DNA of 64,000 nt from Gloeocapsa sp. PCC 7428 (GTDB lineage: Bacteria > Cyanobacteriota > Cyanobacteriia > Cyanobacteriales > Chroococcidiopsidaceae). Below, piece by piece: positions 1-64,000 of this stretch; position 1 is the first letter of the stretch, and the number at the start of each line of letters is the position of its first letter. The DNA lies in the NCBI RefSeq assembly GCF_000317555.1, contig NC_019745.1, forward strand, positions 5,088,001 to 5,152,000, given 5' to 3'. A program made the translations under genes and the position numbers. The notes beneath the pieces were generated by a model that worked only from the letters and a program-made list of their open reading frames with translations, did not search any database and was not told the DNA's origin.

Positions 1-360
1 GTAAGGCGATTGCGCTGCACCAACTTCTTGTCGCAATAAATTAATCAGCAAGAAGCGATCGTGTTGTATTGCTTGCTTCAGTGACGGAACAATTTCTGGA
101 ACTAAGACTTCATCTGCGTCTAACACCAAAACCCAATCGGTGCGGACATACTTTAAAGACTCATTACGTGCTTTAGCAAAGTCATTACACCACTCAAATG
201 TATAAACCTTTGCACCAAATTCTTGCGCAACATCAGGCGTGCGATCGCTTGACCCTGTATCTAGAACAACAATTTCATCAACTACACCCTGAACACTTCT
301 CAGACATTGCGCTAGTATTTGTTCTTCATTTTTCACAATCATGCACAAACTAAGTTGCAT
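1..360 (-). CDS. Glycosyltransferase family 2, N-terminal part (cut by window edge)
   Basis: The reverse strand is open from an ATG at 358-360 to the left edge, 120 codons with no stop. The protein starts MQLSLCMIVKNEEQILAQCL, the usual opening of GT-A fold family 2 glycosyltransferases (nucleotide-binding beta strand, then KNE). It continues with VDEIVVLDTGSSDRT and VLVLDADE; the last contains the DxD metal and sugar-nucleotide site. Family members transfer sugars from nucleotide donors to glycans, lipids or proteins. The acceptor cannot be told because the C-terminal part lies outside the window. The family call is secure; the substrate is unknown. Confidence 0.85.
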   Translation of the reverse strand, partial: MQLSLCMIVKNEEQILAQCLRSVQGVVDEIVVLDTGSSDRTPDVAQEFGAKVYTFEWCNDFAKARNESLKYVRTDWVLVLDADEVLVPEIVPSLKQAIQHDRFLLINLLRQEVGAAQSPY

Positions 361-425
361 TTTCCCCGCACCCTACACATAGCAAGTGTGGCAATATTAA
401 CTTATCTTGACGCCAGTAGTGAGTA

Positions 426-531
426 ATACCATTTCACTTTAAAGTTGCGACATCTGGGTAGCAGAGGAAGCAGAGGTGCAGAGGAAGCAGAGAGAGAAAT
501 TAACTGTAGTTCTTATTTAGTGAAATGGTAT
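426..531. repeat. Palindrome-ended dispersed repeat, family A copy 1
   Basis: About 106 bp bounded by ATACCATTTCACT and its inverted form AGTGAAATGGTAT. The interior is purine-rich (GCAGAGGAAGCAGAGG type). Read on the opposite strand, it matches the copies at 7148-7235 and 18977-19074 over both ends and most of the middle. It has no ORF, so it resembles a non-autonomous MITE-like element. The surrounding stretch 361-720 otherwise holds only a terminator. Confidence 0.75.
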
Positions 532-585
532 AACTGTTAACGAGATAACAGTTATTAACTTACGTATAAACTTATATCTACTAGC

Positions 586-627
586 AAAAAAAGCTCCTTG
601 TCAGTTAATAACCAAAAAGGAGCCTTT
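586..627 (-). terminator. Rho-independent terminator for the fasciclin gene
   Basis: GCTCCTT at 593-599 pairs with AAGGAGC at 617-623. On the reverse strand the hairpin is followed by seven T residues (the A run at 586-592). It lies about 95 bp beyond the stop of the leftward fasciclin gene. Confidence 0.6.
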
Positions 628-720
628 AAATCGATTAATTACCTGTCACCACACACCGCAAGCAAGATACCCATGCATAAGTTTTAACTTTATTCAAAGC
701 GCGGTATAACTACACTTTAA

Positions 721-1407
721 TTAAAGACTAGGTGGTAACAATACTCTGTCAATCGCGTGAATAACGCCATTGCTAGCTTGAATGTCTGGCTGAACAACTC
801 TCGCATCATTCACTGTTACTCCACTTGCAGAAGTTTTAACATTGACTGCTTCACCTTCAACAGTTTTCACTTCCCCAGGCTGGAGTTCATTTGATTGAAC
901 GCGCGCAGGAATTACGTGGTAGGTTAAAATTTGTACTAAGAGTTGCCGATTTTCTGGTCTTAACAATTCCTGAAGCGCATCTTGTGGTAAAGCAGCAAAA
1001 GCTTCATCTGTAGGCGCAAAAACAGTAAACGGTCCTGTTCCTGACAAAGTTTCAGTCAAACCTGCGGCTTGTAATGCTGCTGTCAGTGTTTTGAAAGAAC
1101 TATTCGCTGCGGCTAAAGCTACTATATTGTTAGCTGCTCCTGGGGTTTGCCCTTGTGGAGGGGTCGTGGGTGCTGTAGGCGGTGTTACTGGTGCTGTAGG
1201 CGGTGCGGGTGCAACAGGAGGAGTAGCACCTGGAGTTGTACCAGGAGTTCGATTGTAAGGAGGCTCATTAAAGATACTCGGTCTAGGATTGAGAACGCCT
1301 TGGCTTTGTGCAACTATCGGAAAGCTCGCTGCGATACTAACGCCAACAATTCCTAGTAAGCTCGCTAACCTTTTAAGTGGAGTGCTGTGAATGTGCATTT
1401 TCGTCAT
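721..1407 (-). CDS. Secreted fasciclin (FAS1) domain protein
   Basis: About 228 residues. An N-terminal signal peptide (hydrophobic LASLLGIVGVSIAASFPIVA) is followed by a Pro/Thr-rich linker at roughly residues 50-90, rich in TPP/APP repeats. A single FAS1 domain fills the C-terminal 135 residues, with the typical GPFTVFAPTDEAFAAL and, near the end, SNGVIHAIDRVLLP. FAS1 domains mediate adhesion or carbohydrate/protein interaction outside the cell. The Pro-rich spacer suggests the domain is held away from the membrane or wall. The open frame extends to a TTG at 1422, but the ATG at 1407 is a more likely start; a further ATG lies at 1398. It stands alone with its own terminator. Confidence 0.88.
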   Translation of the reverse strand: MTKMHIHSTPLKRLASLLGIVGVSIAASFPIVAQSQGVLNPRPSIFNEPPYNRTPGTTPGATPPVAPAPPTAPVTPPTAPTTPPQGQTPGAANNIVALAAANSSFKTLTAALQAAGLTETLSGTGPFTVFAPTDEAFAALPQDALQELLRPENRQLLVQILTYHVIPARVQSNELQPGEVKTVEGEAVNVKTSASGVTVNDARVVQPDIQASNGVIHAIDRVLLPPSL

Positions 1408-1515
1408 GAGTCTTATTCTCAATTTTTAAGTTTTATAACATTAAACTCCAAATCTACAAAATTTTTACCACACTATCACGCAAATCTTTCTTAAGAAAGA
1501 CTCAAGTTATTAAAG

Positions 1516-1668
1516 TCAAAGATCACCTACATAACCAGAGAGATGCACCAGACGTTTATAACTAGTAGCTGCGGTATCGCCCGAAAGCAGCAGTTTGATA
1601 TTGGCTTTGGTGTCAGTAACATCCAGATTCAGTACTGTGTAGCTTTGACAAATAATATCAGCGTCTGC
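1516..1668 (-). pseudogene. Possible remnant of a gene 3' end
   Basis: Within the 1408-2033 gap the reverse strand has 50 sense codons running into TGA at 1516, with no plausible start; a TAA lies just upstream at 1669-1671. The peptide looks protein-like (YTVLNLDVTDTKANIKLLL and SYKRLVHLSGYVGDL), with alternating beta-strand pattern and balanced composition, unlike the AT-rich flanks. I do not recognise the family. It may be the eroded end of a lost gene or chance. The rest of the gap is AT-rich with nothing else I can name. Confidence 0.3.
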
Positions 1669-2033
1669 TTAAATTTTTGTTATTTTTTACTAAACCAGTC
1701 ACAATTCAATTAAGTTACCTATACTACAAATTTGTTGCAAGATACTCAAACAAACATTTTTTGAAAATTTCTCATGAAGTTTGTAAAAAATTAATAATGG
1801 CTACACCAAATTTTTATATGACTTTACAAAGTTTTGAGGCTCGTGTCTAAAGGAGTTTAAACAAGCATAAAAGTATTAAATTAGCCATGTTGGTACGCTT
1901 GATTAAAGAATAACGCACAGTAAAAATTCTAATACTTTAGATTCTTACTTACGATAGAGGTTAGCAGGATGTTGCAATTGATACTCTAAGTTATGAAAGG
2001 AAGAGAAAAAGCTAAGGTTAGGAGGATTTAAAA

Positions 2034-2306
2034 ATGGAATTTCTAGCATGGATTGTTCTAGGTTTAATAGCAGGCGCGATCGCAAAAGCTATCTATCCTG
2101 GTCATCAGGGAGGCGGTATCCTAGCAACAATTATTTTAGGTATCTTGGGTGCATTAGTCGGAGGTTGGCTAGGCAACACCCTGTTCGGTGGAGTGGGGGC
2201 AGGAGCAGCAGCAGGTGCGCTAACTATACCCAGTATTATTTTTGCAATTTTAGGTGCAATTATCCTTCTCTTCATCTGGGGCTTAATTACCCGTCGCACT
2301 GCGTAA
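2034..2306 (+). CDS. GlsB/YeaQ/YmgE-type small membrane protein
   Basis: 90 residues, almost entirely three glycine- and alanine-rich transmembrane helices. It begins with WIVLGLIAGAIAKAIYPG and has the GGILATIILGILGALVGGWLG pattern of the transglycosylase-associated/GlsB family. Members are general-stress membrane proteins of unclear mechanism. A very good ribosome site AGGAGG at 2020-2025 sits 8 bases before the ATG. It is monocistronic, with a terminator hairpin just downstream. The longer overlapping frame from 2048 is a shadow. Confidence 0.88.
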   Translation: MEFLAWIVLGLIAGAIAKAIYPGHQGGGILATIILGILGALVGGWLGNTLFGGVGAGAAAGALTIPSIIFAILGAIILLFIWGLITRRTA

Positions 2307-2344
2307 ACACACAACACTCACGCTTCATAAACAAAAAGATTTTG

Positions 2345-2373
2345 GCTCCCCTGGTAGATGCTAGGGGAGTTTC
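2345..2373 (+). terminator. Terminator hairpin after the GlsB-type gene
   Basis: CTCCCCT at 2346-2352 pairs with AGGGGAG at 2363-2369 around a 10-base loop, followed by TTTC. The T run is short, so efficiency is uncertain. The remaining 2374-2627 holds nothing else that I can support. Confidence 0.55.
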
Positions 2374-2627
2374 AATATATTCTGGAGTAATTGAAATTGT
2401 CAGAAAGCAATTGGGAAATCAGGAGAAAAAACGAATAAAAGCTGCTCTACTTTTAGGCGATCGCCTAAAATATAAAAATTTTCCTAAGATTAGAAGTAAC
2501 ACTAGAAAGCTCAGACTTTATTCCTAGGATCAATTGAAAAAGTACCTCAGCAACTATTCTTCTAATAATTAAATCTTTATAATGTTAGGTGTTTTGTTGA
2601 TGGAAGAAAAAACGGAGTGGCAGCAAA

Positions 2628-3419
2628 ATGTTAGAACTCTACCAATTTGAACTATCACAATATTCAGAAAAAGTTCGCTTAATATTAGATTTTAAAGGAT
2701 TAGCTTATCGCAAAATCGAGGTCACTCCTGGAGTAGGACAGCTAGAGCTTTTTCGGTTGACGGGTCAAAGACAAGTTCCCGTACTCAAGGATGGTAATCA
2801 ATATATTGCTGATTCTACACAAATCGCTAAATATCTCGAACGCAAGTATCCTGACCGCCCAATTATTCCATCCGATCCAAAACAACGCGCAATGTGTTGG
2901 CTGATTGAAGAATGGGCAGACGAATCAATCGGTATCAAAAGCCGTAAAGCATTATTCGGAGCACTCACTCAAAGTGAAAGTTACCGTAAGTCACTGTTAC
3001 CAATGGCAACTCCTGATGTAGTAAAAACACTGATAGGAGTTGTCCCTAATGATGTTCTAAAAGTACTAGGTTTTGGTGTAGGATATGGACCAGACGTTAT
3101 TAAATCGGCTGAAGAAGATTTAAAACAAGATTTGGAAGCACTTTGCTTGTTACTTGCAGAGAATCCCTACTTAGTTGGGGATCAACCAACGCTCGCTGAT
3201 TTAGCTGTTGCAGGTTTGGCAATGTTACTCAAGTTTCCTGACGGACCTTATCTAGAATTACCAGCGACACTAAAAGGGAAAGGAATTCCTGGTTTAGGCG
3301 ACAATATCGCGTATCAACCATTTTTTGAGTGGCGCGATCGCCTGTATGCACAGTATCGTAAACCACTAACAGGAGTCAGTACAGTCGGTTCCACACCAAC
3401 ATCAATCCAAATCGACTAA
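2628..3419 (+). CDS. Glutathione S-transferase family protein
   Basis: 263 residues. An N-terminal thioredoxin-like domain (1-80) starts LYQFELSQYSEKVRLIL, with the serine of the Ser-type GST active site near residue 11-12. It carries the cis-proline motif QVPVL and the glutathione gamma-glutamyl site DSTQIAKYLERKYP. A helical C-terminal domain (90-250) includes PYLVGDQPTLADLAVAG, the conserved N-capping box. It probably conjugates or reduces with glutathione in stress or detoxification; the substrate cannot be inferred. GGAG precedes the ATG by about ten bases. No operon partner: the next gene starts 195 bp away. Confidence 0.85.
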   Translation: MLELYQFELSQYSEKVRLILDFKGLAYRKIEVTPGVGQLELFRLTGQRQVPVLKDGNQYIADSTQIAKYLERKYPDRPIIPSDPKQRAMCWLIEEWADESIGIKSRKALFGALTQSESYRKSLLPMATPDVVKTLIGVVPNDVLKVLGFGVGYGPDVIKSAEEDLKQDLEALCLLLAENPYLVGDQPTLADLAVAGLAMLLKFPDGPYLELPATLKGKGIPGLGDNIAYQPFFEWRDRLYAQYRKPLTGVSTVGSTPTSIQID

Positions 3420-3430
3420 CTGAATTAAAA

Positions 3431-3545
3431 GGTTGGAGATCAGGAGTCAGAGGTTAGGGAAAGACAAAAGTTTCTGCGGGAGGCATATTAGAGATTTATC
3501 AAGTAGGAATTTCGCTGACCCCCGACCTCTGACCGCCGACCTCTT
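3431..3545. repeat. Dispersed GGTCAGAGGT-type repeat with inverted ends
   Basis: The left arm contains GTCAGAGGT (3446-3454) and the right arm its complement ACCTCTGAC (3525-3533). Flanking sequence of the two arms is similar but diverged (GGAGATCAGGAG versus CCCCGACC/CCGCCGACC). Related GGTCGGAGGTCAGG or ACGTCTGACCTCTAA strings occur at 31609-31620, 43581-43595 and 57651-57680, so this is a dispersed repeat family. Confidence 0.5.
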
Positions 3546-3614
3546 GAATAAATTGGTAGCCAGAAAGAAAAATCCGACGTAATATAAGGCTGCATAGGGA
3601 TCGCAGGGAATGCT

Positions 3615-5354
3615 ATGAATTCGGGACAGCCGTTAGGGTCAGTCACACACGGGTCACTCAGCCAGGGGTTAGAAGTGAGATTGCATCCGGATGTTTCTGT
3701 AGAAGATATGCGGGTAGGAAAATTCCTCATTGTCGAAGGCGTGCGATCGCGTTTCTTTTGTATGCTTACCGACGTCGCGCTCTCGACTTCTAGCAACCGC
3801 ATAGTTGCTAATCCTCCTAGCCCTAATGATGATTTCTTAAGAGATGTGCTAGCCGGAAGTGGAACCTATGGCACAATTAACCTCACGCCGATGTTGATGT
3901 TTACACCGGAAACCGTAGAGGGGCAAGACACTGCCTTGTCCATAGAGGTCAGAAACCCGCGATTGAACGTTTCTAATGGCAGTTCATTAGCTTCGTTTCA
4001 GCCGCAGAGTAGTAGTAATATGGAACTCTTGCCGGTTAAGACGATTCCGAGTCACTTTAGTCAAGTTTACGAAGCTTCAGAACGTGATTTTCGCGCAGTG
4101 TTTGGCTGGGAAGACGATCCGCACCGCCGAAACTTTGCGATCGGTCAGCCATTAGATATGGATGTGCCAATTTGTCTTGACCTGGATCGTTTTGTCGAAC
4201 GTAGTAACGGTGTATTTGGTAAATCTGGTACGGGAAAATCATTTTTAACTCGCCTGCTCTTATCTGGAATTATTCGCAAACGCGCAGCAGTTAACTTAAT
4301 TTTTGATATGCACTCTGAATATGGCTGGGAAGCTGTATCGGAAGGAAAACAATTTAGCACCGTCAAAGGCTTGCGTCAGTTGTTTCCTGGGCAAGTGCAA
4401 ATGTACACCCTCGACCCTGAATCAACAAAACGGCGTGGGGTACGCGACGCGCAAGAACTGTATTTAAGTTACGACCAAATAGAAATTGAGGATATTCGCT
4501 TAGTCGGACAAGAATTAAATCTATCAGAAGCAAGTTTAGACAACGCCAATATTCTCTTTAGTGAATTTGGCAAATCCTGGATTCTTCAGTTGTTAAATAT
4601 GACCAACGAAGAAATTCAGATGTTTTGCGATGAAAAGCGGGGTCACAAAGGTTCACTCCTCGCATTGCAACGTAAACTGATGCGCCTAGAAAATCTCAAG
4701 TATATGCGATCTGCGTGTCCGCACAACTATGTCGATCAAATATTACAGTCGCTCGAAGCAGGTAAACACGTTGTTGTCGAGTTCGGTTCGCAGTCGGATA
4801 TGCTTTCTTATATGCTCGTCACGAATATGATTACACGGCGTATTCACCGCGCGTATGTCCGTAAGGCTGAGAAGTTTTTACAATCCAAAAATGCCAGCGA
4901 TCGCCCAACGCCTTTGGTAATCACCATCGAAGAAGCCCACCGCTTTCTCGATCCTAGTGTTGTCGGACAAACGATTTTTGGGACAATTGCGCGAGAAATG
5001 CGCAAATACTTTGTCACCCTGCTTGTAGTAGATCAGCGCCCATCGGGAATTGACAATGAAGTTATGTCGCAAATCGGTACGAGAATCACCGCACTCCTCA
5101 ACGACGAAAAAGACATTGATGCGATCTTCACCGGCGTTTCCGGCGCACAAAGTTTGCGGTCAGTTCTCGCCAAATTAGATTCTAAACAACAAGCTTTGAT
5201 CCTGGGTCATGCCGTTCCTATGCCTGTCGTTGTGCGTACGCGCCCCTATGATACTCAATTCTACGCAGAAATCGGCGATGTTGCTTGGGAAGAAAAATCT
5301 GATTCAGAAGTCTTCGCAGCGGCTGAATTAGCTAAAGCCGATTTAGGCTTTTAA
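3615..5354 (+). CDS. HerA-like/DUF87 P-loop ATPase
   Basis: 579 residues. An N-terminal beta-rich HAS-barrel-like region (about 15-190) precedes the ATPase core. Walker A is GKSGTGKS at residues 202-209, followed by LIFDMHSEYGW, which is typical of HerA/VirB4-type translocases. Walker B is LVITIEEAHRF near residue 435. A further conserved arginine/glutamine segment VVDQRPSGIDNEVMSQIGTR lies near 475. HerA proteins are hexameric DNA-translocating ATPases; in archaea they work with NurA nuclease in end resection. No NurA-like nuclease is adjacent here, so the partner and role are unknown. Cyanobacteria commonly carry such stand-alone copies. The gene is preceded by a repeat region and followed by a structured intergenic region. 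Confidence 0.82.
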   Translation: MNSGQPLGSVTHGSLSQGLEVRLHPDVSVEDMRVGKFLIVEGVRSRFFCMLTDVALSTSSNRIVANPPSPNDDFLRDVLAGSGTYGTINLTPMLMFTPETVEGQDTALSIEVRNPRLNVSNGSSLASFQPQSSSNMELLPVKTIPSHFSQVYEASERDFRAVFGWEDDPHRRNFAIGQPLDMDVPICLDLDRFVERSNGVFGKSGTGKSFLTRLLLSGIIRKRAAVNLIFDMHSEYGWEAVSEGKQFSTVKGLRQLFPGQVQMYTLDPESTKRRGVRDAQELYLSYDQIEIEDIRLVGQELNLSEASLDNANILFSEFGKSWILQLLNMTNEEIQMFCDEKRGHKGSLLALQRKLMRLENLKYMRSACPHNYVDQILQSLEAGKHVVVEFGSQSDMLSYMLVTNMITRRIHRAYVRKAEKFLQSKNASDRPTPLVITIEEAHRFLDPSVVGQTIFGTIAREMRKYFVTLLVVDQRPSGIDNEVMSQIGTRITALLNDEKDIDAIFTGVSGAQSLRSVLAKLDSKQQALILGHAVPMPVVVRTRPYDTQFYAEIGDVAWEEKSDSEVFAAAELAKADLGF

Positions 5355-5386
5355 ATAAAGTAGTGAGAGGTAAGGCCGTGCCGCCT

Positions 5387-5479
5387 GTACTGATAGTTCC
5401 CAATGCGGAATACACGCCATCTCCACCGTAGTATCAGTACGGTTATCTCGCTACTGATGAGCGCCTATTTCCGCGTTGG
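5387..5479 (+). other. Interleaved inverted repeats, possible pseudoknot or switch RNA
   Basis: GTACTGATA (5387-5395) pairs with TATCAGTAC (5432-5440). CCAATGCGGAA (5400-5410), inside that loop, pairs with TTCCGCGTTGG (5469-5479) outside it, allowing one G-U. The two helices cross, so they would form a pseudoknot or two exclusive folds. It lies 33 bp after the HerA-like stop and about 350 bp before the sigma gene. Confidence 0.4.
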
Positions 5480-5625
5480 CTAAGTCATCATAATAAGAGT
5501 TAGAATATTTGTTTTGCTTTAAGTGCCTATCGCCCTTTACTCTTCTTGAGATTTATCATACAATTAAAAACAAAGTCATTATGACTTCAAGTTGATGGGA
5601 TGTAGTAGATTGATTTTTTAACTAA

Positions 5626-5718
5626 AGTGCCAAGCGAGCGTGGCACTACAGTAACAAGCCTAGCCGCGCTGGGAAACTTCCCTCAGGGAGCATCGTCTCT
5701 ACATCTTCTGTAGGATGC
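5626..5718 (+). ncRNA. Candidate structured leader or small RNA upstream of the sigma gene
   Basis: There are three consecutive hairpins. AGTGCCA/TGGCACT (5626-5632 with 5641-5647) has an 8-base loop. GGGAA/TTCCC lies at 5671-5682. A bulged stem has GCATC+CTACA (5690-5694, 5699-5703) pairing with TGTAG+GATGC (5709-5718). The density of perfect stems within 95 bases is well above the surroundings. It ends about 110 bp before the sigma factor start, so it may be its 5' leader or an independent RNA. I recognise no Rfam family by eye. Confidence 0.4.
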
Positions 5719-5827
5719 TTATCCACCGAGATTTAGCTAATGTTCCTGATATAAAGTTTGCGATTGCTTTCCCCATCTGCCCCAGCTAAAAAGTATCTGA
5801 TTTGTTTACGGAGTTGACGACGCACCA

Positions 5828-6814
5828 ATGCCCACTGTTAACACCCCAACCGAAGAAACCACCAACACCCGCTTCACGGCTGATATGGTGCGCACTTATC
5901 TGCGCGAGATCGGTCGTGTCCCACTGCTAACTCGTGAGCAAGAAATTATCTATGGCAAGCAGGTACAGCAGATGATGTCTGTGCTAGACGCCAAAGAAGC
6001 TTTAGCAAAGAAATTGCACCGCGAACCAACCGTACAAGAGTGGGCTTCACACGTGAAAATGTCTGAAGCTGATTTGCACGACACAGTGCGGCGGGGACAA
6101 CGCGCTAAGCAAAAGATGATCGAAGCAAACTTGCGCTTAGTGGTAGCTATTGCCAAGAAGTACCAAAAGCGTAATATGGAATTCCTGGATTTGATTCAGG
6201 AAGGAACGATGGGACTTGAGCGCGGTGTCGAGAAGTTCGACCCTACACGTGGTTATAAGTTTTCCACGTATGCATATTGGTGGATTCGCCAAGCGATTAC
6301 GCGTGCGATCGCCCAACAAGCCCGCACCATTCGTCTACCTATCCATATCACTGAAAAGCTGAACAAAATCAAGAAGATTCAGCGCGAACTTGCACAGCGC
6401 TTAGGTCGTAGTCCTAGCCCAGCCGAGATTGCAACCGAGTTAGAACTCGAACCTAGCCAAATTCGCGAGTACTTGAACCTGGCGCGTCAGCCAGTATCTC
6501 TCGATGTTCGTGTTGGCGATAACCAAGATACTGAGTTACAAGATTTGCTTGAAGATGAAGGGCCTTCTCCAGAGCATTACATGACTCAAGAGTCTTTGCG
6601 TCAAGACCTCGACCATCTGATGGCAGAACTGACCCCGCAACAGCGCGAAGTGTTAAACCTGCGTTTTGGATTAGAAGACGGTAATGAGCTTTCTTTAGCC
6701 AAAGTAGGCGAACGTCTCAATCTTAGCCGCGAGCGAGTTCGACAACTAGAGCATCAAGCGTTAGCCCACTTGCGCCGCCGCAGAGCAAACGTACAAGAGT
6801 ATATTGCTAGTTAA
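5828..6814 (+). CDS. Group 2 RNA polymerase sigma factor (sigma-70 family)
   Basis: 328 residues. It lacks region 1.1 and starts near region 1.2 ([20 protein letters not shown], residues about 19-38). Region 2 follows with [40 protein letters not shown] (core binding and -10 recognition/melting) and [15 protein letters not shown]. Region 3 spans about 180-250. Region 4 has [21 protein letters not shown], the -35-reading helix-turn-helix. Missing region 1.1 plus strong similarity to the primary sigma marks a group 2 (SigB/C/D/E-like) factor, which in cyanobacteria adjusts transcription to light, carbon or nitrogen status; which paralogue cannot be settled here. A long upstream region (5355-5827) with candidate RNA structures suggests post-transcriptional control. 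The ATG at 5828 gives the complete protein. Confidence 0.93.
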
Positions 6815-6886
6815 TCGGCTAATCTCCTCATGTACCTGCGGTGTATCCACAAGTCTGGCTTAAGTTTGAGGCGTAGAGAAGCCCCC

Positions 6887-6917
6887 AAAGTCCCCCACAA
6901 GTGGGGACTTTGTTTTT
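6887..6917 (+). terminator. Hairpin with T tract after the sigma gene
   Basis: Nine-base perfect stem AAAGTCCCC/GGGGACTTT with loop CACAAGT, followed by TGTTTTT. It sits 72 bp past the sigma factor stop. The hairpin is also a copy of dispersed repeat type C, so the repeat appears to supply the terminator. Confidence 0.55.
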
Positions 6918-7147
6918 GGAAGCTCTTTTTGTAGCCACTTTATAGTCCTATATGACTTACGCAATCTGAGCGTTTTAATTAGAACCAAGAATTGGGGGGC
7001 TTCCCCCCAATCCCCCCATCGGGGGACGCCAGTCGCTACAACGGGGGGAACCCCCGCAACGCGCTGGCTCACGGTTGCGTCCCCCAAACCCCCTCCAAAA
7101 AAGCGGCTACTCACAAAACAGCGATTGTTCAGGGTAGCTGTTGCCTA

Positions 7148-7235
7148 ATACCATTTCAGTAAATAAAAACGACAAATCATTTCTCCTCTGCTCCTGAAGC
7201 TGCCTATTTATAGTAACTTGAAAGTGAAATGGTAT
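7148..7235. repeat. Palindrome-ended dispersed repeat, family A copy 2
   Basis: About 88 bp, from ATACCATTTCAGTAAATAA to AAAGTGAAATGGTAT. It is in the same orientation as the 18977 copy and opposite to the 426 copy. The interior is shorter and more diverged. A further end-like fragment AAAGTGAAACGGTAT lies nearby, just before the NRPS stop (about 7319-7333). Confidence 0.7.
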
Positions 7236-7332
7236 AAGTCCTGTCCTAATCAACATTAGGATGTTATAGAAGCTCATATTGATTTCCCTGACAAGAGTTT
7301 AACCCTGACTCCTGATATAAAGTGAAACGGTA

Positions 7333-10300
7333 TCAAAGGTATTGTTTTAATTGTTGCGCTAAGGTTTGAACGTAAGGCGGCTTCAACATCGATAGATGAT
7401 TTCCTGGTATCAAATGAATTCGTATGTCTTTAGCTAGTTGACTCCAACCTAACGTGGCATCTCGACAGTGATTAGCAGGATCAAGCGTTTTGAATAGCGT
7501 AATGCAGTAAGGGTAATTTTGCGGCGTATATCGATACGCTGCTTGGCTATTGGCATAAAAGATCCGCAACATAGGCGCGATCGCGGATTCATCGACTAAG
7601 CGTAATTGTGACTCCTCTGGTATTAAATTAGCAATAGCTAACCATTGCCAGCGAGAAAACCAATTCTGCTTTTGGCGCTTGCTATTTGCGTGTTGAGATG
7701 CTTTCAGCCGTTGAGAATTAAGGACGATCGCAGTATAGTCTAGCAGAAACGGCAGCGTAGACCAGAGCGCTGTTTTGAGCAAAACCTTAAGGCTATGACC
7801 AAGCGAAGGTTGATTCGCAGCAATTGGCGCTGGAGTATCAAAAATTGCCAAAAGTGCGACTTCTTGCCCTGCTTGCGTTAGTTGTTGCGCCATCTCAAAC
7901 GCAACAAGTCCCCCAAACGACCAACCACCCAAGTAATAGGGACCATGCGGCTGCACAGTTTGAATTGCTTGGAGGTAATATGCAGCCATTGCTTCAATCT
8001 GTTTCAAAGGCGGTTGTTTGCCATCCAATCCCAGAGGTTGAAGTCCGTAGAAACTGCGATCGCTTCCTAGGTAATGTGCCAATTCTAGATAAGGAAAGAC
8101 AATACCAAAGATCGGATGAACGCAGAAAAAAGGTTGTTTGTGACCTCCAAGCGTTAAGGGAACCAGCGGCGACCAAACTTCTGTAGCCTGCTGTGGAGAT
8201 GGAGGATTTTGAGTAGCCGATTTGTCAGTTGTTAACGACGATCGCAAGCGACTGTGTGCTGCGCGATCGAGCCGGACTAATGGCGGAATGTGTTGCGGTG
8301 CGGTGTTGCGCAATTTATCAATAACTATAGCCAGTTGCGCGATCGTTGGCGCTTCAAACACGCTGCGTAGAGGCACTTCAATCCCAAACATATCACGCAC
8401 GCGCGAGACAAGTTGTGTCGCTAGTAACGAATGTCCGCCCAACTCAAAGAAATTGTCGTGAACACTCACGTGCTTAAGTCGCAATTCCTCCCAAATATCG
8501 GCTAGCATGGATTCTGTATGCGATCGCGGCGTAATGGTTGGCTTTGATGTCTGAGTTGCCTCTAGAGATGGTAAAGCACGGCGGTCGATTTTACCAGTAG
8601 CCGTTAGAACAAAGGATTCTACAGGTACAAGCACCGAAGGTATCATATAGTCGGGTAAAGTTTGCCCTAGGTATTCGCATAGCTGCGGTACGAGTTGACG
8701 TGCAAATTGAGCTTGTAGCGGATTGTTTGTGTAATTCTTCCAAGCTTGATTCGCTTGCTGCTGAGCGATCGGTAAATCAACTTCTCGACTTCCCTGTCGA
8801 ATCAATACAACATCATAGTCACCCGTTTGTGTTTGTGTAGACCACGCAATTTCTACACGGTACGGCAATACAGATTCTAAATCCCACCAATCTTGGGGAT
8901 CAATCGCCAATTCTGTAGACTCTAACACTTCGCGCATTCGTCCAACAGTTTTTGGCGAGGTTTGATGAAATAGCCAATCGGCGGTTTTGACTGCGGCGTT
9001 TACTCGACTGTTAGTAACGTTAGTTATACCAAAAATTTCTGGTTCAGCCTCTAGTAAATGATTTTGAACATCAGCAACGCTGAGTGGCTGCTGTTTCCAA
9101 TCTCTCCATGCGATCGAAGTTGTCGCCGCAGCTTCATCCATGTAGAGCAACACATTGTAGCGAAATTGTATCATTTCATTATGACTGCGACCTCGTGAGA
9201 GGCGAATTTGGACGCGCTGAATGCGAGGAAAGCGATCGCGTAAGGCGTTAAAAAACATGGGATCGATTGCTAGTTCGGGTTCTTCAAAGTGCGATCGCTC
9301 GACTTTTTGCCGCAGTTGCATTTGTTCTAACCCTGGTTCGGCTTGGGCAAAGTGCATCCAGGTATGAAACGCTGTCAGTAGCGGTAAACTCCGCACGTCA
9401 CCGATAAATAGCACACCATTTGGCGCGACTGCCTGAATTGCGCCTTCTAGCACCTGCATCAGGTAATCTACACTAGGAAAATATTGCACTACCGAATTAA
9501 GAATCACGACGTCAAACGCCGCAGAGGGAATTGCAGTAAAATCCGTTGCCATGCGGTGCAGCAGTTTAACTTGCGATAAGGCAGAATCATCTAACCGACG
9601 TTGAATCGCTTCTAGTGATGCTGAAAAGTCTGTTCCCCAATAACTTTGACAGTGTGGGGCAATCTGAAACAGCAATAATCCTGTACCACAGCCGATCTCT
9701 AATACGCGTTGGGGATGAAGCGCGAGAATTTGCGCCACGCGATCGCTTACCCACACTTGCATTTGCTCAACAGGAATTGGCTGTCCAGTATAACTACTAT
9801 TCCAGCCAGTGATATCGAAATCGCAGCCCGAATTGCTTGGGGGTTGGTAAGTTTGATTATAGAGCGTTTGCCACTGCTGGATTTGTTGCGTTTGTAGAAG
9901 TTGTTCGCATTGCTGATGATTGAGACTAAAATACGCGATTAAGCGTAAATTATCGGTTTCTTGCAAAGCGATCGCAACTGCGTCTTGAATAGCGGGATGG
10001 CGTTGCAGTGTTGCTTCGATTTCGCCCAACTCGACGCGAAAGCCGCGAATTTTAATTTGGGTATCGATTCGCCCCAAAAACTCGATTGTGCCATTCCGGT
10101 AACGAGCGCGATCGCCTGTTCGATAAAGCCTCTCTCCCTTTATGAAGGGATTCGCAATAAACTTTTCGGCGGTTAATGCTGGACGATTGAGATAGCCGCG
10201 TGCGAGTCCTGCCCCACCGATGTATAATTCGCCTGATATACCTACGGGTACTTGATTAAGGGCAGCATCGAGAATGTATACCTGAGTGTTAGCGACCGGA

Positions 10301-12924
10301 TGACCAATTGTGATTGGCTGCGCGGGATGCAATTCGCCAACTGTTGCCCAAATCGTCGTTTCTGTAGGTCCATAAGCATTGAAAAACTGACGATTGACAG
10401 CCCAGCGATCGATTACCTGACGCGAACAAGCTTCGCCACCTGTGATGAGCGTTTGCAGTGCAGGAAGTTCCGCAGGTGGGAGAACATTCAATACTCCTGG
10501 AGTAAGTAGCGCGTGCGTAATCGCGTTGTCTTGGAGAAATTGAATGAGTGCGGTTCCTGGTAACTGTGCTGACTTGGGTGGAATGTATAGCGTACCCCCT
10601 GAACCGAAGGCTAACGCTATTTCAAACACTGACGCATCGAAACTGAGCGAACTAAATTGCAGAATGCGACTTTCACCGGATGCGTTGAAGATTTGACGCT
10701 GTGCGGTGACGACGTTAGATAACCCGCGATGCGAGATTAATACTCCTTTGGGTGTACCAGTAGAACCAGAAGTGTAGATGACGTACGCAAGGTTGTCACT
10801 CGTTACCGCTTGATGTGGTACTTCCTGATTTTGTTCTGGTAAAGGTTGATCGAGGCAAAGAATTTGTGCATGAGTTGCTGGTAGCGTTTCGACTAACCAC
10901 GATTGAGTTAGGAGAATGGCAATTTGTGTATCTGTCAGGATAAATTGCAGGCGGTGCTGTGGATATTGAGGATCGAGTGGTACATAAGCGCCGCCAGCTT
11001 TGAGAATTCCTAAAATGCCAACAACTGTATCCAGCGAACGTTCGACACACAACCCTACTAAATCATCCGGTTGAATGATTTTTCGTAATGTCTGTGCTAG
11101 TCGATTCGCGCGTTGATTCAACTCTTGATAAGTGAGTGACTCGCGATCGCAAACAACGGCGATCGCATCAGGGAACTGCTGTGCTTGTGCTTCAAAGATA
11201 TGATGAAAGCATTCTGGAATTGGTTCGGTGTAGGACTGATGTATTTGCCCCATAAATTCCCCACACGTGGGGGACTTAGGGGGCAACTGCGTAACTTCTG
11301 CTGTGGATGCACCATGACTCCATTCACCGAGTTGCTGTTGTTCTGCGGGTGTCAGGAGTGGTAGTTCAGATAATCGAGCATCAGGATTGGCGACTATACC
11401 TTCGAGGAGAGTTTGAAAATGCGCAACTAAACGCGCGATCGTCTCGCGATCGAACAAATCTTCACTGTAAGATACAAAGCCACTTAAACCCGCTTGCGAT
11501 TCCCACAAACTACGCAATCCATGATGCGGTTCCCACAAATGAACTTCGAGATCGAACCGCGTAGTTCCTGATTCTATTGGAACAGGTTTTAGCGTGACTC
11601 CTGGTAGTTCTAACGGCTGCATTGGGGCGTTTTGTAGCGCAAATGCGACTTGAAACAGTGGATTGCGGCTGAGATCGCGTTCTGGTTCGAGTTCTTCAAC
11701 GAGTTTTTCAAACGGTAAGTCTTGATACGTATACGCTGCTAGTGCCACATCTCGCACCCGCTGCAATAATTCGCGAAACGTGGGATTACCCGCTAAATTT
11801 GTTCGCAGTACCAAACTATTGACAAAAAAGCCAATTAGGTGTTCTAGTTCGCTACGGTGACGATTTGCGATCGGCGATCCGACAGCAATATCTTCCTGCC
11901 CTGTATAGCGATAGAGCAATGTTTGAAACGCAGCCAGCAGCAGCATAAACAGCGACACACCTTCTTGCTGACTCAATTTCTCTAGCGCCTGAGTAAGCGA
12001 AGGAGAATACTGTAAACGATACGTTGCACCTCGGTAAGTTTGGACGGTAGGACGCGGGCGATCGCTTGGTAACTCTAGCACCGAGAGATTCTGCAATTGC
12101 GATCGCCAGTAACCTAGTTGTTCTTCTAAAACTTGTTGTTGTAATTCGTTACGCTGCCAGCAGGCAAAGTCGGCGTATTGTATCGGTAATGAAGGTAATG
12201 TTGGCGATCGCTCTTCGACAAAGGCGCTGTAAAAGCAAGCGAGTTCCTGTACGAGTACCCCTAATGACCAACCATCTGCGACGATATGATGCATCGTCAA
12301 CAGCAAAACTGACTCGCTGGCATCAAATTGTAGGAGTGTCACGCGTAAAAGCAGATCCGTACTAAGATTAAACGGACGCTGTGCTTCGGTAGTTGCTAGT
12401 TGTTGCGTCATAGAATCGCGTTCGTCAAGCGGAACAAATCGCAAATCTACAACAGGTATCGTGATTTTGACTTCAGGGGCGATGACTTGAACAGGTCCTG
12501 TAACAGTTTTAAATGTAGTACGCAGCGCGGCATGACGACGGACAATTTCATTAAATGATCGCTCTAATGCTGTTTGATTGAGATTTCCCTGCAATCGAAT
12601 TGCCGCAGGTATATTGTAGAAGGGATTATGAGGCGCAAGCTGATACAAAAACCACAAGCGCTGCTGCGCGAATGATAGAGGAATTGTACCCTCGTGCGCC
12701 ATAGGTTGAATTTGTGGAAGTGATTCTATAAGTTGCGATCGCTGATAGGCGACGATTTCGGCTTTGCGCTCAACTATTTGCTGGCGCAATTGTGGTGTTA
12801 AAGTTCCTTCTGGTGCGTTACAGCGTAGGCGAATTTCGGCTAGAGACGCATCGCGATCGCCTTCTACTGATACCTGCACGTCTAAGCTTTTTAGATATGC
12901 TAGGAACTCAACAATCGTAGTCAT
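7333..12924 (-). CDS. NRPS module 2: TubC docking, C, A with inserted methyltransferase, PCP, thioesterase
   Basis: 1863 residues. Residues 1-60 match a TubC-type N-terminal docking domain. A condensation domain (about 70-510) has the active site HHIVADGWS. The adenylation domain starts near 580 (YVIYTSGSTGTPKG, FNAYGPTETTIWATVG, RGFRVELGEIEA). It is split after core motif A8 by a SAM-methyltransferase insertion (VLEIGCGTGLLLFQ, NSVVQYFPSVDYL), the layout of N-methylating modules, and resumes with LPDYMIPS and TGKIDRRALP. A PCP follows (ELGGHSLLATQL), then a thioesterase (GWSFGG, Ser near 1669; terminal His in PGNH). It should add and N-methylate one amino acid and then release the product. 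Ten-residue pocket read by eye: D-A-F-L-I-G-A-I-W-K, not assignable. It overlaps the upstream NRPS stop by ATGA. Residues about 547-559, in the C-A linker, derive from an inserted repeat. Confidence 0.93.
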   Translation of the reverse strand: MTTIVEFLAYLKSLDVQVSVEGDRDASLAEIRLRCNAPEGTLTPQLRQQIVERKAEIVAYQRSQLIESLPQIQPMAHEGTIPLSFAQQRLWFLYQLAPHNPFYNIPAAIRLQGNLNQTALERSFNEIVRRHAALRTTFKTVTGPVQVIAPEVKITIPVVDLRFVPLDERDSMTQQLATTEAQRPFNLSTDLLLRVTLLQFDASESVLLLTMHHIVADGWSLGVLVQELACFYSAFVEERSPTLPSLPIQYADFACWQRNELQQQVLEEQLGYWRSQLQNLSVLELPSDRPRPTVQTYRGATYRLQYSPSLTQALEKLSQQEGVSLFMLLLAAFQTLLYRYTGQEDIAVGSPIANRHRSELEHLIGFFVNSLVLRTNLAGNPTFRELLQRVRDVALAAYTYQDLPFEKLVEELEPERDLSRNPLFQVAFALQNAPMQPLELPGVTLKPVPIESGTTRFDLEVHLWEPHHGLRSLWESQAGLSGFVSYSEDLFDRETIARLVAHFQTLLEGIVANPDARLSELPLLTPAEQQQLGEWSHGASTAEVTQLPPKSPTCGEFMGQIHQSYTEPIPECFHHIFEAQAQQFPDAIAVVCDRESLTYQELNQRANRLAQTLRKIIQPDDLVGLCVERSLDTVVGILGILKAGGAYVPLDPQYPQHRLQFILTDTQIAILLTQSWLVETLPATHAQILCLDQPLPEQNQEVPHQAVTSDNLAYVIYTSGSTGTPKGVLISHRGLSNVVTAQRQIFNASGESRILQFSSLSFDASVFEIALAFGSGGTLYIPPKSAQLPGTALIQFLQDNAITHALLTPGVLNVLPPAELPALQTLITGGEACSRQVIDRWAVNRQFFNAYGPTETTIWATVGELHPAQPITIGHPVANTQVYILDAALNQVPVGISGELYIGGAGLARGYLNRPALTAEKFIANPFIKGERLYRTGDRARYRNGTIEFLGRIDTQIKIRGFRVELGEIEATLQRHPAIQDAVAIALQETDNLRLIAYFSLNHQQCEQLLQTQQIQQWQTLYNQTYQPPSNSGCDFDITGWNSSYTGQPIPVEQMQVWVSDRVAQILALHPQRVLEIGCGTGLLLFQIAPHCQSYWGTDFSASLEAIQRRLDDSALSQVKLLHRMATDFTAIPSAAFDVVILNSVVQYFPSVDYLMQVLEGAIQAVAPNGVLFIGDVRSLPLLTAFHTWMHFAQAEPGLEQMQLRQKVERSHFEEPELAIDPMFFNALRDRFPRIQRVQIRLSRGRSHNEMIQFRYNVLLYMDEAAATTSIAWRDWKQQPLSVADVQNHLLEAEPEIFGITNVTNSRVNAAVKTADWLFHQTSPKTVGRMREVLESTELAIDPQDWWDLESVLPYRVEIAWSTQTQTGDYDVVLIRQGSREVDLPIAQQQANQAWKNYTNNPLQAQFARQLVPQLCEYLGQTLPDYMIPSVLVPVESFVLTATGKIDRRALPSLEATQTSKPTITPRSHTESMLADIWEELRLKHVSVHDNFFELGGHSLLATQLVSRVRDMFGIEVPLRSVFEAPTIAQLAIVIDKLRNTAPQHIPPLVRLDRAAHSRLRSSLTTDKSATQNPPSPQQATEVWSPLVPLTLGGHKQPFFCVHPIFGIVFPYLELAHYLGSDRSFYGLQPLGLDGKQPPLKQIEAMAAYYLQAIQTVQPHGPYYLGGWSFGGLVAFEMAQQLTQAGQEVALLAIFDTPAPIAANQPSLGHSLKVLLKTALWSTLPFLLDYTAIVLNSQRLKASQHANSKRQKQNWFSRWQWLAIANLIPEESQLRLVDESAIAPMLRIFYANSQAAYRYTPQNYPYCITLFKTLDPANHCRDATLGWSQLAKDIRIHLIPGNHLSMLKPPYVQTLAQQLKQYL
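11248..11284. repeat. Type C palindromic repeat inside the NRPS reading frame
   Basis: CCCCAC-AC-GTGGGG (11259-11272) is flanked by sequence that, on the reverse strand, closely follows the 6881-6920 repeat (CCCCTAAGTCCCCCACG... then GGGGAATTTATGGGG). It encodes PPKSPTCGEFMGQ in the linker between the condensation and adenylation domains, without breaking the frame. Confidence 0.65.
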
Positions 12925-15900
12925 AGTTCGATTTCCTCGCGTTGCTGACTTTGATTATCAAACGTTACCTTCGTCACTGCGTCGATCTGTTGCGCGAGTT
13001 GGGCGATCGTGGGAGTCTCAAACAAACTCCGTAAGGAAATTTCTACTTGAAAGCGATCGCGGATGCGCGAGATCAGTTGCGTTGCTAGCAGCGAATGTCC
13101 TCCCAGTTCAAAGAAATTGTCGTAAATTCCTACTTGTTTGCGTCCTAATAATTGACACCATAGATCTACCAATGACTTTTCTATTGAGGTGCTAGGAGCA
13201 ACCACAATCGTTTCTGGTTCGGTTGTAGGTAATAGTAGCGCTTGGCGATCGATTTTACCGTTAGTCGTTAAGGGTAGTGTCTTGAGTGGTACAAACATCG
13301 CAGGTAGCATATACGCAGGTAGTTGTGTTTTCAAAAAAGACCGCAATTCGCGATCGCTGACTACCGTCGCAGTAGGGACAACGTAAGCAATGAGTTGTCG
13401 ATCTCCTGCAAGTTCGCGCACGTTTACAACTGCGGTTTTGACACTTGGATGTTGTGCTAAAACTGCCTCAATCTCGCCCAATTCCACGCGAAAACCCCGA
13501 ATTTTGACTTGATCGTCGCTGCGACCTAAAAATTCAATGTTGCCATCGCTACGATAACAAGCGCGATCGCCAGTTCGATAAAGGTTCCCATAACCGAAGC
13601 GATTACCAATAAACTTTTCAGCCGTCAACTCTGGGCGGTTTAAATACCCCTGTGCTAGCCCATCTCCACCAAGATAAATTTCGCCATGAATTCCCGCAGG
13701 AACTAAGTTAAGATGTGCGTCTAACACGTATACCTGAGTATTCGCTATTGCCCGACCAATAGGAATTGTCGTTGCTTCTGGCACTTCCTGCACTTCATAC
13801 CAGGTGGAAAATGTTGTGTTTTCGGTTGGTCCATACACGTGAATGAGATGCTGCGGTTTGCCGTGTTGTAGTACAGTACGAACATAATCGGGATTTGCCA
13901 TTTCACCGCCGAATAACAGATATTTCAGCGATTGAAATGCATCGGGAATTTGACTCGCGGTTTGATTGAATAATGCCGTTGTCAAAAACATAATATTAAT
14001 CTGCTGTTGCTGCACTGCGCTTTTCAACTCAGTAGGTGAAAGCGTTGTCTCGCGTTCAATTCCAACTAATTCAGCACCATTGAGCAATGCACCCCAGATC
14101 TCAAATGTGGCAGCATCAAACGCAATATTGGCAACTTGTGCTACGCGATCGCCTGGTTGGATCTGCACGTAGTTCGTTTGACAAACTAACCGATTAACCG
14201 CGCGGTGCGGTATCATGACTCCTTTAGGCGTTCCGGTTGAACCAGAAGTATAGATAATATAAGCCAGTTGCTCAGCGTTGCCAGGAGTATCGAGATTTTC
14301 CTCGGATTCCTGTGCGATCGCACTCCATTCTTGCTCTAGATAAATTACCTTCGTCTTTATTGTCTCAATTGCTACTAAGTTTTTCTGTGTTAATACTACA
14401 GAAACTTGCGCATCCTCCAGTAAAAAGCGCAGTCGTTCAGGGGGCGAACTAGGGTCAATTGGCACGTAAGCACCGCCCACCTTGAGAATCGCCAGCATTG
14501 CGGCAATAATCTCTGTCGTTTGCTCTAGGCAAATTCCCACAGGCATTTCCGTCTTGATTCCCAGTTTCTGTAAATAACGCGCTAGTTGATTGCTTCCTTG
14601 GTTCAACTCGTGATAGGTGAATTGTTGAGTTGCAGAGCGTACCGCGATCGCCTGCGGTTGTTGCCTAACCTGCGCCTCAAATAGTTGATGAAGACAAGCA
14701 TTCGTAGGATAATCGGTCTGAGTATTCTGCCAACTCGTTAATAGCTGTTGCTGCGCTTGGGTACTTAATAGCGGTAATCTAGATAAATGCATATCTGGGT
14801 TCGCGACAATCGCTTCTAAAAGCGTCTGAAAATGATGTCGCAATGATGCGATCGCCTCTGCATCAAATAAATCAGTGTTATAAATAATGACACCGCGCAA
14901 TCCGTCAGATTGTTGCCATCCTTTTCCCCACAAACTCCTAAAATTACCCGCACACTTCCAAACATACAATTCCAAGTCAAAGCGCGTCGTTTCAATCTCA
15001 AAATCAACCGAACTCAGCGTTAATCCTGGTAATTCAAGTTGCTCCATTGGTGCATTTTGCAGCGCAAACACAACTTGGAACAGCGGATTTTGGCTGAGAC
15101 TGCGTACAGGTTGCAATTCTTCTACGAGTTTTTCAAACGGTAAATCTTGATGCGCATAAGCTGCTAGTGTGACATCTCGCACGCGTTCTAACAAAACGCG
15201 AAATGTCGGATCGCCTGCTAGATTTGTGCGCAAGACGAGACTATTTACCAAAAACCCGATAACGCCTTCAAGTTCGCTGCGGTGACGATTAGCGATCGGC
15301 GAACCTATCGCAATATCAGTTTGTCCTGTATAACGGTGTAGCAACGTCTGAAATGCAGCTAGTAACGTCATAAACAGTGTCGCGCCTGGTTGTTGACTCA
15401 ATTCTTCTAGCGCATCGAGTAACTGCTGTGGTAACTCTAGTAATTGACTCGCACCGCGATAACTCGGCAGCAAAGGACGCGGTGAAGACGGTAAATTGAG
15501 ACTAGGTACATCTTTTAATTGCTGTCGCCAATAGTTTAACTGCGCATTCAAGACTTCTCCTTGCAACCACTCACGTTGCCAATGCGCAAAATCGGCATAT
15601 TGAATGGGCAACTCTGGCAGCTTAGCAGGTTGATGACTAGCAAACGCAGTATAAAGCTGACCTAGTTCTCGAATCAGAATACCACTAGACCATTCATCAA
15701 AAATGATGTGGTGTAGTAAAATCAGCAGTAGATGCTCGGCTTGATGCAGTTGCCATAACTGTACTCGGAACAAGAATTCTTGATTTAAATGAAAAGGCTG
15801 TTGAATTGCTTGCCGAATCTGCTCAAGCGCAACTTTCTCGCGGGTTGTTGCTGGTATGGTTTGTAGGTTAATACAAGGAAATGACACTTGTATCGTTGGC

Positions 15901-16157
15901 GAAATGACTTGTACTAACTGCCCGTCGATCGCATCAAAGCTTGTCCGCAGCGTTTCATGACGGTCAGCGATCGCCTGTATACTTTGTTCCAACGCTGCGC
16001 GATTTAACGAACCTGTAAGCCGAAATCCAAGCGGAATTGTATAAAGCGAATTTCCTGGAATTAATTGGTCAATAAACCACAATCGCTGTTGCGCAAACGA
16101 CGCTGGAAAAATGAAAACTTCCTCGCCAAGATTGTGTTCTGAGCCAAAATCATTCAC
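12921..16157 (-). CDS. NRPS module 1: condensation, adenylation, PCP
   Basis: 1078 residues. A condensation domain occupies about 15-455, with active site HHIIFDEWS (Glu replaces the usual Gly after Asp). An adenylation domain spans about 480-990, with AYIIYTSGSTGTPKGVMIPH, VYGPTENTTF, RTGDRA, RGFRVELGEIEAVL and TTNGKIDRQAL. The carrier domain has FFELGGHSLLATQL, whose Ser accepts phosphopantetheine. Pocket residues read by eye are D-A-F-F-L-G-V-T-F-K, a code I associate with branched aliphatic residues (Ile/Val); treat this as inference. Because it begins with a condensation domain and nothing lies upstream, the first acceptor may be an acyl group or a carrier-bound unit made elsewhere. It is translationally coupled (ATGA) to the terminating module. 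No phosphopantetheinyl transferase or transporter is nearby. Confidence 0.93.
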   Translation of the reverse strand: MNDFGSEHNLGEEVFIFPASFAQQRLWFIDQLIPGNSLYTIPLGFRLTGSLNRAALEQSIQAIADRHETLRTSFDAIDGQLVQVISPTIQVSFPCINLQTIPATTREKVALEQIRQAIQQPFHLNQEFLFRVQLWQLHQAEHLLLILLHHIIFDEWSSGILIRELGQLYTAFASHQPAKLPELPIQYADFAHWQREWLQGEVLNAQLNYWRQQLKDVPSLNLPSSPRPLLPSYRGASQLLELPQQLLDALEELSQQPGATLFMTLLAAFQTLLHRYTGQTDIAIGSPIANRHRSELEGVIGFLVNSLVLRTNLAGDPTFRVLLERVRDVTLAAYAHQDLPFEKLVEELQPVRSLSQNPLFQVVFALQNAPMEQLELPGLTLSSVDFEIETTRFDLELYVWKCAGNFRSLWGKGWQQSDGLRGVIIYNTDLFDAEAIASLRHHFQTLLEAIVANPDMHLSRLPLLSTQAQQQLLTSWQNTQTDYPTNACLHQLFEAQVRQQPQAIAVRSATQQFTYHELNQGSNQLARYLQKLGIKTEMPVGICLEQTTEIIAAMLAILKVGGAYVPIDPSSPPERLRFLLEDAQVSVVLTQKNLVAIETIKTKVIYLEQEWSAIAQESEENLDTPGNAEQLAYIIYTSGSTGTPKGVMIPHRAVNRLVCQTNYVQIQPGDRVAQVANIAFDAATFEIWGALLNGAELVGIERETTLSPTELKSAVQQQQINIMFLTTALFNQTASQIPDAFQSLKYLLFGGEMANPDYVRTVLQHGKPQHLIHVYGPTENTTFSTWYEVQEVPEATTIPIGRAIANTQVYVLDAHLNLVPAGIHGEIYLGGDGLAQGYLNRPELTAEKFIGNRFGYGNLYRTGDRACYRSDGNIEFLGRSDDQVKIRGFRVELGEIEAVLAQHPSVKTAVVNVRELAGDRQLIAYVVPTATVVSDRELRSFLKTQLPAYMLPAMFVPLKTLPLTTNGKIDRQALLLPTTEPETIVVAPSTSIEKSLVDLWCQLLGRKQVGIYDNFFELGGHSLLATQLISRIRDRFQVEISLRSLFETPTIAQLAQQIDAVTKVTFDNQSQQREEIEL

Positions 16158-16320
16158 ACTTTCATCCTCAGACCTTCATTTGTATTTAAGATAAAAGTCT
16201 TGTTGCAAAACTATACTTTGCGATAGATTTGGAAGTAAATTTGTCATTTTTATGACTGAGTTTGCACTTGCAGCTTTGTGTAAATTTGACACTACTATCT
16301 CTAAACTTCTGACTACGAGT

Positions 16321-16345
16321 AAGGCAATGGGTAAGGTATTGCCTT
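16321..16345. repeat. Type E hairpin repeat overlapping a translation start region
   Basis: AAGGCAAT (16321-16328) pairs with ATTGCCTT (16338-16345), ending 6 bases before the hydrolase ATG. The same GGCAATGCCTT/GCCTTG(C/T)CCC motif forms the palindrome at 45089-45121. A hairpin here could mask the ribosome site of the following gene. Confidence 0.5.
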
Positions 16346-16351
16346 GCCCCT

Positions 16352-17845
16352 ATGAACCCTCACCTCTCCTACATTACTCAACTGGGAGCAATTCGATTGA
16401 AACGCCTGCGGCAATGGCTATTATTTTTATCAATCTTGCTCATTGGTTTATCCTGGTGGGGAATTATCGCCGCTAGAAGTGGACTAACGATCCGCACGTT
16501 TGAACGCGAAAGTATTCCACTACTCTATCTCGCGCCGCAACAAGCCAAAGCTGTCCCTGGAGTTTTGATCGCGCATGGCTATGCAGGCTCAAAGCAATTA
16601 ATGCTGGGTTACGCGCACGTTCTAGCCCGTGCAGGCTACGCAACGATGCTGTGGGACTTTGATGGGCATGGCGCAAATCCCAATCGACTACAGCGCTTTG
16701 AGTTACAGCAAAACCTGAATGTGGCGTTAAAGGCGCTGTTAGAGCAACCCGAAGTTGACCGCACGCGTCTAGCACTCCTGGGTCACTCGATGGGAAGTGG
16801 TATCGTTATGGCTGCGGGAATTGAACACGTTCACACTTTTGCAGCAACGATCGCAGTTTCGCCAACGGGTGCAGGTGTAACAGCGCAAGCTCCTCATAAC
16901 TTACAACTGCAAGCAGGAAGTTGGGAAGGTCGATTTATCGCGAATGCGCAGCGTTTATTAGCTGCGAGTGGCGGTACTAATTTCGACTTTGCAGCAGGAA
17001 CTGCCCGCGAACTTGTTGTCGTACCGAACGCCGAGCATATTACGATTCTCTTCAATGATGTTAGTCATCAAGCCGCGTTACGTTGGTTGAATGCAACTTT
17101 TAATCAGTTCAATCGTACCGAGTATGCGGATCGTCGCATGGGTTGGTATGGCTTGCATCTTTTCGGTTGGTTATTGCTACTCACAGCAGTCGCTTCTAAA
17201 ATTGTGCTGCCCAAACCTTACTTGAAAAAAGTCCATTCGGCAAAACGCTGGGGTGGGTTGCTGCTAGCACCTTTCGTTGCTGCGATCGCGTTAACATTTT
17301 TAAATCGAAGTGTGGAACTTGCCAGTCTCGGTGGCGTACAGGTAGGCGCAGCCGTGGGATTGTGGTTTTGCATCGCTGGTGTGGCTTGGCTAGCGTTACT
17401 TGCTCATTTGCCGCGTCCTACATGGCGGATGGCGGGATTAGGATTAGTGTTGTTTGCCTTGTTGTGGGTTGCGTTTGGTGCGGTGGCACAAGTTGTTTGG
17501 TTGCAATGGTGGTTGATTCCCACGCGCCTACAACTGTGGTTGCCCTTAAGTATTGCCTGTCTTCCTTGGTTTTTAGCATCGGGTATTGCGCAGCAAGGAA
17601 TTGGCGCTAAAGCGCGAGTTGGTTGGTGGTTTGCCCAAAGCGCCATTTTAATTGGTGGCTTTGTGTTAACGCTGAACTTCCTGCCGCAATTGGGTTTTAT
17701 GTTTCTTTTGTTACCCTTATTCCCGCCATTGATTGCTGTTCTCTCATTTGTAGTGGCGCTGGTTGACGAAGCGTGGAGTTCTGCGCTGGCGAGTGCTTTG
17801 TTCTTTGGTTGGATTCTCGCCGCTGGCTTTCCCCTAGCGAGTTAG
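16352..17845 (+). CDS. Membrane-anchored alpha/beta hydrolase
   Basis: 497 residues. One N-terminal membrane helix (about 20-45) leads to an alpha/beta-hydrolase domain (50-260). The oxyanion-side motif is VLIAHGYAGSKQ, the nucleophile elbow LLGHSMGSG (Ser near 150), and a late histidine lies in PNAEHITILF. The C-terminal half (270-497) has about six hydrophobic helices. The family includes esterases and dienelactone-hydrolase-like enzymes; the fusion to a polytopic membrane domain suggests a lipid or membrane-near substrate. It diverges from the NRPS genes (195 bp between starts), so it could be linked to NRPS product processing, but nothing shows this directly. The upstream hairpin repeat leaves little room for a ribosome site. 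Confidence 0.8.
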   Translation: MNPHLSYITQLGAIRLKRLRQWLLFLSILLIGLSWWGIIAARSGLTIRTFERESIPLLYLAPQQAKAVPGVLIAHGYAGSKQLMLGYAHVLARAGYATMLWDFDGHGANPNRLQRFELQQNLNVALKALLEQPEVDRTRLALLGHSMGSGIVMAAGIEHVHTFAATIAVSPTGAGVTAQAPHNLQLQAGSWEGRFIANAQRLLAASGGTNFDFAAGTARELVVVPNAEHITILFNDVSHQAALRWLNATFNQFNRTEYADRRMGWYGLHLFGWLLLLTAVASKIVLPKPYLKKVHSAKRWGGLLLAPFVAAIALTFLNRSVELASLGGVQVGAAVGLWFCIAGVAWLALLAHLPRPTWRMAGLGLVLFALLWVAFGAVAQVVWLQWWLIPTRLQLWLPLSIACLPWFLASGIAQQGIGAKARVGWWFAQSAILIGGFVLTLNFLPQLGFMFLLLPLFPPLIAVLSFVVALVDEAWSSALASALFFGWILAAGFPLAS

Positions 17846-17855
17846 CATTACATCA

Positions 17856-18599
17856 TTAGCGACCATAGTAGACTCGCGCGTTTCTTAAGCCAGAGTTGAG
17901 GAAAAATTGGTTCCATTGTTCGGCTAAAGCACGACTGGAAAAGGGTCCGACGCGGACGTGTGGTCCTCGTGGTTGCTGTTGCTGGCTGACGTCAATGACA
18001 ACATTTTGTTGTAGTTGTCTAATTTGGTCGGCGATCGCTGGTAAACTTTCTTGGCGATCCGGAATGACGACAAAATATGACCGCGCATCACCAACAAACG
18101 CCGTGTCAGTACCCGTACTTAAATCGACAATCCGCGCTGTTACTCCAACCGATTTAAGTTCCTGAGCGCGTTGCTGGGCATTCGAGTTTTGCGCAAATGC
18201 TCCAGCTTGAACGATACGACGTCCATTGTACTGCCGCACAAAAGCTTGTGGTTCAAGTTGTTTGACTTGCTCTAGCGTTGGAGAAGTCACATCATCAACA
18301 TAAACTAAATAGTTCAAATTGGTACTATTGGGATTACTAAGCGCTGGTAGTGTATTCGATGATGGTGCTTGAAAATCAAATTCGCGGGGAACAAAAATTG
18401 ACGGCGGCGGTAACTCTTCTTTTGCGAGTGGGACGGATGGCGGTGGAGGTAAGCGATCGACGACTGCAATATCCGCTAGTGCGGCTGTAGTTGTTGCAAC
18501 GAACCACCCTCCCAATATTGTGGGAACAGGTACCGCGAGTAATGAGGTAGCAAGTTGAGCAAACAAGCTGATATTGCGCGATTGATGAGGCTTGTTCAT
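17856..18599 (-). CDS. SPOR-domain secreted/periplasmic protein
   Basis: 247 residues. An N-terminal signal or anchor helix (about 12-42, ending ...TTTAALADIA) is followed by a Pro-rich stretch (PPPPSVPLAKEELPPPS). Two SPOR-like repeats follow: about 95-160 with RRIVQAGAFAQNSNAQQRA, and about 170-247 with HVRVGPFSSRALAEQW. SPOR domains bind denuded peptidoglycan at division sites, so a cell-wall or septal role is likely. It faces the membrane hydrolase tail to tail (10 bp between stops). Its 650-bp upstream region carries repeat island 2. Confidence 0.85.
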   Translation of the reverse strand: MNKPHQSRNISLFAQLATSLLAVPVPTILGGWFVATTTAALADIAVVDRLPPPPSVPLAKEELPPPSIFVPREFDFQAPSSNTLPALSNPNSTNLNYLVYVDDVTSPTLEQVKQLEPQAFVRQYNGRRIVQAGAFAQNSNAQQRAQELKSVGVTARIVDLSTGTDTAFVGDARSYFVVIPDRQESLPAIADQIRQLQQNVVIDVSQQQQPRGPHVRVGPFSSRALAEQWNQFFLNSGLRNARVYYGR

Positions 18600-18849
18600 C
18601 TTGAGTTAGGCTAACAATGCTGAGATGGCAGATAGAAAATTAATTTAAAGATGTTAAATTAGACACTTTACAGCCAAAATTGGTTGCTTAGCGCATTTAA
18701 GTGAATAAATGTTACAAAAGCAAATTAGCGTTAGTTTGGGTATATTTCCAAGCGAGGTTTTGCTGATAAATTTAGTATTATTAGTTTTTATTGATACTAA
18801 AACTTCAGTAAATATACAGTAGACCTCTGGCACGAATCATAACTCGCCT

Positions 18850-19187
18850 CTAAATCCCGCACAAGTCAGGAACTTTAAGTAATTTAGAAGTCTCCCGCCC
18901 CCTCTCGCGCTCCCCCAATGCCTACAGTGTACACACAAGTCTAGGCTGGCTTCGCTCCCAGCTTTTTCGCCCCCTAATACTATTTCACTAAATAAGAACT
19001 ACAGTTAATTTCTCCCTCTGCACCTCAGATCTCCTCTGCTACCCATTTGTAGCAAATTTAAAGTGAAATGGTATAAATCCACACTACTTGCGCTCACGCG
19101 CGGGAAGAACCTCCGTTGTAGGAACTGGCGTGGCTTGGGGGCGGTTTGCCAGGGATTTTGCTAGATCCGACCACTTGTGTGTACGCG
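18850..19187. repeat. Composite repeat island 2
   Basis: It contains a decayed type C repeat (about 18850-18880, AAATCCCGCACAAGTCAGG), a type D end GTACACACAAG (18929-18939) and its exact inverted partner CTTGTGTGTAC (19174-19184). It also holds the type A element at 18977-19074 and a reversed type B relic (19095-19129, matching CTACAACGG and CCCGC in the 7028 copy). The same four families form the island at 6841-7235. The remaining 18600-18849 is AT-rich, probably the SPOR gene's promoter. Confidence 0.6.
18977..19074. repeat. Palindrome-ended dispersed repeat, family A copy 3
   Basis: 98 bp, from ATACTATTTCACTAAATAA to AAAGTGAAATGGTAT. It is nearly collinear with the reverse complement of the 426-531 copy, including AAGAACTACAGTTAATTTCTC next to the left end. 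Confidence 0.75.
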
Positions 19188-19250
19188 GTAGCCACCAATG
19201 CTGAGAGACAAGATTAAATTCATCCAGTGAGTGTCAGGCGAGAGCAAAGG

Positions 19251-22200
19251 TTAGATGCTGCTTTCGTTGTATTTGATCAGTGTTGCGATCGCTTTGACTA
19301 ACGTCTCTGGCTCGACAGGTTTAGTGATATGTTGTTGAAATCCGGCGCGTAAAGCTTGTTGCTGATTGAAATCGCCAGCATAAGCAGTCAGTGCGATCGC
19401 TGGAATATCGCGGCGCTGTGAGCGAATATGTTGCATCAGCATATAGCCATCCATCTCTGGCATCCCAATATCACTGACTAATACATCCGGTTGAGAGTTC
19501 GTTAAAGCTACTACCGCCTCCTTTGCTGAAGTTGCTGAGATTACCGTTGCTCCTGCCTGTTCCAACACAAAAACAACAAAGTCTCTAGTATCAGTATCGT
19601 CGTCAACCACTAAAACTTGAACGTTGTTTAAATTGGGTGGGAGTTCCGACGATTGGTGATTCTGATCGACTGTTGGTTCACTGCGTATGAGGGGAAGTTG
19701 TACTGTAAACGTTGCTCCCTGATTTTCACCGCGACTTTCTACCTCGACTGTACCGCCATGCAGTTCAACCAAGTGCCGTACGATCGCGAGTCCCAAACCC
19801 AATCCGCCAAACTTGCGCGTCGTTTTGCCATCTTCTTGGCGAAAGTAGTCGAATACATGAGGCAAGAAATCAGGTTGAATGCCTTTGCCTGTGTCGCTGA
19901 CTTTGATTTGAGCCTGATTGCGAACCTGTGTTAACTCTACCGTAACGCGACCGCCTGTAGGCGTAAATTTGACCGCGTTAGAAAGCAGGTTCCACATCAC
20001 TTGCTGTAAGCGCGTTGCATCACCGGAAACTTCTACATTAAAGTCAAGGTTTACCGTTAACTCGATTGATTTGGCTTCTACTGCTAGACGCACGGTTTCA
20101 ATCGCGCCCTGAATTGTCGATGCTAAATTAACCACAGCAACATTTAAATTCAGCTTTCCTTGCAGGATGCGCGAGACATCGAGCAGATCTTCGATCAGTT
20201 CAGATTGCAACTTCGCATTGCGTTCAATCGTTGCTAAGGCTTGTGCAGTCTTTGCCTCATCAAGCTTGCGAGTTTGCAGTAGCTTTGACCAACCAAGAAT
20301 CGGATTCAGCGGCGACCGCAACTCGTGCGATAATACTGCCAAAAACTCGTCTTTGATGCGGTTAGCTTGTTGCAACTGCTCAGCTTGCTGCTGCAATGAA
20401 GTTGTCAAATTTGCCCGTTCCAGCGCCACTGCTACTTGGTCACACGTTGCTTGCAGCAAATCAATTTCTTCGGGTGTGAAGCGCTGACGAGTCCGACTAG
20501 CGAACGAAAGCGTCCCAAGTAACCGTCCTTGCGCAATCAGTGGCTGACTTGCGTAGGCAGTAATACCCATCGAACGGATGATCTGTGCGTTGGGATGAGT
20601 TGCGATTTGTGCTTGGTCAAAGACAACTTGACGGCGTTCTTGTGCAACTAATCCACAGATATATTGACCGAATTCGATCTGTGCGATCGCCTGCGCGGCT
20701 GTGTCTGAAATTCCTGCATAGTTTCTGAGACGAAGCATTTGCTGACCGTCTTTTTCTTCAACCATGAAGTTGTAGTAGTAGTGCAACTCTAACTCGGTTT
20801 GCAGTTTGCTAAACAAATTGTTCATTATTGCCAACGGGTTTTCTGCGGCGAGGAGATGACTCGTCGTTTCATACAGCAGATGCAGCCGTTCGTTTGCCTG
20901 GCGCTGCGTTGTTTTATCCTGCATGATCTTGACAAAGCCTTGTACATTATCAGCTTCATCGCGTAGCGGCATCACGATTCCACTTGCCCAAAAGCGACTA
21001 CCGTCTTTGCGGACGTGCCAGCGTTCGTTTTCCGCTTGCCCTGCGTGTAGGGCGATGTGCATTTCCCGATCAGCTTGATTTTGCAGATTGTCTTCTGGTG
21101 TAAAAATCAAACGACCGTGACAACCAATAGCTTCAATTTCGGTGTAGCCTAAAAGTCTTTGTGCGCCCGAATTCCAGCTTGTGATAATGCCATTCAGATC
21201 GAGGGTAAAAATTGCATAATCTTTGGCACTTTCGACGATCAGACGAAAGCGAGATTCGCTTTGGCGTAGGGCTTCCTCGGTACGTTTGCGATCGTCAATA
21301 TCCGTTAATGTGCCGTACCAATGAACCACTTGCGCTTGCTCGTTGCAAATCGGTACAGCGCGACAGAGGAACCAGCGATAAGTACCATCAATCCGCCGCA
21401 AGCGAAACTCGGTTTGATAAAGCGATCCTGTTGCAAGACAAGACTGCCAAATTTCATACGTTGGCTCAAGATCGTCAGGATGGATGACTTGAGTAATATT
21501 TGCGCGATCGCTCGTTTGGGCAAGTGTCAGCCCTGTATACTCAACCCATCGTTGACTGACATACTCTGGTTCGCCATCGGCGCGCGCAATCCAGACAATT
21601 TGTGGCATCGCATTTGCAAGTTGCCGAAACTGTTCTTCGCTATGTCTGAGAACTGCTTCGGTGTGTTTGCGTTGTGTAATATCTCGATAAAATCCAGAAA
21701 GCCCTGTTTCTGAGGGGTAAAGCTGCCCTTCTAACCACAGGTCATGCGGTGGATAATATTCTTCAAATGTTGTAACCTCCCCTGCGATCGCTTGTCGATA
21801 TGCTTGCTCAATTGGCGTACCAATCAGATCAGGCAAAACTTCCCAAAGCGTTTTGTCAAAGATTTCATCGAATGTTTTGCGCATGATTTGTAACGCTTTG
21901 GAATTAGCGTAAGTAAAGCGCAAGTCGCGATCAAACGCCACAAATGCATCGGTAACGCGCTCCAGGATAGTTTGTTCGCGCTGGGCTGCCTCTTGCCGCA
22001 AGCGTGCTAGCTTCAAGCTTGCTTCGACTCTTGCTAGCAATTCGCGCGCCGAGAAAGGTTTGATGAGATAATCATCGGCTCCTGCTGCTAATCCCTCGAC
22101 GCAAGATTCTTCTCCTGCACGCGCAGATAGTAAAATAATTGGAATTTCTCGCGTAATCGGGTCAGTTCGTAGTTCGCGCAGTAATCCAAAACCATCGAGC

Positions 22201-24290
22201 CGAGGCATCATTACATCTGTCAGGACAAGATCGGGGCGTTGTTGGCGAATAGCTTCTAAAGCGGCGATACCATCGGCAACAGCTTTGACTTGGTACTGCT
22301 GGCTTAAGAGTCGCTTGACATAATCGCGCATATCGGCATTGTCGTCTACAAGGAGAATATGCGCAGACGCAGTAGGCAATAATCGAGCATCACTCACCTC
22401 TGCTTCTCTGCTCGTGCCAGTTGTTACAACGCAGGGAGAAAGCACCGCACCGCACTGGCTCCCCTGCTCCCCTACTTTTTCTGGTAGCCAGCGGAGTGCT
22501 TCTTCAATATAAGAAGATCGATTTGTTGCTGTAATTGCTGCGGTATGAGTTGCAACGATCTGATCGCTAGGTAAATGCGCTGAGCCTGTGGGAATCGACA
22601 CGACAAAGCGCGTGCCGCGATCAACTTCGCTCGTGACTGAAATTGTCCCTCCGTGTAGTTTGACGAGTTCCTGGATGAGCGATAGACCAATTCCCGAACC
22701 TTCGTATGTACGTCCGCGCGCTCCTGGTACTCGATGGAACCGTTTAAACAAATTGGGAATTTCCTCCGCTGCAATGCCTGTTCCTGTGTCTTGAACTGCT
22801 AATTCAACGCGATCGCTTGCCCATCGCAGCGAGATTGTAATTTCGCCCTCAAAAGTAAACTTGAACGCATTTGAGAGTAGATTGAGAACAATCTTTTCCC
22901 ACATTTCTTGGTTGACAAACACAGGTTCGGGCAATGGAGGACAATCGACAATGAGCCGCATTCCGGCGCGTTCGATCGCCGAGCGAAACACGCTTGCTAA
23001 CTCGGCGGTAAAAGCTGATAAATCCGTGGGTTCGTAAACAGCTTGAATGCGTCCGGCTTCAATGCGTGAGAAATCAAGCAGAGTATTGACGAGCTTCAGC
23101 AAGCGCAGGGCGTTGCGATGTACTGTTTCTAGGTGTTCTCTTTCTATTGTTGAAAATGATTCACGCTGATGTGTTAACAAATCTTCTAACGGACCTAACA
23201 TCAGCGTCAGCGGCGTGCGGAATTCATGGCTGACATTGCTAAAAAAAACCGTTTTGGCGCGGTCAATTTCTGCTAATGCTTCGGCACGTTTGCGTTCTTC
23301 TTCGTAAGCTTGAGCATTGGCAATACTTGCGGTAATTTGAGCCGCGACTAAATCAATGAACCTTTGATACGAGTCATCAAAGCGTCTGAATGGATTTAAA
23401 CCAACGATCAAAACTCCCGTACCTGTTGTTCTAGAGGGCGCGATGGGTACTACAACAGCTTGATGCGGCGATCGCTCCCACGCTCCTGTGGGTAAATCGT
23501 CAATTGATGTTAGGTCGGAAAGAAGAACGGTTTGCTGCGTTTTGAGGACTTCTGCAATCGACCAAACTGAATCTGCATTCAGATCGACCGTTTCAGGTAT
23601 CGCCGCGTGGCTGCGCTCGATCCCGCTGGTTCCTGCGAGAACAACGTGCTGCTGATCGGGATCGTGCAAATAAATCATCGCGAAAGGTAGGTCATGCAGA
23701 TTGGTTTGCAAGCACTCAGCACTCCGCGTGCAAGCCTCATCAAAGGTGCGGGCGTCTGCGGTTCTGGCTGCAAGTTCCCGCAACAATACCAACTGACGCT
23801 CGCCAATAATTCGCTGTGTATCGTCGGTGTTTGCACAGATAATGCCACCTGTACCGCCTGCGTCATCTGGAACCGGACTATAGGAAAAGGTGTAGTATGT
23901 TTCCTCTGGATAGCCGTTGCGCTCCATAATCAGCAACAGCGCCTCATCGTAGGTTCCCTCATTTTTGAGAATGGCAGATTCGGCGCGAGGTCCGACTTGA
24001 TCCCAAATCTCGCGCCATACTACAGATGCAGGCTGTCCTAACGCTTTTGGATGTTTTCCACCGACGATCGCTTTGTAAGCGTCATTGTAAAGGTTTATGA
24101 GTTCCTCACCCCACCAGACAAACATTGCTTGCTGTGAAGTGAGCATAATTCGTACCGCAGTCTTTAGGCTCTGTTGCCATTGTTCTGGTGGACCTAGCGG
24201 CGTTTTTGTCCAATCCATGTCTCGCATCCGCGCGCCCATTTCTCCGCCACTTGCAAATAGCTTTGCAGACGTCACTTCTGGTCCCCTCAC
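19251..24290 (-). CDS. Giant hybrid sensor histidine kinase with two kinase cores and two receivers
   Basis: 1679 residues. In order: a PAS-like domain (about 25-150), GAF (165-330), first HisKA with FFSNVSHEFRTPLTLML (His near 355) and its HATPase (GIGLSLIQELVKLHGG), and a first receiver (HILLVDDNADMRDYV, Asp in LVLTDVMMPRLDG). Then come three PAS/PAC sensors, a second GAF, a second HisKA (FLAVLSHELRSPLNPIL) with HATPase (NLLSNAVKFTPTGG), and a C-terminal receiver (VLVVDDDTDTRDFV, DVLVSDIGMPEMDG). No membrane segment is visible, so it is probably cytosolic. The many PAS/GAF domains suggest chromophore, redox or small-ligand input; no bilin-type Cys was pinpointed. The GTG start overlaps the stop of the upstream small ORF (GTGA). 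The linker before receiver 1 contains repeat-derived sequence. Confidence 0.92.
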   Translation of the reverse strand: MRGPEVTSAKLFASGGEMGARMRDMDWTKTPLGPPEQWQQSLKTAVRIMLTSQQAMFVWWGEELINLYNDAYKAIVGGKHPKALGQPASVVWREIWDQVGPRAESAILKNEGTYDEALLLIMERNGYPEETYYTFSYSPVPDDAGGTGGIICANTDDTQRIIGERQLVLLRELAARTADARTFDEACTRSAECLQTNLHDLPFAMIYLHDPDQQHVVLAGTSGIERSHAAIPETVDLNADSVWSIAEVLKTQQTVLLSDLTSIDDLPTGAWERSPHQAVVVPIAPSRTTGTGVLIVGLNPFRRFDDSYQRFIDLVAAQITASIANAQAYEEERKRAEALAEIDRAKTVFFSNVSHEFRTPLTLMLGPLEDLLTHQRESFSTIEREHLETVHRNALRLLKLVNTLLDFSRIEAGRIQAVYEPTDLSAFTAELASVFRSAIERAGMRLIVDCPPLPEPVFVNQEMWEKIVLNLLSNAFKFTFEGEITISLRWASDRVELAVQDTGTGIAAEEIPNLFKRFHRVPGARGRTYEGSGIGLSLIQELVKLHGGTISVTSEVDRGTRFVVSIPTGSAHLPSDQIVATHTAAITATNRSSYIEEALRWLPEKVGEQGSQCGAVLSPCVVTTGTSREAEVSDARLLPTASAHILLVDDNADMRDYVKRLLSQQYQVKAVADGIAALEAIRQQRPDLVLTDVMMPRLDGFGLLRELRTDPITREIPIILLSARAGEESCVEGLAAGADDYLIKPFSARELLARVEASLKLARLRQEAAQREQTILERVTDAFVAFDRDLRFTYANSKALQIMRKTFDEIFDKTLWEVLPDLIGTPIEQAYRQAIAGEVTTFEEYYPPHDLWLEGQLYPSETGLSGFYRDITQRKHTEAVLRHSEEQFRQLANAMPQIVWIARADGEPEYVSQRWVEYTGLTLAQTSDRANITQVIHPDDLEPTYEIWQSCLATGSLYQTEFRLRRIDGTYRWFLCRAVPICNEQAQVVHWYGTLTDIDDRKRTEEALRQSESRFRLIVESAKDYAIFTLDLNGIITSWNSGAQRLLGYTEIEAIGCHGRLIFTPEDNLQNQADREMHIALHAGQAENERWHVRKDGSRFWASGIVMPLRDEADNVQGFVKIMQDKTTQRQANERLHLLYETTSHLLAAENPLAIMNNLFSKLQTELELHYYYNFMVEEKDGQQMLRLRNYAGISDTAAQAIAQIEFGQYICGLVAQERRQVVFDQAQIATHPNAQIIRSMGITAYASQPLIAQGRLLGTLSFASRTRQRFTPEEIDLLQATCDQVAVALERANLTTSLQQQAEQLQQANRIKDEFLAVLSHELRSPLNPILGWSKLLQTRKLDEAKTAQALATIERNAKLQSELIEDLLDVSRILQGKLNLNVAVVNLASTIQGAIETVRLAVEAKSIELTVNLDFNVEVSGDATRLQQVMWNLLSNAVKFTPTGGRVTVELTQVRNQAQIKVSDTGKGIQPDFLPHVFDYFRQEDGKTTRKFGGLGLGLAIVRHLVELHGGTVEVESRGENQGATFTVQLPLIRSEPTVDQNHQSSELPPNLNNVQVLVVDDDTDTRDFVVFVLEQAGATVISATSAKEAVVALTNSQPDVLVSDIGMPEMDGYMLMQHIRSQRRDIPAIALTAYAGDFNQQQALRAGFQQHITKPVEPETLVKAIATLIKYNESSI
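22416..22475. repeat. Type B palindromic repeat inside the histidine-kinase gene
   Basis: It starts GCCAGTTGTTACAACG and ends CACCGCACTGGC (inverted ends GCCAGT/ACTGGC), then CTCCCCTGCTCCCC. A 22-base stretch from 22447 to 22468 is identical to 31541-31562, and the rest follows the 7028-7070 copy. On the coding strand it contributes a Gly/Cys/Val/Thr-rich linker between the first ATPase domain and receiver 1. Confidence 0.65.
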
Positions 24291-24535
24291 GATTTTGACT
24301 TGCTCCCCGAAAAATACAAGGCGTCAAACTGCTTGATTGCTAAAAGAGAAGGCACTACTCGTCTTTGCCAGCGATCAGTTACTAAGAAAGTCGTGCCCAT
24401 TTCAGCCGCTAACTTCCGATTCATCGCTTGCCGCAGTTCTCGTACCAAGTTTCTCATTGCTGGCTGTATTGCACTGAGATGTTCTGCATTTAAGCACCGT
24501 CTCAACTCAGTCACGATCAAGTTCTCTGTATCCAT
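24287..24535 (-). CDS. Small protein translationally coupled to the hybrid kinase
   Basis: 82 residues, not recognised. It is predicted mostly helical and basic (ELRRCLNAEHLSAIQPAMRN, LVRELRQAMNRKLAAEMG) with a serine/lysine tail. Its TGA overlaps the kinase GTG in a GTGA arrangement, which argues for a real, co-translated gene that could bind the kinase or simply couple translation. Against it: no clear ribosome site before its ATG and no known family. Existence moderate, function unknown. Confidence 0.5.
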   Translation of the reverse strand: MDTENLIVTELRRCLNAEHLSAIQPAMRNLVRELRQAMNRKLAAEMGTTFLVTDRWQRRVVPSLLAIKQFDALYFSGSKSKS

Positions 24536-24826
24536 AAGCTTTGACTATTCTACAAAGAATGTCTATCTATCGACCGAGGGAGCCTATTTTTAGCAAAGAC
24601 AACGCACAAAGTTACTGACTTACGCTATAAATGCCGACGAAGTGCGTGCGATCGCATTTCTGCAATTTGACGCTCATAGCACCAAAAATCTTGTACCGCA
24701 AAGCTATGTTGGAAAATAATAAAAAGGCTACAAACAGCTAATACCACTATATAGTAGTCATGTTTCCATTCGCGAAGTGGTAAAGCTGAAAAATTGAAAG
24801 CATAGTGTATGAGAAATCTAATGCTT

Positions 24827-25021
24827 TCAATTGGCGTACGCTACACCCAACACTAAGGCAACAATAATGGGAATGACGATTGGTAGCGCCACGATCAGCC
24901 CCCACTTACCTAACCGAATTTCTTCGCCTTCTGATTTCAGAAGTGCAATCCAGCCAGCAGCCCCCAATACTATCCAAATACAACCAAATACAATAAATAT
25001 TACAAAAATTGAATCGTTCAT
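24827..25021 (-). CDS. Small two-helix membrane protein
   Basis: 64 residues. Two hydrophobic helices (about 4-27 with VFGCIWIVLGAAGWIALL, and 38-62 with IVALPIVIPIIVALVLGVAY) are joined by a charged loop KSEGEEIRLGKWG. This resembles small single-gene membrane proteins common in cyanobacteria, with no assigned function. Strong hydrophobic periodicity and an ATG preceded by an AAAGAA stretch favour reality. The 24536-24826 gap holds a small palindrome (ACTATATAGT near 24745) and nothing else I can support. Confidence 0.55.
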   Translation of the reverse strand: MNDSIFVIFIVFGCIWIVLGAAGWIALLKSEGEEIRLGKWGLIVALPIVIPIIVALVLGVAYAN

Positions 25022-25507
25022 TTTCTTTGTTGCACTTACTTATTTCTAAACTAAATCTTGTAAAACCTTCTCAGCAACATCGAAAGTAAGATTTTAAAAT
25101 ACTCAGTTTCACAAACTGTTTGCTATTTGATGTTAGTAGGTTTAGAATTGCTTGTATTAATAATTAGATAGTATTACTGTAGCAAATGAATCGAATTTGT
25201 TGTTTTTGATGGACTTACATTAAGCTGTTTAGTTAAATTAATAATGATTGTTACAAAGGTTAGCCTACTTCTGTAAATTAACTTTCACTATGGTAAGAAT
25301 TAATAGAAATACTATCTAGAAATACGATTTTTTCGTTGTGCTTGGCAATACGCATCGCGTTCGGAACTATTCGTACCAGATGAGTAGCTGAACGTACGTT
25401 GTAGTAAAAAGAAAGTAAAACAGTACTGGATTTCTCTCTTGCTGTAGGTGGCGTATGCATCAATTCAGGAACAATAAGAGTAAGCAGTGAGTGTAGCTCT
25501 TACTAAA

Positions 25508-27082
25508 ATGTTCAACTCAGAATCTCCTTTGCCGAACACGACAACACGACACGAACAAATTTCCCGCGTTGTGGTTACTGCGCAGCAGATGCGGGATATT
25601 GAAGCGCGAATTTTTGCTGAAGGAATGCCAGTCGCCGCGTTGATGGAGAAGGTCGCAGGGCTGATTGCGCGTCGGATTATCGAGCTTTATCCGCGATCGC
25701 ATTTCCCGTGTATTGGTATTTTAGTAGGACCTGGGCATAATGGCGGTGATGCCTTAGTGGTGGCACGCGAATTACACTTTCAAGGATATGACATTGCGGT
25801 TTGCTGCCCTTTTTCTAAGTTAAAAGACTTAACTGCACAACACGCACAATATGTCAAGAGTTTAGGCATTCCGGTTTATGAAGCTTTGGAACCTCTAGCA
25901 AAGTGTGCTGTATTTGTTGATGGTTTATTTGGGTTTGGGTTAGAGCGATCGCTGTCTTCGCCTGTAGATCGCATTGTCGATCAGTTGAATGAATGGTCAC
26001 AGCCAGTGGTGAGTATTGATTTACCCTCTGGGATACACACCGATACAGGGGAAGTGCTAGGAACCGCCGTACAAGCAACGCAGACATTTTGCTTAGGATT
26101 GTGGAAACTAGGATTGTTGCAAGACCAAGCATTAGATTATGTTGGTCAAGCTGAATTAATTGATTTTGATATTCCGATTGCAGATATCCAAGCGGTGTTA
26201 GAAACCCCCAAGATAAAACGCATTACCCCGCAAAGTGCGATCGCAACTTTACCACTCAAGCGATCGCCCGTGACGCACAAATACAAGCAGGGACATTTAT
26301 TACTCATCTGCGGTTCGCGACGTTACACAGGTGGAGCAATTTTAACAGGTTTAGGGACAAGAGCAAGTGGTGTCGGAATGCTTTCAATAGCGGTTCCTGA
26401 GTCGATTAAACCGCTATTATCTGCACAATTACCTGAAGCCCTCATCGTCGGTTGTCCAGAAACCGCAAGCGGTGCGATCGCGCAGTTGCAATTACCCGAA
26501 CAAACTGATTTGAGTTCGTTTGATGCGATCGCCTGTGGTCCTGGCTTAACTGTTGATGCCAAGCCAATTTTACAAGAAGTTATGAATAGCGATCGCCCTT
26601 TGGTTTTAGATGCGGATGGTTTAAATATTCTTGCCCAAATGGGAACAATCCCCACATTACAACGCCGACAAGCGCCAACTGTATTAACACCGCACGCAGG
26701 TGAATTTAAGCGATTGTTTCCTGATACTGTTGATCCGACAAACGACCAGATCGCTGCCGTACGTGCAGCCGCTGCACAAAGCGGGGCTGTGGTGTTACTA
26801 AAAGGCGCAAGAACCGCGATCGCCGATACTGATTATGTGTGGATTAACTCTGAAAGTACGCCAGCTTTGGCGCGTGGTGGTAGTGGTGATGTCTTGACAG
26901 GTTTATTAGGTGGATTGATTGCGCAAGCGACTACTAAACATATACCTTTACTAGAAATTGTCGCCAGCGCTGCATGGTGGCATTCTCAAGCAGGTATTTT
27001 AGCCGCGCGCGATCGCACCGAAATGGGCGTAGATGCCTTTACTTTGACGCAGTATTTGATGTCTGTAGTGCGAAGCAGTTAG
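25508..27082 (+). CDS. nnr: Bifunctional NAD(P)HX epimerase/dehydratase (Nnr)
   Basis: About 524 residues. The N-terminal YjeF/NnrE epimerase half (about 20-220) has VTAQQMRDIEARIF, VGPGHNGGDALVVARELH and VSIDLPSGIHTDTGE. The C-terminal ribokinase-like NnrD half (about 230-520) has HKYKQGHLLLICGS, ACGPGL, LDADGLNIL, VLTPHAGEFKRLF and ARGGSGDVLTGLLGG. Together they repair hydrated NADH/NADPH: the epimerase interconverts the R and S hydrates and the ADP/ATP-dependent dehydratase restores the nucleotide. Fused Nnr is usual in bacteria. The frame opens at GTG 25487, but the ATG at 25508 is the likelier start. It is monocistronic. The AT-rich gap 25022-25487 has no supported gene. Confidence 0.92.
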   Translation: MFNSESPLPNTTTRHEQISRVVVTAQQMRDIEARIFAEGMPVAALMEKVAGLIARRIIELYPRSHFPCIGILVGPGHNGGDALVVARELHFQGYDIAVCCPFSKLKDLTAQHAQYVKSLGIPVYEALEPLAKCAVFVDGLFGFGLERSLSSPVDRIVDQLNEWSQPVVSIDLPSGIHTDTGEVLGTAVQATQTFCLGLWKLGLLQDQALDYVGQAELIDFDIPIADIQAVLETPKIKRITPQSAIATLPLKRSPVTHKYKQGHLLLICGSRRYTGGAILTGLGTRASGVGMLSIAVPESIKPLLSAQLPEALIVGCPETASGAIAQLQLPEQTDLSSFDAIACGPGLTVDAKPILQEVMNSDRPLVLDADGLNILAQMGTIPTLQRRQAPTVLTPHAGEFKRLFPDTVDPTNDQIAAVRAAAAQSGAVVLLKGARTAIADTDYVWINSESTPALARGGSGDVLTGLLGGLIAQATTKHIPLLEIVASAAWWHSQAGILAARDRTEMGVDAFTLTQYLMSVVRSS

Positions 27083-27461
27083 CGATTAGCTAAACAGGAC
27101 AATCGAGCGACCTACGGATTATTTTTGCTTATAAACTAAAAACTTTATATATGATGTACGATCATCTGTCAATCTAGAATTAGCTAAAGGCTAGTTAAAC
27201 GGCGTTTTTCATAATTAATATAAATCATATAATTAGGTGATACAGTTCCATTTTTTAACAACACGGTTACTATTAAATCCTTGTGTAGTCTTAAATACGA
27301 GTATTTTTCTATTAATTCAATACCTACTTGTATAAAGACTTTAATTAATAAAAAACAATAAGTTTGACATATTAGTAGCCGCGAAAACTCCACAAGTGTC
27401 ACTTCGAGGATAAAATCAAAAATTTACTGAATTAAGCGTAAGGTGACTAATATCATACTTT

Positions 27462-29942
27462 ATGGCTGTTAAAGATTTAATTTCCATCAGTACAGCCTTA
27501 AGCGCTACTTACGATCTACGTTTAGTTGTGCTTTCGCTGGTAGTTGCAATTATCAGTTCGTATACTGCACTTGACATGGCGGGGCAAGTACCAGTAACGC
27601 AAGGATTGGCGCGCAAGCTATGGCTCGGTGGTAGTGCGATCGCGCTGGGAATTAGTATCTGGGTGATGCATTTTATTGCGATGCTTGCCTACGAGTTACC
27701 CATCCCGATTACTTACGACATTGCAACTACATTCCTTTCCTTATTAGTCGCGATCGCCTTGTGTGGTGTTGGATTATCAATTGCTAGTAGAAGACCACTC
27801 GGTTGGTTGCCTTTATTCGCAGGAGGAATGTTTGTCGGATTAGGCATTGTTGGTATGCATTTTACCGCAATGTGGGGAATGCGACTTGCGGCAATGCCAG
27901 TGTACAACCAATTATTTGTCATCGGTGCGGGAGTTTTTACAGTTTTCATGTCTACCAGCGCGTTGTGGTTGGCATTTCATGCAAGTGCTGAAAAAATTGT
28001 GTCGTCGGAAAGTTTGGGTAAAGTTGGTAGCGCGATTTTTGCAGGAGTCGCAATCGATGCACTGCATTACCTAGGGATGATGGCGGTTGACTATTACCCA
28101 TCAATCAAACTTCTGCGTCAGAGTGCTGGAATTGATAGGTTTATCCTTGCTATTTCTACTGGTACTGCGGGTTTAAGTATTTTGTTGTTAACGTCAGTGG
28201 GTTCGTATTTTGGTCAGCGCCTCAGTGCTAAGATTGCCAATGCGGAAGCCTTGCGGGAAAGCGAAGAACGGTATCAAAAGTTATTTGATTTTGCGCCTGA
28301 TGCTTATTTTGCGATCGCCGCTGATGGTACGCTCAAATCGGTTAATAATTTTGCTGCTGAGTATTTAGGCTACGACAAACAAGAGTTAATCGGTCAGCCT
28401 GCATTAGTGACAGTGTATGAAGGCGATCGCGATTGGATGCAAGAGTGGATGGCGAGTATCTTCCGCGAAAAGATTACGAGTAGTGAAGTCGAACTTCGCA
28501 AAGTTCGTAAAGATGGTTCAGTGCTTTGGGTACGCGAACGCAATCAGCTAGTAATTGATAACGAAGGTGAACCAATCGAATTGCACGCAATCTGTCGCGA
28601 CATTACCGAACGCAAACAAGCCGAAGAGGAATTGCTACAAAATGCTTTTCACGATGTCCTCACAGGATTACCCAACCGCGCGTTATTTCTAGATCGTCTA
28701 GAACAAGCAATTCAACACGCTAAAAGATATCCAAAGTATTTATTCGCGGTTCTTTTTCTGGATTTAGATCGCTTTAAAGTGATTAATGACAGCTTAGGTC
28801 ATCTTCTCGGCGATAAGTTACTCATTGCGATCGCGACTCGACTGCAAGGATGCGTCCGCCCAACCGATACTGTAGCCCGCCTTGGCGGCGATGAGTTTAC
28901 AATCTTACTCGACGGCATTCAAGATGCGAGTGATACAATTCGTGTCGCTGAAAGAATCGAACAAGCACTGACGTCACCTTTTGAAATTGAAGAACAACAA
29001 ATCTTTACTTCTGCAAGTATTGGCATCGCCTTGAGTAGCACCAATTATGACCAACCTGAAGCACTACTACGCAATGCTGATATTGCGATGTATCGTGCTA
29101 AAAATCAAGGCGCGGGGCGCTACGAAATATTCAATCCTGTTATGTATGCCAAGGCTGTGGCACGCTTACAACTAGAAACGGATCTGCGTCGTGCGATTGA
29201 AAGACAAGAGTTTATTCTGCAATATCAACCTATCATATCTTTACACACAGGAAAAATTACTGGGTTTGAAGCCTTAGTACGCTGGCAACATCCTCAACAC
29301 GGTTTACAATACCCAGATCAATTTATTGCCACCGCCGAAGAAACTGGGCTAATCACTCGCTTGTGTCAATGGGTTATTCATACTGCGTGTCATCAATTTT
29401 ATCAATGGCAACTACAAATTCCAGAAGCAAAAAACGTAATTATCAGCGTTAATCTTTCTGGAAAGCAGTTTTCTCAGCCTAATATTGTCGAGCAAATTCA
29501 GCAAATCTTGCAGCAAACCAATTTAGCCGCATCAAAATTAAGACTTGAAATTGTTGAAGGCGTGATTATGGAAGATAACGATTCAATTTCAACAAAACTG
29601 CTGCAACTCAGAAATTTAGGCGTTCAGTTATCAATTGATGATTTTGGTACAGGTTATTCATCATTAGCACGTTTATACCATTTTCCCATCAATGGCTTAA
29701 AAATTGATCGCTCTTTTGTTTCGCGTATCGGAATTGAGCAAGCGAGTTCGGAAATTGTTGAAACAATTATTACTCTTGCCCATAAACTAAATATTGATGT
29801 CACCGCCGAAGGCGTAGAAACATCCGCACAACTTGCTTATTTAAAAACATTGCAATGCGAATATGCCCAAGGATTTTTTATCTCGCGATCGCTCAGTAGC
29901 GATCAAGTAGAAACTCTGCTAAAAAGCAATCCTCAGTGGTGA
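27462..29942 (+). CDS. MHYT-PAS-GGDEF-EAL cyclic-di-GMP signalling protein
   Basis: 826 residues. The N-terminal MHYT sensor (about 15-255) has seven membrane helices with repeats GISIWVMHFIAML, GIVGMHFTAMWGM and IDALHYLGMMAVD, thought to bind copper and sense gases or redox. A PAS/PAC domain lies at about 268-390. The GGDEF domain (about 395-555) has the intact catalytic RLGGDEFTILL and FLDLDRFKVINDSLGH. The EAL domain (about 570-820) has the intact FEALVRW, VNLSGKQF and SIDDFGTGYSSLARL. It can therefore in principle both make and degrade c-di-GMP at the membrane. It is monocistronic; the 380-bp upstream gap is AT-rich with no convincing gene. Confidence 0.93.
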   Translation: MAVKDLISISTALSATYDLRLVVLSLVVAIISSYTALDMAGQVPVTQGLARKLWLGGSAIALGISIWVMHFIAMLAYELPIPITYDIATTFLSLLVAIALCGVGLSIASRRPLGWLPLFAGGMFVGLGIVGMHFTAMWGMRLAAMPVYNQLFVIGAGVFTVFMSTSALWLAFHASAEKIVSSESLGKVGSAIFAGVAIDALHYLGMMAVDYYPSIKLLRQSAGIDRFILAISTGTAGLSILLLTSVGSYFGQRLSAKIANAEALRESEERYQKLFDFAPDAYFAIAADGTLKSVNNFAAEYLGYDKQELIGQPALVTVYEGDRDWMQEWMASIFREKITSSEVELRKVRKDGSVLWVRERNQLVIDNEGEPIELHAICRDITERKQAEEELLQNAFHDVLTGLPNRALFLDRLEQAIQHAKRYPKYLFAVLFLDLDRFKVINDSLGHLLGDKLLIAIATRLQGCVRPTDTVARLGGDEFTILLDGIQDASDTIRVAERIEQALTSPFEIEEQQIFTSASIGIALSSTNYDQPEALLRNADIAMYRAKNQGAGRYEIFNPVMYAKAVARLQLETDLRRAIERQEFILQYQPIISLHTGKITGFEALVRWQHPQHGLQYPDQFIATAEETGLITRLCQWVIHTACHQFYQWQLQIPEAKNVIISVNLSGKQFSQPNIVEQIQQILQQTNLAASKLRLEIVEGVIMEDNDSISTKLLQLRNLGVQLSIDDFGTGYSSLARLYHFPINGLKIDRSFVSRIGIEQASSEIVETIITLAHKLNIDVTAEGVETSAQLAYLKTLQCEYAQGFFISRSLSSDQVETLLKSNPQW

Positions 29943-30036
29943 GAATTAGCAGTTAGCTGTTAGCAATTGGCTTTTAGCTTATAGATGATTACTAAATACT
30001 CACTGCTTTTTTACTATTTATTACCTGTTACCAATA

Positions 30037-31398
30037 TTAAACTTTAACGGTTGAATTACTATTAGTTGGCGCGTAGAAATCACCGCGATCGTTAACTCCT
30101 ACTGTTAGTAAAGATTCTTCACCTGTAATTAATCTTGCACCGCGTTTGCGCGTCCAATAATTCCAACCCCATTGCAGAAGAACAACAAGTTTGTTATCGA
30201 ATTCGATTAAGAAGTAGATATGGACAAATACCCACGTTAGCCACGCCAAGAAACCGGAGAATTTGACAAAACCAAAGTCTACAACCGCTGCATTACGTCC
30301 GATGACGGCTAAACTTCCGCGATCCAAGTAACTAAAGGGTGGTAATGTTTTTTCTTGTAGTCGCTGTTTAATGAGTGCGGCGACATACTGTCCTTCCTGC
30401 ATCGCCACCGGTGCAACACCAGGTAGAGGTTTACCGTTTTGGTGCGAGAAATTTGCTAAGTCACCTACAACAAATATATTGGGATGTCCTGGAATGCTCA
30501 AATCTGGTTCGACAATAACGCGTCCTGCACGGTCGAGTTGTGCGCCAGTGCGCTTAGCCAGGGTTTCTCCCATTGGTGATGCTTTGACACCCGCAGCCCA
30601 AAGAACTGTTTTGGCAGCAATTTGTGCGACTTCGTCGCCTTGCTTGGTGGTCACAATATCATCTGCAATGTTGGTAACTAATGTTTTCGTTTGTACCGTT
30701 ACACCCAATTGCTGAAGAGATTTTGCAGCTTTGGCAGATAATTCGGGTGCATAAGGCGGAAGTAGGCGATCCATCCCTTCAAGTAGTAAGATTTTAGCTT
30801 CAGCGGTATCAATATTGCGAAAATCTTTTTTCAGCGTACTGTACGCAAGTTCAGCGATCGCACCTGCTAACTCTACCCCTGTCGGTCCACCACCAACAAT
30901 CACAAACGTTAACCAAGCCCGACGTTTTTCTGGATCGGTTTCTTTCTCGGCGGCTTCAAACGCGACAAAAATTCGCCGCCGCATTTCTAGCGCATCTTCA
31001 ACGGTTTTTAATCCTGGGGCAAATTCTGACCATTCATCTTTGCCAAAATACGAATGCTTAACACCTGTAGCGACGATTAAACTATCGTAGTGTAGTTCTT
31101 GATTTTGCAGCGTTACTTTGTGCTGTTCTGGGTCAATATCGACAACTTCTCCCATCAGCACTTTGGTGTTTTTGTTGCGGTTTAGGACTGACCGTAGCGG
31201 AGAAGAAATATCGGCAGGCGATAAAGTCCCTGTCGCAACTTGATAAAGTAAGGGTTGAAATAAATGAAAGTTACGCTTATCAATTAATGTTACCTCTACA
31301 GAGACACTGCCGAGCGATTTCGCTGCATACAAACCGCCAAACCCACCACCAACAATGACAACACGATGCGGAGATTGATTATCGACAGCGTTGACCAT
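30037..31398 (-). CDS. Type II NAD(P)H dehydrogenase (NDH-2)
   Basis: 453 residues. The FAD Rossmann motif is VVIVGGGFGGLYAAKSLG near the N terminus. The second dinucleotide-binding motif is FVIVGGGPTGVELAGAIAE at about 165-185. The C-terminal FAD/quinone segment is NIFVVGDLA plus PGVAPVAMQEGQYVA. An amphipathic/hydrophobic C-terminal stretch (FLAWLTWVFVHIYFLIEF) fits monotopic membrane association. It transfers electrons from NAD(P)H to quinone without proton pumping, helping redox balance of the plastoquinone pool. The closest named cyanobacterial relatives are Ndb proteins; the exact paralogue is not resolved. It faces the GGDEF gene tail to tail and diverges from the catalase gene. Confidence 0.9.
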   Translation of the reverse strand: MVNAVDNQSPHRVVIVGGGFGGLYAAKSLGSVSVEVTLIDKRNFHLFQPLLYQVATGTLSPADISSPLRSVLNRNKNTKVLMGEVVDIDPEQHKVTLQNQELHYDSLIVATGVKHSYFGKDEWSEFAPGLKTVEDALEMRRRIFVAFEAAEKETDPEKRRAWLTFVIVGGGPTGVELAGAIAELAYSTLKKDFRNIDTAEAKILLLEGMDRLLPPYAPELSAKAAKSLQQLGVTVQTKTLVTNIADDIVTTKQGDEVAQIAAKTVLWAAGVKASPMGETLAKRTGAQLDRAGRVIVEPDLSIPGHPNIFVVGDLANFSHQNGKPLPGVAPVAMQEGQYVAALIKQRLQEKTLPPFSYLDRGSLAVIGRNAAVVDFGFVKFSGFLAWLTWVFVHIYFLIEFDNKLVVLLQWGWNYWTRKRGARLITGEESLLTVGVNDRGDFYAPTNSNSTVKV

Positions 31399-31519
31399 AT
31401 AAAACTGACTTTTAGATAATTTCTTTACAGATGTTCATATTAGCTCAACTAGAGAAAATCGGCGTAGCGATCGCTACAGGTCAAGCAATATAGAGTGACG
31501 AGTAGTCAGTGGCTAGTGG

Positions 31520-31565
31520 TTAACGGAGGGAGGAACCTTCGCACCGCACTGGCTCCCCTGCTTCC
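31520..31565. repeat. Type B repeat between NDH-2 and catalase genes
   Basis: GTTAACGGAGGGAGGAACC followed by a 22-base stretch (31541-31562) identical to 22447-22468 in the histidine-kinase gene. The left palindrome arm is incomplete. A GGTCAGAGGTTAGCGG string (type F) follows at 31609. The 31399-31740 gap otherwise serves as the promoter region of the divergent genes. Confidence 0.55.
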
Positions 31566-31740
31566 TCTACCCCCATATTCAATTCACAATCTGGGATCTA
31601 TTTCTTTGGTCAGAGGTTAGCGGAATGAGCGGTTTGAAAAAATTGAGATCAACGGTATTGCTTTGTACGAACAAAAAACGCAGCTATCAGCTTTGACAGT
31701 AAATAGTCTCACTGATGGTGCTTTGACATCAGGGTGTTAC

Positions 31741-33243
31741 ATGATAGACAATCAACCAGAATCAAACAACGAACAGGAAGTTCTGACAAACCGGCAGGGT
31801 CATCCAGTTACAGATAATCAGAATGTGAGAACTGTAGGCGATCGCGGTCCTACTGTCCTCGAAAACTACAACTTTTTAGAAAAAATCACGCACTTTGACC
31901 GCGAACGAATTCCTGAACGTGTTGTTCATGCGCGTGGTGCTGGGGCGCATGGTTATTTTGAAGCGTATGGCAGTCTAGGCGACGAACCTATCAACAAGTA
32001 TACGCGCGCTAAGCTTTTTCAAGAAAAAGGTAAGATTACGCCTGTTTTTGTCCGTTTTTCTACAGTGATTCATGGCGGACATTCACCGGAAACGCTCCGC
32101 GATCCGCGTGGGTTTGCCGTCAAGTTTTATACCGAGGATGGTAACTGGGATTTAGTTGGAAACAACTTAAAAATCTTTTTTATTCGAGATCCCATCAAGT
32201 TTCCTGACTTGGTTCATGCGTTTAAGCCCGATCCTGTCACTAACAAACAAGACCCCAATCGCATCTTTGACTTTATTAGCCTGACACCCGAAGCAACGCA
32301 CATGATTACGTGGTTGTTCAGCCCTTGGGGAATTCCTGCAAGTTACCGCCATATGGAAGGATCGGGCGTTAATACTTACAAGTGGGTGAATGCTGATGGT
32401 GTAGGCTACCTTGTCAAGTATCACTTTATTCCGAAACAAGGCGTGAAGTGTTTAACTCAAGCGCAAGCTGAGCAAATTCAATCGAAGGAATTTAATCACG
32501 CCACTGTGGATCTGTACGAAGCGATAGAAAACGGCGAGTATCCTGAATGGGAGTTTGCTGTGCAAATTCTGTCGGATGACGAACACCCCGAACTTGACTT
32601 TGACCCCCTCGACCCTACCAAAGTTTGGCCACAAGAACAAATACCCTTGTTACCTGTTGGTCGCATGGTACTCGACAAAAACCCAACGAACTATTTTGCG
32701 GAAGTTGAGCAAGCTGCATTTGGTACTGGCGTCTTAGTTGATGGGTTAGACTTCTCTGACGACAAATTGCTACAAGGTCGGACTTTCTCTTACTCGGATA
32801 CGCAGCGTCACCGTATCGGCACAAATTATCTTCAGTTACCGATTAACAGTCCCAAAACTAAAGTGGCGACAAACTTGCGTGATGGTCAAATGACTTACCG
32901 CGTTGATGGTGTTGAAGCAGGCGAGAATCCGCACGTCAATTATGAGCCAAGCAGTATGCACGGGTTAAAAGAAGCGCCAAAATCAGGTAAGGATCATACT
33001 CCGTATGTTGAAGGTCCTGTCACGCGCCAGAAGATTAGCCGGACGAACGATTATGGACAAGCTGGCGATCGCTACCGTGCTTTTTCAGACGAAGAACGTG
33101 ACGATTTGATCTTGAACTTGGTAAACGCGCTTAAACAGTGTAATCCAGACATTCAAGAGCGAATGGTGGAGCATTTTACACAAGCCGATCCTGAATACGG
33201 TTCAAGAGTACGCGAAGGACTTCAGCAAAGTCAAGCTATGTAA
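31741..33243 (+). CDS. Monofunctional heme catalase
   Basis: 500 residues from the ATG at 31741, preceded by CAGGGTG. The frame continues upstream to a TTG at 31663, but those 26 residues do not resemble the family. Landmarks are [17 protein letters not shown] (distal heme His), [37 protein letters not shown] (distal Asn), and proximal heme ligand region [20 protein letters not shown], with Arg and Tyr positions as in small-subunit clade catalases. It disproportionates hydrogen peroxide in the cytosol. Monocistronic. Many cyanobacteria lack a heme catalase, so with the Mn-catalase at 51925 this strain has two different peroxide-removing enzymes in one window. Confidence 0.94.
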
Positions 33244-33257
33244 CGTTGTCAATTTTT

Positions 33258-33305
33258 AGTGTGCTGCCTTGCACACTTCGTTCTCATAGCCCCGACTTCA
33301 GTCGG
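33258..33305. terminator. Two hairpins after the catalase gene
   Basis: AGTGTGC/GCACACT (33258-33264 with 33271-33277) forms a perfect stem 14 bp after the catalase stop, without a strong T run. CCGACT-TC-AGTCGG (33292-33305) is a second short palindrome of the GACTTCAGTC type seen at IS200/IS605-family ends in cyanobacteria. No transposase or TnpB remnant is adjacent. Confidence 0.4.
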
Positions 33306-33388
33306 AAGGCATCTGCAATAAATTTATCATCTGGTAGAGGTGTCCATACAACATTTCTACCAGTTTTTAATTTAATAGTTGAAACCTT

Positions 33389-34120
33389 TCAAAGTAACAA
33401 ACTAGCATGGAGTAAAGCAGATTGATGAGTAAATTGCCAAAAATTGGTTATTTGTTCACCAACAAGTTGATGTTGAAAGTAGTGAAAAAAATGCTTTCCT
33501 TGAGGACATAACCACAAGCGATCGCCTGCTTTCAAATAATCTTTCCAACCTTGTAAATCTGCGGTTTCGATAATGATATCATCAGTGCCACCACAAACCA
33601 TTAATGGTACTGGTACGCCACTTGCAGGTAAACTCACTCGTTGTAAAAATGAATGCGGTGATACCGAGCAGTATAAGTCTTTTTGTAAGCGTTTAATTAG
33701 ACTATTAATTGTACATTTATCTTGCGAGCCGAACAAGTTATAAGCCATCGAAGTAAGGACTCTTTGACAACTCATAATTTTACGATGATTATAATAATGA
33801 GCTTGCCAATCAAGCGCCGGATCAGCCCCGACAGCAAGGAGAGTTAGCGATTTAACTTTATCAGGATAGCGACGTGCATAGAGTAATCCGAGTAAGCCAC
33901 TCGTACTATGACCGATCAAGTGAACTGGGCGATCGCACGATTGTAAATAGTCGTGGAGTAATTCTAAAGCAACATCAAGCGAACACGGCTCATCCTGCGT
34001 TTGGCAATATTCCCACTGCGCCACAGTTAAGTGATGCGACAAATAACATAAAAGTGGGCGATGAAAGCATTGCAAACTAGGGCTAGTATTAATCCACAAA
34101 ACATCTGGAACTATAGACAT
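33389..34120 (-). CDS. Alpha/beta hydrolase, last gene of the isi cluster
   Basis: About 243 residues from the ATG at 34120; the open frame reaches 34150, but the extra N-terminus looks spurious. The nucleophile elbow is LIGHSTSGLLG (Ser near 90), followed by PDKVKSLTLLAVGADP. A late acid region VCGGTDDIIIE and a terminal His in WLCPQGKHFFHYF complete a catalytic triad pattern. It lies 78 bp after isiB, in the same direction, so it is probably co-transcribed under iron stress. I recall that the Synechocystis isi operon has a third gene, isiC, of uncertain function; whether this is its counterpart needs comparison. Substrate unknown. Confidence 0.75.
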   Translation of the reverse strand: MSIVPDVLWINTSPSLQCFHRPLLCYLSHHLTVAQWEYCQTQDEPCSLDVALELLHDYLQSCDRPVHLIGHSTSGLLGLLYARRYPDKVKSLTLLAVGADPALDWQAHYYNHRKIMSCQRVLTSMAYNLFGSQDKCTINSLIKRLQKDLYCSVSPHSFLQRVSLPASGVPVPLMVCGGTDDIIIETADLQGWKDYLKAGDRLWLCPQGKHFFHYFQHQLVGEQITNFWQFTHQSALLHASLLL

Positions 34121-34198
34121 ACAAAATCTTTCACAAATATGTATTGCCAAGTAGCACAGGCAAGATACCTGTGCATTGTTGTCGTTATCTCTTAGTAA

Positions 34199-34708
34199 CT
34201 ACACGCCAAATTCTTTCTTCAGTTGAGAAATCCAAGTTTTAACGCGCTGTTCCGTCAAATCTGATTGATTATCTTCATCCAGCGCTAAACCGACAAACTT
34301 ACCATCTCTAACAGCTTTCGATTCATTAAAATCATAGCCATCAGTTGACCAGTAGCCGACTGTTGTTCCACCAAGTTCAGAAATCTTTTCTTCCAAAATT
34401 CCCAAAGCATCCATAAAGTTATCGGTATAACCAACTTGATCGCCTGTACCAAAATAAGCGACTTTTTTACCACTAAAATCAATATCATCTAAATCGGGGA
34501 AAAAGCCATCCCAATCACTTTGTAATTCTCCAATGTTCCAGGTAGGACACGCAATAATCAAATTTTCGTAATCATTAAACTCACTACCTTCAACATCTGC
34601 CATATTGTGCAGCGTGACAACATCTTCACCCAATTCTTTTTGAATCATTTCGGCAACAATTTCAGTTTTGCCTGTGGTTGAACCGTAGAATAAACCAATA
34701 CTTGACAT
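34199..34708 (-). CDS. isiB: Flavodoxin (IsiB)
   Basis: 169 residues, the usual long-chain flavodoxin length. The FMN-phosphate loop is GLFYGSTTGKTE (T/S-x-T-G-x-T), followed by IIACPTWNIGELQSDWDGFF (first aromatic flavin loop) and VAYFGTGDQVGYTDNFMDALG (second loop with Tyr). It replaces ferredoxin as the photosystem I electron acceptor when iron is scarce. AGGTG lies 7 bases before the ATG. It follows the isiA-psaL fusion by 79 bp in the same direction, the classical isiAB arrangement with an extra chlorophyll-protein gene inserted. Confidence 0.95.
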   Translation of the reverse strand: MSSIGLFYGSTTGKTEIVAEMIQKELGEDVVTLHNMADVEGSEFNDYENLIIACPTWNIGELQSDWDGFFPDLDDIDFSGKKVAYFGTGDQVGYTDNFMDALGILEEKISELGGTTVGYWSTDGYDFNESKAVRDGKFVGLALDEDNQSDLTEQRVKTWISQLKKEFGV

Positions 34709-34787
34709 TTATTTCACCTAAAACATTGAACATCAATATGAAGAAAGGGGCAATTTTACTTATTACAAGCCCCGCGTTCCTCATTGA

Positions 34788-36302
34788 CTAATTTGCAATC
34801 GCTTGAAATGCACTCCAGCTATTCAAAATTAAGTACGCAAAAATTGCGCCACCAATCCCACCAATGAAAAAGCCGGTTGTAAACTGACTCCACTCATCGA
34901 CATTCTGCAAAGCCTCTGGCACGTTGGGAACTGTTGCAGCAAACGCTGGTCGGGGTAAAGTTTCTAGGCGTTTTTCTAGTTTGGTAGTACCATAGATTGA
35001 GAAACCGATGGTCAGCAGGAGAATCAAACCACCAGCTGCGAGTAAACCAACTAAAGCACCAATGTTCGCATCGCGTAATGTCCCAATAGAACCTAATACA
35101 GCAAAAGGTCCCACTAGCCAATAACCGTGTGCCATACCAATTTCTAATCCCCGCGCTAAAGGATTAATTCCTGGACGGTAAATTGGTAGGTATTTGAGAA
35201 AATTCAACGTCACATCTTGGGAATTGATCGCATTGTTCGCAGCTGCCATTTGCAGATTAACTTGCGGTGGCTGAACCATGTCACCTTTTTTGAAATCAAA
35301 TCCAGCCGCAGTTGCGCGCGCGCGTAAAGCGTGCCAAATATGACCGATGAGGAAAATCAAAGCGAGGACAACATGGAATGTCACCAGCCAACCACGCACA
35401 GAAACTAACCCAGGCGCAGATTCTAGAGTGCGTACCGGACCATAAAATACTTCGGGGTAAGCGGTGTTATTGACCCACGCGAAGTACGCAGCAAAGAAGC
35501 CCATGTAGGCAACGGCGCCAATGCTATACGAAAGATAAGCTTCGCCTGAGTAAATTAAAATGCGTCGCGCCCAAGCAAAAGGTTGCGTCAAGATGTGGAA
35601 GATTCCACCGCCAATCAACATCAAGCCAACCCAGATGTGACCGCCGACAACATCTTCTAAGTTATCAACCGCAGCCATTCCTTCTGAACCCCAAGCTCCG
35701 AATAGATAGCCGAAAATGCGGATAGGATTGAGTGTAGGATGACTGATAACGCGCACATCACCACCACCCGCTGCCCAAGGGTCGAATAATCCACCCCAAA
35801 ACATCGCTTTGGCAACAAGTAGCAACGCGCCTAAACCTAAAAGTACGAGGTGAATGCCTAAAATAGACGTGATTTTATCTTTATCTTTCCAGTCATAACC
35901 GAAGAACCCAGCTAGGGTAGGGTTGTCTTCTAAAACTTCGGGACCTAATAAAGCGTGATAAAGTCCTCCGGCTGCCAGAATGACTGACGGTATCAAATGC
36001 AAGACAGCAACAACAAAGTAAGGATAGGTGCTAATCACTTGTCCGCCAGCCCCAACACCAAAGCCCAGCGTTGCTAAATGCGGTAGTAAAATTAACCCTT
36101 GTTCGTACATCGGTTGATCGGGATGAAAGCGTGACAACTCGAAGAGTGTCATTCCTCCAGCCCATAGCAAAATCAACCCTGAATGCGCAACGTGCGCGCC
36201 CAACAATTTACCCGATAAGTTTGTTAAGCGAAAATTACCAGCCCACCAACCTACGTCAGGAATTTGGTTTTTGTAAGGGCTATCTGAGATCACTGCGGTC
36301 AT
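34788..36302 (-). CDS. CP43-like chlorophyll protein fused to a PsaL-like domain
   Basis: 504 residues. Residues 1-345 are an IsiA/Pcb six-helix antenna: [58 protein letters not shown] and [11 protein letters not shown], with many chlorophyll-binding histidines. Residues about 370-504 match PsaL, the trimerising subunit of photosystem [39 protein letters not shown] and a final hydrophobic helix. Such isiA-psaL fusions are known in a subset of cyanobacteria; the PsaL part may let the antenna dock in a photosystem I position. AAGGAG precedes the ATG at good spacing. It lies 81 bp after isiA. A TTGACA-like box (reverse strand, 36337-36342) could give a secondary promoter. Confidence 0.92.
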
Positions 36303-36383
36303 GAGAACTCCTTGCGAATTATTTGCGTTATTGCAGTGTCAAGCACAGAAGTCTATTGAACAAAGTTGCTAAGTACTTTTGCA

Positions 36384-37442
36384 TTAACTTGGTTGCGGAA
36401 TCACTGCATCTTCACTGATGCGACCTTTACGAAAATCTAAACCACGCGATCGCAAAGCGTGCCAGATATGTCCTTGCAGAAAGAAAAACGCTAACCAAAA
36501 ATGAGCATTCGCTAGCCAAGTCCGCGAGGTGACTAAATCAGGATCGGGCGATGAAAAGTAAGGCACAATATTCTGCCGTACCACCAGCGCAGGACCGTAA
36601 AACACTTCAGGATAAACGGTGGTATTGACGGAGACGAACAGCGTTGCAACGAATCCCATCAACGCCAAAGCGCCCAAGCTGTAGGAAAGATAAGCTTCTC
36701 CCGACCAAACAAAGAACGGATATGTCCAGCGAAAAGGCTTGGTTAGGATGTGAAATATTCCACCAAAAATTAACATTCCACCAACCCAGATATGACCGCC
36801 GACAACATCTTCTAGGTTGTCAACGCCAGCAATCCAGAACCTACCAATCGCACCGAAGAGATAGCCATAAATCACTGTCGGATCGAGCGTTGGATTTGTA
36901 ATGACTCTGACATCTTCGACATTCGGGTCGTACAAACCACCAAAGTACATTGCCTTCGCGACTAAAAGAAAAGCACCCACGCCGAGTAAAACGAGGTGAA
37001 TGCCCAAAATCGTCGTCATTTTGTTGGTATCTGCCCAGTCGTAGCCAAAAAACGAAAATCTTCCTTCTAACCTTTCTGGACCGCGTAGCGAATGAAAGAT
37101 ACCGCCAAAACCAAGAAACGCGGACGAAATGAGGTGAATGACACCGATCGCAAAGTACGGCTGCGTATCTACTACAGTACCGTTGGCACCAACTCCCCAA
37201 CCTTGGGCGGCTAGATGCGGTAGTAGAATTAATCCTTGCTCGTACATCGGTTTTGCAGGATTAAGATGACCCAGTTCAAATAAAGTCATAGCGCCTGCCC
37301 ACAGCACAATCAAGCCAGAATGAGCGACATGAGCGCCGAGTAATTTACCCGATAAATTCGTGAGGCGTGCATTACCTGCCCACCAGGGAGACTCTGCGAG
37401 ATCTTGCTCCACTGAAAGTGGACTCTTAGCGACAGTTGTCAC
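36384..37442 (-). CDS. isiA: Iron-stress chlorophyll-binding protein IsiA (CP43')
   Basis: 352 residues. Six transmembrane helices and the CP43 hallmark sequences: [60 protein letters not shown] and [13 protein letters not shown]. It lacks the large lumenal loop of PsbC, as expected for IsiA. It binds chlorophyll a, forms rings around photosystem I and quenches excess energy under iron limitation or high light. First gene of a leftward operon: isiA, isiA-psaL, isiB, hydrolase. A Fur-box-like site and -10-like box lie upstream. The start ATG fits the family N-terminus, with AGGAGGTAAGAG just before it. Confidence 0.95.
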
Positions 37443-37499
37443 CGTCTCTTACCTCCTAATTGTTGAAAATCTTTTTCAAAAACTTGCAAGATAGCTTAC

Positions 37500-37531
37500 A
37501 CTATAACGTTAGTTATTGACAATCCTTTTCA
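37500..37531 (-). promoter_or_regulatory. Candidate Fur box and -10 element of isiA
   Basis: On the reverse strand, TGAAAAGGATTGTCA (37517-37531) matches the 7-1-7 Fur consensus TGATAATnATTATCA at 11 of 14 fixed positions. TATAGT (37500-37505) lies 11 bases downstream, so bound repressor would block the promoter. It is about 60-90 bp before the isiA ATG. Read by eye; not scored with a matrix. Confidence 0.5.
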
Positions 37532-37669
37532 TTAAATTTCTGCAACTTTTTACAAGCGCAACTGCCAGCGCGATTTTTGAGGAAAAACACTGCATTGCTG
37601 CACGCTGTTTCAGCAGCAACAAAAACGTAAAGAATTCGCTACAACTTACACCCACTCGGCATAACGCAT

Positions 37670-37972
37670 ATGTTCAATTTATTTCTTCAAGTTGTTCAGC
37701 CGATTACAACTCCACTATGTATGGTTTCGGTTTCATCGTTGCTAGCTGTGTTTCTGTGGAGTATCGCGATCGCAACGCGAGACGGTATCGCTCGACTCAA
37801 GCAATTGCACCAAGTTCCTTGCAGCCGCTGCGCCTACTTCACCGGAGATTATCGACTCAAATGTACTGTTCATCCTTGCAAAGCACTTACCGAAGACGCA
37901 ATCAATTGTTTAGATTATGAACCGGCGGCAAATCCACCCAAGTGTCATCCAAAAGCTTGTAAATGTCGCTGA
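37670..37972 (+). CDS. Small cysteine-rich membrane protein
   Basis: 100 residues. One N-terminal membrane helix (about 8-35, ITTPLCMVSVSSLLAVFLWS) is followed by a soluble Cys-rich tail: VPCSRCAYFTGDYRLKCTVH, then PCKALTEDAINCLDYEP and a final KCHPKACKCR. I recognise this as a conserved cyanobacterial hypothetical type; the CxxC and spaced cysteines suggest a metal or Fe-S site or disulfides, inferred only. It diverges from isiA and shares the 227-bp region with the Fur-like site, so it may be iron-responsive. A longer overlapping frame from 37516 is not used because it ignores this pattern. Confidence 0.75.
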   Translation: MFNLFLQVVQPITTPLCMVSVSSLLAVFLWSIAIATRDGIARLKQLHQVPCSRCAYFTGDYRLKCTVHPCKALTEDAINCLDYEPAANPPKCHPKACKCR

Positions 37973-38153
37973 AAACTCATTGAATTGGTAACTGGTAATT
38001 GGTCATTGGCAGTTTTTTCCTCTTGCTAGCTGCTTACCCATTACCTGCTCCCAACAAATATGATTCATTTAACCTGTGTAGGGATCAAAGCGCAACTTGG
38101 CAAAGTGGCGGTTAAGCGCGACAATGAGTTTACGTCGCCCTTGAAGTCGTCCA

Positions 38154-38909
38154 GTGAATAACGTCCGTACAGTTTCCGATACCAAGCGAGCTTTCTACAC
38201 ATCTCACACTCGTCCGATCAACACGATTTATCGTCGGGTGGTCGAAGAACTGATGGTAGAAATGCACTTGCTGTCAGTGAATGTCGATTTTAGCTACAAC
38301 CCAATTTATGCCCTGGGCGTAGTCACTGCTTTTGAGCGGTTTATGCAGGGGTATCAACCTGAAAGAGATAAGGAGTCGATTTTTAATGCTTTGTGTCAAG
38401 CTGTAGAAAGCGATCCACAACGCTATCGTCAGGATGCTGAACGTTTAGGTCTATTTGCTAAGAACACATCAACTCCTGAGTTGATAGCGTGGCTGCGTGG
38501 GGAAACTCACAAAGAAGAAGTGGGTGATTTGCAGCAGCAAATTCAAGCGATCGCCCATAACCCTCATTTTAAATACAGCCGCTTGTTTGCGATCGGAGTC
38601 TTCGGTTTATTAGAACTGTCAGATCCTGCTTTAGTCAAAGACGAAAAGCAGCGAGTTGATGCGCTTAAGAGTATTGCTGCTACGTTGAACATCTCAGAAG
38701 ACAAACTCAACAAAGATCTAGAACTGTATCGCGCTAATGTAGACAAAATGGAGCAAGCATTAGCAACAATTGCAGATATACTTTCCGCTGATCGTAAGAA
38801 ACGTCAGCAACAAACTCCAGATAAAGGAATTGCAGTTACTACTCCTGATGCTGATGATCCGTCGCAAGCGCCTGGTTCGTCGCAAGACAAGGCTTCTTTT
38901 GGTTCTTAA
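38154..38909 (+). CDS. thf1: Thylakoid formation protein Thf1/Psb29
   Basis: 251 residues from a GTG. The N-terminus NNVRTVSDTKRAFYTSHTRP is diagnostic, followed by INTIYRRVVEELMVEMHLLS and YNPIYALGVVTAFERFMQGY. A helical body runs to about 215 (coiled-coil-like ELYRANVDKMEQALATIADI), ending in a low-complexity Gln/Asp/Ser tail. Psb29 takes part in photosystem II repair/assembly with FtsH protease regulation and in thylakoid formation. Monocistronic. The 180 bp upstream carries a GGTAACTGGTAATTGG-type short repeat, also seen near 41980. Confidence 0.93.
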   Translation: MNNVRTVSDTKRAFYTSHTRPINTIYRRVVEELMVEMHLLSVNVDFSYNPIYALGVVTAFERFMQGYQPERDKESIFNALCQAVESDPQRYRQDAERLGLFAKNTSTPELIAWLRGETHKEEVGDLQQQIQAIAHNPHFKYSRLFAIGVFGLLELSDPALVKDEKQRVDALKSIAATLNISEDKLNKDLELYRANVDKMEQALATIADILSADRKKRQQQTPDKGIAVTTPDADDPSQAPGSSQDKASFGS

Positions 38910-39110
38910 CTATTATGTTTCTCATTTGAGTTAGAACATCCGGTTGGGATCGCTAGTGGTTAGTTTTGAATTTTGAGCAATGAAATTGTTCGCGCAGGGT
39001 GCTAGAGACATTAAAATTTATTAACTCGATACTCTTTACAAGCAACTCTCCGTGATTAGCCCTTGGCGATTGGCACTTAGCGCTAATTGCTAGCAGCCAA
39101 TCGCTCTAAT

Positions 39111-40196
39111 CTAGCTATGACTGTGATGAGCGCGAATATAACGCAACGTAACAATAGCTAGTGTAACGAGCGTAATGGGAATAATAAAGGCTTGGAACAC
39201 CAAACTAAATATCGGCAAACTGTCGTGTTGCGTCGAATACAAAATTAAGTATGCTGTATAAGCAACGTAGTAAGCGAGAAAGAGAATTCCTTCCCAACGG
39301 GAAATCACGTTATCCGTAAAGAAAATTGGCAAACAGGCGATCGCGGTTGCAATCATGACGGGAATATCGAACCGTAGCGCCGCAGCCGAAACAGCAACAC
39401 CATCAGGCGAGAAAATACTCGCTAGCCCCAAAACTGCGAGAAGATTAAAAATATTACTGCCGACAACATTTCCTACCGCAATGTCGCGTTCGCCACGTAT
39501 ACTCGCAACAACTGAAGTAGCAACTTCGGGTAAAGATGTTCCGGCGGCGACAATTGTTAATCCGATGATTAGCTGGCTAACGCCAATTGCTTGTGCGATC
39601 GCGATCGCCCCACTCACTAACCAGCGGGAACCGATGACAAGTAATACTAAACCACCAAGGATAAAGCCTAAATTGACTAACCAAGCTGTTCTGCCATAGT
39701 TGCCGTATTCTCTAGCGTATTCTTCTTGAACCGCAGTATCTTTTTCTTGGCGGCTTTGGTAAATCAAGAAAAGAGTGTAAGCAACGCCACCAATAAATAG
39801 TAAAATGCCATCAATTCTTCCGATTCTCCCATCATAACCAAGCAAATGAGTTAAAAACGATACACCGATCATGATCGGGACATCAAACTTGACTAACTGC
39901 TGAGAGACAATCAGAGGAGCGACTAACGAAGAAACGCCCAAGATAAACAGAACGTTAAAAATATTACTGCCAACAACATTACCCAATGCAATATCAGCTT
40001 GTCCGGCAAAAGCAGATTGCACGCTAACTGCAAGTTCAGGTGAACTGGTGCCATAAGCAACTATCGTTAAACCGATGATTAGGGGTGAGACTCCAGCACT
40101 AGCTGCGAGGCGCGATGCTCCACGCACCAATATTTCTGCGCCGACAACGAGCAATACTAAGCCGATAATTAATAAAACAATTGTTGTAATATCCAT
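39111..40196 (-). CDS. Calcium/sodium:cation antiporter, CaCA family (YrbG-like)
   Basis: About 361 residues from the ATG at 40196 (AAGG a few bases upstream; the frame itself opens at 40256). It has ten to eleven membrane helices. Two inverted alpha-repeats carry the ion site: GTSSPELAVSV with GNVVGSNIFNVLFILG in the first half, and GTSLPEVATSV with GNVVGSNIFNLLAVLG in the second. These GTS-PE and GSN-FN motifs bind Ca2+/Na+ in NCX-like exchangers. It probably exports Ca2+ or Na+ across the plasma membrane. Monocistronic, separated by 150 bp from the cpc operon end. Confidence 0.9.
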   Translation of the reverse strand: MDITTIVLLIIGLVLLVVGAEILVRGASRLAASAGVSPLIIGLTIVAYGTSSPELAVSVQSAFAGQADIALGNVVGSNIFNVLFILGVSSLVAPLIVSQQLVKFDVPIMIGVSFLTHLLGYDGRIGRIDGILLFIGGVAYTLFLIYQSRQEKDTAVQEEYAREYGNYGRTAWLVNLGFILGGLVLLVIGSRWLVSGAIAIAQAIGVSQLIIGLTIVAAGTSLPEVATSVVASIRGERDIAVGNVVGSNIFNLLAVLGLASIFSPDGVAVSAAALRFDIPVMIATAIACLPIFFTDNVISRWEGILFLAYYVAYTAYLILYSTQHDSLPIFSLVFQAFIIPITLVTLAIVTLRYIRAHHSHS

Positions 40197-40345
40197 AAAC
40201 CTTATAACATCACTGGGTCTAGTTACCACTTGCCTTGACGGATAGCTAACAATCAATGTTATGCGATCGCCACGAACAGTGCGGAAACCAGACCCAGTTG
40301 ATTAGATGACAAAATTAAGAAATCAAACCCCAGTTCACAGCTAGC

Positions 40346-41119
40346 TTAGCGCTTACTACCCGAAGCGTTACGCACCGGAACCATTTTCATGTAGTCGATG
40401 TTGTAGGCAGAAACACCTTGAGCGTAGTTTTGCTTGGGTGCGATCGCGGCTGCCATATCGCGATACTTGCGGGGATCGCCTTCGCGTAGCTGTCGCTGTT
40501 CGTACTTGCGGCTGTAGAATTGCTCCAGCGCAAAACGCCAATCGGTGGTAACAGTGCCAGCTGTTTCGCGGAAGTCTTCACCATAGCGGGGAGTCACTAA
40601 GTTGAAGGGGCGACCTTCCATCCGCTTGCGCTGATAAGGTACGGTGTAGTCACCAAAATTATCGGTGTATTCTTCGCTATCAAGCAAGGCATCAACAAAA
40701 CCATGAAAGCCTAGCGTGCCAATTTTGATTGACCAAGCGATTTGCTCATCTTTGTTGTAAGATGACCGACCAAGAAAGCGCTTCAAGCAGATATCAACAA
40801 GGCGGTAGTTGTTATTCACCGCAACCACCATTTGGTAAAATCGCTCCGACTTGGCAAGTCCGCGAATAAAATCGCGTACCGAAATCGCGCGATTCTTAAG
40901 TTGAGACTCTAGCTGTACTTGACGGTTGGCTTTGAGAATTTCATGCTCGCTGAAAACCTGGCGATAAGCTGCCCAAATCAATTCTTGAATCTCTGCGGGC
41001 GAGTTCGCGTCTTCTACACGGTAGATGTATGGAGTTTCATCGTCGAGGTCAGCAACACCAAAGCTGCGGACGCGGTGATTTTGTGTTGTAGGTTTATACT
41101 GAAGCAACGGCAATGCCAT
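40346..41119 (-). CDS. cpcG: Phycobilisome rod-core linker CpcG (third copy)
   Basis: 257 residues. It starts [20 protein letters not shown], the CpcG N-terminal signature, with a PBS linker domain (about 35-180) including [35 protein letters not shown] and [17 protein letters not shown]. The C-terminal tail (180-257) has the variable region that docks to the allophycocyanin core. It attaches phycocyanin rods to the core. Last gene of the cpc operon; 68 bp after the second cpcG. There is no obvious chlorophyll-antenna-type C-terminal membrane helix, so it looks like a normal CpcG1 type, not CpcL. Confidence 0.93.
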
Positions 41120-41187
41120 GCTGCTATCTCCGTTTCAAACAATAAGTTTAGTCGTCAAATTAAGGGGAAATTCAATTTATCCAGCTG

Positions 41188-41931
41188 TTACAACCGAACA
41201 GGGAAGCTAGCTGAAGGATTGACTGAAACTGGTACCCCTTGTTTATTATCCCGTGTCATGTCCGGAATTTGGATGTTGGCAGTACTGACAGACGTAAATT
41301 GTACTTGTCGAGTATTAATTGAACTTGCCATTTCCATGAAGTTATTAATATCGCCCCACTTGTAGCGCTCTTTTTCTTCCTTGTCGCGCCAGTAATCAGC
41401 GTAACGCGGTGTAACCAAATTAAACGGACGATCCTTAAAACGACGTCGCTGATACGGTACTGTTGTATCGCCAAAATTGGTTTGGTATTCTTCGCTATCG
41501 AGCAAAGCATCTACAAAACCGTTCCAGCCGAGGCTAGCTATTTTAATCGACCAAGCAATTTCTTCGTCTCGATTGTACGGGGCGCGACCTAGAAGTCGTT
41601 TCAAACCAACTTCCACCAATCGGTAGTTAGAATTTGTTTCTACAACCAAGCGACGAAAGCTTTCTGATTTCGCTAACCCGCGAATGAAATCGCGAACAGT
41701 AATTGCACGATTTTTCAGTTGCGATTCTAGCTGCGCTTGGCGGTAAAACTTCAGTGTTTCATGTTCGCTGAAGACTTGGCGATACGCTGCCCAAATCAAT
41801 TCTTGGATTTCGCCATCAGAAGCACAATCTTCTAAACGATAAATCCAAGGAGTATCCTCGTTTGGTACTTCATAACCCGATACCCGCTGATTTTGGGAAC
41901 TCGGTTGATATTCAAGTAAAGGAATTGGCAT
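41188..41931 (-). CDS. cpcG: Phycobilisome rod-core linker CpcG (second copy)
   Basis: 247 residues: [20 protein letters not shown], then a linker domain with [35 protein letters not shown] and [17 protein letters not shown]. The C-terminal tail [19 protein letters not shown] differs from the other two copies, as expected if each sets a different rod attachment. No hydrophobic C-terminal helix. 124 bp separate it from the first cpcG; that gap holds a GGTAATTG/CAATTACC palindrome. Confidence 0.93.
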
Positions 41932-41983
41932 AGATTTAACTGGGTTTTTAGGGTCACATTTTACGTACTAGGTTTAGGTAACA

Positions 41984-42021
41984 GGTAATTGTATAAGTTT
42001 TTTTTTCTCTAACCAATTACC
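41984..42021. repeat. Palindrome between cpcG copies
   Basis: GGTAATTG (41984-41991) pairs with CAATTACC (42014-42021). The loop holds a run of T on the plus strand, so on the cpc coding strand it has a run of A. This looks like a short dispersed repeat (similar words near 37990) more than a terminator. Confidence 0.35.
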
Positions 42022-42055
42022 AAGTTTCGCTTATACCTAGTTACTGAGTTACGCA

Positions 42056-42904
42056 TCAATCTACTTTGGGATTAGCCGAGGGAATATAGCGATAAGGCAA
42101 AGCAACTTCGGTGGGTTTAACGGCACGCTGTAAGGAATTTTCCCCGCGAGTCATATCAGGAATTTCCAGATTTTTGACTTGTGAGGTGACGCTAGCAACG
42201 GTTCGCTGATAGTTACGCTCGTTTGGTAATAGGCTTCCTGCCATTGCAAAAAAGGTGTCGGGAATTGCTTGACGTGCAGCTTCTTGTTTGGGCATATTTT
42301 GTGTCCGTCGTACCTGATAATAAGAACGTCCTGATATGGATTGTAATGTCTGGCGATCGCGCCAGTACGCTCCATAACGCGGATTGACTAAATTAAATGG
42401 ACGTTCGTTGAAGCGACGCCGCTGATATGGCACCACATCATCGCCAAAATTCTGCCGATACTCTTCACCATCTACGATCGCGTCGATAAACCCGTTCAAG
42501 CCTCGTGTTGCAATCACGATTGACCAAGAAATCTGTTCGTCTTTCCCGTAAGTCGCGCGTCCTAAGAATCGCTTGAAGGTGATATCTACTAAACGATAGT
42601 TAGAATTTGTTTCGCCTACCAATTCGCGGTAAACATCCGATTTCCCTAACCCGCGCACAAAATCGCGGACGGTAATAGCTCGATTGCGCAGTTGTGATTC
42701 TAGAAATGGTTGACGATACGTTTCTAAAATCAAGTGTTCGCTAAAAATTTGTCGATACGCTGCCCAGATAAGTTCGTTAACGTCTGTATCTGATGTCACA
42801 TCGGTCATGCGATACATTCTTGGGTCGTCTTCGTCTGGAACTTCGTAGCCAGCAACGCGTTGATTTTGGGTAGTCGGGGTGATTTCAAGTAGAGGTATTG
42901 ACAT
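42056..42904 (-). CDS. cpcG: Phycobilisome rod-core linker CpcG (first copy)
   Basis: 282 residues, the longest copy. MSIPLLEITPTTQNQRVAGY is followed by the linker domain with [35 protein letters not shown] and FLGRATYGKDEQISWSI. A long C-terminal tail includes SYYQVRRTQNMPKQEAARQA and LEIPDMTRGENSLQRAVKPT. Same role as its neighbours, linking rods to the core. It follows cpcF by 44 bp. The three copies share the linker core but diverge in the tails, indicating old tandem duplication rather than recent copies. Confidence 0.93.
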   Translation of the reverse strand: MSIPLLEITPTTQNQRVAGYEVPDEDDPRMYRMTDVTSDTDVNELIWAAYRQIFSEHLILETYRQPFLESQLRNRAITVRDFVRGLGKSDVYRELVGETNSNYRLVDITFKRFLGRATYGKDEQISWSIVIATRGLNGFIDAIVDGEEYRQNFGDDVVPYQRRRFNERPFNLVNPRYGAYWRDRQTLQSISGRSYYQVRRTQNMPKQEAARQAIPDTFFAMAGSLLPNERNYQRTVASVTSQVKNLEIPDMTRGENSLQRAVKPTEVALPYRYIPSANPKVD

Positions 42905-42948
42905 TTTGACAGCCTTATAGTAGTGAATAAAAACAGTAAAAATTTGTT

Positions 42949-43575
42949 TTAAAAAGTTGTACTGAATAATTGCGATTGAGCCAATTGCACGCGCGATCGC
43001 ACTGCCGCATCTTTTTCGGTTTCTAAAATTTGCGCAAACTTATCCTGAATTTGCGGTGTCAGTTCGGACGTTGTTGCTAGCCCTTGTAAGCCAACAACCG
43101 CAGCGTAGCGAATCGACCAGTCTGCATCTTGGGCAATGAACGCTAAAGTCTCTAACGCTTTTGCTTGGGCAGCAGTTTGCTGTTGTGTAGATAATTCACT
43201 CCAGCGTAAATTCCCAAGCCCTTTAGCAGCCGCACGCCGGACACTTGGAGCAAAATCGGTCGCTGCCGAAGCGAGTAGAATATCCAAAGCACGCGGGTCA
43301 GCGATCGCTGCTAAGGCTCGAATTGCATACGCTCTTGCGCCGTAGTTGTAATCGTCAAGTTGTTCAATTAACGGTTGTACCGCTGGACTACCGATTTGAA
43401 TTAATCCCTGTACTGCTGCGACAGCGGCGGTAGGATTGTTATAACCCAAGACGGCAATCAGCGTCGATATCCCTGCTGCGACTTCAGCGGCTGCCAAATC
43501 CCTGACTGCTGCGACTAAGCGCGGGGCAGAGTCGGCTTGTTCGACGGCGCGAATGAGGGCTTGTGCTTCGGTCAT
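42949..43575 (-). CDS. cpcF: Phycocyanobilin lyase subunit CpcF
   Basis: 208 residues of HEAT-like/E-Z-type alpha-helical repeats (AVAAVQGLIQIGSPAVQPLI, YAIRALAAIADPRALDILLA, SVRRAAAKGLGNLRWS). Partner of CpcE in the heterodimeric lyase that attaches phycocyanobilin to Cys84 of CpcA. It lies 22 bp after cpcE, and the small gap contains a GGTCGGAGGTCAGG repeat. The ATG and N-terminus MTEAQALIRAVEQADSAPRL match the family. Confidence 0.92.
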   Translation of the reverse strand: MTEAQALIRAVEQADSAPRLVAAVRDLAAAEVAAGISTLIAVLGYNNPTAAVAAVQGLIQIGSPAVQPLIEQLDDYNYGARAYAIRALAAIADPRALDILLASAATDFAPSVRRAAAKGLGNLRWSELSTQQQTAAQAKALETLAFIAQDADWSIRYAAVVGLQGLATTSELTPQIQDKFAQILETEKDAAVRSRVQLAQSQLFSTTF

Positions 43576-43597
43576 TATAGGGGTCGGAGGTCAGGGT

Positions 43598-44419
43598 TTA
43601 TAAGAGGGAGTCCATGAGGTTCATGACTTGGATCGCGTCTTGAGTTGGTGTTTCGTGCTGTTTGGCTTGATGTTCTAGCAGTCCTTTCAGCGCTAGCAGT
43701 TTGAAGCTGTTTTCGGCGGCACAACGAGCGATCGCTTCGCGTGCTGGGAAATAACCAATTGCACCTAAATCGCTCAGTGCTGTGCGGCGCAGTTGTAGAT
43801 CGTCACCTTCTAAAGCTTGCATCAAGCGTTGACCGTAGCGATCTTCCTGCGTCAACTGATACATAGCTCGCGTTGCCGCATATTGAACTTTAGCTTGAGG
43901 ATGTTCTAAAAATGGTTGAATGAGCGATACTGCTTGCTTTGCTTGTAACGCACCCAAAGCTTCAATTACCGAGTCATAAGGTTGAGTCAAGTGCGGACGC
44001 CCTGGAACTGGTACAGCGACCTCTACACCACCTGTTAATAATTCCATTAATGTGGGAATTGCGCTTGGTGCGTCTAACATTCCTAGTGATTGTGCCGCTG
44101 CTTCGCGGACGTAATAATCTTCACACGCTAGACAGCGAATCAATCCAGGTACGGCTTGCGTGTCACCAAGTTTTCCTAAGGCTCTAGCCGCGTTGCGCCG
44201 CAGCGGGTATCCTCCTAATTCTGTGCGATCGTCTTCGTCTTCTAATGCTGCGATTAAAGCTTCTACTGCTCTTGGTGCGTTGACGCGAAATTTACCCAAC
44301 CACCAAGCTGCATAGTAGCGCAAGCTCAAATCAGGCGATCGAAGGTTGGCGATCGCCTGTTCTACAGTAAGTCCTTGTGTTTCTGCTACGGAATCTTCTG
44401 ACCGATTAGAATCCTGCAT
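43598..44419 (-). CDS. cpcE: Phycocyanobilin lyase subunit CpcE
   Basis: 273 residues of HEAT/E-Z repeats (TVEQAIANLRSPDLSLRYYA, RNAARALGKLGDTQAVPGLI, YVREAAAQSLGMLDAPSAIP, LRRTALSDLGAIGYFPAREA). With CpcF it ligates phycocyanobilin to the alpha-phycocyanin cysteine and can also exchange chromophores. 6 bp after the second cpcD, so tightly coupled. Full length for the family; no disruptions seen. Confidence 0.93.
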   Translation of the reverse strand: MQDSNRSEDSVAETQGLTVEQAIANLRSPDLSLRYYAAWWLGKFRVNAPRAVEALIAALEDEDDRTELGGYPLRRNAARALGKLGDTQAVPGLIRCLACEDYYVREAAAQSLGMLDAPSAIPTLMELLTGGVEVAVPVPGRPHLTQPYDSVIEALGALQAKQAVSLIQPFLEHPQAKVQYAATRAMYQLTQEDRYGQRLMQALEGDDLQLRRTALSDLGAIGYFPAREAIARCAAENSFKLLALKGLLEHQAKQHETPTQDAIQVMNLMDSLL

Positions 44420-44425
44420 TAGCTC

Positions 44426-44674
44426 TTAAGAATCATTAGCATCAACGCTTAACGGTTGAATACTGACAATCTTGCCACCTAAACGGGTAATCCGCTGCAT
44501 TTCCTCGTTCATGCGGTTGTAGGGAACTGTAACAAATACACTACCACTACGGCGGATATCGTAATTATTTTTGTCAGTTTCTTGGTTCTGACGCAAACCA
44601 ACAACTTCATAACGAAATACGCGACTGGCGTTAGAGGATACGCCTCCGTTTCCAACGGTTGTTTGACCAAACAT
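44426..44674 (-). CDS. cpcD: Rod-capping linker CpcD (second copy)
   Basis: 82 residues: MFGQTTVGNGGVSSNASRVF, YEVVGLRQNQETDKN, then VTVPYNRMNEEMQRITRLGG and KIVSIQPL, the complete CpcD domain. It caps the distal end of phycocyanin rods and limits rod length. 28 bp after the first cpcD; the two share the domain but differ in the C-terminus. Confidence 0.92.
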   Translation of the reverse strand: MFGQTTVGNGGVSSNASRVFRYEVVGLRQNQETDKNNYDIRRSGSVFVTVPYNRMNEEMQRITRLGGKIVSIQPLSVDANDS

Positions 44675-44702
44675 GACTGCTTTGTCTCTCCTGTAGTAAG
44701 GT

Positions 44703-45029
44703 CTAATCCTTATCTGCGCCTGCCGCTTTGTTCTTACCTTCAGCTTCTAGGTTTTGCGTCACTGCGGTTGCTTCGCTTTTAGCTTGGCTATTACCATCAA
44801 TCGTCAGCGGTTCAATACTCACAATGGTGCCACCCATGCGGTGAATGCGCTGCATTTCTTCATTCATCCGATTGTAGGGGACGCTAATGAAGAAACTGCC
44901 GCTACTGCGAATCGGATAACTGAGTTGATCGTTTTCGTATGTCTGACGCATTCCTCTGACTTCGTAGCGAAACATCCGATTTTCGGCGTTGCTGAGTCTG
45001 CCACTGCCAAGTCCAGTTTGACCAAACAT
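44703..45029 (-). CDS. cpcD: Rod-capping linker CpcD with extended tail (first copy)
   Basis: 108 residues. The CpcD domain (1-80: MFGQTGLGSGRLSNAENRMF, VPYNRMNEEMQRIHRMGG, IVSIEPLTIDG) is followed by an extra charged Ala/Glu/Lys tail (about 82-108) absent from its neighbour. Same capping role; the tail may alter rod termination or stability. It is separated from cpcC by 98 bp that hold a strong palindrome. Confidence 0.9.
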   Translation of the reverse strand: MFGQTGLGSGRLSNAENRMFRYEVRGMRQTYENDQLSYPIRSSGSFFISVPYNRMNEEMQRIHRMGGTIVSIEPLTIDGNSQAKSEATAVTQNLEAEGKNKAAGADKD

Positions 45030-45088
45030 TTTTATTTGTCTTTCCCTGTAGTATTTAGACTTTAAATTGGAGGTACTCAGTTTGAGAT

Positions 45089-45121
45089 AGGCAATGCCTT
45101 AGTGCGGGCAAGGCATTGCCT
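45089..45121. repeat. Twelve-base perfect palindrome between cpcC and cpcD (type E)
   Basis: AGGCAATGCCTT (45089-45100) pairs with AAGGCATTGCCT (45110-45121) around a 9-base loop. The arms are themselves near-palindromic. It lies just past the cpcC stop, so it could attenuate transcription or protect the 3' end of the upstream message. The related hairpin is at 16321-16345. Confidence 0.6.
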
Positions 45122-45127
45122 TGTCCC

Positions 45128-46006
45128 TCATGCTGGGGTGACGCTGACGATCCTGCCACCTTTTTTGGTGATTTCTTGGTACTTCTGCGACAGCCGTTCG
45201 TAAGGCACTAAAAATGCAGTACTACTCCGGCGGACTTTGGGATATCCAGGTTGCAGAATTCCCGTCACTTCAATGCGGTACATCCGTCCGCTTTCTTCAG
45301 GAGTGCCACCCAGGGCTTTTCGGGGTGCAGCATCCGCAGGAATTGCCGCGTGTTTCCAGGTGGAACCACTACCAGCAGGTTGCACAATGTTGGAAGCTTG
45401 GTTGCGTCCGAGTTCGCGCATTAACCGAGGCGATTTGCCGCCTACAGTGCCGCGATCGCTTGTCGCATATCCGCGATACAGCCGGAACATCCGTGTAAAA
45501 CCAGTGGTTTGCACGCCTGGCTCGACCATAAAGCCGCGATAATACGGAACAACGTTATTACCAAAGCTGTTTTCGTATTCAATGCTATCGATATGCGAAT
45601 CAATCTCAGCATCGTAACCTTGCTCCTCACACAGTTGCGTATGATAAGCTAGTTCTTCTTCGCTATATGGTGCGCGACCTAAAAGATGCTTGAAATTGAG
45701 TTCAACAAAGCGTTGATTTGAATTTGGATAGAAAAACTTGTTTTTGTATAAATCTGATTTAGCGACGGCGCGAACAAAATCGCGAACTGTGATATTTCCT
45801 TGCCGTAGAAGCGATTCCGCAGATGTTAGACGTTCTGCTTGCATCACATAGTCGTTGCCTAATACCTGACGATAAACAGCACGAATAACGGTCTGAATGT
45901 CATCTTCTGTCCAATCGGGTCGCAACTCAACTCTTGATGAAGCATCAAACGCCGAAAGCCCTAAACGCCCTGCGGCTGCTAAATTGTTTACCATTAAAGC
46001 GCTCAT
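45128..46006 (-). CDS. cpcC: Phycocyanin rod linker CpcC
   Basis: About 292 residues from the ATG at 46006 (GGGAGA upstream; the frame itself reaches 46078). The N-terminus is [20 protein letters not shown]. The PBS linker domain has [40 protein letters not shown] and [17 protein letters not shown]-terminal CpcD-like domain (about 235-290) has [20 protein letters not shown] and [18 protein letters not shown]. It joins phycocyanin hexamers within the rod. Only one cpcC is present, so rods may contain few extra discs. Confidence 0.93.
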
Positions 46007-46058
46007 CAACGGTTCTCCCAACGCAATAAATTTTTGATTCTGCAAAATTGGAAAAACA

Positions 46059-46121
46059 ATGCCCGGAAAAATTAGCAACTGCTAGCTTTTTGCGCCAACA
46101 CTCGCTTACTCTTCCGGGCAT
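46059..46121 (-). terminator. Intercistronic terminator/attenuator after cpcBA
   Basis: On the coding strand ATGCCCGGAA pairs with TTCCGGGCAT (10 perfect base pairs, 43-base loop), followed by TGTTTTT. It starts 12 bases past the cpcA stop and precedes cpcC. A leaky terminator or 3' stabiliser here would explain the large excess of subunits over linkers known for cpc operons. Confidence 0.65.
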
Positions 46122-46133
46122 CGCACCTGAATA

Positions 46134-46622
46134 CTAGCTCAGGGCGTTGATAGCGTAGTCAATGTATGTGTTGGCTTCGTTAGCTGCTTGACCTTGCAAG
46201 CCATGGTTGGACTTGATGTGCTTCAATGCTTCGACGTACCAGCTAGGAGATAGGTCGAAAGAGCGGTTGATTTCATCCAAACCAGCAATTAAGTACTCGT
46301 CCATTGGACCTGTACCACCAGCAACTAGGCAGTAAGTTACCATGCGTAGGTAGTGACCAATGTCACGCGCACACTTGGATTTACCGCGCGAATCAGCAGC
46401 ATACTGAGGTCCTTGCATTTGGGTGGTGTAAGGAAACTTCTGATAAACTGCTTGTGCGGCTCCGTCAATGAGTTGCTGTGACTTTTGAGTCAATGCTCTT
46501 GCAGCTTCCATGCTGGCTGCTGCACGGTCAAAGCGACCATTAATAGCTTGTAATTCGGTGTTGCTTAAAAAACGACCTTGGGTATCCGCAGCGCCGATTG
46601 CTTCTGTAATTGGGGTTTTCAT
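46134..46622 (-). CDS. cpcA: C-phycocyanin alpha subunit CpcA
   Basis: 162 residues, standard length. [20 protein letters not shown] opens it; the bilin site is [20 protein letters not shown] (Cys84), followed by [20 protein letters not shown]. The globin-like fold pairs with CpcB to form (alpha-beta)6 discs that absorb orange light near 620 nm. CpcE/CpcF from the same operon attach its chromophore. 62 bp after cpcB with a strong GGAGATATT ribosome site. Confidence 0.97.
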
Positions 46623-46684
46623 TGTTGCAATATCTCCTTTTTGTTTTCTCGAAGTTTAATTCAGCTATATAAGCTTTGAAAATA

Positions 46685-47203
46685 TTAGGCAACAGCAGAA
46701 GCAGCGCGGTCAAAGTAGCTAGCTACTTCAGACATTAATTGGCTGCAATCACCTTGGGTAATACCGTTGGGGTCGTTAGCAATCTTGATAGCAGCATCTT
46801 TCATTTTTTGCACGCCAGCTGCAACTGAACCACCAGGTACGCCCAAAGCTTGGTACGTTTCGCGCAGACCATTCAAGCAGCGATCGTCAAGTACGCTAGC
46901 ATCACCAGCCATTACAGCATATGTTACATAGCGCAAGATGATTTCCATGTCGCGTAAGCAAGCAGCCATACGACGGTTGGTGTAAGCATTTCCGCCTGGT
47001 TGGATCAACTGAGGCTGCTCTTCAAACAACGCACGGGCTGCATCGGTAACAATGCTCGAAGCGTTGCTGGTGATGCGGTTCACTGTATCCAAGCGCTTGT
47101 TGCCGTCTTTTACCATGTTGGTGAGTGCGTCTAATTGCTCGCTGCTTAAGAACTCACCTCTTGAGTCAGCTTGGGATACTACTTTGGCGAATGCATCTAA
47201 CAT
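46685..47203 (-). CDS. cpcB: C-phycocyanin beta subunit CpcB
   Basis: 172 residues. [20 protein letters not shown]; the methylated Asn72 region is [18 protein letters not shown], with bilin Cys82 in [17 protein letters not shown]. Cys153 lies in [20 protein letters not shown]. It carries two phycocyanobilins and forms the disc with CpcA. First gene of the operon; ATG preceded by AGGAGAATAAAG. Its alpha-type colour variants (phycoerythrocyanin pec genes) are not in the window. Confidence 0.97.
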
Positions 47204-47839
47204 CGACTTTATTCTCCTAAATGAGCGAAAAGTAGAGTGCTGTTTTTAAAATCAGGAATGTTGTTGTATGCGGTTGGAATTGACCGCAACAGACTTTACT
47301 CAAAACACTTTTTCAAGCTATTCTCAGTTGCTCTTGGTCGTTAGTTGGGGATCAAACGGTACAAGAGAGAAATCTGAGAAGGTGTGTGACTTTTATGAGA
47401 AAGTCGTTTACTTGATGGATAAGTGTTTTTGTTGCTTTTGCCTGTTACTTAACCCCTCCAGGTAATCTTTATACAATGCCCTCGTGTCATTGTTTTTTAC
47501 AAGTTGTTAAGTTTTTCCCGTACTTGCTAAATAAAAGCTCAAACCCTTTCTACACATTGATTGCACTTTATAAAAAGCATTTTTAGCTGTAACAAAACTT
47601 CACGTAATTATACTTATTTAAGCTCGACATTTTTTCTTTATTTTTTCTTTACCTTTTCTCTATATCCTGTAGAGCAAGGCTTCTAACCTATTCATGGTCA
47701 TTGCATCTAAATACAAAATATTAAGAAATACAAACGAGTTGTATCTAAATATTTCTATTAGTTGTTGCAATTCTTTAGCTAATCAGTCGGTGAAGTTTAG
47801 CTGCGATCGCAACTCGTTAACACAAAACCAGCACCCCAA
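47204..47839 (-). promoter_or_regulatory. Upstream region of the cpc operon
   Basis: A 630-bp AT-rich gap between cpcB and the RluA gene. It must contain the cpc promoter and leader. A TATAAA (reverse strand, near 47470) preceded at a long distance by TTGTAA is a weak candidate; I could not fix the start site. The short ORF-like stretches here (47268-47465 and 47694-47999) lack ribosome sites or protein character. Confidence 0.4.
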
Positions 47840-48769
47840 TCAAGCGATCGCCATCCGACGACGCAAAACTTGCAAAAGCGTAGTGAAACTAGCAGGCAAA
47901 GGCGCGATCGCTTCAATAAATTCACCACTCATAGGATGCTGTAACTTAAGTTTCCAGGCGTGTAGTGCTTGTCCTGGAAGATTCACCCCAACCGAATGAC
48001 CCGAACTGTAAACAGGATCGCCCACAATCGGATGACCCAGCGCAGCACTATGAACGCGAATTTGATGCGTACGTCCTGTTTCTAGCTGAAAGTGCATCAA
48101 CGTATAATTACCTAATCGCTCCAAAGTCTGCCAGTGCGTAACCGCAGAACGTCCCCCTTTCTCCACAGAGACAACCGCCATTTTCTTGCGATCTACCGGA
48201 TGACGACCGATGGGAAAGTCAACTGTACCACTCTCTGATTTCGGAACACCATAGACAACACCGAGATATTCTCTACGCGCAGTTTTTGCTTTGAGTTGTG
48301 CTTGCAGATGTTGTTGCGCAAAGTCGGTTTTGGCAATCGCGATCGCCCCTGTCGTATCTTTATCTAAACGATGCACAATTCCAGGGCGCTGTACGCCGCC
48401 AATTCCAGGTAAATTAGGACAGTGCGCGAGTAAGGCATTGACGAGGGTACCACCAGCATGACCAGGTGCAGGATGAACAACTAGCCCTGCTGGTTTATTA
48501 ATAATTAACAGCGAGTCATCTTCATAAAGAATATCTAAGGGAATATCTTCCGGTTGCAAATCGAGTGGTTGTGCATCGGGAATTTCAACTGTAATGCGAT
48601 CGCCTGGTTTTATCGTGATTTTTTTGGAGGTACAAACTCGATCGTTAAGTTGTACTTGTCCTTGTTCGATCAGGTGTTGAATGCGCGATCGCGACAAATC
48701 AGATAATTCTTGTGCCAAATAACGGTCAAGGCGATCGCTTTGTGCTTGTACTTGAATGGCGATTATCAA
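47840..48769 (-). CDS. RluA-family ribosomal large subunit pseudouridine synthase
   Basis: 309 residues. An N-terminal S4 RNA-binding domain (about 10-65, SRSRIQHLIEQGQVQLNDRV) is followed by the RluA catalytic domain: LLIINKPAGLVVHPAPGHAG, GIVHRLDKDTTGAIAIAK with the catalytic Asp in RLDKDT, and QLETGRTHQIRVHSAALGHP. It isomerises uridine to pseudouridine in rRNA (RluD-like order of domains). The start appears to be a TTG; no better in-frame ATG is near. Monocistronic. Confidence 0.92.
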   Translation of the reverse strand: MIIAIQVQAQSDRLDRYLAQELSDLSRSRIQHLIEQGQVQLNDRVCTSKKITIKPGDRITVEIPDAQPLDLQPEDIPLDILYEDDSLLIINKPAGLVVHPAPGHAGGTLVNALLAHCPNLPGIGGVQRPGIVHRLDKDTTGAIAIAKTDFAQQHLQAQLKAKTARREYLGVVYGVPKSESGTVDFPIGRHPVDRKKMAVVSVEKGGRSAVTHWQTLERLGNYTLMHFQLETGRTHQIRVHSAALGHPIVGDPVYSSGHSVGVNLPGQALHAWKLKLQHPMSGEFIEAIAPLPASFTTLLQVLRRRMAIA

Positions 48770-49030
48770 TTCAGAATCAACTCAGCAGAAATCATCAATT
48801 TCTATTGTGGCCAATCTAAATTTTGTTTTGAAAACGAATTACATTCGGCTGACAAATTACTACATATTTTTTAAGAGTTTTACATTATCAAAAATTAAAT
48901 CTAGTGATATAGGAAGTATTTTTACTGCTACGTGCCGTTAGACACCAAGACACAACCTCAACGCTTTAGATAACACTGACGACTTCTACGATTTCAAAAC
49001 CGTTGTAGCATTTTTAAACACATTGTAGTA

Positions 49031-49048
49031 TGTAGTATATACACTACA
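49031..49048. promoter_or_regulatory. Eighteen-base palindrome, possible operator
   Basis: TGTAGT-ATATAC-ACTACA, with an extra half-site TTGTAGTA just upstream (49023-49030). It sits 18 bp before the phosphotransferase ATG. TGTA-N-TACA symmetry is typical of GntR-type operators, but no such regulator is in the window. Confidence 0.4.
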
Positions 49049-49066
49049 AAAAAGCGAACGGTTCTT

Positions 49067-49972
49067 ATGCACTCTGGTGACGAGCCTTTCACAAAAGTAG
49101 ACATCAACGTATCACTTGTAGAGCAGTTGGTCGCCATACAGTTTCCCCAATGGGCGAAGCTTCCTATCAAACCAGTTACATTCGGTGGAGTGGACAATAG
49201 AACCTTTCATTTAGGCGAAAATATGTCTGTGAGACTGCCAAGCGCCCAAAGTTACTCGGCTCAAGTAGGAAAAGAACACCAATGGTTGCCGAAACTTGCG
49301 CCACTTCTACCGCTTCCAATCCCTATCCCTCTTGCGATGGGCGTCCCTGCCAATGGCTATCCCTGGCACTGGTCTATCTATCGTTGGCTGGAAGGTGAGA
49401 ACGCTGCGATTGAGCGTATAGCTGATCTCCATCAATTTGCGATCGCGCTTGCTCAGTTCCTTGCTGCCTTGCAGCGGATCGATCCAGCAGATGGTCCACC
49501 GCCTGGGTCGCATAACTTTTTTCGTGGTGGGTCGCTAACAATTTACGATGCAGATACCCGACAGTCAGTGGCAACTTTAGAGAATGAGATTGATACCGAC
49601 GCAGCGATCGCAGTGTGGGAAGCAGCCCTTGAGGCAGCATGGCACGGTTCACCCGTTTGGGTTCATGGAGATGTCAGTGCAGCGAATCTGCTAGTGAAAA
49701 AAGGACAATTGATTGCTGTCATTGACTTTGGGTGTTTAGGAGTCGGCGATCCTGCTTGCGACTTGACTATTGCGTGGACACTATTGAGCGGGGAAAGTCG
49801 GCAAGCATTTCGTGCGTCTGTTCCAGTAGATAGCGCAACCTGGGCGCGAGGTAGAGGTTGGGCACTGTGGAAGGCGCTGATTACACTTGTCGAACATATC
49901 AAGACCAACCCCATAGAAGCGGAAAAAGCGCGATACGTAATCGATGAAGTGCTTGCTGATGCTCAGCAATGA
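49067..49972 (+). CDS. Aminoglycoside phosphotransferase (APH) family kinase
   Basis: 301 residues. Start loop FGGVDNRTFHLGENMSVRLP; the catalytic segment VWVHGDVSAANLLVKKGQLI (HGD..N) and metal site IAVIDFGCLGVGDPACDLTI (DFG) are intact, with GHxW-type YPWHWSIYRWLEGE earlier. Family members phosphorylate small molecules (antibiotics, choline, homoserine, sugars). Cyanobacterial members like this need not confer resistance. The substrate is not inferable. A palindromic operator candidate precedes it. Downstream, GTGACA/TGTCAC (50005-50030) forms a nested small palindrome. Confidence 0.85.
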   Translation: MHSGDEPFTKVDINVSLVEQLVAIQFPQWAKLPIKPVTFGGVDNRTFHLGENMSVRLPSAQSYSAQVGKEHQWLPKLAPLLPLPIPIPLAMGVPANGYPWHWSIYRWLEGENAAIERIADLHQFAIALAQFLAALQRIDPADGPPPGSHNFFRGGSLTIYDADTRQSVATLENEIDTDAAIAVWEAALEAAWHGSPVWVHGDVSAANLLVKKGQLIAVIDFGCLGVGDPACDLTIAWTLLSGESRQAFRASVPVDSATWARGRGWALWKALITLVEHIKTNPIEAEKARYVIDEVLADAQQ

Positions 49973-50099
49973 CCCATCACTATGCTCAAGAAACCATTTC
50001 GGCAGTGACACTACATAGTGCTAATGTCACATTCGCCGATGCCCTCCGACTACTGATGTCACTTTACATAGGGAAAACTATTTTGAGGAAGAATTTTAC

Positions 50100-50906
50100 T
50101 TAAAGCTGGGCGTCTTTTACATCAGCCGTACCTATCTTTTCCAGTGGGCGACAGCTAGACAGAATCTCATGCATTTTTACGACATTGCCAATCACCGCGA
50201 TCGCCGGTGCGCTAAATTGTTTCGCTTCCATCTGCGACACAATTGTTTCTATTGTCCCAATCAACTCTTCTTGTTCGGGGCGCGTACCCCAGCGGACTAA
50301 AGCAATGGGTGTTTCTAAACTTAATCCGGCGGCGTGTAACTGTTCGATAATATGCGGGAGATTGTGAATTCCCATGTAGATGACGATCGTTTCGGAACCA
50401 TGCGCGATCGCGTGCCAATTGACGATTGGGCTATACTTGCCTGCGGCTTCGTGACCTGTTACGAATGTTACTGAAGAACTATAGCTACGATGCGTTAACG
50501 GAATTCCTGCATAAGCAGGTGCAGCAATACCCGAAGTAATTCCAGGAACAACTTCAACGGGGATTCCTGCCTGAATCAAGTCTGCCATTTCCTCACCACC
50601 GCGACCAAAAACAAACGGATCGCCGCCTTTTAGCCGTACTACAATCGCGTTGTCTTGGGCTTTTTCAATTAAAAGTTGCGTAATCTCATCCTGAATCAAC
50701 GAATGACGCCCGCGACGTTTTCCCGCATGAATTTTTTCCGCTTGCGGGTTAATCATCATCAAAATTGCCGGACTCACTAATGCATCATAGATGACAACAT
50801 CTGCACACTCTAATAATCCTTTTCCTTTAAGCGTCATTAACCCTGGATCTCCAGGTCCCGCACCCACTAAATAAACCTTACCCAATTCTTCTTTCTCCGC
50901 GTGCAT
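50100..50906 (-). CDS. cobA: Uroporphyrinogen-III C-methyltransferase
   Basis: 268 residues. The SUMT signatures are VYLVGAGPGDPGLMTLKG at the N terminus and VVRLKGGDPFVFGRGGEE at about 95, with a third SAM-binding stretch GIPVEVVPGITSG. It methylates uroporphyrinogen III at C2 and C7 to make precorrin-2, the precursor of siroheme and cobalamin. It follows the chelatase gene by 3 bp in one operon. No fused CysG oxidase/chelatase domain. Confidence 0.95.
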   Translation of the reverse strand: MHAEKEELGKVYLVGAGPGDPGLMTLKGKGLLECADVVIYDALVSPAILMMINPQAEKIHAGKRRGRHSLIQDEITQLLIEKAQDNAIVVRLKGGDPFVFGRGGEEMADLIQAGIPVEVVPGITSGIAAPAYAGIPLTHRSYSSSVTFVTGHEAAGKYSPIVNWHAIAHGSETIVIYMGIHNLPHIIEQLHAAGLSLETPIALVRWGTRPEQEELIGTIETIVSQMEAKQFSAPAIAVIGNVVKMHEILSSCRPLEKIGTADVKDAQL

Positions 50907-50909
50907 TGT

Positions 50910-51692
50910 TCATTTTTCAACCAAGTCCCAAATTAAACCAGCTAACTCCGCACTCGCGCCGATTGGTTCGGTCAAATGTAACTTTGTCCTAAAAGACGCT
51001 TGTAATTGTGCTACGAGTTGCGCGATCGCATCGGTAATTCCTCCAGCAAAAAGAAAGTAGGGTAAAATCCCGATTTGCTGATGACCTGCGGTAACTAATG
51101 CTTGTATGCGTGCCTCTAAACTCGGTGCAACTGCCCAATAAGCATCTACGGCATTCAACTGCTTGGCTATGGCTTTCACGGGTTCTTTCGCACCAGGGCG
51201 GCGGCTACCGTGCGATAATAAAATCCAACTGGTCATGTCGTTACGAGTCATCGTTGCAGCTAACAGACGCACCAAACCTGGATGCGTACCGAGATGCGGT
51301 CGCAAATTAATTGTGACTTCGTTTCCTATAGTTTGTTGAGCGATCGCTACTTGTGCGGGAATATCTTCTTTAACGTGCGTTCCTGGTAGTAAAAAGACTG
51401 GGACGATCTGTATTTTTTTGTAACCTTGGGTCAGCGCGCGATCGCTAAATTCCTTGATTTGCTGCGCTAATGATAGCGAACTTAACTCTAAACAGGCTTT
51501 GTCAACAAGTGGCGGCTTAATGGAACTGACACTGAGTGTGGACGCGCGATAGAAACGATCTCTACACTGCTGTTGATTGCTTGCGCTGATTTGTGCTGAC
51601 GAGTCAGCAAGCAATCTTACCAACTGCTCCATAGCAAATTCAGGTCGCGGGTCGCGACTTCCATGTGATACTAGCAAATAAGCAGATGGCAT
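50910..51692 (-). CDS. Sirohydrochlorin chelatase, CbiX/SirB-type double domain
   Basis: About 260 residues from the ATG at 51692 (a TTG lies one codon earlier). It has two CbiX-like halves, each opening with a SHG motif: LLVSHGSRDPRPEF and WILLSHGSRRPGAK. Metal-insertion and fold residues include IQIVPVFLLPGTHVKEDI and LPYFLFAGGITDAIAQ. It inserts Fe2+ (siroheme) or Co2+ (cobalamin) into sirohydrochlorin. The immediate cobA partner supports siroheme production for nitrite and sulfite reductases. Confidence 0.9.
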   Translation of the reverse strand: MPSAYLLVSHGSRDPRPEFAMEQLVRLLADSSAQISASNQQQCRDRFYRASTLSVSSIKPPLVDKACLELSSLSLAQQIKEFSDRALTQGYKKIQIVPVFLLPGTHVKEDIPAQVAIAQQTIGNEVTINLRPHLGTHPGLVRLLAATMTRNDMTSWILLSHGSRRPGAKEPVKAIAKQLNAVDAYWAVAPSLEARIQALVTAGHQQIGILPYFLFAGGITDAIAQLVAQLQASFRTKLHLTEPIGASAELAGLIWDLVEK

Positions 51693-51856
51693 CAACCAAG
51701 TAATATCAATATTGTTATCTCTTAGCTATTATAATTAAAACCTTCTTCTTGATTTATTCTGTATCATTTTTGTCTGTTTCTTACGACTCTAACTCAGTCA
51801 AAATTTTGGATAACTCTGATTTTAGCGATTAAGAATCTATATCTTATAAAAATATG

Positions 51857-51889
51857 AAAGGTCAGCAGGTTAAATTCCTACTGACCTTT
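51857..51889 (-). terminator. Strong hairpin terminator after the Mn-catalase gene
   Basis: AAAGGTCAGCAGG (51857-51869) pairs with CCTACTGACCTTT (51877-51889), 12 of 13 pairs, loop TTAAATT. On the leftward strand it is followed by CATATTTTTATAAG. It ends the 51925 gene. Confidence 0.75.
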
Positions 51890-51924
51890 TCAAATCTATT
51901 TCTTACGCTCGAAAACTAGGTATC

Positions 51925-52614
51925 TTATTGCTTATCCGCGACTGGGTCTGCAATATAGCGGAAGGTTGGTTCAGAGTTCCAAGGACCGCGCTCGTCTTGC
52001 TTACCGTTTGTAGAGAGATTATAATAGATATCTACGGTTTCATCCGGCTGAATTTCACCGAAGAATGGATCGGTAAGCTTACCCAGAGAGTCCAAAGCTT
52101 TCATGAACATCTGAGTGTGAGAAATTTCTCTCGTGAGTAGATGTACTAAAGTTTTCTTAGTACCCTCATCAGGGGCTAATTTGATAAGATCCTCATAGGT
52201 TTGACGCGCACCCGCTTCAGCCGCGATATTAGCGCGTAGGTCGCGGACTACATTACCACCTTCATTGAGATAGGTAGCCGTCCAAGCGTTACCTTGGCTG
52301 TCCAAGAAATGAGGTCCCATACCACGTACGGCAAACAATGTACTTTTGTAGGCTTCTGTCTGGTCTACATTTTTAGTGTGCGCTTCAATCAGCTTACCGA
52401 CCATTTCTAAATGACCGAATTCCTCAATTGCAATATCCTGAAGCATATCTTTGATGCCAGAATGCTCAACATGGAATGACTGCACCCAGTATTGTAAAGC
52501 AGCAGAAAGTTCGCCTGTTGCTCCCCCAAACTGCTCTAGCAGTAGCTGGGCAAAACGGGGGTTTGCTTCATCAATATTGACAACGTGAATTGGTTCTTTT
52601 TTGTGAAAAAACAC
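51925..52614 (-). CDS. Manganese catalase family protein
   Basis: 229 residues. A ferritin-like four-helix fold with di-metal ligands in order: the Glu in GELSAALQYW, EEFGHLEMV (Glu and His), the Glu in AAEAGARQTYEDL, and REISHTQMF (Glu and His). The tail PDETVDIYYNLSTNGKQDER is typical. It disproportionates H2O2 with a Mn-Mn centre, independent of heme and iron. Monocistronic, with a strong terminator. The upstream 52615-53002 is AT-rich with nothing else I can name. Confidence 0.9.
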   Translation of the reverse strand: MFFHKKEPIHVVNIDEANPRFAQLLLEQFGGATGELSAALQYWVQSFHVEHSGIKDMLQDIAIEEFGHLEMVGKLIEAHTKNVDQTEAYKSTLFAVRGMGPHFLDSQGNAWTATYLNEGGNVVRDLRANIAAEAGARQTYEDLIKLAPDEGTKKTLVHLLTREISHTQMFMKALDSLGKLTDPFFGEIQPDETVDIYYNLSTNGKQDERGPWNSEPTFRYIADPVADKQ

Positions 52615-53002
52615 AGTATTCTCCCTCTCTTTGACTGCGGTGTATTAAATTCAGTTGGATAATTTGTGGTAAAATTCCTGCAATTAACCAACTTAAATTT
52701 AATTTCAGACGGGTTTGTAATCTTTATTAAAATGTTAGTCTCGATAGCTAACTCATACTTACACCGGAAGAAAGATTTTGCAGTCAAGTTTTTCTACCCA
52801 AAGTTGGCATTTTTGAGGTTTTTTATGCTTTTTTCCAACTGATAATAGTGTATGACATAACACATAATTAAGGTTACATATTATACATACGCTTGTCGCA
52901 GTCAATAAAGGAGATTGACTGCGAAGCGAAAAGGAAACAAAAATAGTCCGCGAAGGTCGATTGAAAATATAAAAAAGTCTGAGTTATAAGGAATAAATAC
53001 TC

Positions 53003-55837
53003 GTGTTCTTCTCCAAACGCCGCCAGCGGCTAGCCATTTTATTATTTAGCTTTTGCCTAAGTGGAGTTTTACTACTAAATAGTAGTTGGGCTGCAACACA
53101 ACCAGCACCTGTACAGGCTGAGACGAATGCATCAGTAGTCAATCAACCGCTCTCAGTAACAGAAAATGTCCGCAAGACAGTACTAGAAAATGGGCTAACA
53201 GTATTGACAAAAGAAGTTCGTACCGCGCCCGTCGTGAGCGTACAATTGTGGTATCAAATTGGTTCGCGGGATGAAGCACCAGGAGTGAATGGCATTGCGC
53301 ACCAATTAGAACATATGTTATTCAAAGGAACAACTGATCGCCCGATTCAGTTTGGACGCTTATTTAGTGCTTTAGGAAGTGACTCGAATGCGTTTACCAG
53401 CTACGACCAAACGGCTTACTTTGGGACAGTAGAACGCAACAAGTTGCAAGCATTGCTAACGCTAGAAGCAGACCGGATGCAAAATGCGTTAATTAATGCC
53501 GAGGAACTCGAAAGTGAAAAACGAGTTGTCATCTCTGAGTTGCAAGGATACGAAAATGACCCAGGCTATCGCCTTAGTCGCGCTGTCATGCGGGCAGTGT
53601 TTCCTAATAGCCCTTACGGATTACCTATCGGCGGGACACAAGCCGATGTGCAAAACTTTACAGTCGAGCAAGTCCGCGAATACTACCGTAATTACTACAG
53701 CCCAGAGAATGCAACTTTAGTTGTTGTGGGGGATTTTGATACAGATACAACTTTAGCAACGATTAATGAGACTTTCGGCAAAATCCCCAATCAAGAGTCA
53801 ACGCTTAGCGCTAGTAGAACAGAGAAATTGCGATCGCTACTCGTTCAAAGTCGTAGACCAGAGTCTAACACAAACAACGAGCCGCAAATAGCTAATACGC
53901 CAATTGTCTTGCGCGAACCAGGCGCAGCAGCTTCATTACAGACAGTTTATCCATTACCGAACGTTAATCATCCCGATGTACCAGCGCTCGATGTCATGGA
54001 TTACATTCTCAGCGAAGGTAGGAATTCACGGCTGTATCAAGCATTAATCGAATCGGGGTTGGCAAGCGATGCTGGCGGTTATGTCGCTAGCATGAAATCA
54101 TCTGGTTGGTATAACCTTGCAGCAACCGCCGCGCCAGGTCAAGCATTGTCTAAAATCGATGGTGTGATGCAACAGGCGATCGCGCAACTGCAAACAAAAG
54201 GCGTTACGCAAGCAGAAGTTAACCGCGCGAAAGCCTTAGTCAAAGCGACAGTCATTTTAAGTAATCGCGATATTACCTCGCAAGCAATGCAACTCGGTTA
54301 TGACCAAACAACAGCGGGTAATTATCGTTTTACAGACCGCTATTTAGCCGCAATCGAACAAGTCACAGCAGCGGATGTCCAACGCGTTGCAAATACTTAC
54401 TTGCAACCAGAAAAACGCAGAGTCGGCTTTTTTGAACCAACAGCGATCGCCGCAGATCAGTCTGTTGGCGCAGCAGATGCAACGCAAACGCACGAAAGCT
54501 TCACCGCAGGACCACCCGTTGACCCCGCAGAAGTTGCCAAATACCTACCACCCATCGAATCAGCAACACCAACCGCGCGTCAGTTACCTGAGCAATTTAA
54601 ACTGACAAATGGGCTAGAAGTCTTACTTTTACCCGATAAAAGTACGCCGACAGTGACACTCAGTGGCTACATCAAAGCAGGTTCTGAACACGATATTAAT
54701 ACGAAAGCTGGACTAGCTGCACTCACCGCAGATAATTTGATGAATGGCACAAAGACGAAAGATGCGCAAACATTAGCTGCATCGCTAGAAAATCGCGGCG
54801 CAAGGTTGGAATTCGCGGCTTTTCGCGAAGGAGTGGACGCGACTGGCTACAGCTTAGCGACAGATTTACCCGTTTTAATTGAGACGTTTGCGGATGTGAT
54901 GCAAAATGCGAATTTTCCTGCGAATGAATTGGAACTCGCACGAAAACGTGCTTTGACGAATTTAAAGCTAGAGTTAGATTCACCTGCGCAGGTAGCGCGA
55001 CGCCAATTTCAACAGACAATTTATCCTCCAAATCATCCTTACCATAGCTTCCCCACCGCAGAAAGCTTGCAGCAAATTAGCCGCGCAGATGTGATGCGTT
55101 TCTATCAGCAGCATTATCGCCCCGATCAAGTGATTTTAACTTTAGTTGGAGACTTTGAACCGCAACAAGTGCGATCGCTTCTCGAACAACAATTGAAAAA
55201 CTGGCGATCTCCAGGTAAACCGCCTACGGTGAATTACCCGCAAGTGTCGCTACCTCAATCTGTAATCCGGCGCAGTCCTGTTCTACCTGGCAAAACTCAA
55301 GCAATTACGTTGATGGGTTATCGCGGCATTGAGCGACGCGATCCGCGCTACTATAGTGCTTTGCTATTAAATCAAATCTTAGGTGGAGATACGCTGTCAA
55401 GTCGTCTAGGTACTGAAATTCGCGATCGCCAAGGATTAACTTATGGCATTTATAGCTATTTCCAAGCAGGTAGAAACGCTGGTCCATTTTTAATTCAAAT
55501 GCAAACCTCCCCAGAAGATGCAGCGCGGGCAATTGCTAGCACCACTCAATTGTTACAGCAAGTTCACAATCAAGGTGTCAGTCAAAACGAACTCGATACC
55601 GCGAAGCGATCGCTCACAAGCGGATATACCGTTTCTTTAGCTAATCCTGATAGCATTGCAACTCAAATTTTGATGAATGCAGTCTATGGACTAGGTGCAG
55701 CAGAATTACGTGCGTTTCCGCAAAAGTTGAATTCAGTAACGCTGACTCAAGTTAATCAAGCAGCAAAAGAGTTGTTGCAACCAAACAATATTGTCGTCGT
55801 TACCGCCGGACCTGGAAGAAGCGCCATCAACCGATGA
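53003..55837 (+). CDS. M16 family zinc metallopeptidase (double-length)
   Basis: 944 residues from GTG (AAGGA 10 bases upstream). A signal peptide or anchor (LAILLFSFCLSGVLLL then SWAATQPAP) points to export. The N-terminal M16 half (60-480) has the inverse zinc motif HQLEHMLF (HxxEH), with a downstream Glu in ALLTLEADRMQNAL. The C-terminal half (530-930) lacks HxxEH, as in the inactive partner domain of pitrilysin-like and processing-peptidase-like enzymes, and ends with RDRQGLTYGIYSYFQAGRN. It degrades or processes peptides in the periplasm or thylakoid lumen. Monocistronic. Confidence 0.93.
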   Translation: MFFSKRRQRLAILLFSFCLSGVLLLNSSWAATQPAPVQAETNASVVNQPLSVTENVRKTVLENGLTVLTKEVRTAPVVSVQLWYQIGSRDEAPGVNGIAHQLEHMLFKGTTDRPIQFGRLFSALGSDSNAFTSYDQTAYFGTVERNKLQALLTLEADRMQNALINAEELESEKRVVISELQGYENDPGYRLSRAVMRAVFPNSPYGLPIGGTQADVQNFTVEQVREYYRNYYSPENATLVVVGDFDTDTTLATINETFGKIPNQESTLSASRTEKLRSLLVQSRRPESNTNNEPQIANTPIVLREPGAAASLQTVYPLPNVNHPDVPALDVMDYILSEGRNSRLYQALIESGLASDAGGYVASMKSSGWYNLAATAAPGQALSKIDGVMQQAIAQLQTKGVTQAEVNRAKALVKATVILSNRDITSQAMQLGYDQTTAGNYRFTDRYLAAIEQVTAADVQRVANTYLQPEKRRVGFFEPTAIAADQSVGAADATQTHESFTAGPPVDPAEVAKYLPPIESATPTARQLPEQFKLTNGLEVLLLPDKSTPTVTLSGYIKAGSEHDINTKAGLAALTADNLMNGTKTKDAQTLAASLENRGARLEFAAFREGVDATGYSLATDLPVLIETFADVMQNANFPANELELARKRALTNLKLELDSPAQVARRQFQQTIYPPNHPYHSFPTAESLQQISRADVMRFYQQHYRPDQVILTLVGDFEPQQVRSLLEQQLKNWRSPGKPPTVNYPQVSLPQSVIRRSPVLPGKTQAITLMGYRGIERRDPRYYSALLLNQILGGDTLSSRLGTEIRDRQGLTYGIYSYFQAGRNAGPFLIQMQTSPEDAARAIASTTQLLQQVHNQGVSQNELDTAKRSLTSGYTVSLANPDSIATQILMNAVYGLGAAELRAFPQKLNSVTLTQVNQAAKELLQPNNIVVVTAGPGRSAINR

Positions 55838-56022
55838 AAATTGCGATCGCTTTAGTGCTATGCTGTGCGCGCTCGTCTGTAGCGATAAGATAAATTACTT
55901 TAGAATAGAAAGTAATACTTGATAAAAATGCCAAAACTACGGCGATCGCTCAATTGATTGACAGCAAAAAAATCTGCTGTAGTCGTCATTCTGCATACCC
56001 TCAGTCATTACATCGATATCTC

Positions 56023-56850
56023 ATGAACATTCTTAGCAACTTACTATCTCAACCGACTCAAGCCCCGCGTCAGAAAAAGCAACGCAGAGGTATTGAAATC
56101 AAATCAGCGCGTGAAATCGAGATCATGCGTCAATCGGCAAAGATTGTAGCTACAGTGCTCAAAGAAATTTCTGAGATGGTACAGCCAGGAATGACAACAG
56201 CAGACTTAGACGCTTACGCCGAAAAGCGCATCCGCGAAATGGATGCAACTCCTAGCTTCAAAGGCTATCACGGCTTCCCTAGTTCGATCTGCGCAAGTAT
56301 CAACAACGAAGTTGTCCACGGTATTCCTAATCCGAAGAAAGTCATTCGTAACGGCGACGTTTTAAAAGTTGATACGGGCGCATACCACCAAGGCTTTCAC
56401 GGTGACTCGTGTATTACGATTGCGGTTGGTGATGTGTCTTCTGAAGCTGCTAAATTGATTCGCGTAGCCGAAGAAGCATTATACAAAGGCATTGCACAAG
56501 TCAAAGCCGGAAACTATCTCATGGATATTGCGGGCGCAATTCAAGACCATGTAGAAGCAAATGGCTTTGTAATTGTCGAAGATTTTACAGGTCATGGTGT
56601 CGGTCGTAACCTTCATGAAGAACCCTCTGTGTTTAACTTCCGCACGCGCGAAATGCCTAACGTGAAGTTAAGGGCGGGAATGACCCTCGCCATCGAACCA
56701 ATTTTAAACGCTGGTTCTAAACTGACTCGGACACTAAGCGATCGCTGGACAGCAGTAACAGTAGATAATTCGCTTTCAGCACAGTTCGAGCATACCGTAT
56801 TAGTCACCGATAGTGGTTATGAGATTTTGACAGATCGAACAAAAGTTTAG
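56023..56850 (+). CDS. map: Methionine aminopeptidase, type I
   Basis: About 275 residues from the ATG at 56023; the frame reaches back to a TTG at 55954, but the extra residues do not look like this family. After a short basic N-terminus come [20 protein letters not shown], then the metal ligands: [18 protein letters not shown] (two Asp), [14 protein letters not shown] (His), AIEPIL (Glu) and QFEHTVLV (Glu). It removes the initiator methionine in the cytosol. Cyanobacteria usually have several map genes. Confidence 0.95.
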
Positions 56851-56953
56851 ACTAGTTCTAAAAGCGTTTCTTTTTAGGGAGGTAGGATGTGACTCGCAAC
56901 AAACTACCTCTTTGCTTTAAGTATGGTTAAAATTCCATCTTTGAAAATGTGCT

Positions 56954-57586
56954 TTATAAAGCATTGCATAGCCTATTCACATCGCTACCCATAATTAAAT
57001 TAATATTGCGGGTAATTTTATCAATATCCCAATCCCACCACCGAATTGCAAGTAATTGCTCAATTTCTGCATCACTAAATCGCTGCTTAAGTCGTTGTGC
57101 AGGATTACCGCCAGCAACGGTGTAAGGGAGAATATCTTTTACGACGACAGATCTTGCAGCAATGATTGCACCGTCACCAATTTTAACTCCTGGCATAATC
57201 AGCGATTCGTAGCCAATCCAAACATCGTTGCCAATGACAGTATCGCCCTTGCTGGGTAAATTCATTACCTGATCAAGCGCAGTTTCCCAACCGTGTCCAA
57301 AAATCGGGAAAGGATACGTAGATATGCCATCAAGTTTGTGATTTGCGCCGTTCATAATAAACTTTACATTTGTGGCAACGGCACAGAATTTGCCAATAAT
57401 TAAGCGATCGCCGCCGTAGTTATACAAAACATTTTTCTCAAAACCTTCCGGATCGACCGGATCGTCGTAGTACGAGTAATCGCCAACAATAATATTTGGT
57501 GCTTTAATAAAATTTTTGATAAAGCAAACACGACGCTGATCGACCATCGGATAAGGTCGGTTGGGATCGGGTCCAGATCGAGTCAA
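56954..57586 (-). CDS. Xenobiotic/streptogramin-type O-acetyltransferase (Vat/CatB-like)
   Basis: 210 residues from a TTG with AGGAG 8 bases upstream; this start keeps the conserved GPDPNRPYP seen near the start of Vat enzymes. It is a left-handed beta-helix hexapeptide-repeat acyltransferase: NIIVGDYSYYDDP, GKFCAVATNVKFIMNGANHK (catalytic His), GDTVIGNDVWIGYESLIMPG and AAIIAARSVVVKDILPYTVA. It uses acetyl-CoA to acetylate hydroxyl groups. Environmental bacteria carry many members with unknown acceptors, so resistance is not implied. Convergent with the map gene. Confidence 0.88.
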   Translation of the reverse strand: MTRSGPDPNRPYPMVDQRRVCFIKNFIKAPNIIVGDYSYYDDPVDPEGFEKNVLYNYGGDRLIIGKFCAVATNVKFIMNGANHKLDGISTYPFPIFGHGWETALDQVMNLPSKGDTVIGNDVWIGYESLIMPGVKIGDGAIIAARSVVVKDILPYTVAGGNPAQRLKQRFSDAEIEQLLAIRWWDWDIDKITRNINLIMGSDVNRLCNAL

Positions 57587-57744
57587 TCGGCGTACTCCTC
57601 ATTAAAAATCTATAGCAATGGAAGTATAGCTGAGGACATTGCTCGCTCTAACGTCTGACCTCTAATCTCTGACCCCTACTATAAGATGAAGAAGAATTTC
57701 CTGCTAGACTCGTTTGCGAATGCGATCGCGATAGATCACTCACT

Positions 57745-59142
57745 ATGAACAAAACTGATTTAGCCTTTACCTCCGCCCTCGAACAAGCGCAGTTAATCCG
57801 CAGCGGTGAAGTATCGCCCCTCGAATTAGTCGAACTTTACTTAGAACGCATTCAGCGACTCGATGGTCAAATTGGTAGTTATTTTACTGTCATGGCAGAA
57901 ACTGCGATCGCCGATGCGAAAGCCAAAACAGAGTTATTGAGTAGAAGCGACGAATTCCCACCATTTTTTGGCGTACCGACCGCAATTAAAGATCTCAATC
58001 CTGTTGCGGGTGTTCCCTGTACTTACGGCGTTCCAGTCTTAAAAAACGAAATCGCCACTTACGATGATGGAGTCGTTACGCGCCTTCGCCATGCAGGATT
58101 CACAATCTTAGGAAAAACCGCAACATCCGAACTCGGTTCTTTTCCCTATACCGAACCCACAGGATTTCCACCAACGCGCAATCCTTGGAACTTAAATCAT
58201 ACCGCAGGAGGTTCGAGTGGAGGTGCAGCCGCAGCCGTCGCCGCTGGGTTGTGTGCGATCGCGCAAGGTTCGGACGCAGGTGGATCGATTCGCGGTCCCG
58301 CATTTTGTTGTGGTTTAGTTGGAATTAAGCCATCACGCGGTAGAGTATCATGGGCACCTGTCGGCGATCGCTTGAGTGGTCTTTCTTCTAATGGTCCGAT
58401 TGCGCGTACAGTTACAGATGCAGCAGCGTTACTTGATGTCATGTCTGGTTATACCACGGGCGATCCGTATTGGCTACCCGATCCTGAACCAAGTTTTCTT
58501 GCAGCAACGACGCAACAATTAGGACGTTTACGCATTGCGTTTACAACAGCAATACCACCAATTGGGGAAGCCGATGCGGTATGTCAACAAGCGGTACACG
58601 ATACCGTCAAAAAACTACAAACCATGGGACATATTGTCGAACCAGGTTGCCCTGATTTTAGCGGCTTAATTGAACCCTTTACGCGCATTTGGCAATCCGC
58701 AGTAGGTGCTAGCGGGATTCCGCAAGAAGTTCTGCAACCACTCAATCAGTGGCTACTCGCACAAAGCGGAACTGCGGGAGATTATTTACGGGCTGTATCA
58801 CAAATGCAAGCGATCGCCCGTCGAATTGTTGCCTTCTTTGAGTCTGTAGATGTGCTAGTCACGCCAACGTATATGCACCCGCCAATTACTGTTGGTGAAT
58901 GGGCTAATTTAAATGCAGAAGCGACATTGCAACAAATGGTTAACTGGATTGCACCATGTCCGCCATTTAATGCTAGCGGTCAACCCGCGATCGCACTTCC
59001 CACAGGTTTTGATAATAATGGCTTACCAATTGGTATACAACTTGTCGGTCGTCCCGCCGCAGAACCGACTTTAATCGCCTTAGCCGCACAACTCGAAGCC
59101 GCTATAACACTGAGTCAACATCGTCCAGCGATCGCGGTGTGA
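57745..59142 (+). CDS. Amidase signature family hydrolase
   Basis: 465 residues. The catalytic Ser-cisSer-Lys triad is visible: TAIKDLNPVAGVPCTYG (Lys), then GGSSGGAAAAVAAGLCAIA (cis-Ser) and GSDAGGSIRGPAFCCGLVG (nucleophile Ser). The C-terminal LPTGFDNNGLPIGIQLVGRP is typical. It hydrolyses amide bonds; GatA would normally be longer or operon-linked, and here no gatB/C is present, so a stand-alone amidase of unknown substrate is likelier. 158 bp upstream divergent acetyltransferase. Confidence 0.88.
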   Translation: MNKTDLAFTSALEQAQLIRSGEVSPLELVELYLERIQRLDGQIGSYFTVMAETAIADAKAKTELLSRSDEFPPFFGVPTAIKDLNPVAGVPCTYGVPVLKNEIATYDDGVVTRLRHAGFTILGKTATSELGSFPYTEPTGFPPTRNPWNLNHTAGGSSGGAAAAVAAGLCAIAQGSDAGGSIRGPAFCCGLVGIKPSRGRVSWAPVGDRLSGLSSNGPIARTVTDAAALLDVMSGYTTGDPYWLPDPEPSFLAATTQQLGRLRIAFTTAIPPIGEADAVCQQAVHDTVKKLQTMGHIVEPGCPDFSGLIEPFTRIWQSAVGASGIPQEVLQPLNQWLLAQSGTAGDYLRAVSQMQAIARRIVAFFESVDVLVTPTYMHPPITVGEWANLNAEATLQQMVNWIAPCPPFNASGQPAIALPTGFDNNGLPIGIQLVGRPAAEPTLIALAAQLEAAITLSQHRPAIAV

Positions 59143-59244
59143 AGCCTCCGATTGCAGTCGAGGCTAACGAAACCAAGTGTGTCTGCGCATACTATTTTGA
59201 TTCAAAAGTCCACGCAGGTGAACTTTGTTTATGCAGCCGCGAAT

Positions 59245-60636
59245 TCATTCGCACTTGCGTTCATTAATAATCTGCTGATATGCGTAAAAACTTTGTTTCG
59301 GCGTTCTTTGCTGCGAATCAAAATCAACGTACACAATGCCAAAGCGCTTGTCGTACCCAAACAGCCACTCAAAGTTATCGCAAAAACTCCATAGAAAATA
59401 TCCGCGCAAATCTACACCATCGCGTTTTGCTTGTAAAGCACTATCAATATGACGTTTGATGTAGTCAGTACGTAAACGATCTTTAACAATATTTCCGTTT
59501 AGCTGTTCGTCAGCCGCACCAAAACCTGCACCGTTTTCGGTAATGTATATCGTCGGATTGCCATACTCATTTTTGATCCACACCAGCAGCTGATAAAGAT
59601 ACTCTGGTCGAACAGGACCATTAAACATTTTCACCTCATCTGGGTTCGTTGAGAACCACTCTGCCCCGTAAGGTGCGGAAGCATCGGCTTTGATATAGGC
59701 TGGCGCATAGAAATTAACACCAATAAAATCTGGTTTATGCGCAGCGATTAACTGCATATCCGCTGCTGATACTTGAAGAGCAGGATTATATTTCTGGTGC
59801 AATTTCACAATATCATCTGGATATTTGCCTTTATAAATGGCATCCAAAAACCAGCGATTATGCAAACCATCAAACACAGTAGCTGCTTGGACATCTTCTA
59901 TATTATTTGCATCTAGCGGAATAGTCGGCGTAAAGCTTAAAGTAATGCCAATGACTCCACCTAAATTTAACTGATGATAATTTTGAGTGGCGATCGCACT
60001 TGCTAATAACAAATGATGTACTGCTTCTGCTTGTTTGCCGTAAGTTTCATTACTGATCGCATAAGGATTTGCCTTTTTCGCGATCGCATTGTGTGCTAAA
60101 GGTTCAATGAAAAATAGATAAATAAAAGGTTCGTTAAACGTAATAAATTTCTTGACGCGATCGCCGTAATTCGTAAACAAAACATTAGTATATTCCACAT
60201 ACCACTGAACCGAATCAGAATGACTCCAACCACCTCTTTGTTGTAATTTATACGGCAAATCCCAATGAAAATTGGTGATGACAGGTTCAATGTCATTTGC
60301 TAAAAGATCGTCGATTAACTGATTGTAATAAGCTATACCCTGCGAGTTGACTTCACCCGTCCCATTAGGAAGAATACGCGACCAGGCGATTGAGAAGCGA
60401 TAAGCATTGACACCCAGTTGTTTCATCAACGCAATATCTTGCAAATACTGCGATCGCTCGTAAAAATTAATCGCAACATTTCCCGTATGCTGTTTGTCAA
60501 TAAACGCCTTAGTCACCTGATAGTCATTCGTATAAACATCCCAATTTGAGCGTCCTTTACCATCAGCCTGATAACCGCCTTCAACTTGATAAGCAGCACT
60601 CGCAACACCCCAAAGAAATTTATCTTGTACAAACAT
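59245..60636 (-). CDS. Glycoside hydrolase family 1 beta-glucosidase
   Basis: 463 residues. FLWGVASAAYQVEGGYQADG opens the barrel. The acid/base motif is KKFITFNEPFIYLF (Glu in NEP), the nucleophile motif is TIYITENGAGFG (Glu in TENG), and EWLFGYDKRFGIVYVD binds the sugar. It cleaves beta-glucosides or beta-galactosides with retention, acting in the cytosol. AGGAAA precedes the ATG by a few bases. No sugar transporter is linked, so the substrate source is unclear. Confidence 0.94.
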   Translation of the reverse strand: MFVQDKFLWGVASAAYQVEGGYQADGKGRSNWDVYTNDYQVTKAFIDKQHTGNVAINFYERSQYLQDIALMKQLGVNAYRFSIAWSRILPNGTGEVNSQGIAYYNQLIDDLLANDIEPVITNFHWDLPYKLQQRGGWSHSDSVQWYVEYTNVLFTNYGDRVKKFITFNEPFIYLFFIEPLAHNAIAKKANPYAISNETYGKQAEAVHHLLLASAIATQNYHQLNLGGVIGITLSFTPTIPLDANNIEDVQAATVFDGLHNRWFLDAIYKGKYPDDIVKLHQKYNPALQVSAADMQLIAAHKPDFIGVNFYAPAYIKADASAPYGAEWFSTNPDEVKMFNGPVRPEYLYQLLVWIKNEYGNPTIYITENGAGFGAADEQLNGNIVKDRLRTDYIKRHIDSALQAKRDGVDLRGYFLWSFCDNFEWLFGYDKRFGIVYVDFDSQQRTPKQSFYAYQQIINERKCE

Positions 60637-60883
60637 TATTATTTTCCTGCCAACAACTCTTTAGCAGAAGTAGAAATACGCTTACCGTATAAACTCTGTT
60701 TTCTAAATCTTCGCTGCGTACTCTCTATGCCTCTGTGGTTAATATTTTTCTGATTACCGCCATCTAGCGCATCTACCCTGACACTTATAAATCAGCATGA
60801 GGTTAAAGAAACAACAGATAATGTACACAGGTGCAGGAGTTAATTATGTTAATGTCAGCAATAGGCTTTCACCGTAAAGAATC

Positions 60884-61537
60884 ATGCTGGCGGCAATTTT
60901 GTACGACCTTGATGGAACTATCGTCAATACCGATCCTCTCCATTACCAAGTTTGGCGCGAAATATTGCAGGAATACGGTATTGAGATTGATGAAGAGTTC
61001 TACAAAAATCACATGAGTGGGCGACTCAATCCCCAAATCGTGCGCGATTTTATGCCAGAGTGGTCAACAAACGCAATTTATGAGTTTAGCGATCGCAAAG
61101 AAGCCCGTTTTCGCCAAGTTGCGGGTACTCTCACGCCACTTCCTGGACTTAGCAACGCGATCGCCTGGGGAACCGAACGCGGACTTAAACAAGCATTAGT
61201 TACAAACGCGCCGCGTGCGAATGCGGAATATATGTTAGAGGTATTGCAGCTTTCCACCGCATTTGACCGCGTTGTTATCTCCGCTGAGGTTGGTATCCCT
61301 AAGCCTGACCCTGCGCCTTATGAGTATATTCTTAAAGAGTTTGGCATCACCCCAGGCGAAGCTTTAGCTTTTGAAGATTCACCTTCGGGAATGCGATCGG
61401 CGGTTGCCGCCGGTATTAAAACTGTCGGTATTGCTACGACTCAAGAACCCAGCGAACTGTATGAACTAGGCGCGACCTTAGTTATTCCTGATTATACCGA
61501 CTCAAGGCTATGGGAATTGCTGGGAGTTCCTAAATAA
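60884..61537 (+). CDS. HAD-superfamily hydrolase, beta-phosphoglucomutase-like
   Basis: 217 residues. Motif I is ILYDLDGTIVNTDP (nucleophile Asp and acid/base Asp), motif II VTNAPRANAEYM, the Lys in GIPKPDPAPYEY and motif IV FEDSPSGMRSAVAAG. A cap domain sits after motif I. It resembles beta-phosphoglucomutase or phosphatases of subfamily IA; with the GH1 gene nearby a sugar-phosphate role is possible but unproved. The ATG at 60884 starts just before the Asp motif. A nearby start at 60831 in another frame is a shadow. Confidence 0.85.
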   Translation: MLAAILYDLDGTIVNTDPLHYQVWREILQEYGIEIDEEFYKNHMSGRLNPQIVRDFMPEWSTNAIYEFSDRKEARFRQVAGTLTPLPGLSNAIAWGTERGLKQALVTNAPRANAEYMLEVLQLSTAFDRVVISAEVGIPKPDPAPYEYILKEFGITPGEALAFEDSPSGMRSAVAAGIKTVGIATTQEPSELYELGATLVIPDYTDSRLWELLGVPK

Positions 61538-61618
61538 CTAAAATCACAATTAGGCGGAAATAGGCAATAGGTAATTAGTAGATATTCTTTCTAATGTCCA
61601 ATTACCAGCAATGACCGT

Positions 61619-62323
61619 ATGCAAGCAAGTATTGAGCAAATTTCGCAAGTCAGTGTGTTGGCAGGTTTGGAAACTCCAGACAAGTTGAAGTTGCAACCTC
61701 ATACACAAGTCGGCCAATATTTGCAAGGAGAAATTGTATTTCATGAAGGCGATCGCTTGCCAGCTAAATTGTATGCTCTCATCGATGGAGCATTACAAGT
61801 TACCAAAACCGCAACGACAGGCAAAGAAACGATTTTACGGGCATTACGTGCCGGAGAAATTTTTGCCGCGCCAGCACTTTTGGGTAACGGAATTGCCCCA
61901 GCAACCGTAACAGCAGAAACGGATTGTCAAATTCTAACTGTCGAGCGCGATGCATTACTCAGCGCAATTCAGCAAAATCCTGATGTTGCCTTACAGATGC
62001 TGATGGTGTTCAATTCGCGCCTGCAACAACTGCATGAAACAGTTCATGGTTTAGTTTCCGAACGCGCGATCGTGCGCTTAGCAAGATTAATTCATTATTC
62101 TGCGATAGAATACGGCACCAAAAATACTAAAGATGGCGAGTATTTACACGTCAAGTTACCTTACTATCGCATTGCGCGGAGTATTGGCATTACTTATGAA
62201 GAATGCGTAAGATTAATTAAAAGTCTTAACTGCCTTGCTTATTATCGAGGTGGAAAGATCGCGATTTCGGATATGGAGAAATTGGAAGCGATCGCGCGTG
62301 GAGAATTAGAAAGGACCGAGTAA
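61619..62323 (+). CDS. Crp/Fnr-family transcriptional regulator
   Basis: 234 residues. A cyclic-nucleotide-binding-like beta roll (about 20-140) has YLQGEIVFHEGDRLPAKLYA and LRAGEIFAAPALLG. A long C-helix and a winged helix-turn-helix (about 165-225) include RIARSIGITYEECVRLIKSL. It lacks the RxS-type cAMP signature of true Crp by eye, so the ligand is uncertain; it is not NtcA by sequence. Probable target genes unknown. It follows the HAD gene by 82 bp in the same direction. Confidence 0.85.
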   Translation: MQASIEQISQVSVLAGLETPDKLKLQPHTQVGQYLQGEIVFHEGDRLPAKLYALIDGALQVTKTATTGKETILRALRAGEIFAAPALLGNGIAPATVTAETDCQILTVERDALLSAIQQNPDVALQMLMVFNSRLQQLHETVHGLVSERAIVRLARLIHYSAIEYGTKNTKDGEYLHVKLPYYRIARSIGITYEECVRLIKSLNCLAYYRGGKIAISDMEKLEAIARGELERTE

Positions 62324-62355
62324 ATTTACCCTACTTCTGCAATATTGAAATTAAA

Positions 62356-62637
62356 TTATACATCTGAATGACGATCAAAACTATGGTTTGTAGGATAAAC
62401 GCTATGCTTTTGCCTATACAGAACCATCAATTCTAGAGCTTCTTTAACGCCTTTTTCTAGTGCTGACAACCTTTGATCGACATTATCTAGCCTTTCATGG
62501 CAAGACATCATGCCCAAATAAGACCTAAGGGCGCTAATCACGATTTCTGATTTAGACTGCCCTGTTTCTTTCATCCTGGCAAGAATCGCCTGTTCTAACT
62601 CAGGAGGAATCCTAACACCAAGGAAGGGATTTGCCAT
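62356..62637 (-). CDS. Ribbon-helix-helix DNA-binding protein
   Basis: 93 residues. The N-terminal RHH/CopG fold has FLGVRIPPELEQAILARMKE and TGQSKSEIVISALRSYLG. A heptad-like helix follows (ERLDNVDQRLSALEKGVKEA), suggesting dimer or tetramer formation. It probably autoregulates or acts as an antitoxin, but no toxin gene lies beside it on either side. Convergent with the Crp-family gene. Confidence 0.75.
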   Translation of the reverse strand: MANPFLGVRIPPELEQAILARMKETGQSKSEIVISALRSYLGMMSCHERLDNVDQRLSALEKGVKEALELMVLYRQKHSVYPTNHSFDRHSDV

Positions 62638-62880
62638 GTCAGTCTTCTGAGTGTAAGCTTTGACCTTTGATGATAACAGTTCGCCAGTGAGTCACAGAAG
62701 TTGTAACAATGAATTATAAGAGCTTGAAGTAGTCACTCACGCTTGTGTAACATTGTGATATCTCAACTGCTAAATCGCTATCTTACCAAAGCCCTATCCT
62801 GTATGAACATACGCATCGAGCTAAAAAAACATTTCTTGGAAACAGCTTTGCTGCGGCTAAGCCCACCGTTTTATGAAAAC

Positions 62881-62900
62881 ATTTGTTATCATTTGTTATC
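62881..62900 (+). promoter_or_regulatory. Tandem 10-bp direct repeat upstream of rpaB
   Basis: ATTTGTTATC occurs twice in succession (62881-62890, 62891-62900), about 127 bp before the rpaB GTG. The 10-bp period equals that of the HLR1 element (two TTTACA-type half sites), which RpaB binds, although the sequence GTTATC fits only partly. Possible autoregulatory site. Confidence 0.4.
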
Positions 62901-63026
62901 AAGACCGTAATAACTCATCTCAAAACGCTTCAGGTTCAAAACGCGAGGCAATCTTAATGATGGGTCAATTTAGCCATAACAAGAATTGCTAGCGAGTTGC
63001 TGAACACAAGCAAGGAGTACTCGATA

Positions 63027-63755
63027 GTGGCGAGCGATAAGAAGAAAATTTTGGTGGTAGACGATGAAGCAATGATCCGTCGCATTCTCACCACAAGGCT
63101 TTCTATGGTGGGGTACAAAGTTGTAGCAGCTGCTGACGGAAAAGAAGCTTTAGAGGTCTTCATAGCCGAAGACCCCGATCTCGTAGTCTTAGATGTAATG
63201 CTACCAAAGCTGGATGGATATGGTGTTTGTCAAGAAATTCGCGAGACTTCTGATATTCCGATTATTATGCTAACTGCCTTGGGTGACGTTGCAGATCGCA
63301 TTACGGGGCTGAAGCTAGGTGCGGATGACTATCTTGTCAAGCCTTTTTCTCCTAAGGAATTGGAAGTCAGAATTGAAGCAATTTTACGCCGAGTCGATCG
63401 CGCTAACGTATCCGGTTCGGGAGTCGTATGCGCAGGTAGGTTGCAAATTGATTTTAATAAGCGACAAGTCACGCTTAGTGAAGAGCGAATTCGGTTAACT
63501 AATTTAGAATTTAACTTACTAAAACTGCTGGTTCTGCGTGCTGGAGAAGTCATATCTCGTGCTGAAATATTGCAACAGATTTGGGGCTATGGTCCGCGCC
63601 AGCAAGCCGATGTCCGAGTTGTTGATGTTCACATCTCGCGGCTACGAGTCAAGCTGAAAGAAGACCCCAAAAACCCAGAATTTATTCATACAGACCGAGG
63701 TACGGGCTATTTTTTTCAGAAGGTAACTGAAATCCCACAAGTTCTAGGTGCATAG
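63027..63755 (+). CDS. rpaB: OmpR-family response regulator RpaB (Ycf27)
   Basis: 242 residues from the GTG at 63027, chosen because AAGGAG (63012-63017) lies 9 bases upstream; the frame itself opens at a TTG at 62997. The receiver (1-125) has KKKILVVDDEAMIRRILTTR, phosphorylated Asp56 in LVVLDVMLPKLDGYG, Thr in IIMLTALGD and Lys in DYLVKPFSPKE. The winged helix (140-235) has RLTNLEFNLLKLL and VDVHISRLRVKLKEDPKNPE. RpaB with the kinase NblS controls high-light genes and photosystem I and phycobilisome energy balance. It is essential in many cyanobacteria. Confidence 0.95.
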   Translation: MASDKKKILVVDDEAMIRRILTTRLSMVGYKVVAAADGKEALEVFIAEDPDLVVLDVMLPKLDGYGVCQEIRETSDIPIIMLTALGDVADRITGLKLGADDYLVKPFSPKELEVRIEAILRRVDRANVSGSGVVCAGRLQIDFNKRQVTLSEERIRLTNLEFNLLKLLVLRAGEVISRAEILQQIWGYGPRQQADVRVVDVHISRLRVKLKEDPKNPEFIHTDRGTGYFFQKVTEIPQVLGA

Positions 63756-63804
63756 AATGCAATTAATGTCAAGATAAAGTAGCGATCGCCCTGACACAAA
63801 AAAA

Positions 63805-63826
63805 TCTCCAAGTTTGCTCTTGGAGA
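63805..63826 (-). terminator. Terminator for the gene at the right edge
   Basis: TCTCCAAG (63805-63812) pairs perfectly with CTTGGAGA (63819-63826), loop TTTGCT. Read leftward it is followed by seven T (the A run 63798-63804). It sits just downstream of the leftward gene ending at 63849; it may also stop rpaB from the other side, with less T. Confidence 0.75.
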
Positions 63827-63848
63827 CTAAAAATTATTTAACAAGGAA

Positions 63849-64000
63849 TTAACGTTCAGTAGGCTTTAATTCTGCAATGGTGGTTTGTACCGGAAAGCGG
63901 AAAACCGCGAATATTGCTCTTACAGTAAATGCAAACATTGCCAGTGTACCAACCGCAAAAATAATATCCCCTGGAATTCGTAGCCACACCGTCCATCGCA
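63849..64000 (-). CDS. C-terminus of a heme-copper oxidase/NorB-like membrane subunit (cut by edge)
   Basis: 50 codons are open on the reverse strand, ending in TAA at 63849-63851. It has a single membrane helix and short tail: WLRIPGDIIFAVGTLAMFAF, then VRAIFAVFRFPVQTT and IAELKPTER. The RIPGD-plus-helix ending is reminiscent of quinol nitric oxide reductase (NorB), whose last helix has this pattern. Too short for certainty: it could belong to another membrane protein. Confidence 0.5.
   Translation of the reverse strand, partial: RWTVWLRIPGDIIFAVGTLAMFAFTVRAIFAVFRFPVQTTIAELKPTER

Follow-up and report, generated by a model that had tools for sequence, protein, structure and literature searches.

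How does a cyanobacterium keep its phycocyanin subunits and linkers in proportion? These proteins are among the most abundant in cyanobacteria, and the rods need a fixed ratio of them from one operon. In Gloeocapsa sp. PCC 7428 a hairpin follows cpcA in that operon, and our preferred reading, to which we give a probability of about 0.62, is that it is a conserved cis-acting RNA attenuator which, by partial termination after cpcA, sets the ratio of subunit to linker mRNA. Positions below are those of the window, that is the whole stretch of 64,000 nucleotides that was analysed.

46685-47203, minus strand: cpcB (TIGR01339)
46134-46622, minus strand: cpcA including the stop codon, which is 46136-46134 (TIGR01338)
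46059-46121, minus strand: whole hairpin, 63 nt and 26 bp, in the MFE and centroid structure
46121-46108/46072-46059, minus strand: outer helix of 14 bp, followed by mismatch A46107.A46073
46106-46102/46078-46074, minus strand: middle helix of 5 bp, followed by mismatch G46101.G46079
46100-46094/46086-46080, minus strand: inner helix of 7 bp, closed by a 7-nt loop at 46093-46087
46112-46121, minus strand: 5' arm ATGCCCGGAA, its GCCCGG core almost invariant in relatives
46059-46068, minus strand: 3' arm TTCCGGGCAT
46052-46058, minus strand: U-rich tail U-G-UUUUU, interrupted by one G
45128-46006, minus strand: cpcC-type rod linker, ATG at 46006 (PF00427 and PF01383)
44703-45029, minus strand: cpcD copy 1 (NF058509)
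44426-44674, minus strand: cpcD copy 2 (NF058509)
43598-44419, minus strand: cpcE (NF058502)
42949-43575, minus strand: cpcF (NF058515)
40346-42904, minus strand: three cpcG genes, 42056-42904, 41188-41931 and 40346-41119 (nearest models CpcG1, CpcG2 and CpcG4)

Matches to family models uphold the gene names given in the preliminary description (cpcBA, C, D, D, E, F, G, G, G), and the order on the minus strand is cpcB, cpcA, hairpin, cpcC, cpcD, cpcD, cpcE, cpcF and three cpcG genes. The hairpin starts 12 nt past the cpcA stop codon and ends 52 nt before the ATG of cpcC, and this place between cpcA and the rod-linker gene matches that of the partial terminator of the S. elongatus-type phycocyanin operon. 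A TTG start for cpcC at 46078, as in the list of open reading frames, falls within the hairpin and is not credible. A promoter of its own for cpcC was also rejected, as a consensus scan, which is a weak test, found no sigma-70-like site on the minus strand between hairpin and cpcC. A second palindrome, GGCAATGCCT ... AGGCATTGCC with a loop of 11 nt, is present in the cpcC-cpcD gap at 45090-45120 of the window in single copy in the genome, and may be a second attenuation point of the operon.

As first described, the minus, or coding, strand carries the arms ATGCCCGGAA (46121-46112) and TTCCGGGCAT (46068-46059), with TGTTTTT after them (46058-46052). The perfect 10-bp stem reported with them does exist, but it is merely the base of a stem of 26 bp, the 43-nt "loop" being itself paired. 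Stems of 10 bp are common in themselves: if gaps of up to about 60 nt are allowed, the window holds about 16 distinct inverted repeats that pair perfectly over 10 bp. The complete 26-bp element far exceeds chance: the mRNA strand has an MFE of -40.7 kcal/mol, against -17.5 +/- 2.8 for shuffles (z -8.29, none of 200 equally low). Among 14,210 segments of 63 nt, taken from both strands of the window at a step of 9, folds below -30 occur at just two places, the cpcA hairpin and about 6968-7085. At the latter, 6985-7085 holds the lowest-energy folds of the window, in a segment rich in runs of C and G that is stable on both strands. The opposite (plus) strand of the cpcA hairpin folds weakly, at -21.9 kcal/mol, and since part of the difference is due to G-U pairs that only the mRNA strand can form, we take the hairpin to be an RNA element rather than a DNA palindrome. 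It lies on the transcribed strand with a GC-rich base, as does the hairpin of an intrinsic terminator. A generic terminator scan of the window gave 16 sites against 15.1 expected, and missed the cpcA hairpin because of its loop limit of 8.

Across much of the phylum the element forms an RNA family that covaries, is single-copy and goes with cpcA. A scan for relatives of CpcA kept 80 loci, and equivalent arms lie 3' of cpcA in 79 of them, the exception (L080) having a different hairpin. A MAFFT alignment of 61 rows (A1) was made from the window and 60 of the 75 distinct loci, with near-duplicates, loci with long inserts and the different hairpin of L080 left out (L012, L027, L028, L033, L039, L043, L050, L057, L059, L060, L067, L069, L076, L079 and L080); L022 sits one column off in it. 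The 26-pair structure has standard pairs in 88.9% of cells, against 79.5% in shuffles, with none of 500 shuffles as high, and pairing falls to 33.9-45.0% if the structure is slid by 1 to 3 columns. Changes on both sides are seen in 19 of the 26 pairs and 151 cells, where shuffles give 11.2 pairs and 55.5 cells. As the arm pattern set the boundaries, the outer six pairs were in part selected by it, and as the outer GCCCGG pairs are nearly constant the covariation comes mostly from the inner part. Other families have the base of the stem itself swapped pairwise, with GGTCTGG/CCAGACC, GACCTGG/CCAGGTC or GCCCAGAA/TTCTGGGC as examples. Some Nostocales-like loci (L043, L057, L067, L079 and in part L114-L131) have large inserts in the apical loop, with outer stem and tail retained. 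Some Nostocales loci hinted at a further conserved hairpin that would take in the U-tract; this was tried and rejected, with a median z of -0.3 and 6 of 105 below -2, some of the 105 anchors coming from a loose pattern and falling in coding sequence.

In the Gloeocapsa genome the covariance model finds a single place, matched on both strands, and two extra matches at E near 1. In a phylum sample of 292 genomes it matches the element (E <= 0.01) in 67, while the search for cpcA gave 147 cpcA-like matches in 117 genomes. The link to cpcA is exclusive: the element lies on the same strand 9-108 nt 3' of 64 of the 147 cpcA-like matches (63 genomes), at 22 nt or less in 58 of the 64, and the remaining 30 of the 94 covariance-model matches comprise 25 antisense twins and 5 weak ones with E from 2e-4 to 0.009. 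A search of the loci only (E <= 0.01), for which E-values are rough given the small search spaces, found the element in 27 of 80 further cpcA-like loci, among the 83 unmatched genome-wide, and added 21 genomes to give 84 of the 117. Eight more genomes (L114, L115, L122-L125, L128 and L131) have the exact outer stem ATGCCCGGAG/CTCCGGGCAT with a loop of about 150 nt. The other 25 of the 117 comprise 17 of family f25, which we read as compact genomes of the picocyanobacterial type, and G103, G080, G085, G241, G177, G193, G215 and G282. The G103 locus opens with the same arm as the element, and G080, G085 and G241 have other long hairpins. Two loci (L138 and L139) have cpcC 24-40 nt 3' of cpcA with no hairpin in between, which counts against a universal need for it; their genomes (G119 and G109) also have another cpcA (L157 and L159) that is followed by the element. 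Three cpcA-like loci of 62-64% identity (L187, L189 and L190), probably pecA, have another hairpin with TGGGTCTTTGG-type arms 9-11 nt past the stop codon and before a linker gene; it is of like design and other sequence.

The form of the hairpin differs with what follows cpcA. For 145 of the 147 cpcA-like loci we looked for linker and lyase genes within 700 nt and for the best stem within a span of 100 nt, loci with longer loops being handled separately. With such a gene (n=114) the best stem has a median of 26 bp, and 96 loci have 18 bp or more; without one (n=31) the median is 12 bp, and 12 loci have 18 bp or more. The picocyanobacterial cpcA loci, most with no linker or lyase gene after them, have the long hairpin replaced by short terminators, mostly perfect GC stems of 7-12 bp with T-runs. 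A short perfect GC stem with a T-run is the textbook terminator. The site thus seems to be one of termination when nothing follows, with a longer and less perfect design otherwise, but the contrast largely tracks one clade (f25) and is not independent evidence.

The preliminary description had proposed that the hairpin makes a short abundant cpcBA message and a rarer long one, and so sets the ratio of subunit to linker. Position, strand, gene order and the U-rich tail favour this leaky terminator, as do the single-copy link to cpcA and the data for S. elongatus as given in the accessible text of that study (PMC3219970), but the idea is not new. On this reading a polymerase that has passed cpcA would form a very stable long hairpin and then an imperfect U-tract. 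A large share of polymerases would halt there to give the abundant cpcBA message, while the remainder would go on to transcribe the linker, lyase and rod-core linker genes, and the long stem would also give the cpcBA message a stable 3' end. For Gloeocapsa sp. PCC 7428 itself we infer partial termination, the fraction terminated and the 3'-end protection by the same hairpin.

Two features count against the terminator reading. One is stem length: at 24-27 bp, with conserved mismatches, the stems exceed what a terminator needs. The other is a U-tract with frequent interruptions: in 41 of the 58 loci measured (of 64; the arm pattern missed 6, and 4 of the 58, with spans below 40 nt, were probably mis-anchored) no T-run within 12 nt is longer than 4. 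The median hybrid stability of -3.3 for 105 family tails, against -1.0 for 13 short terminators, computed with approximate nearest-neighbour values, is a hint only, as mis-anchored tails are included. Both features favour the main rival, under which transcription always yields the full-length RNA, RNase E cleaves it in the AU-rich segment 3' of the hairpin, the hairpin guards the cpcBA portion against 3'-exonucleases and decay sets the ratio, as in the Rhodobacter puf operon. The stem is far longer than in typical terminators, the tail is AU-rich, and in the accessible text on R. capsulatus segmental stability of puf mRNA contributes to the stoichiometry of LHI and reaction centre (PMC6238624). 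Protection would not need the T-rich stretch, which is retained across families at a constant spacing from the stem. Moreover, picocyanobacteria without a linker or lyase gene after cpcA have an ordinary terminator at this place, and the S. elongatus study, in its accessible text, calls its site a partial terminator (PMC3219970). We take processing and protection to be a less likely alternative to the attenuator. A steady-state mRNA ratio alone cannot separate termination from differential decay, and the two may act together.

The arms raise a further possibility. GCCCGG is present in 54 of the 58 measured loci and the G.G mismatch in 41 of the 61 rows of A1, while the motif is scarce elsewhere. 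In the window CCCGG and CCGGG each occur once, both in the hairpin arms (46062 and 46114), with about 9 and 10 expected; in the whole genome (G000) there are 35 GCCCGG against 955 of the equally composed CGCCGG, an avoidance of about 27-fold, and in the relative G005 22 against 512. This purging is perhaps linked to restriction. GGCC is also strongly avoided in the window (5 against about 95 expected), as is CCSGG, which we regard as signs of past or present restriction. Both arms are retained though the family purges the motif and a single-step G-U escape occurs (GTCCGG in L056, L066 and L077), which suggests that the arm sequence itself is under constraint, with shared ancestry and slow change a possible cause of the retention. 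If the arms were also read by a protein or sRNA, read-through or 3'-end stability would not be fixed but under regulation, with light or nutrients as conceivable signals. We consider this distinctly unlikely, as GGTCTGG, GACCTGG or GCCCAGAA occupy the same place in other families and shared ancestry accounts for some of the invariance. To our knowledge the arm sequence has no binding partner. It is doubtful, too, that the element goes beyond a leaky terminator and is a dedicated phylum-wide RNA in which a cyanobacterial factor, or the ribosome that terminates 10-20 nt upstream, recognises the stem GCCCGGA and the conserved G.G mismatch to tune read-through; if true, the stoichiometry of the light-harvesting rods would be under active control. 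A dispersed palindromic repeat or a functionless chance hairpin, which the other perfect 10-bp repeats of the window might suggest, is hardly credible, being ruled out by the single copy in the genome, the conserved position and the covariation.

With regard to earlier work, the partial-termination mechanism which we prefer is not new, having been published for S. elongatus and suggested for Synechocystis. One locus in our sample, L184, is presumably of S. elongatus type, since its two cpcA copies lie 3.3 kb from each other, the arrangement that we take that species to have; the covariance model scores it at 26.3 bits (E 5e-5, locus-only search), and its tail is an uninterrupted T7, in contrast to the U-G-UUUUU of the Gloeocapsa window. 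According to the accessible text for S. elongatus PCC 7942, termination in the phycocyanin operon is incomplete, and RNA-seq and tiling data show a drop across the partial terminator to a cpcBA to rod-linker mRNA ratio of about 6:1, which is the rod stoichiometry (PMC3219970). The site is alike in operon and in position after cpcA and before the rod linkers, but there the drop in mRNA was measured, whereas the Gloeocapsa element is known from its sequence. In the cpcBAC2C1D operon of Synechocystis PCC 6803 cpcBA mRNA exceeds cpcC2C1D mRNA and imperfect termination 3' to cpcA was suggested, the accessible text giving no structure (PMC3925133), and the cpcA 3' end is not mentioned in the accessible parts of two Synechocystis Term-seq papers (PMC8651088, PMC8155712). 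The intercistronic hairpin of Rhodobacter puf likewise sets the ratio of antenna to other subunits within one photosynthesis operon, but acts through RNA stability and RNase E on other genes in another phylum; the text available cites a study of its deletion by title (PMC6238624). ApcZ, as far as the accessible text goes, is also a structured RNA at the 3' end of a phycobilisome (apc) operon, a 3'-end-derived sRNA, but has an internal promoter, a 7-bp terminator and acts in trans on ocp (PMC8136909).

The Rfam 15 covariance models gave no match at E <= 1 in 40000-48500 of the window and none at the hairpin at gathering scores, and no match at E <= 0.5 in 7 relatives. Two Rfam matches to IsrR, the antisense RNA to isiA, are on the plus strand at 35705-35891 and 36860-37037 of the window, and suggest two isiA-like genes on the opposite strand. 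In the literature searched, which excluded most subscription papers, we met with no account of a conserved RNA family downstream of cpcA, and a deeply conserved and partly sequence-constrained RNA element at this place seems to be unreported. The cpcA hairpin would deserve an RNA-family entry, and would be usable for setting expression ratios in engineered cyanobacteria. A conserved and portable RNA that fixes the ratio would explain how this ratio is kept up in very different species.
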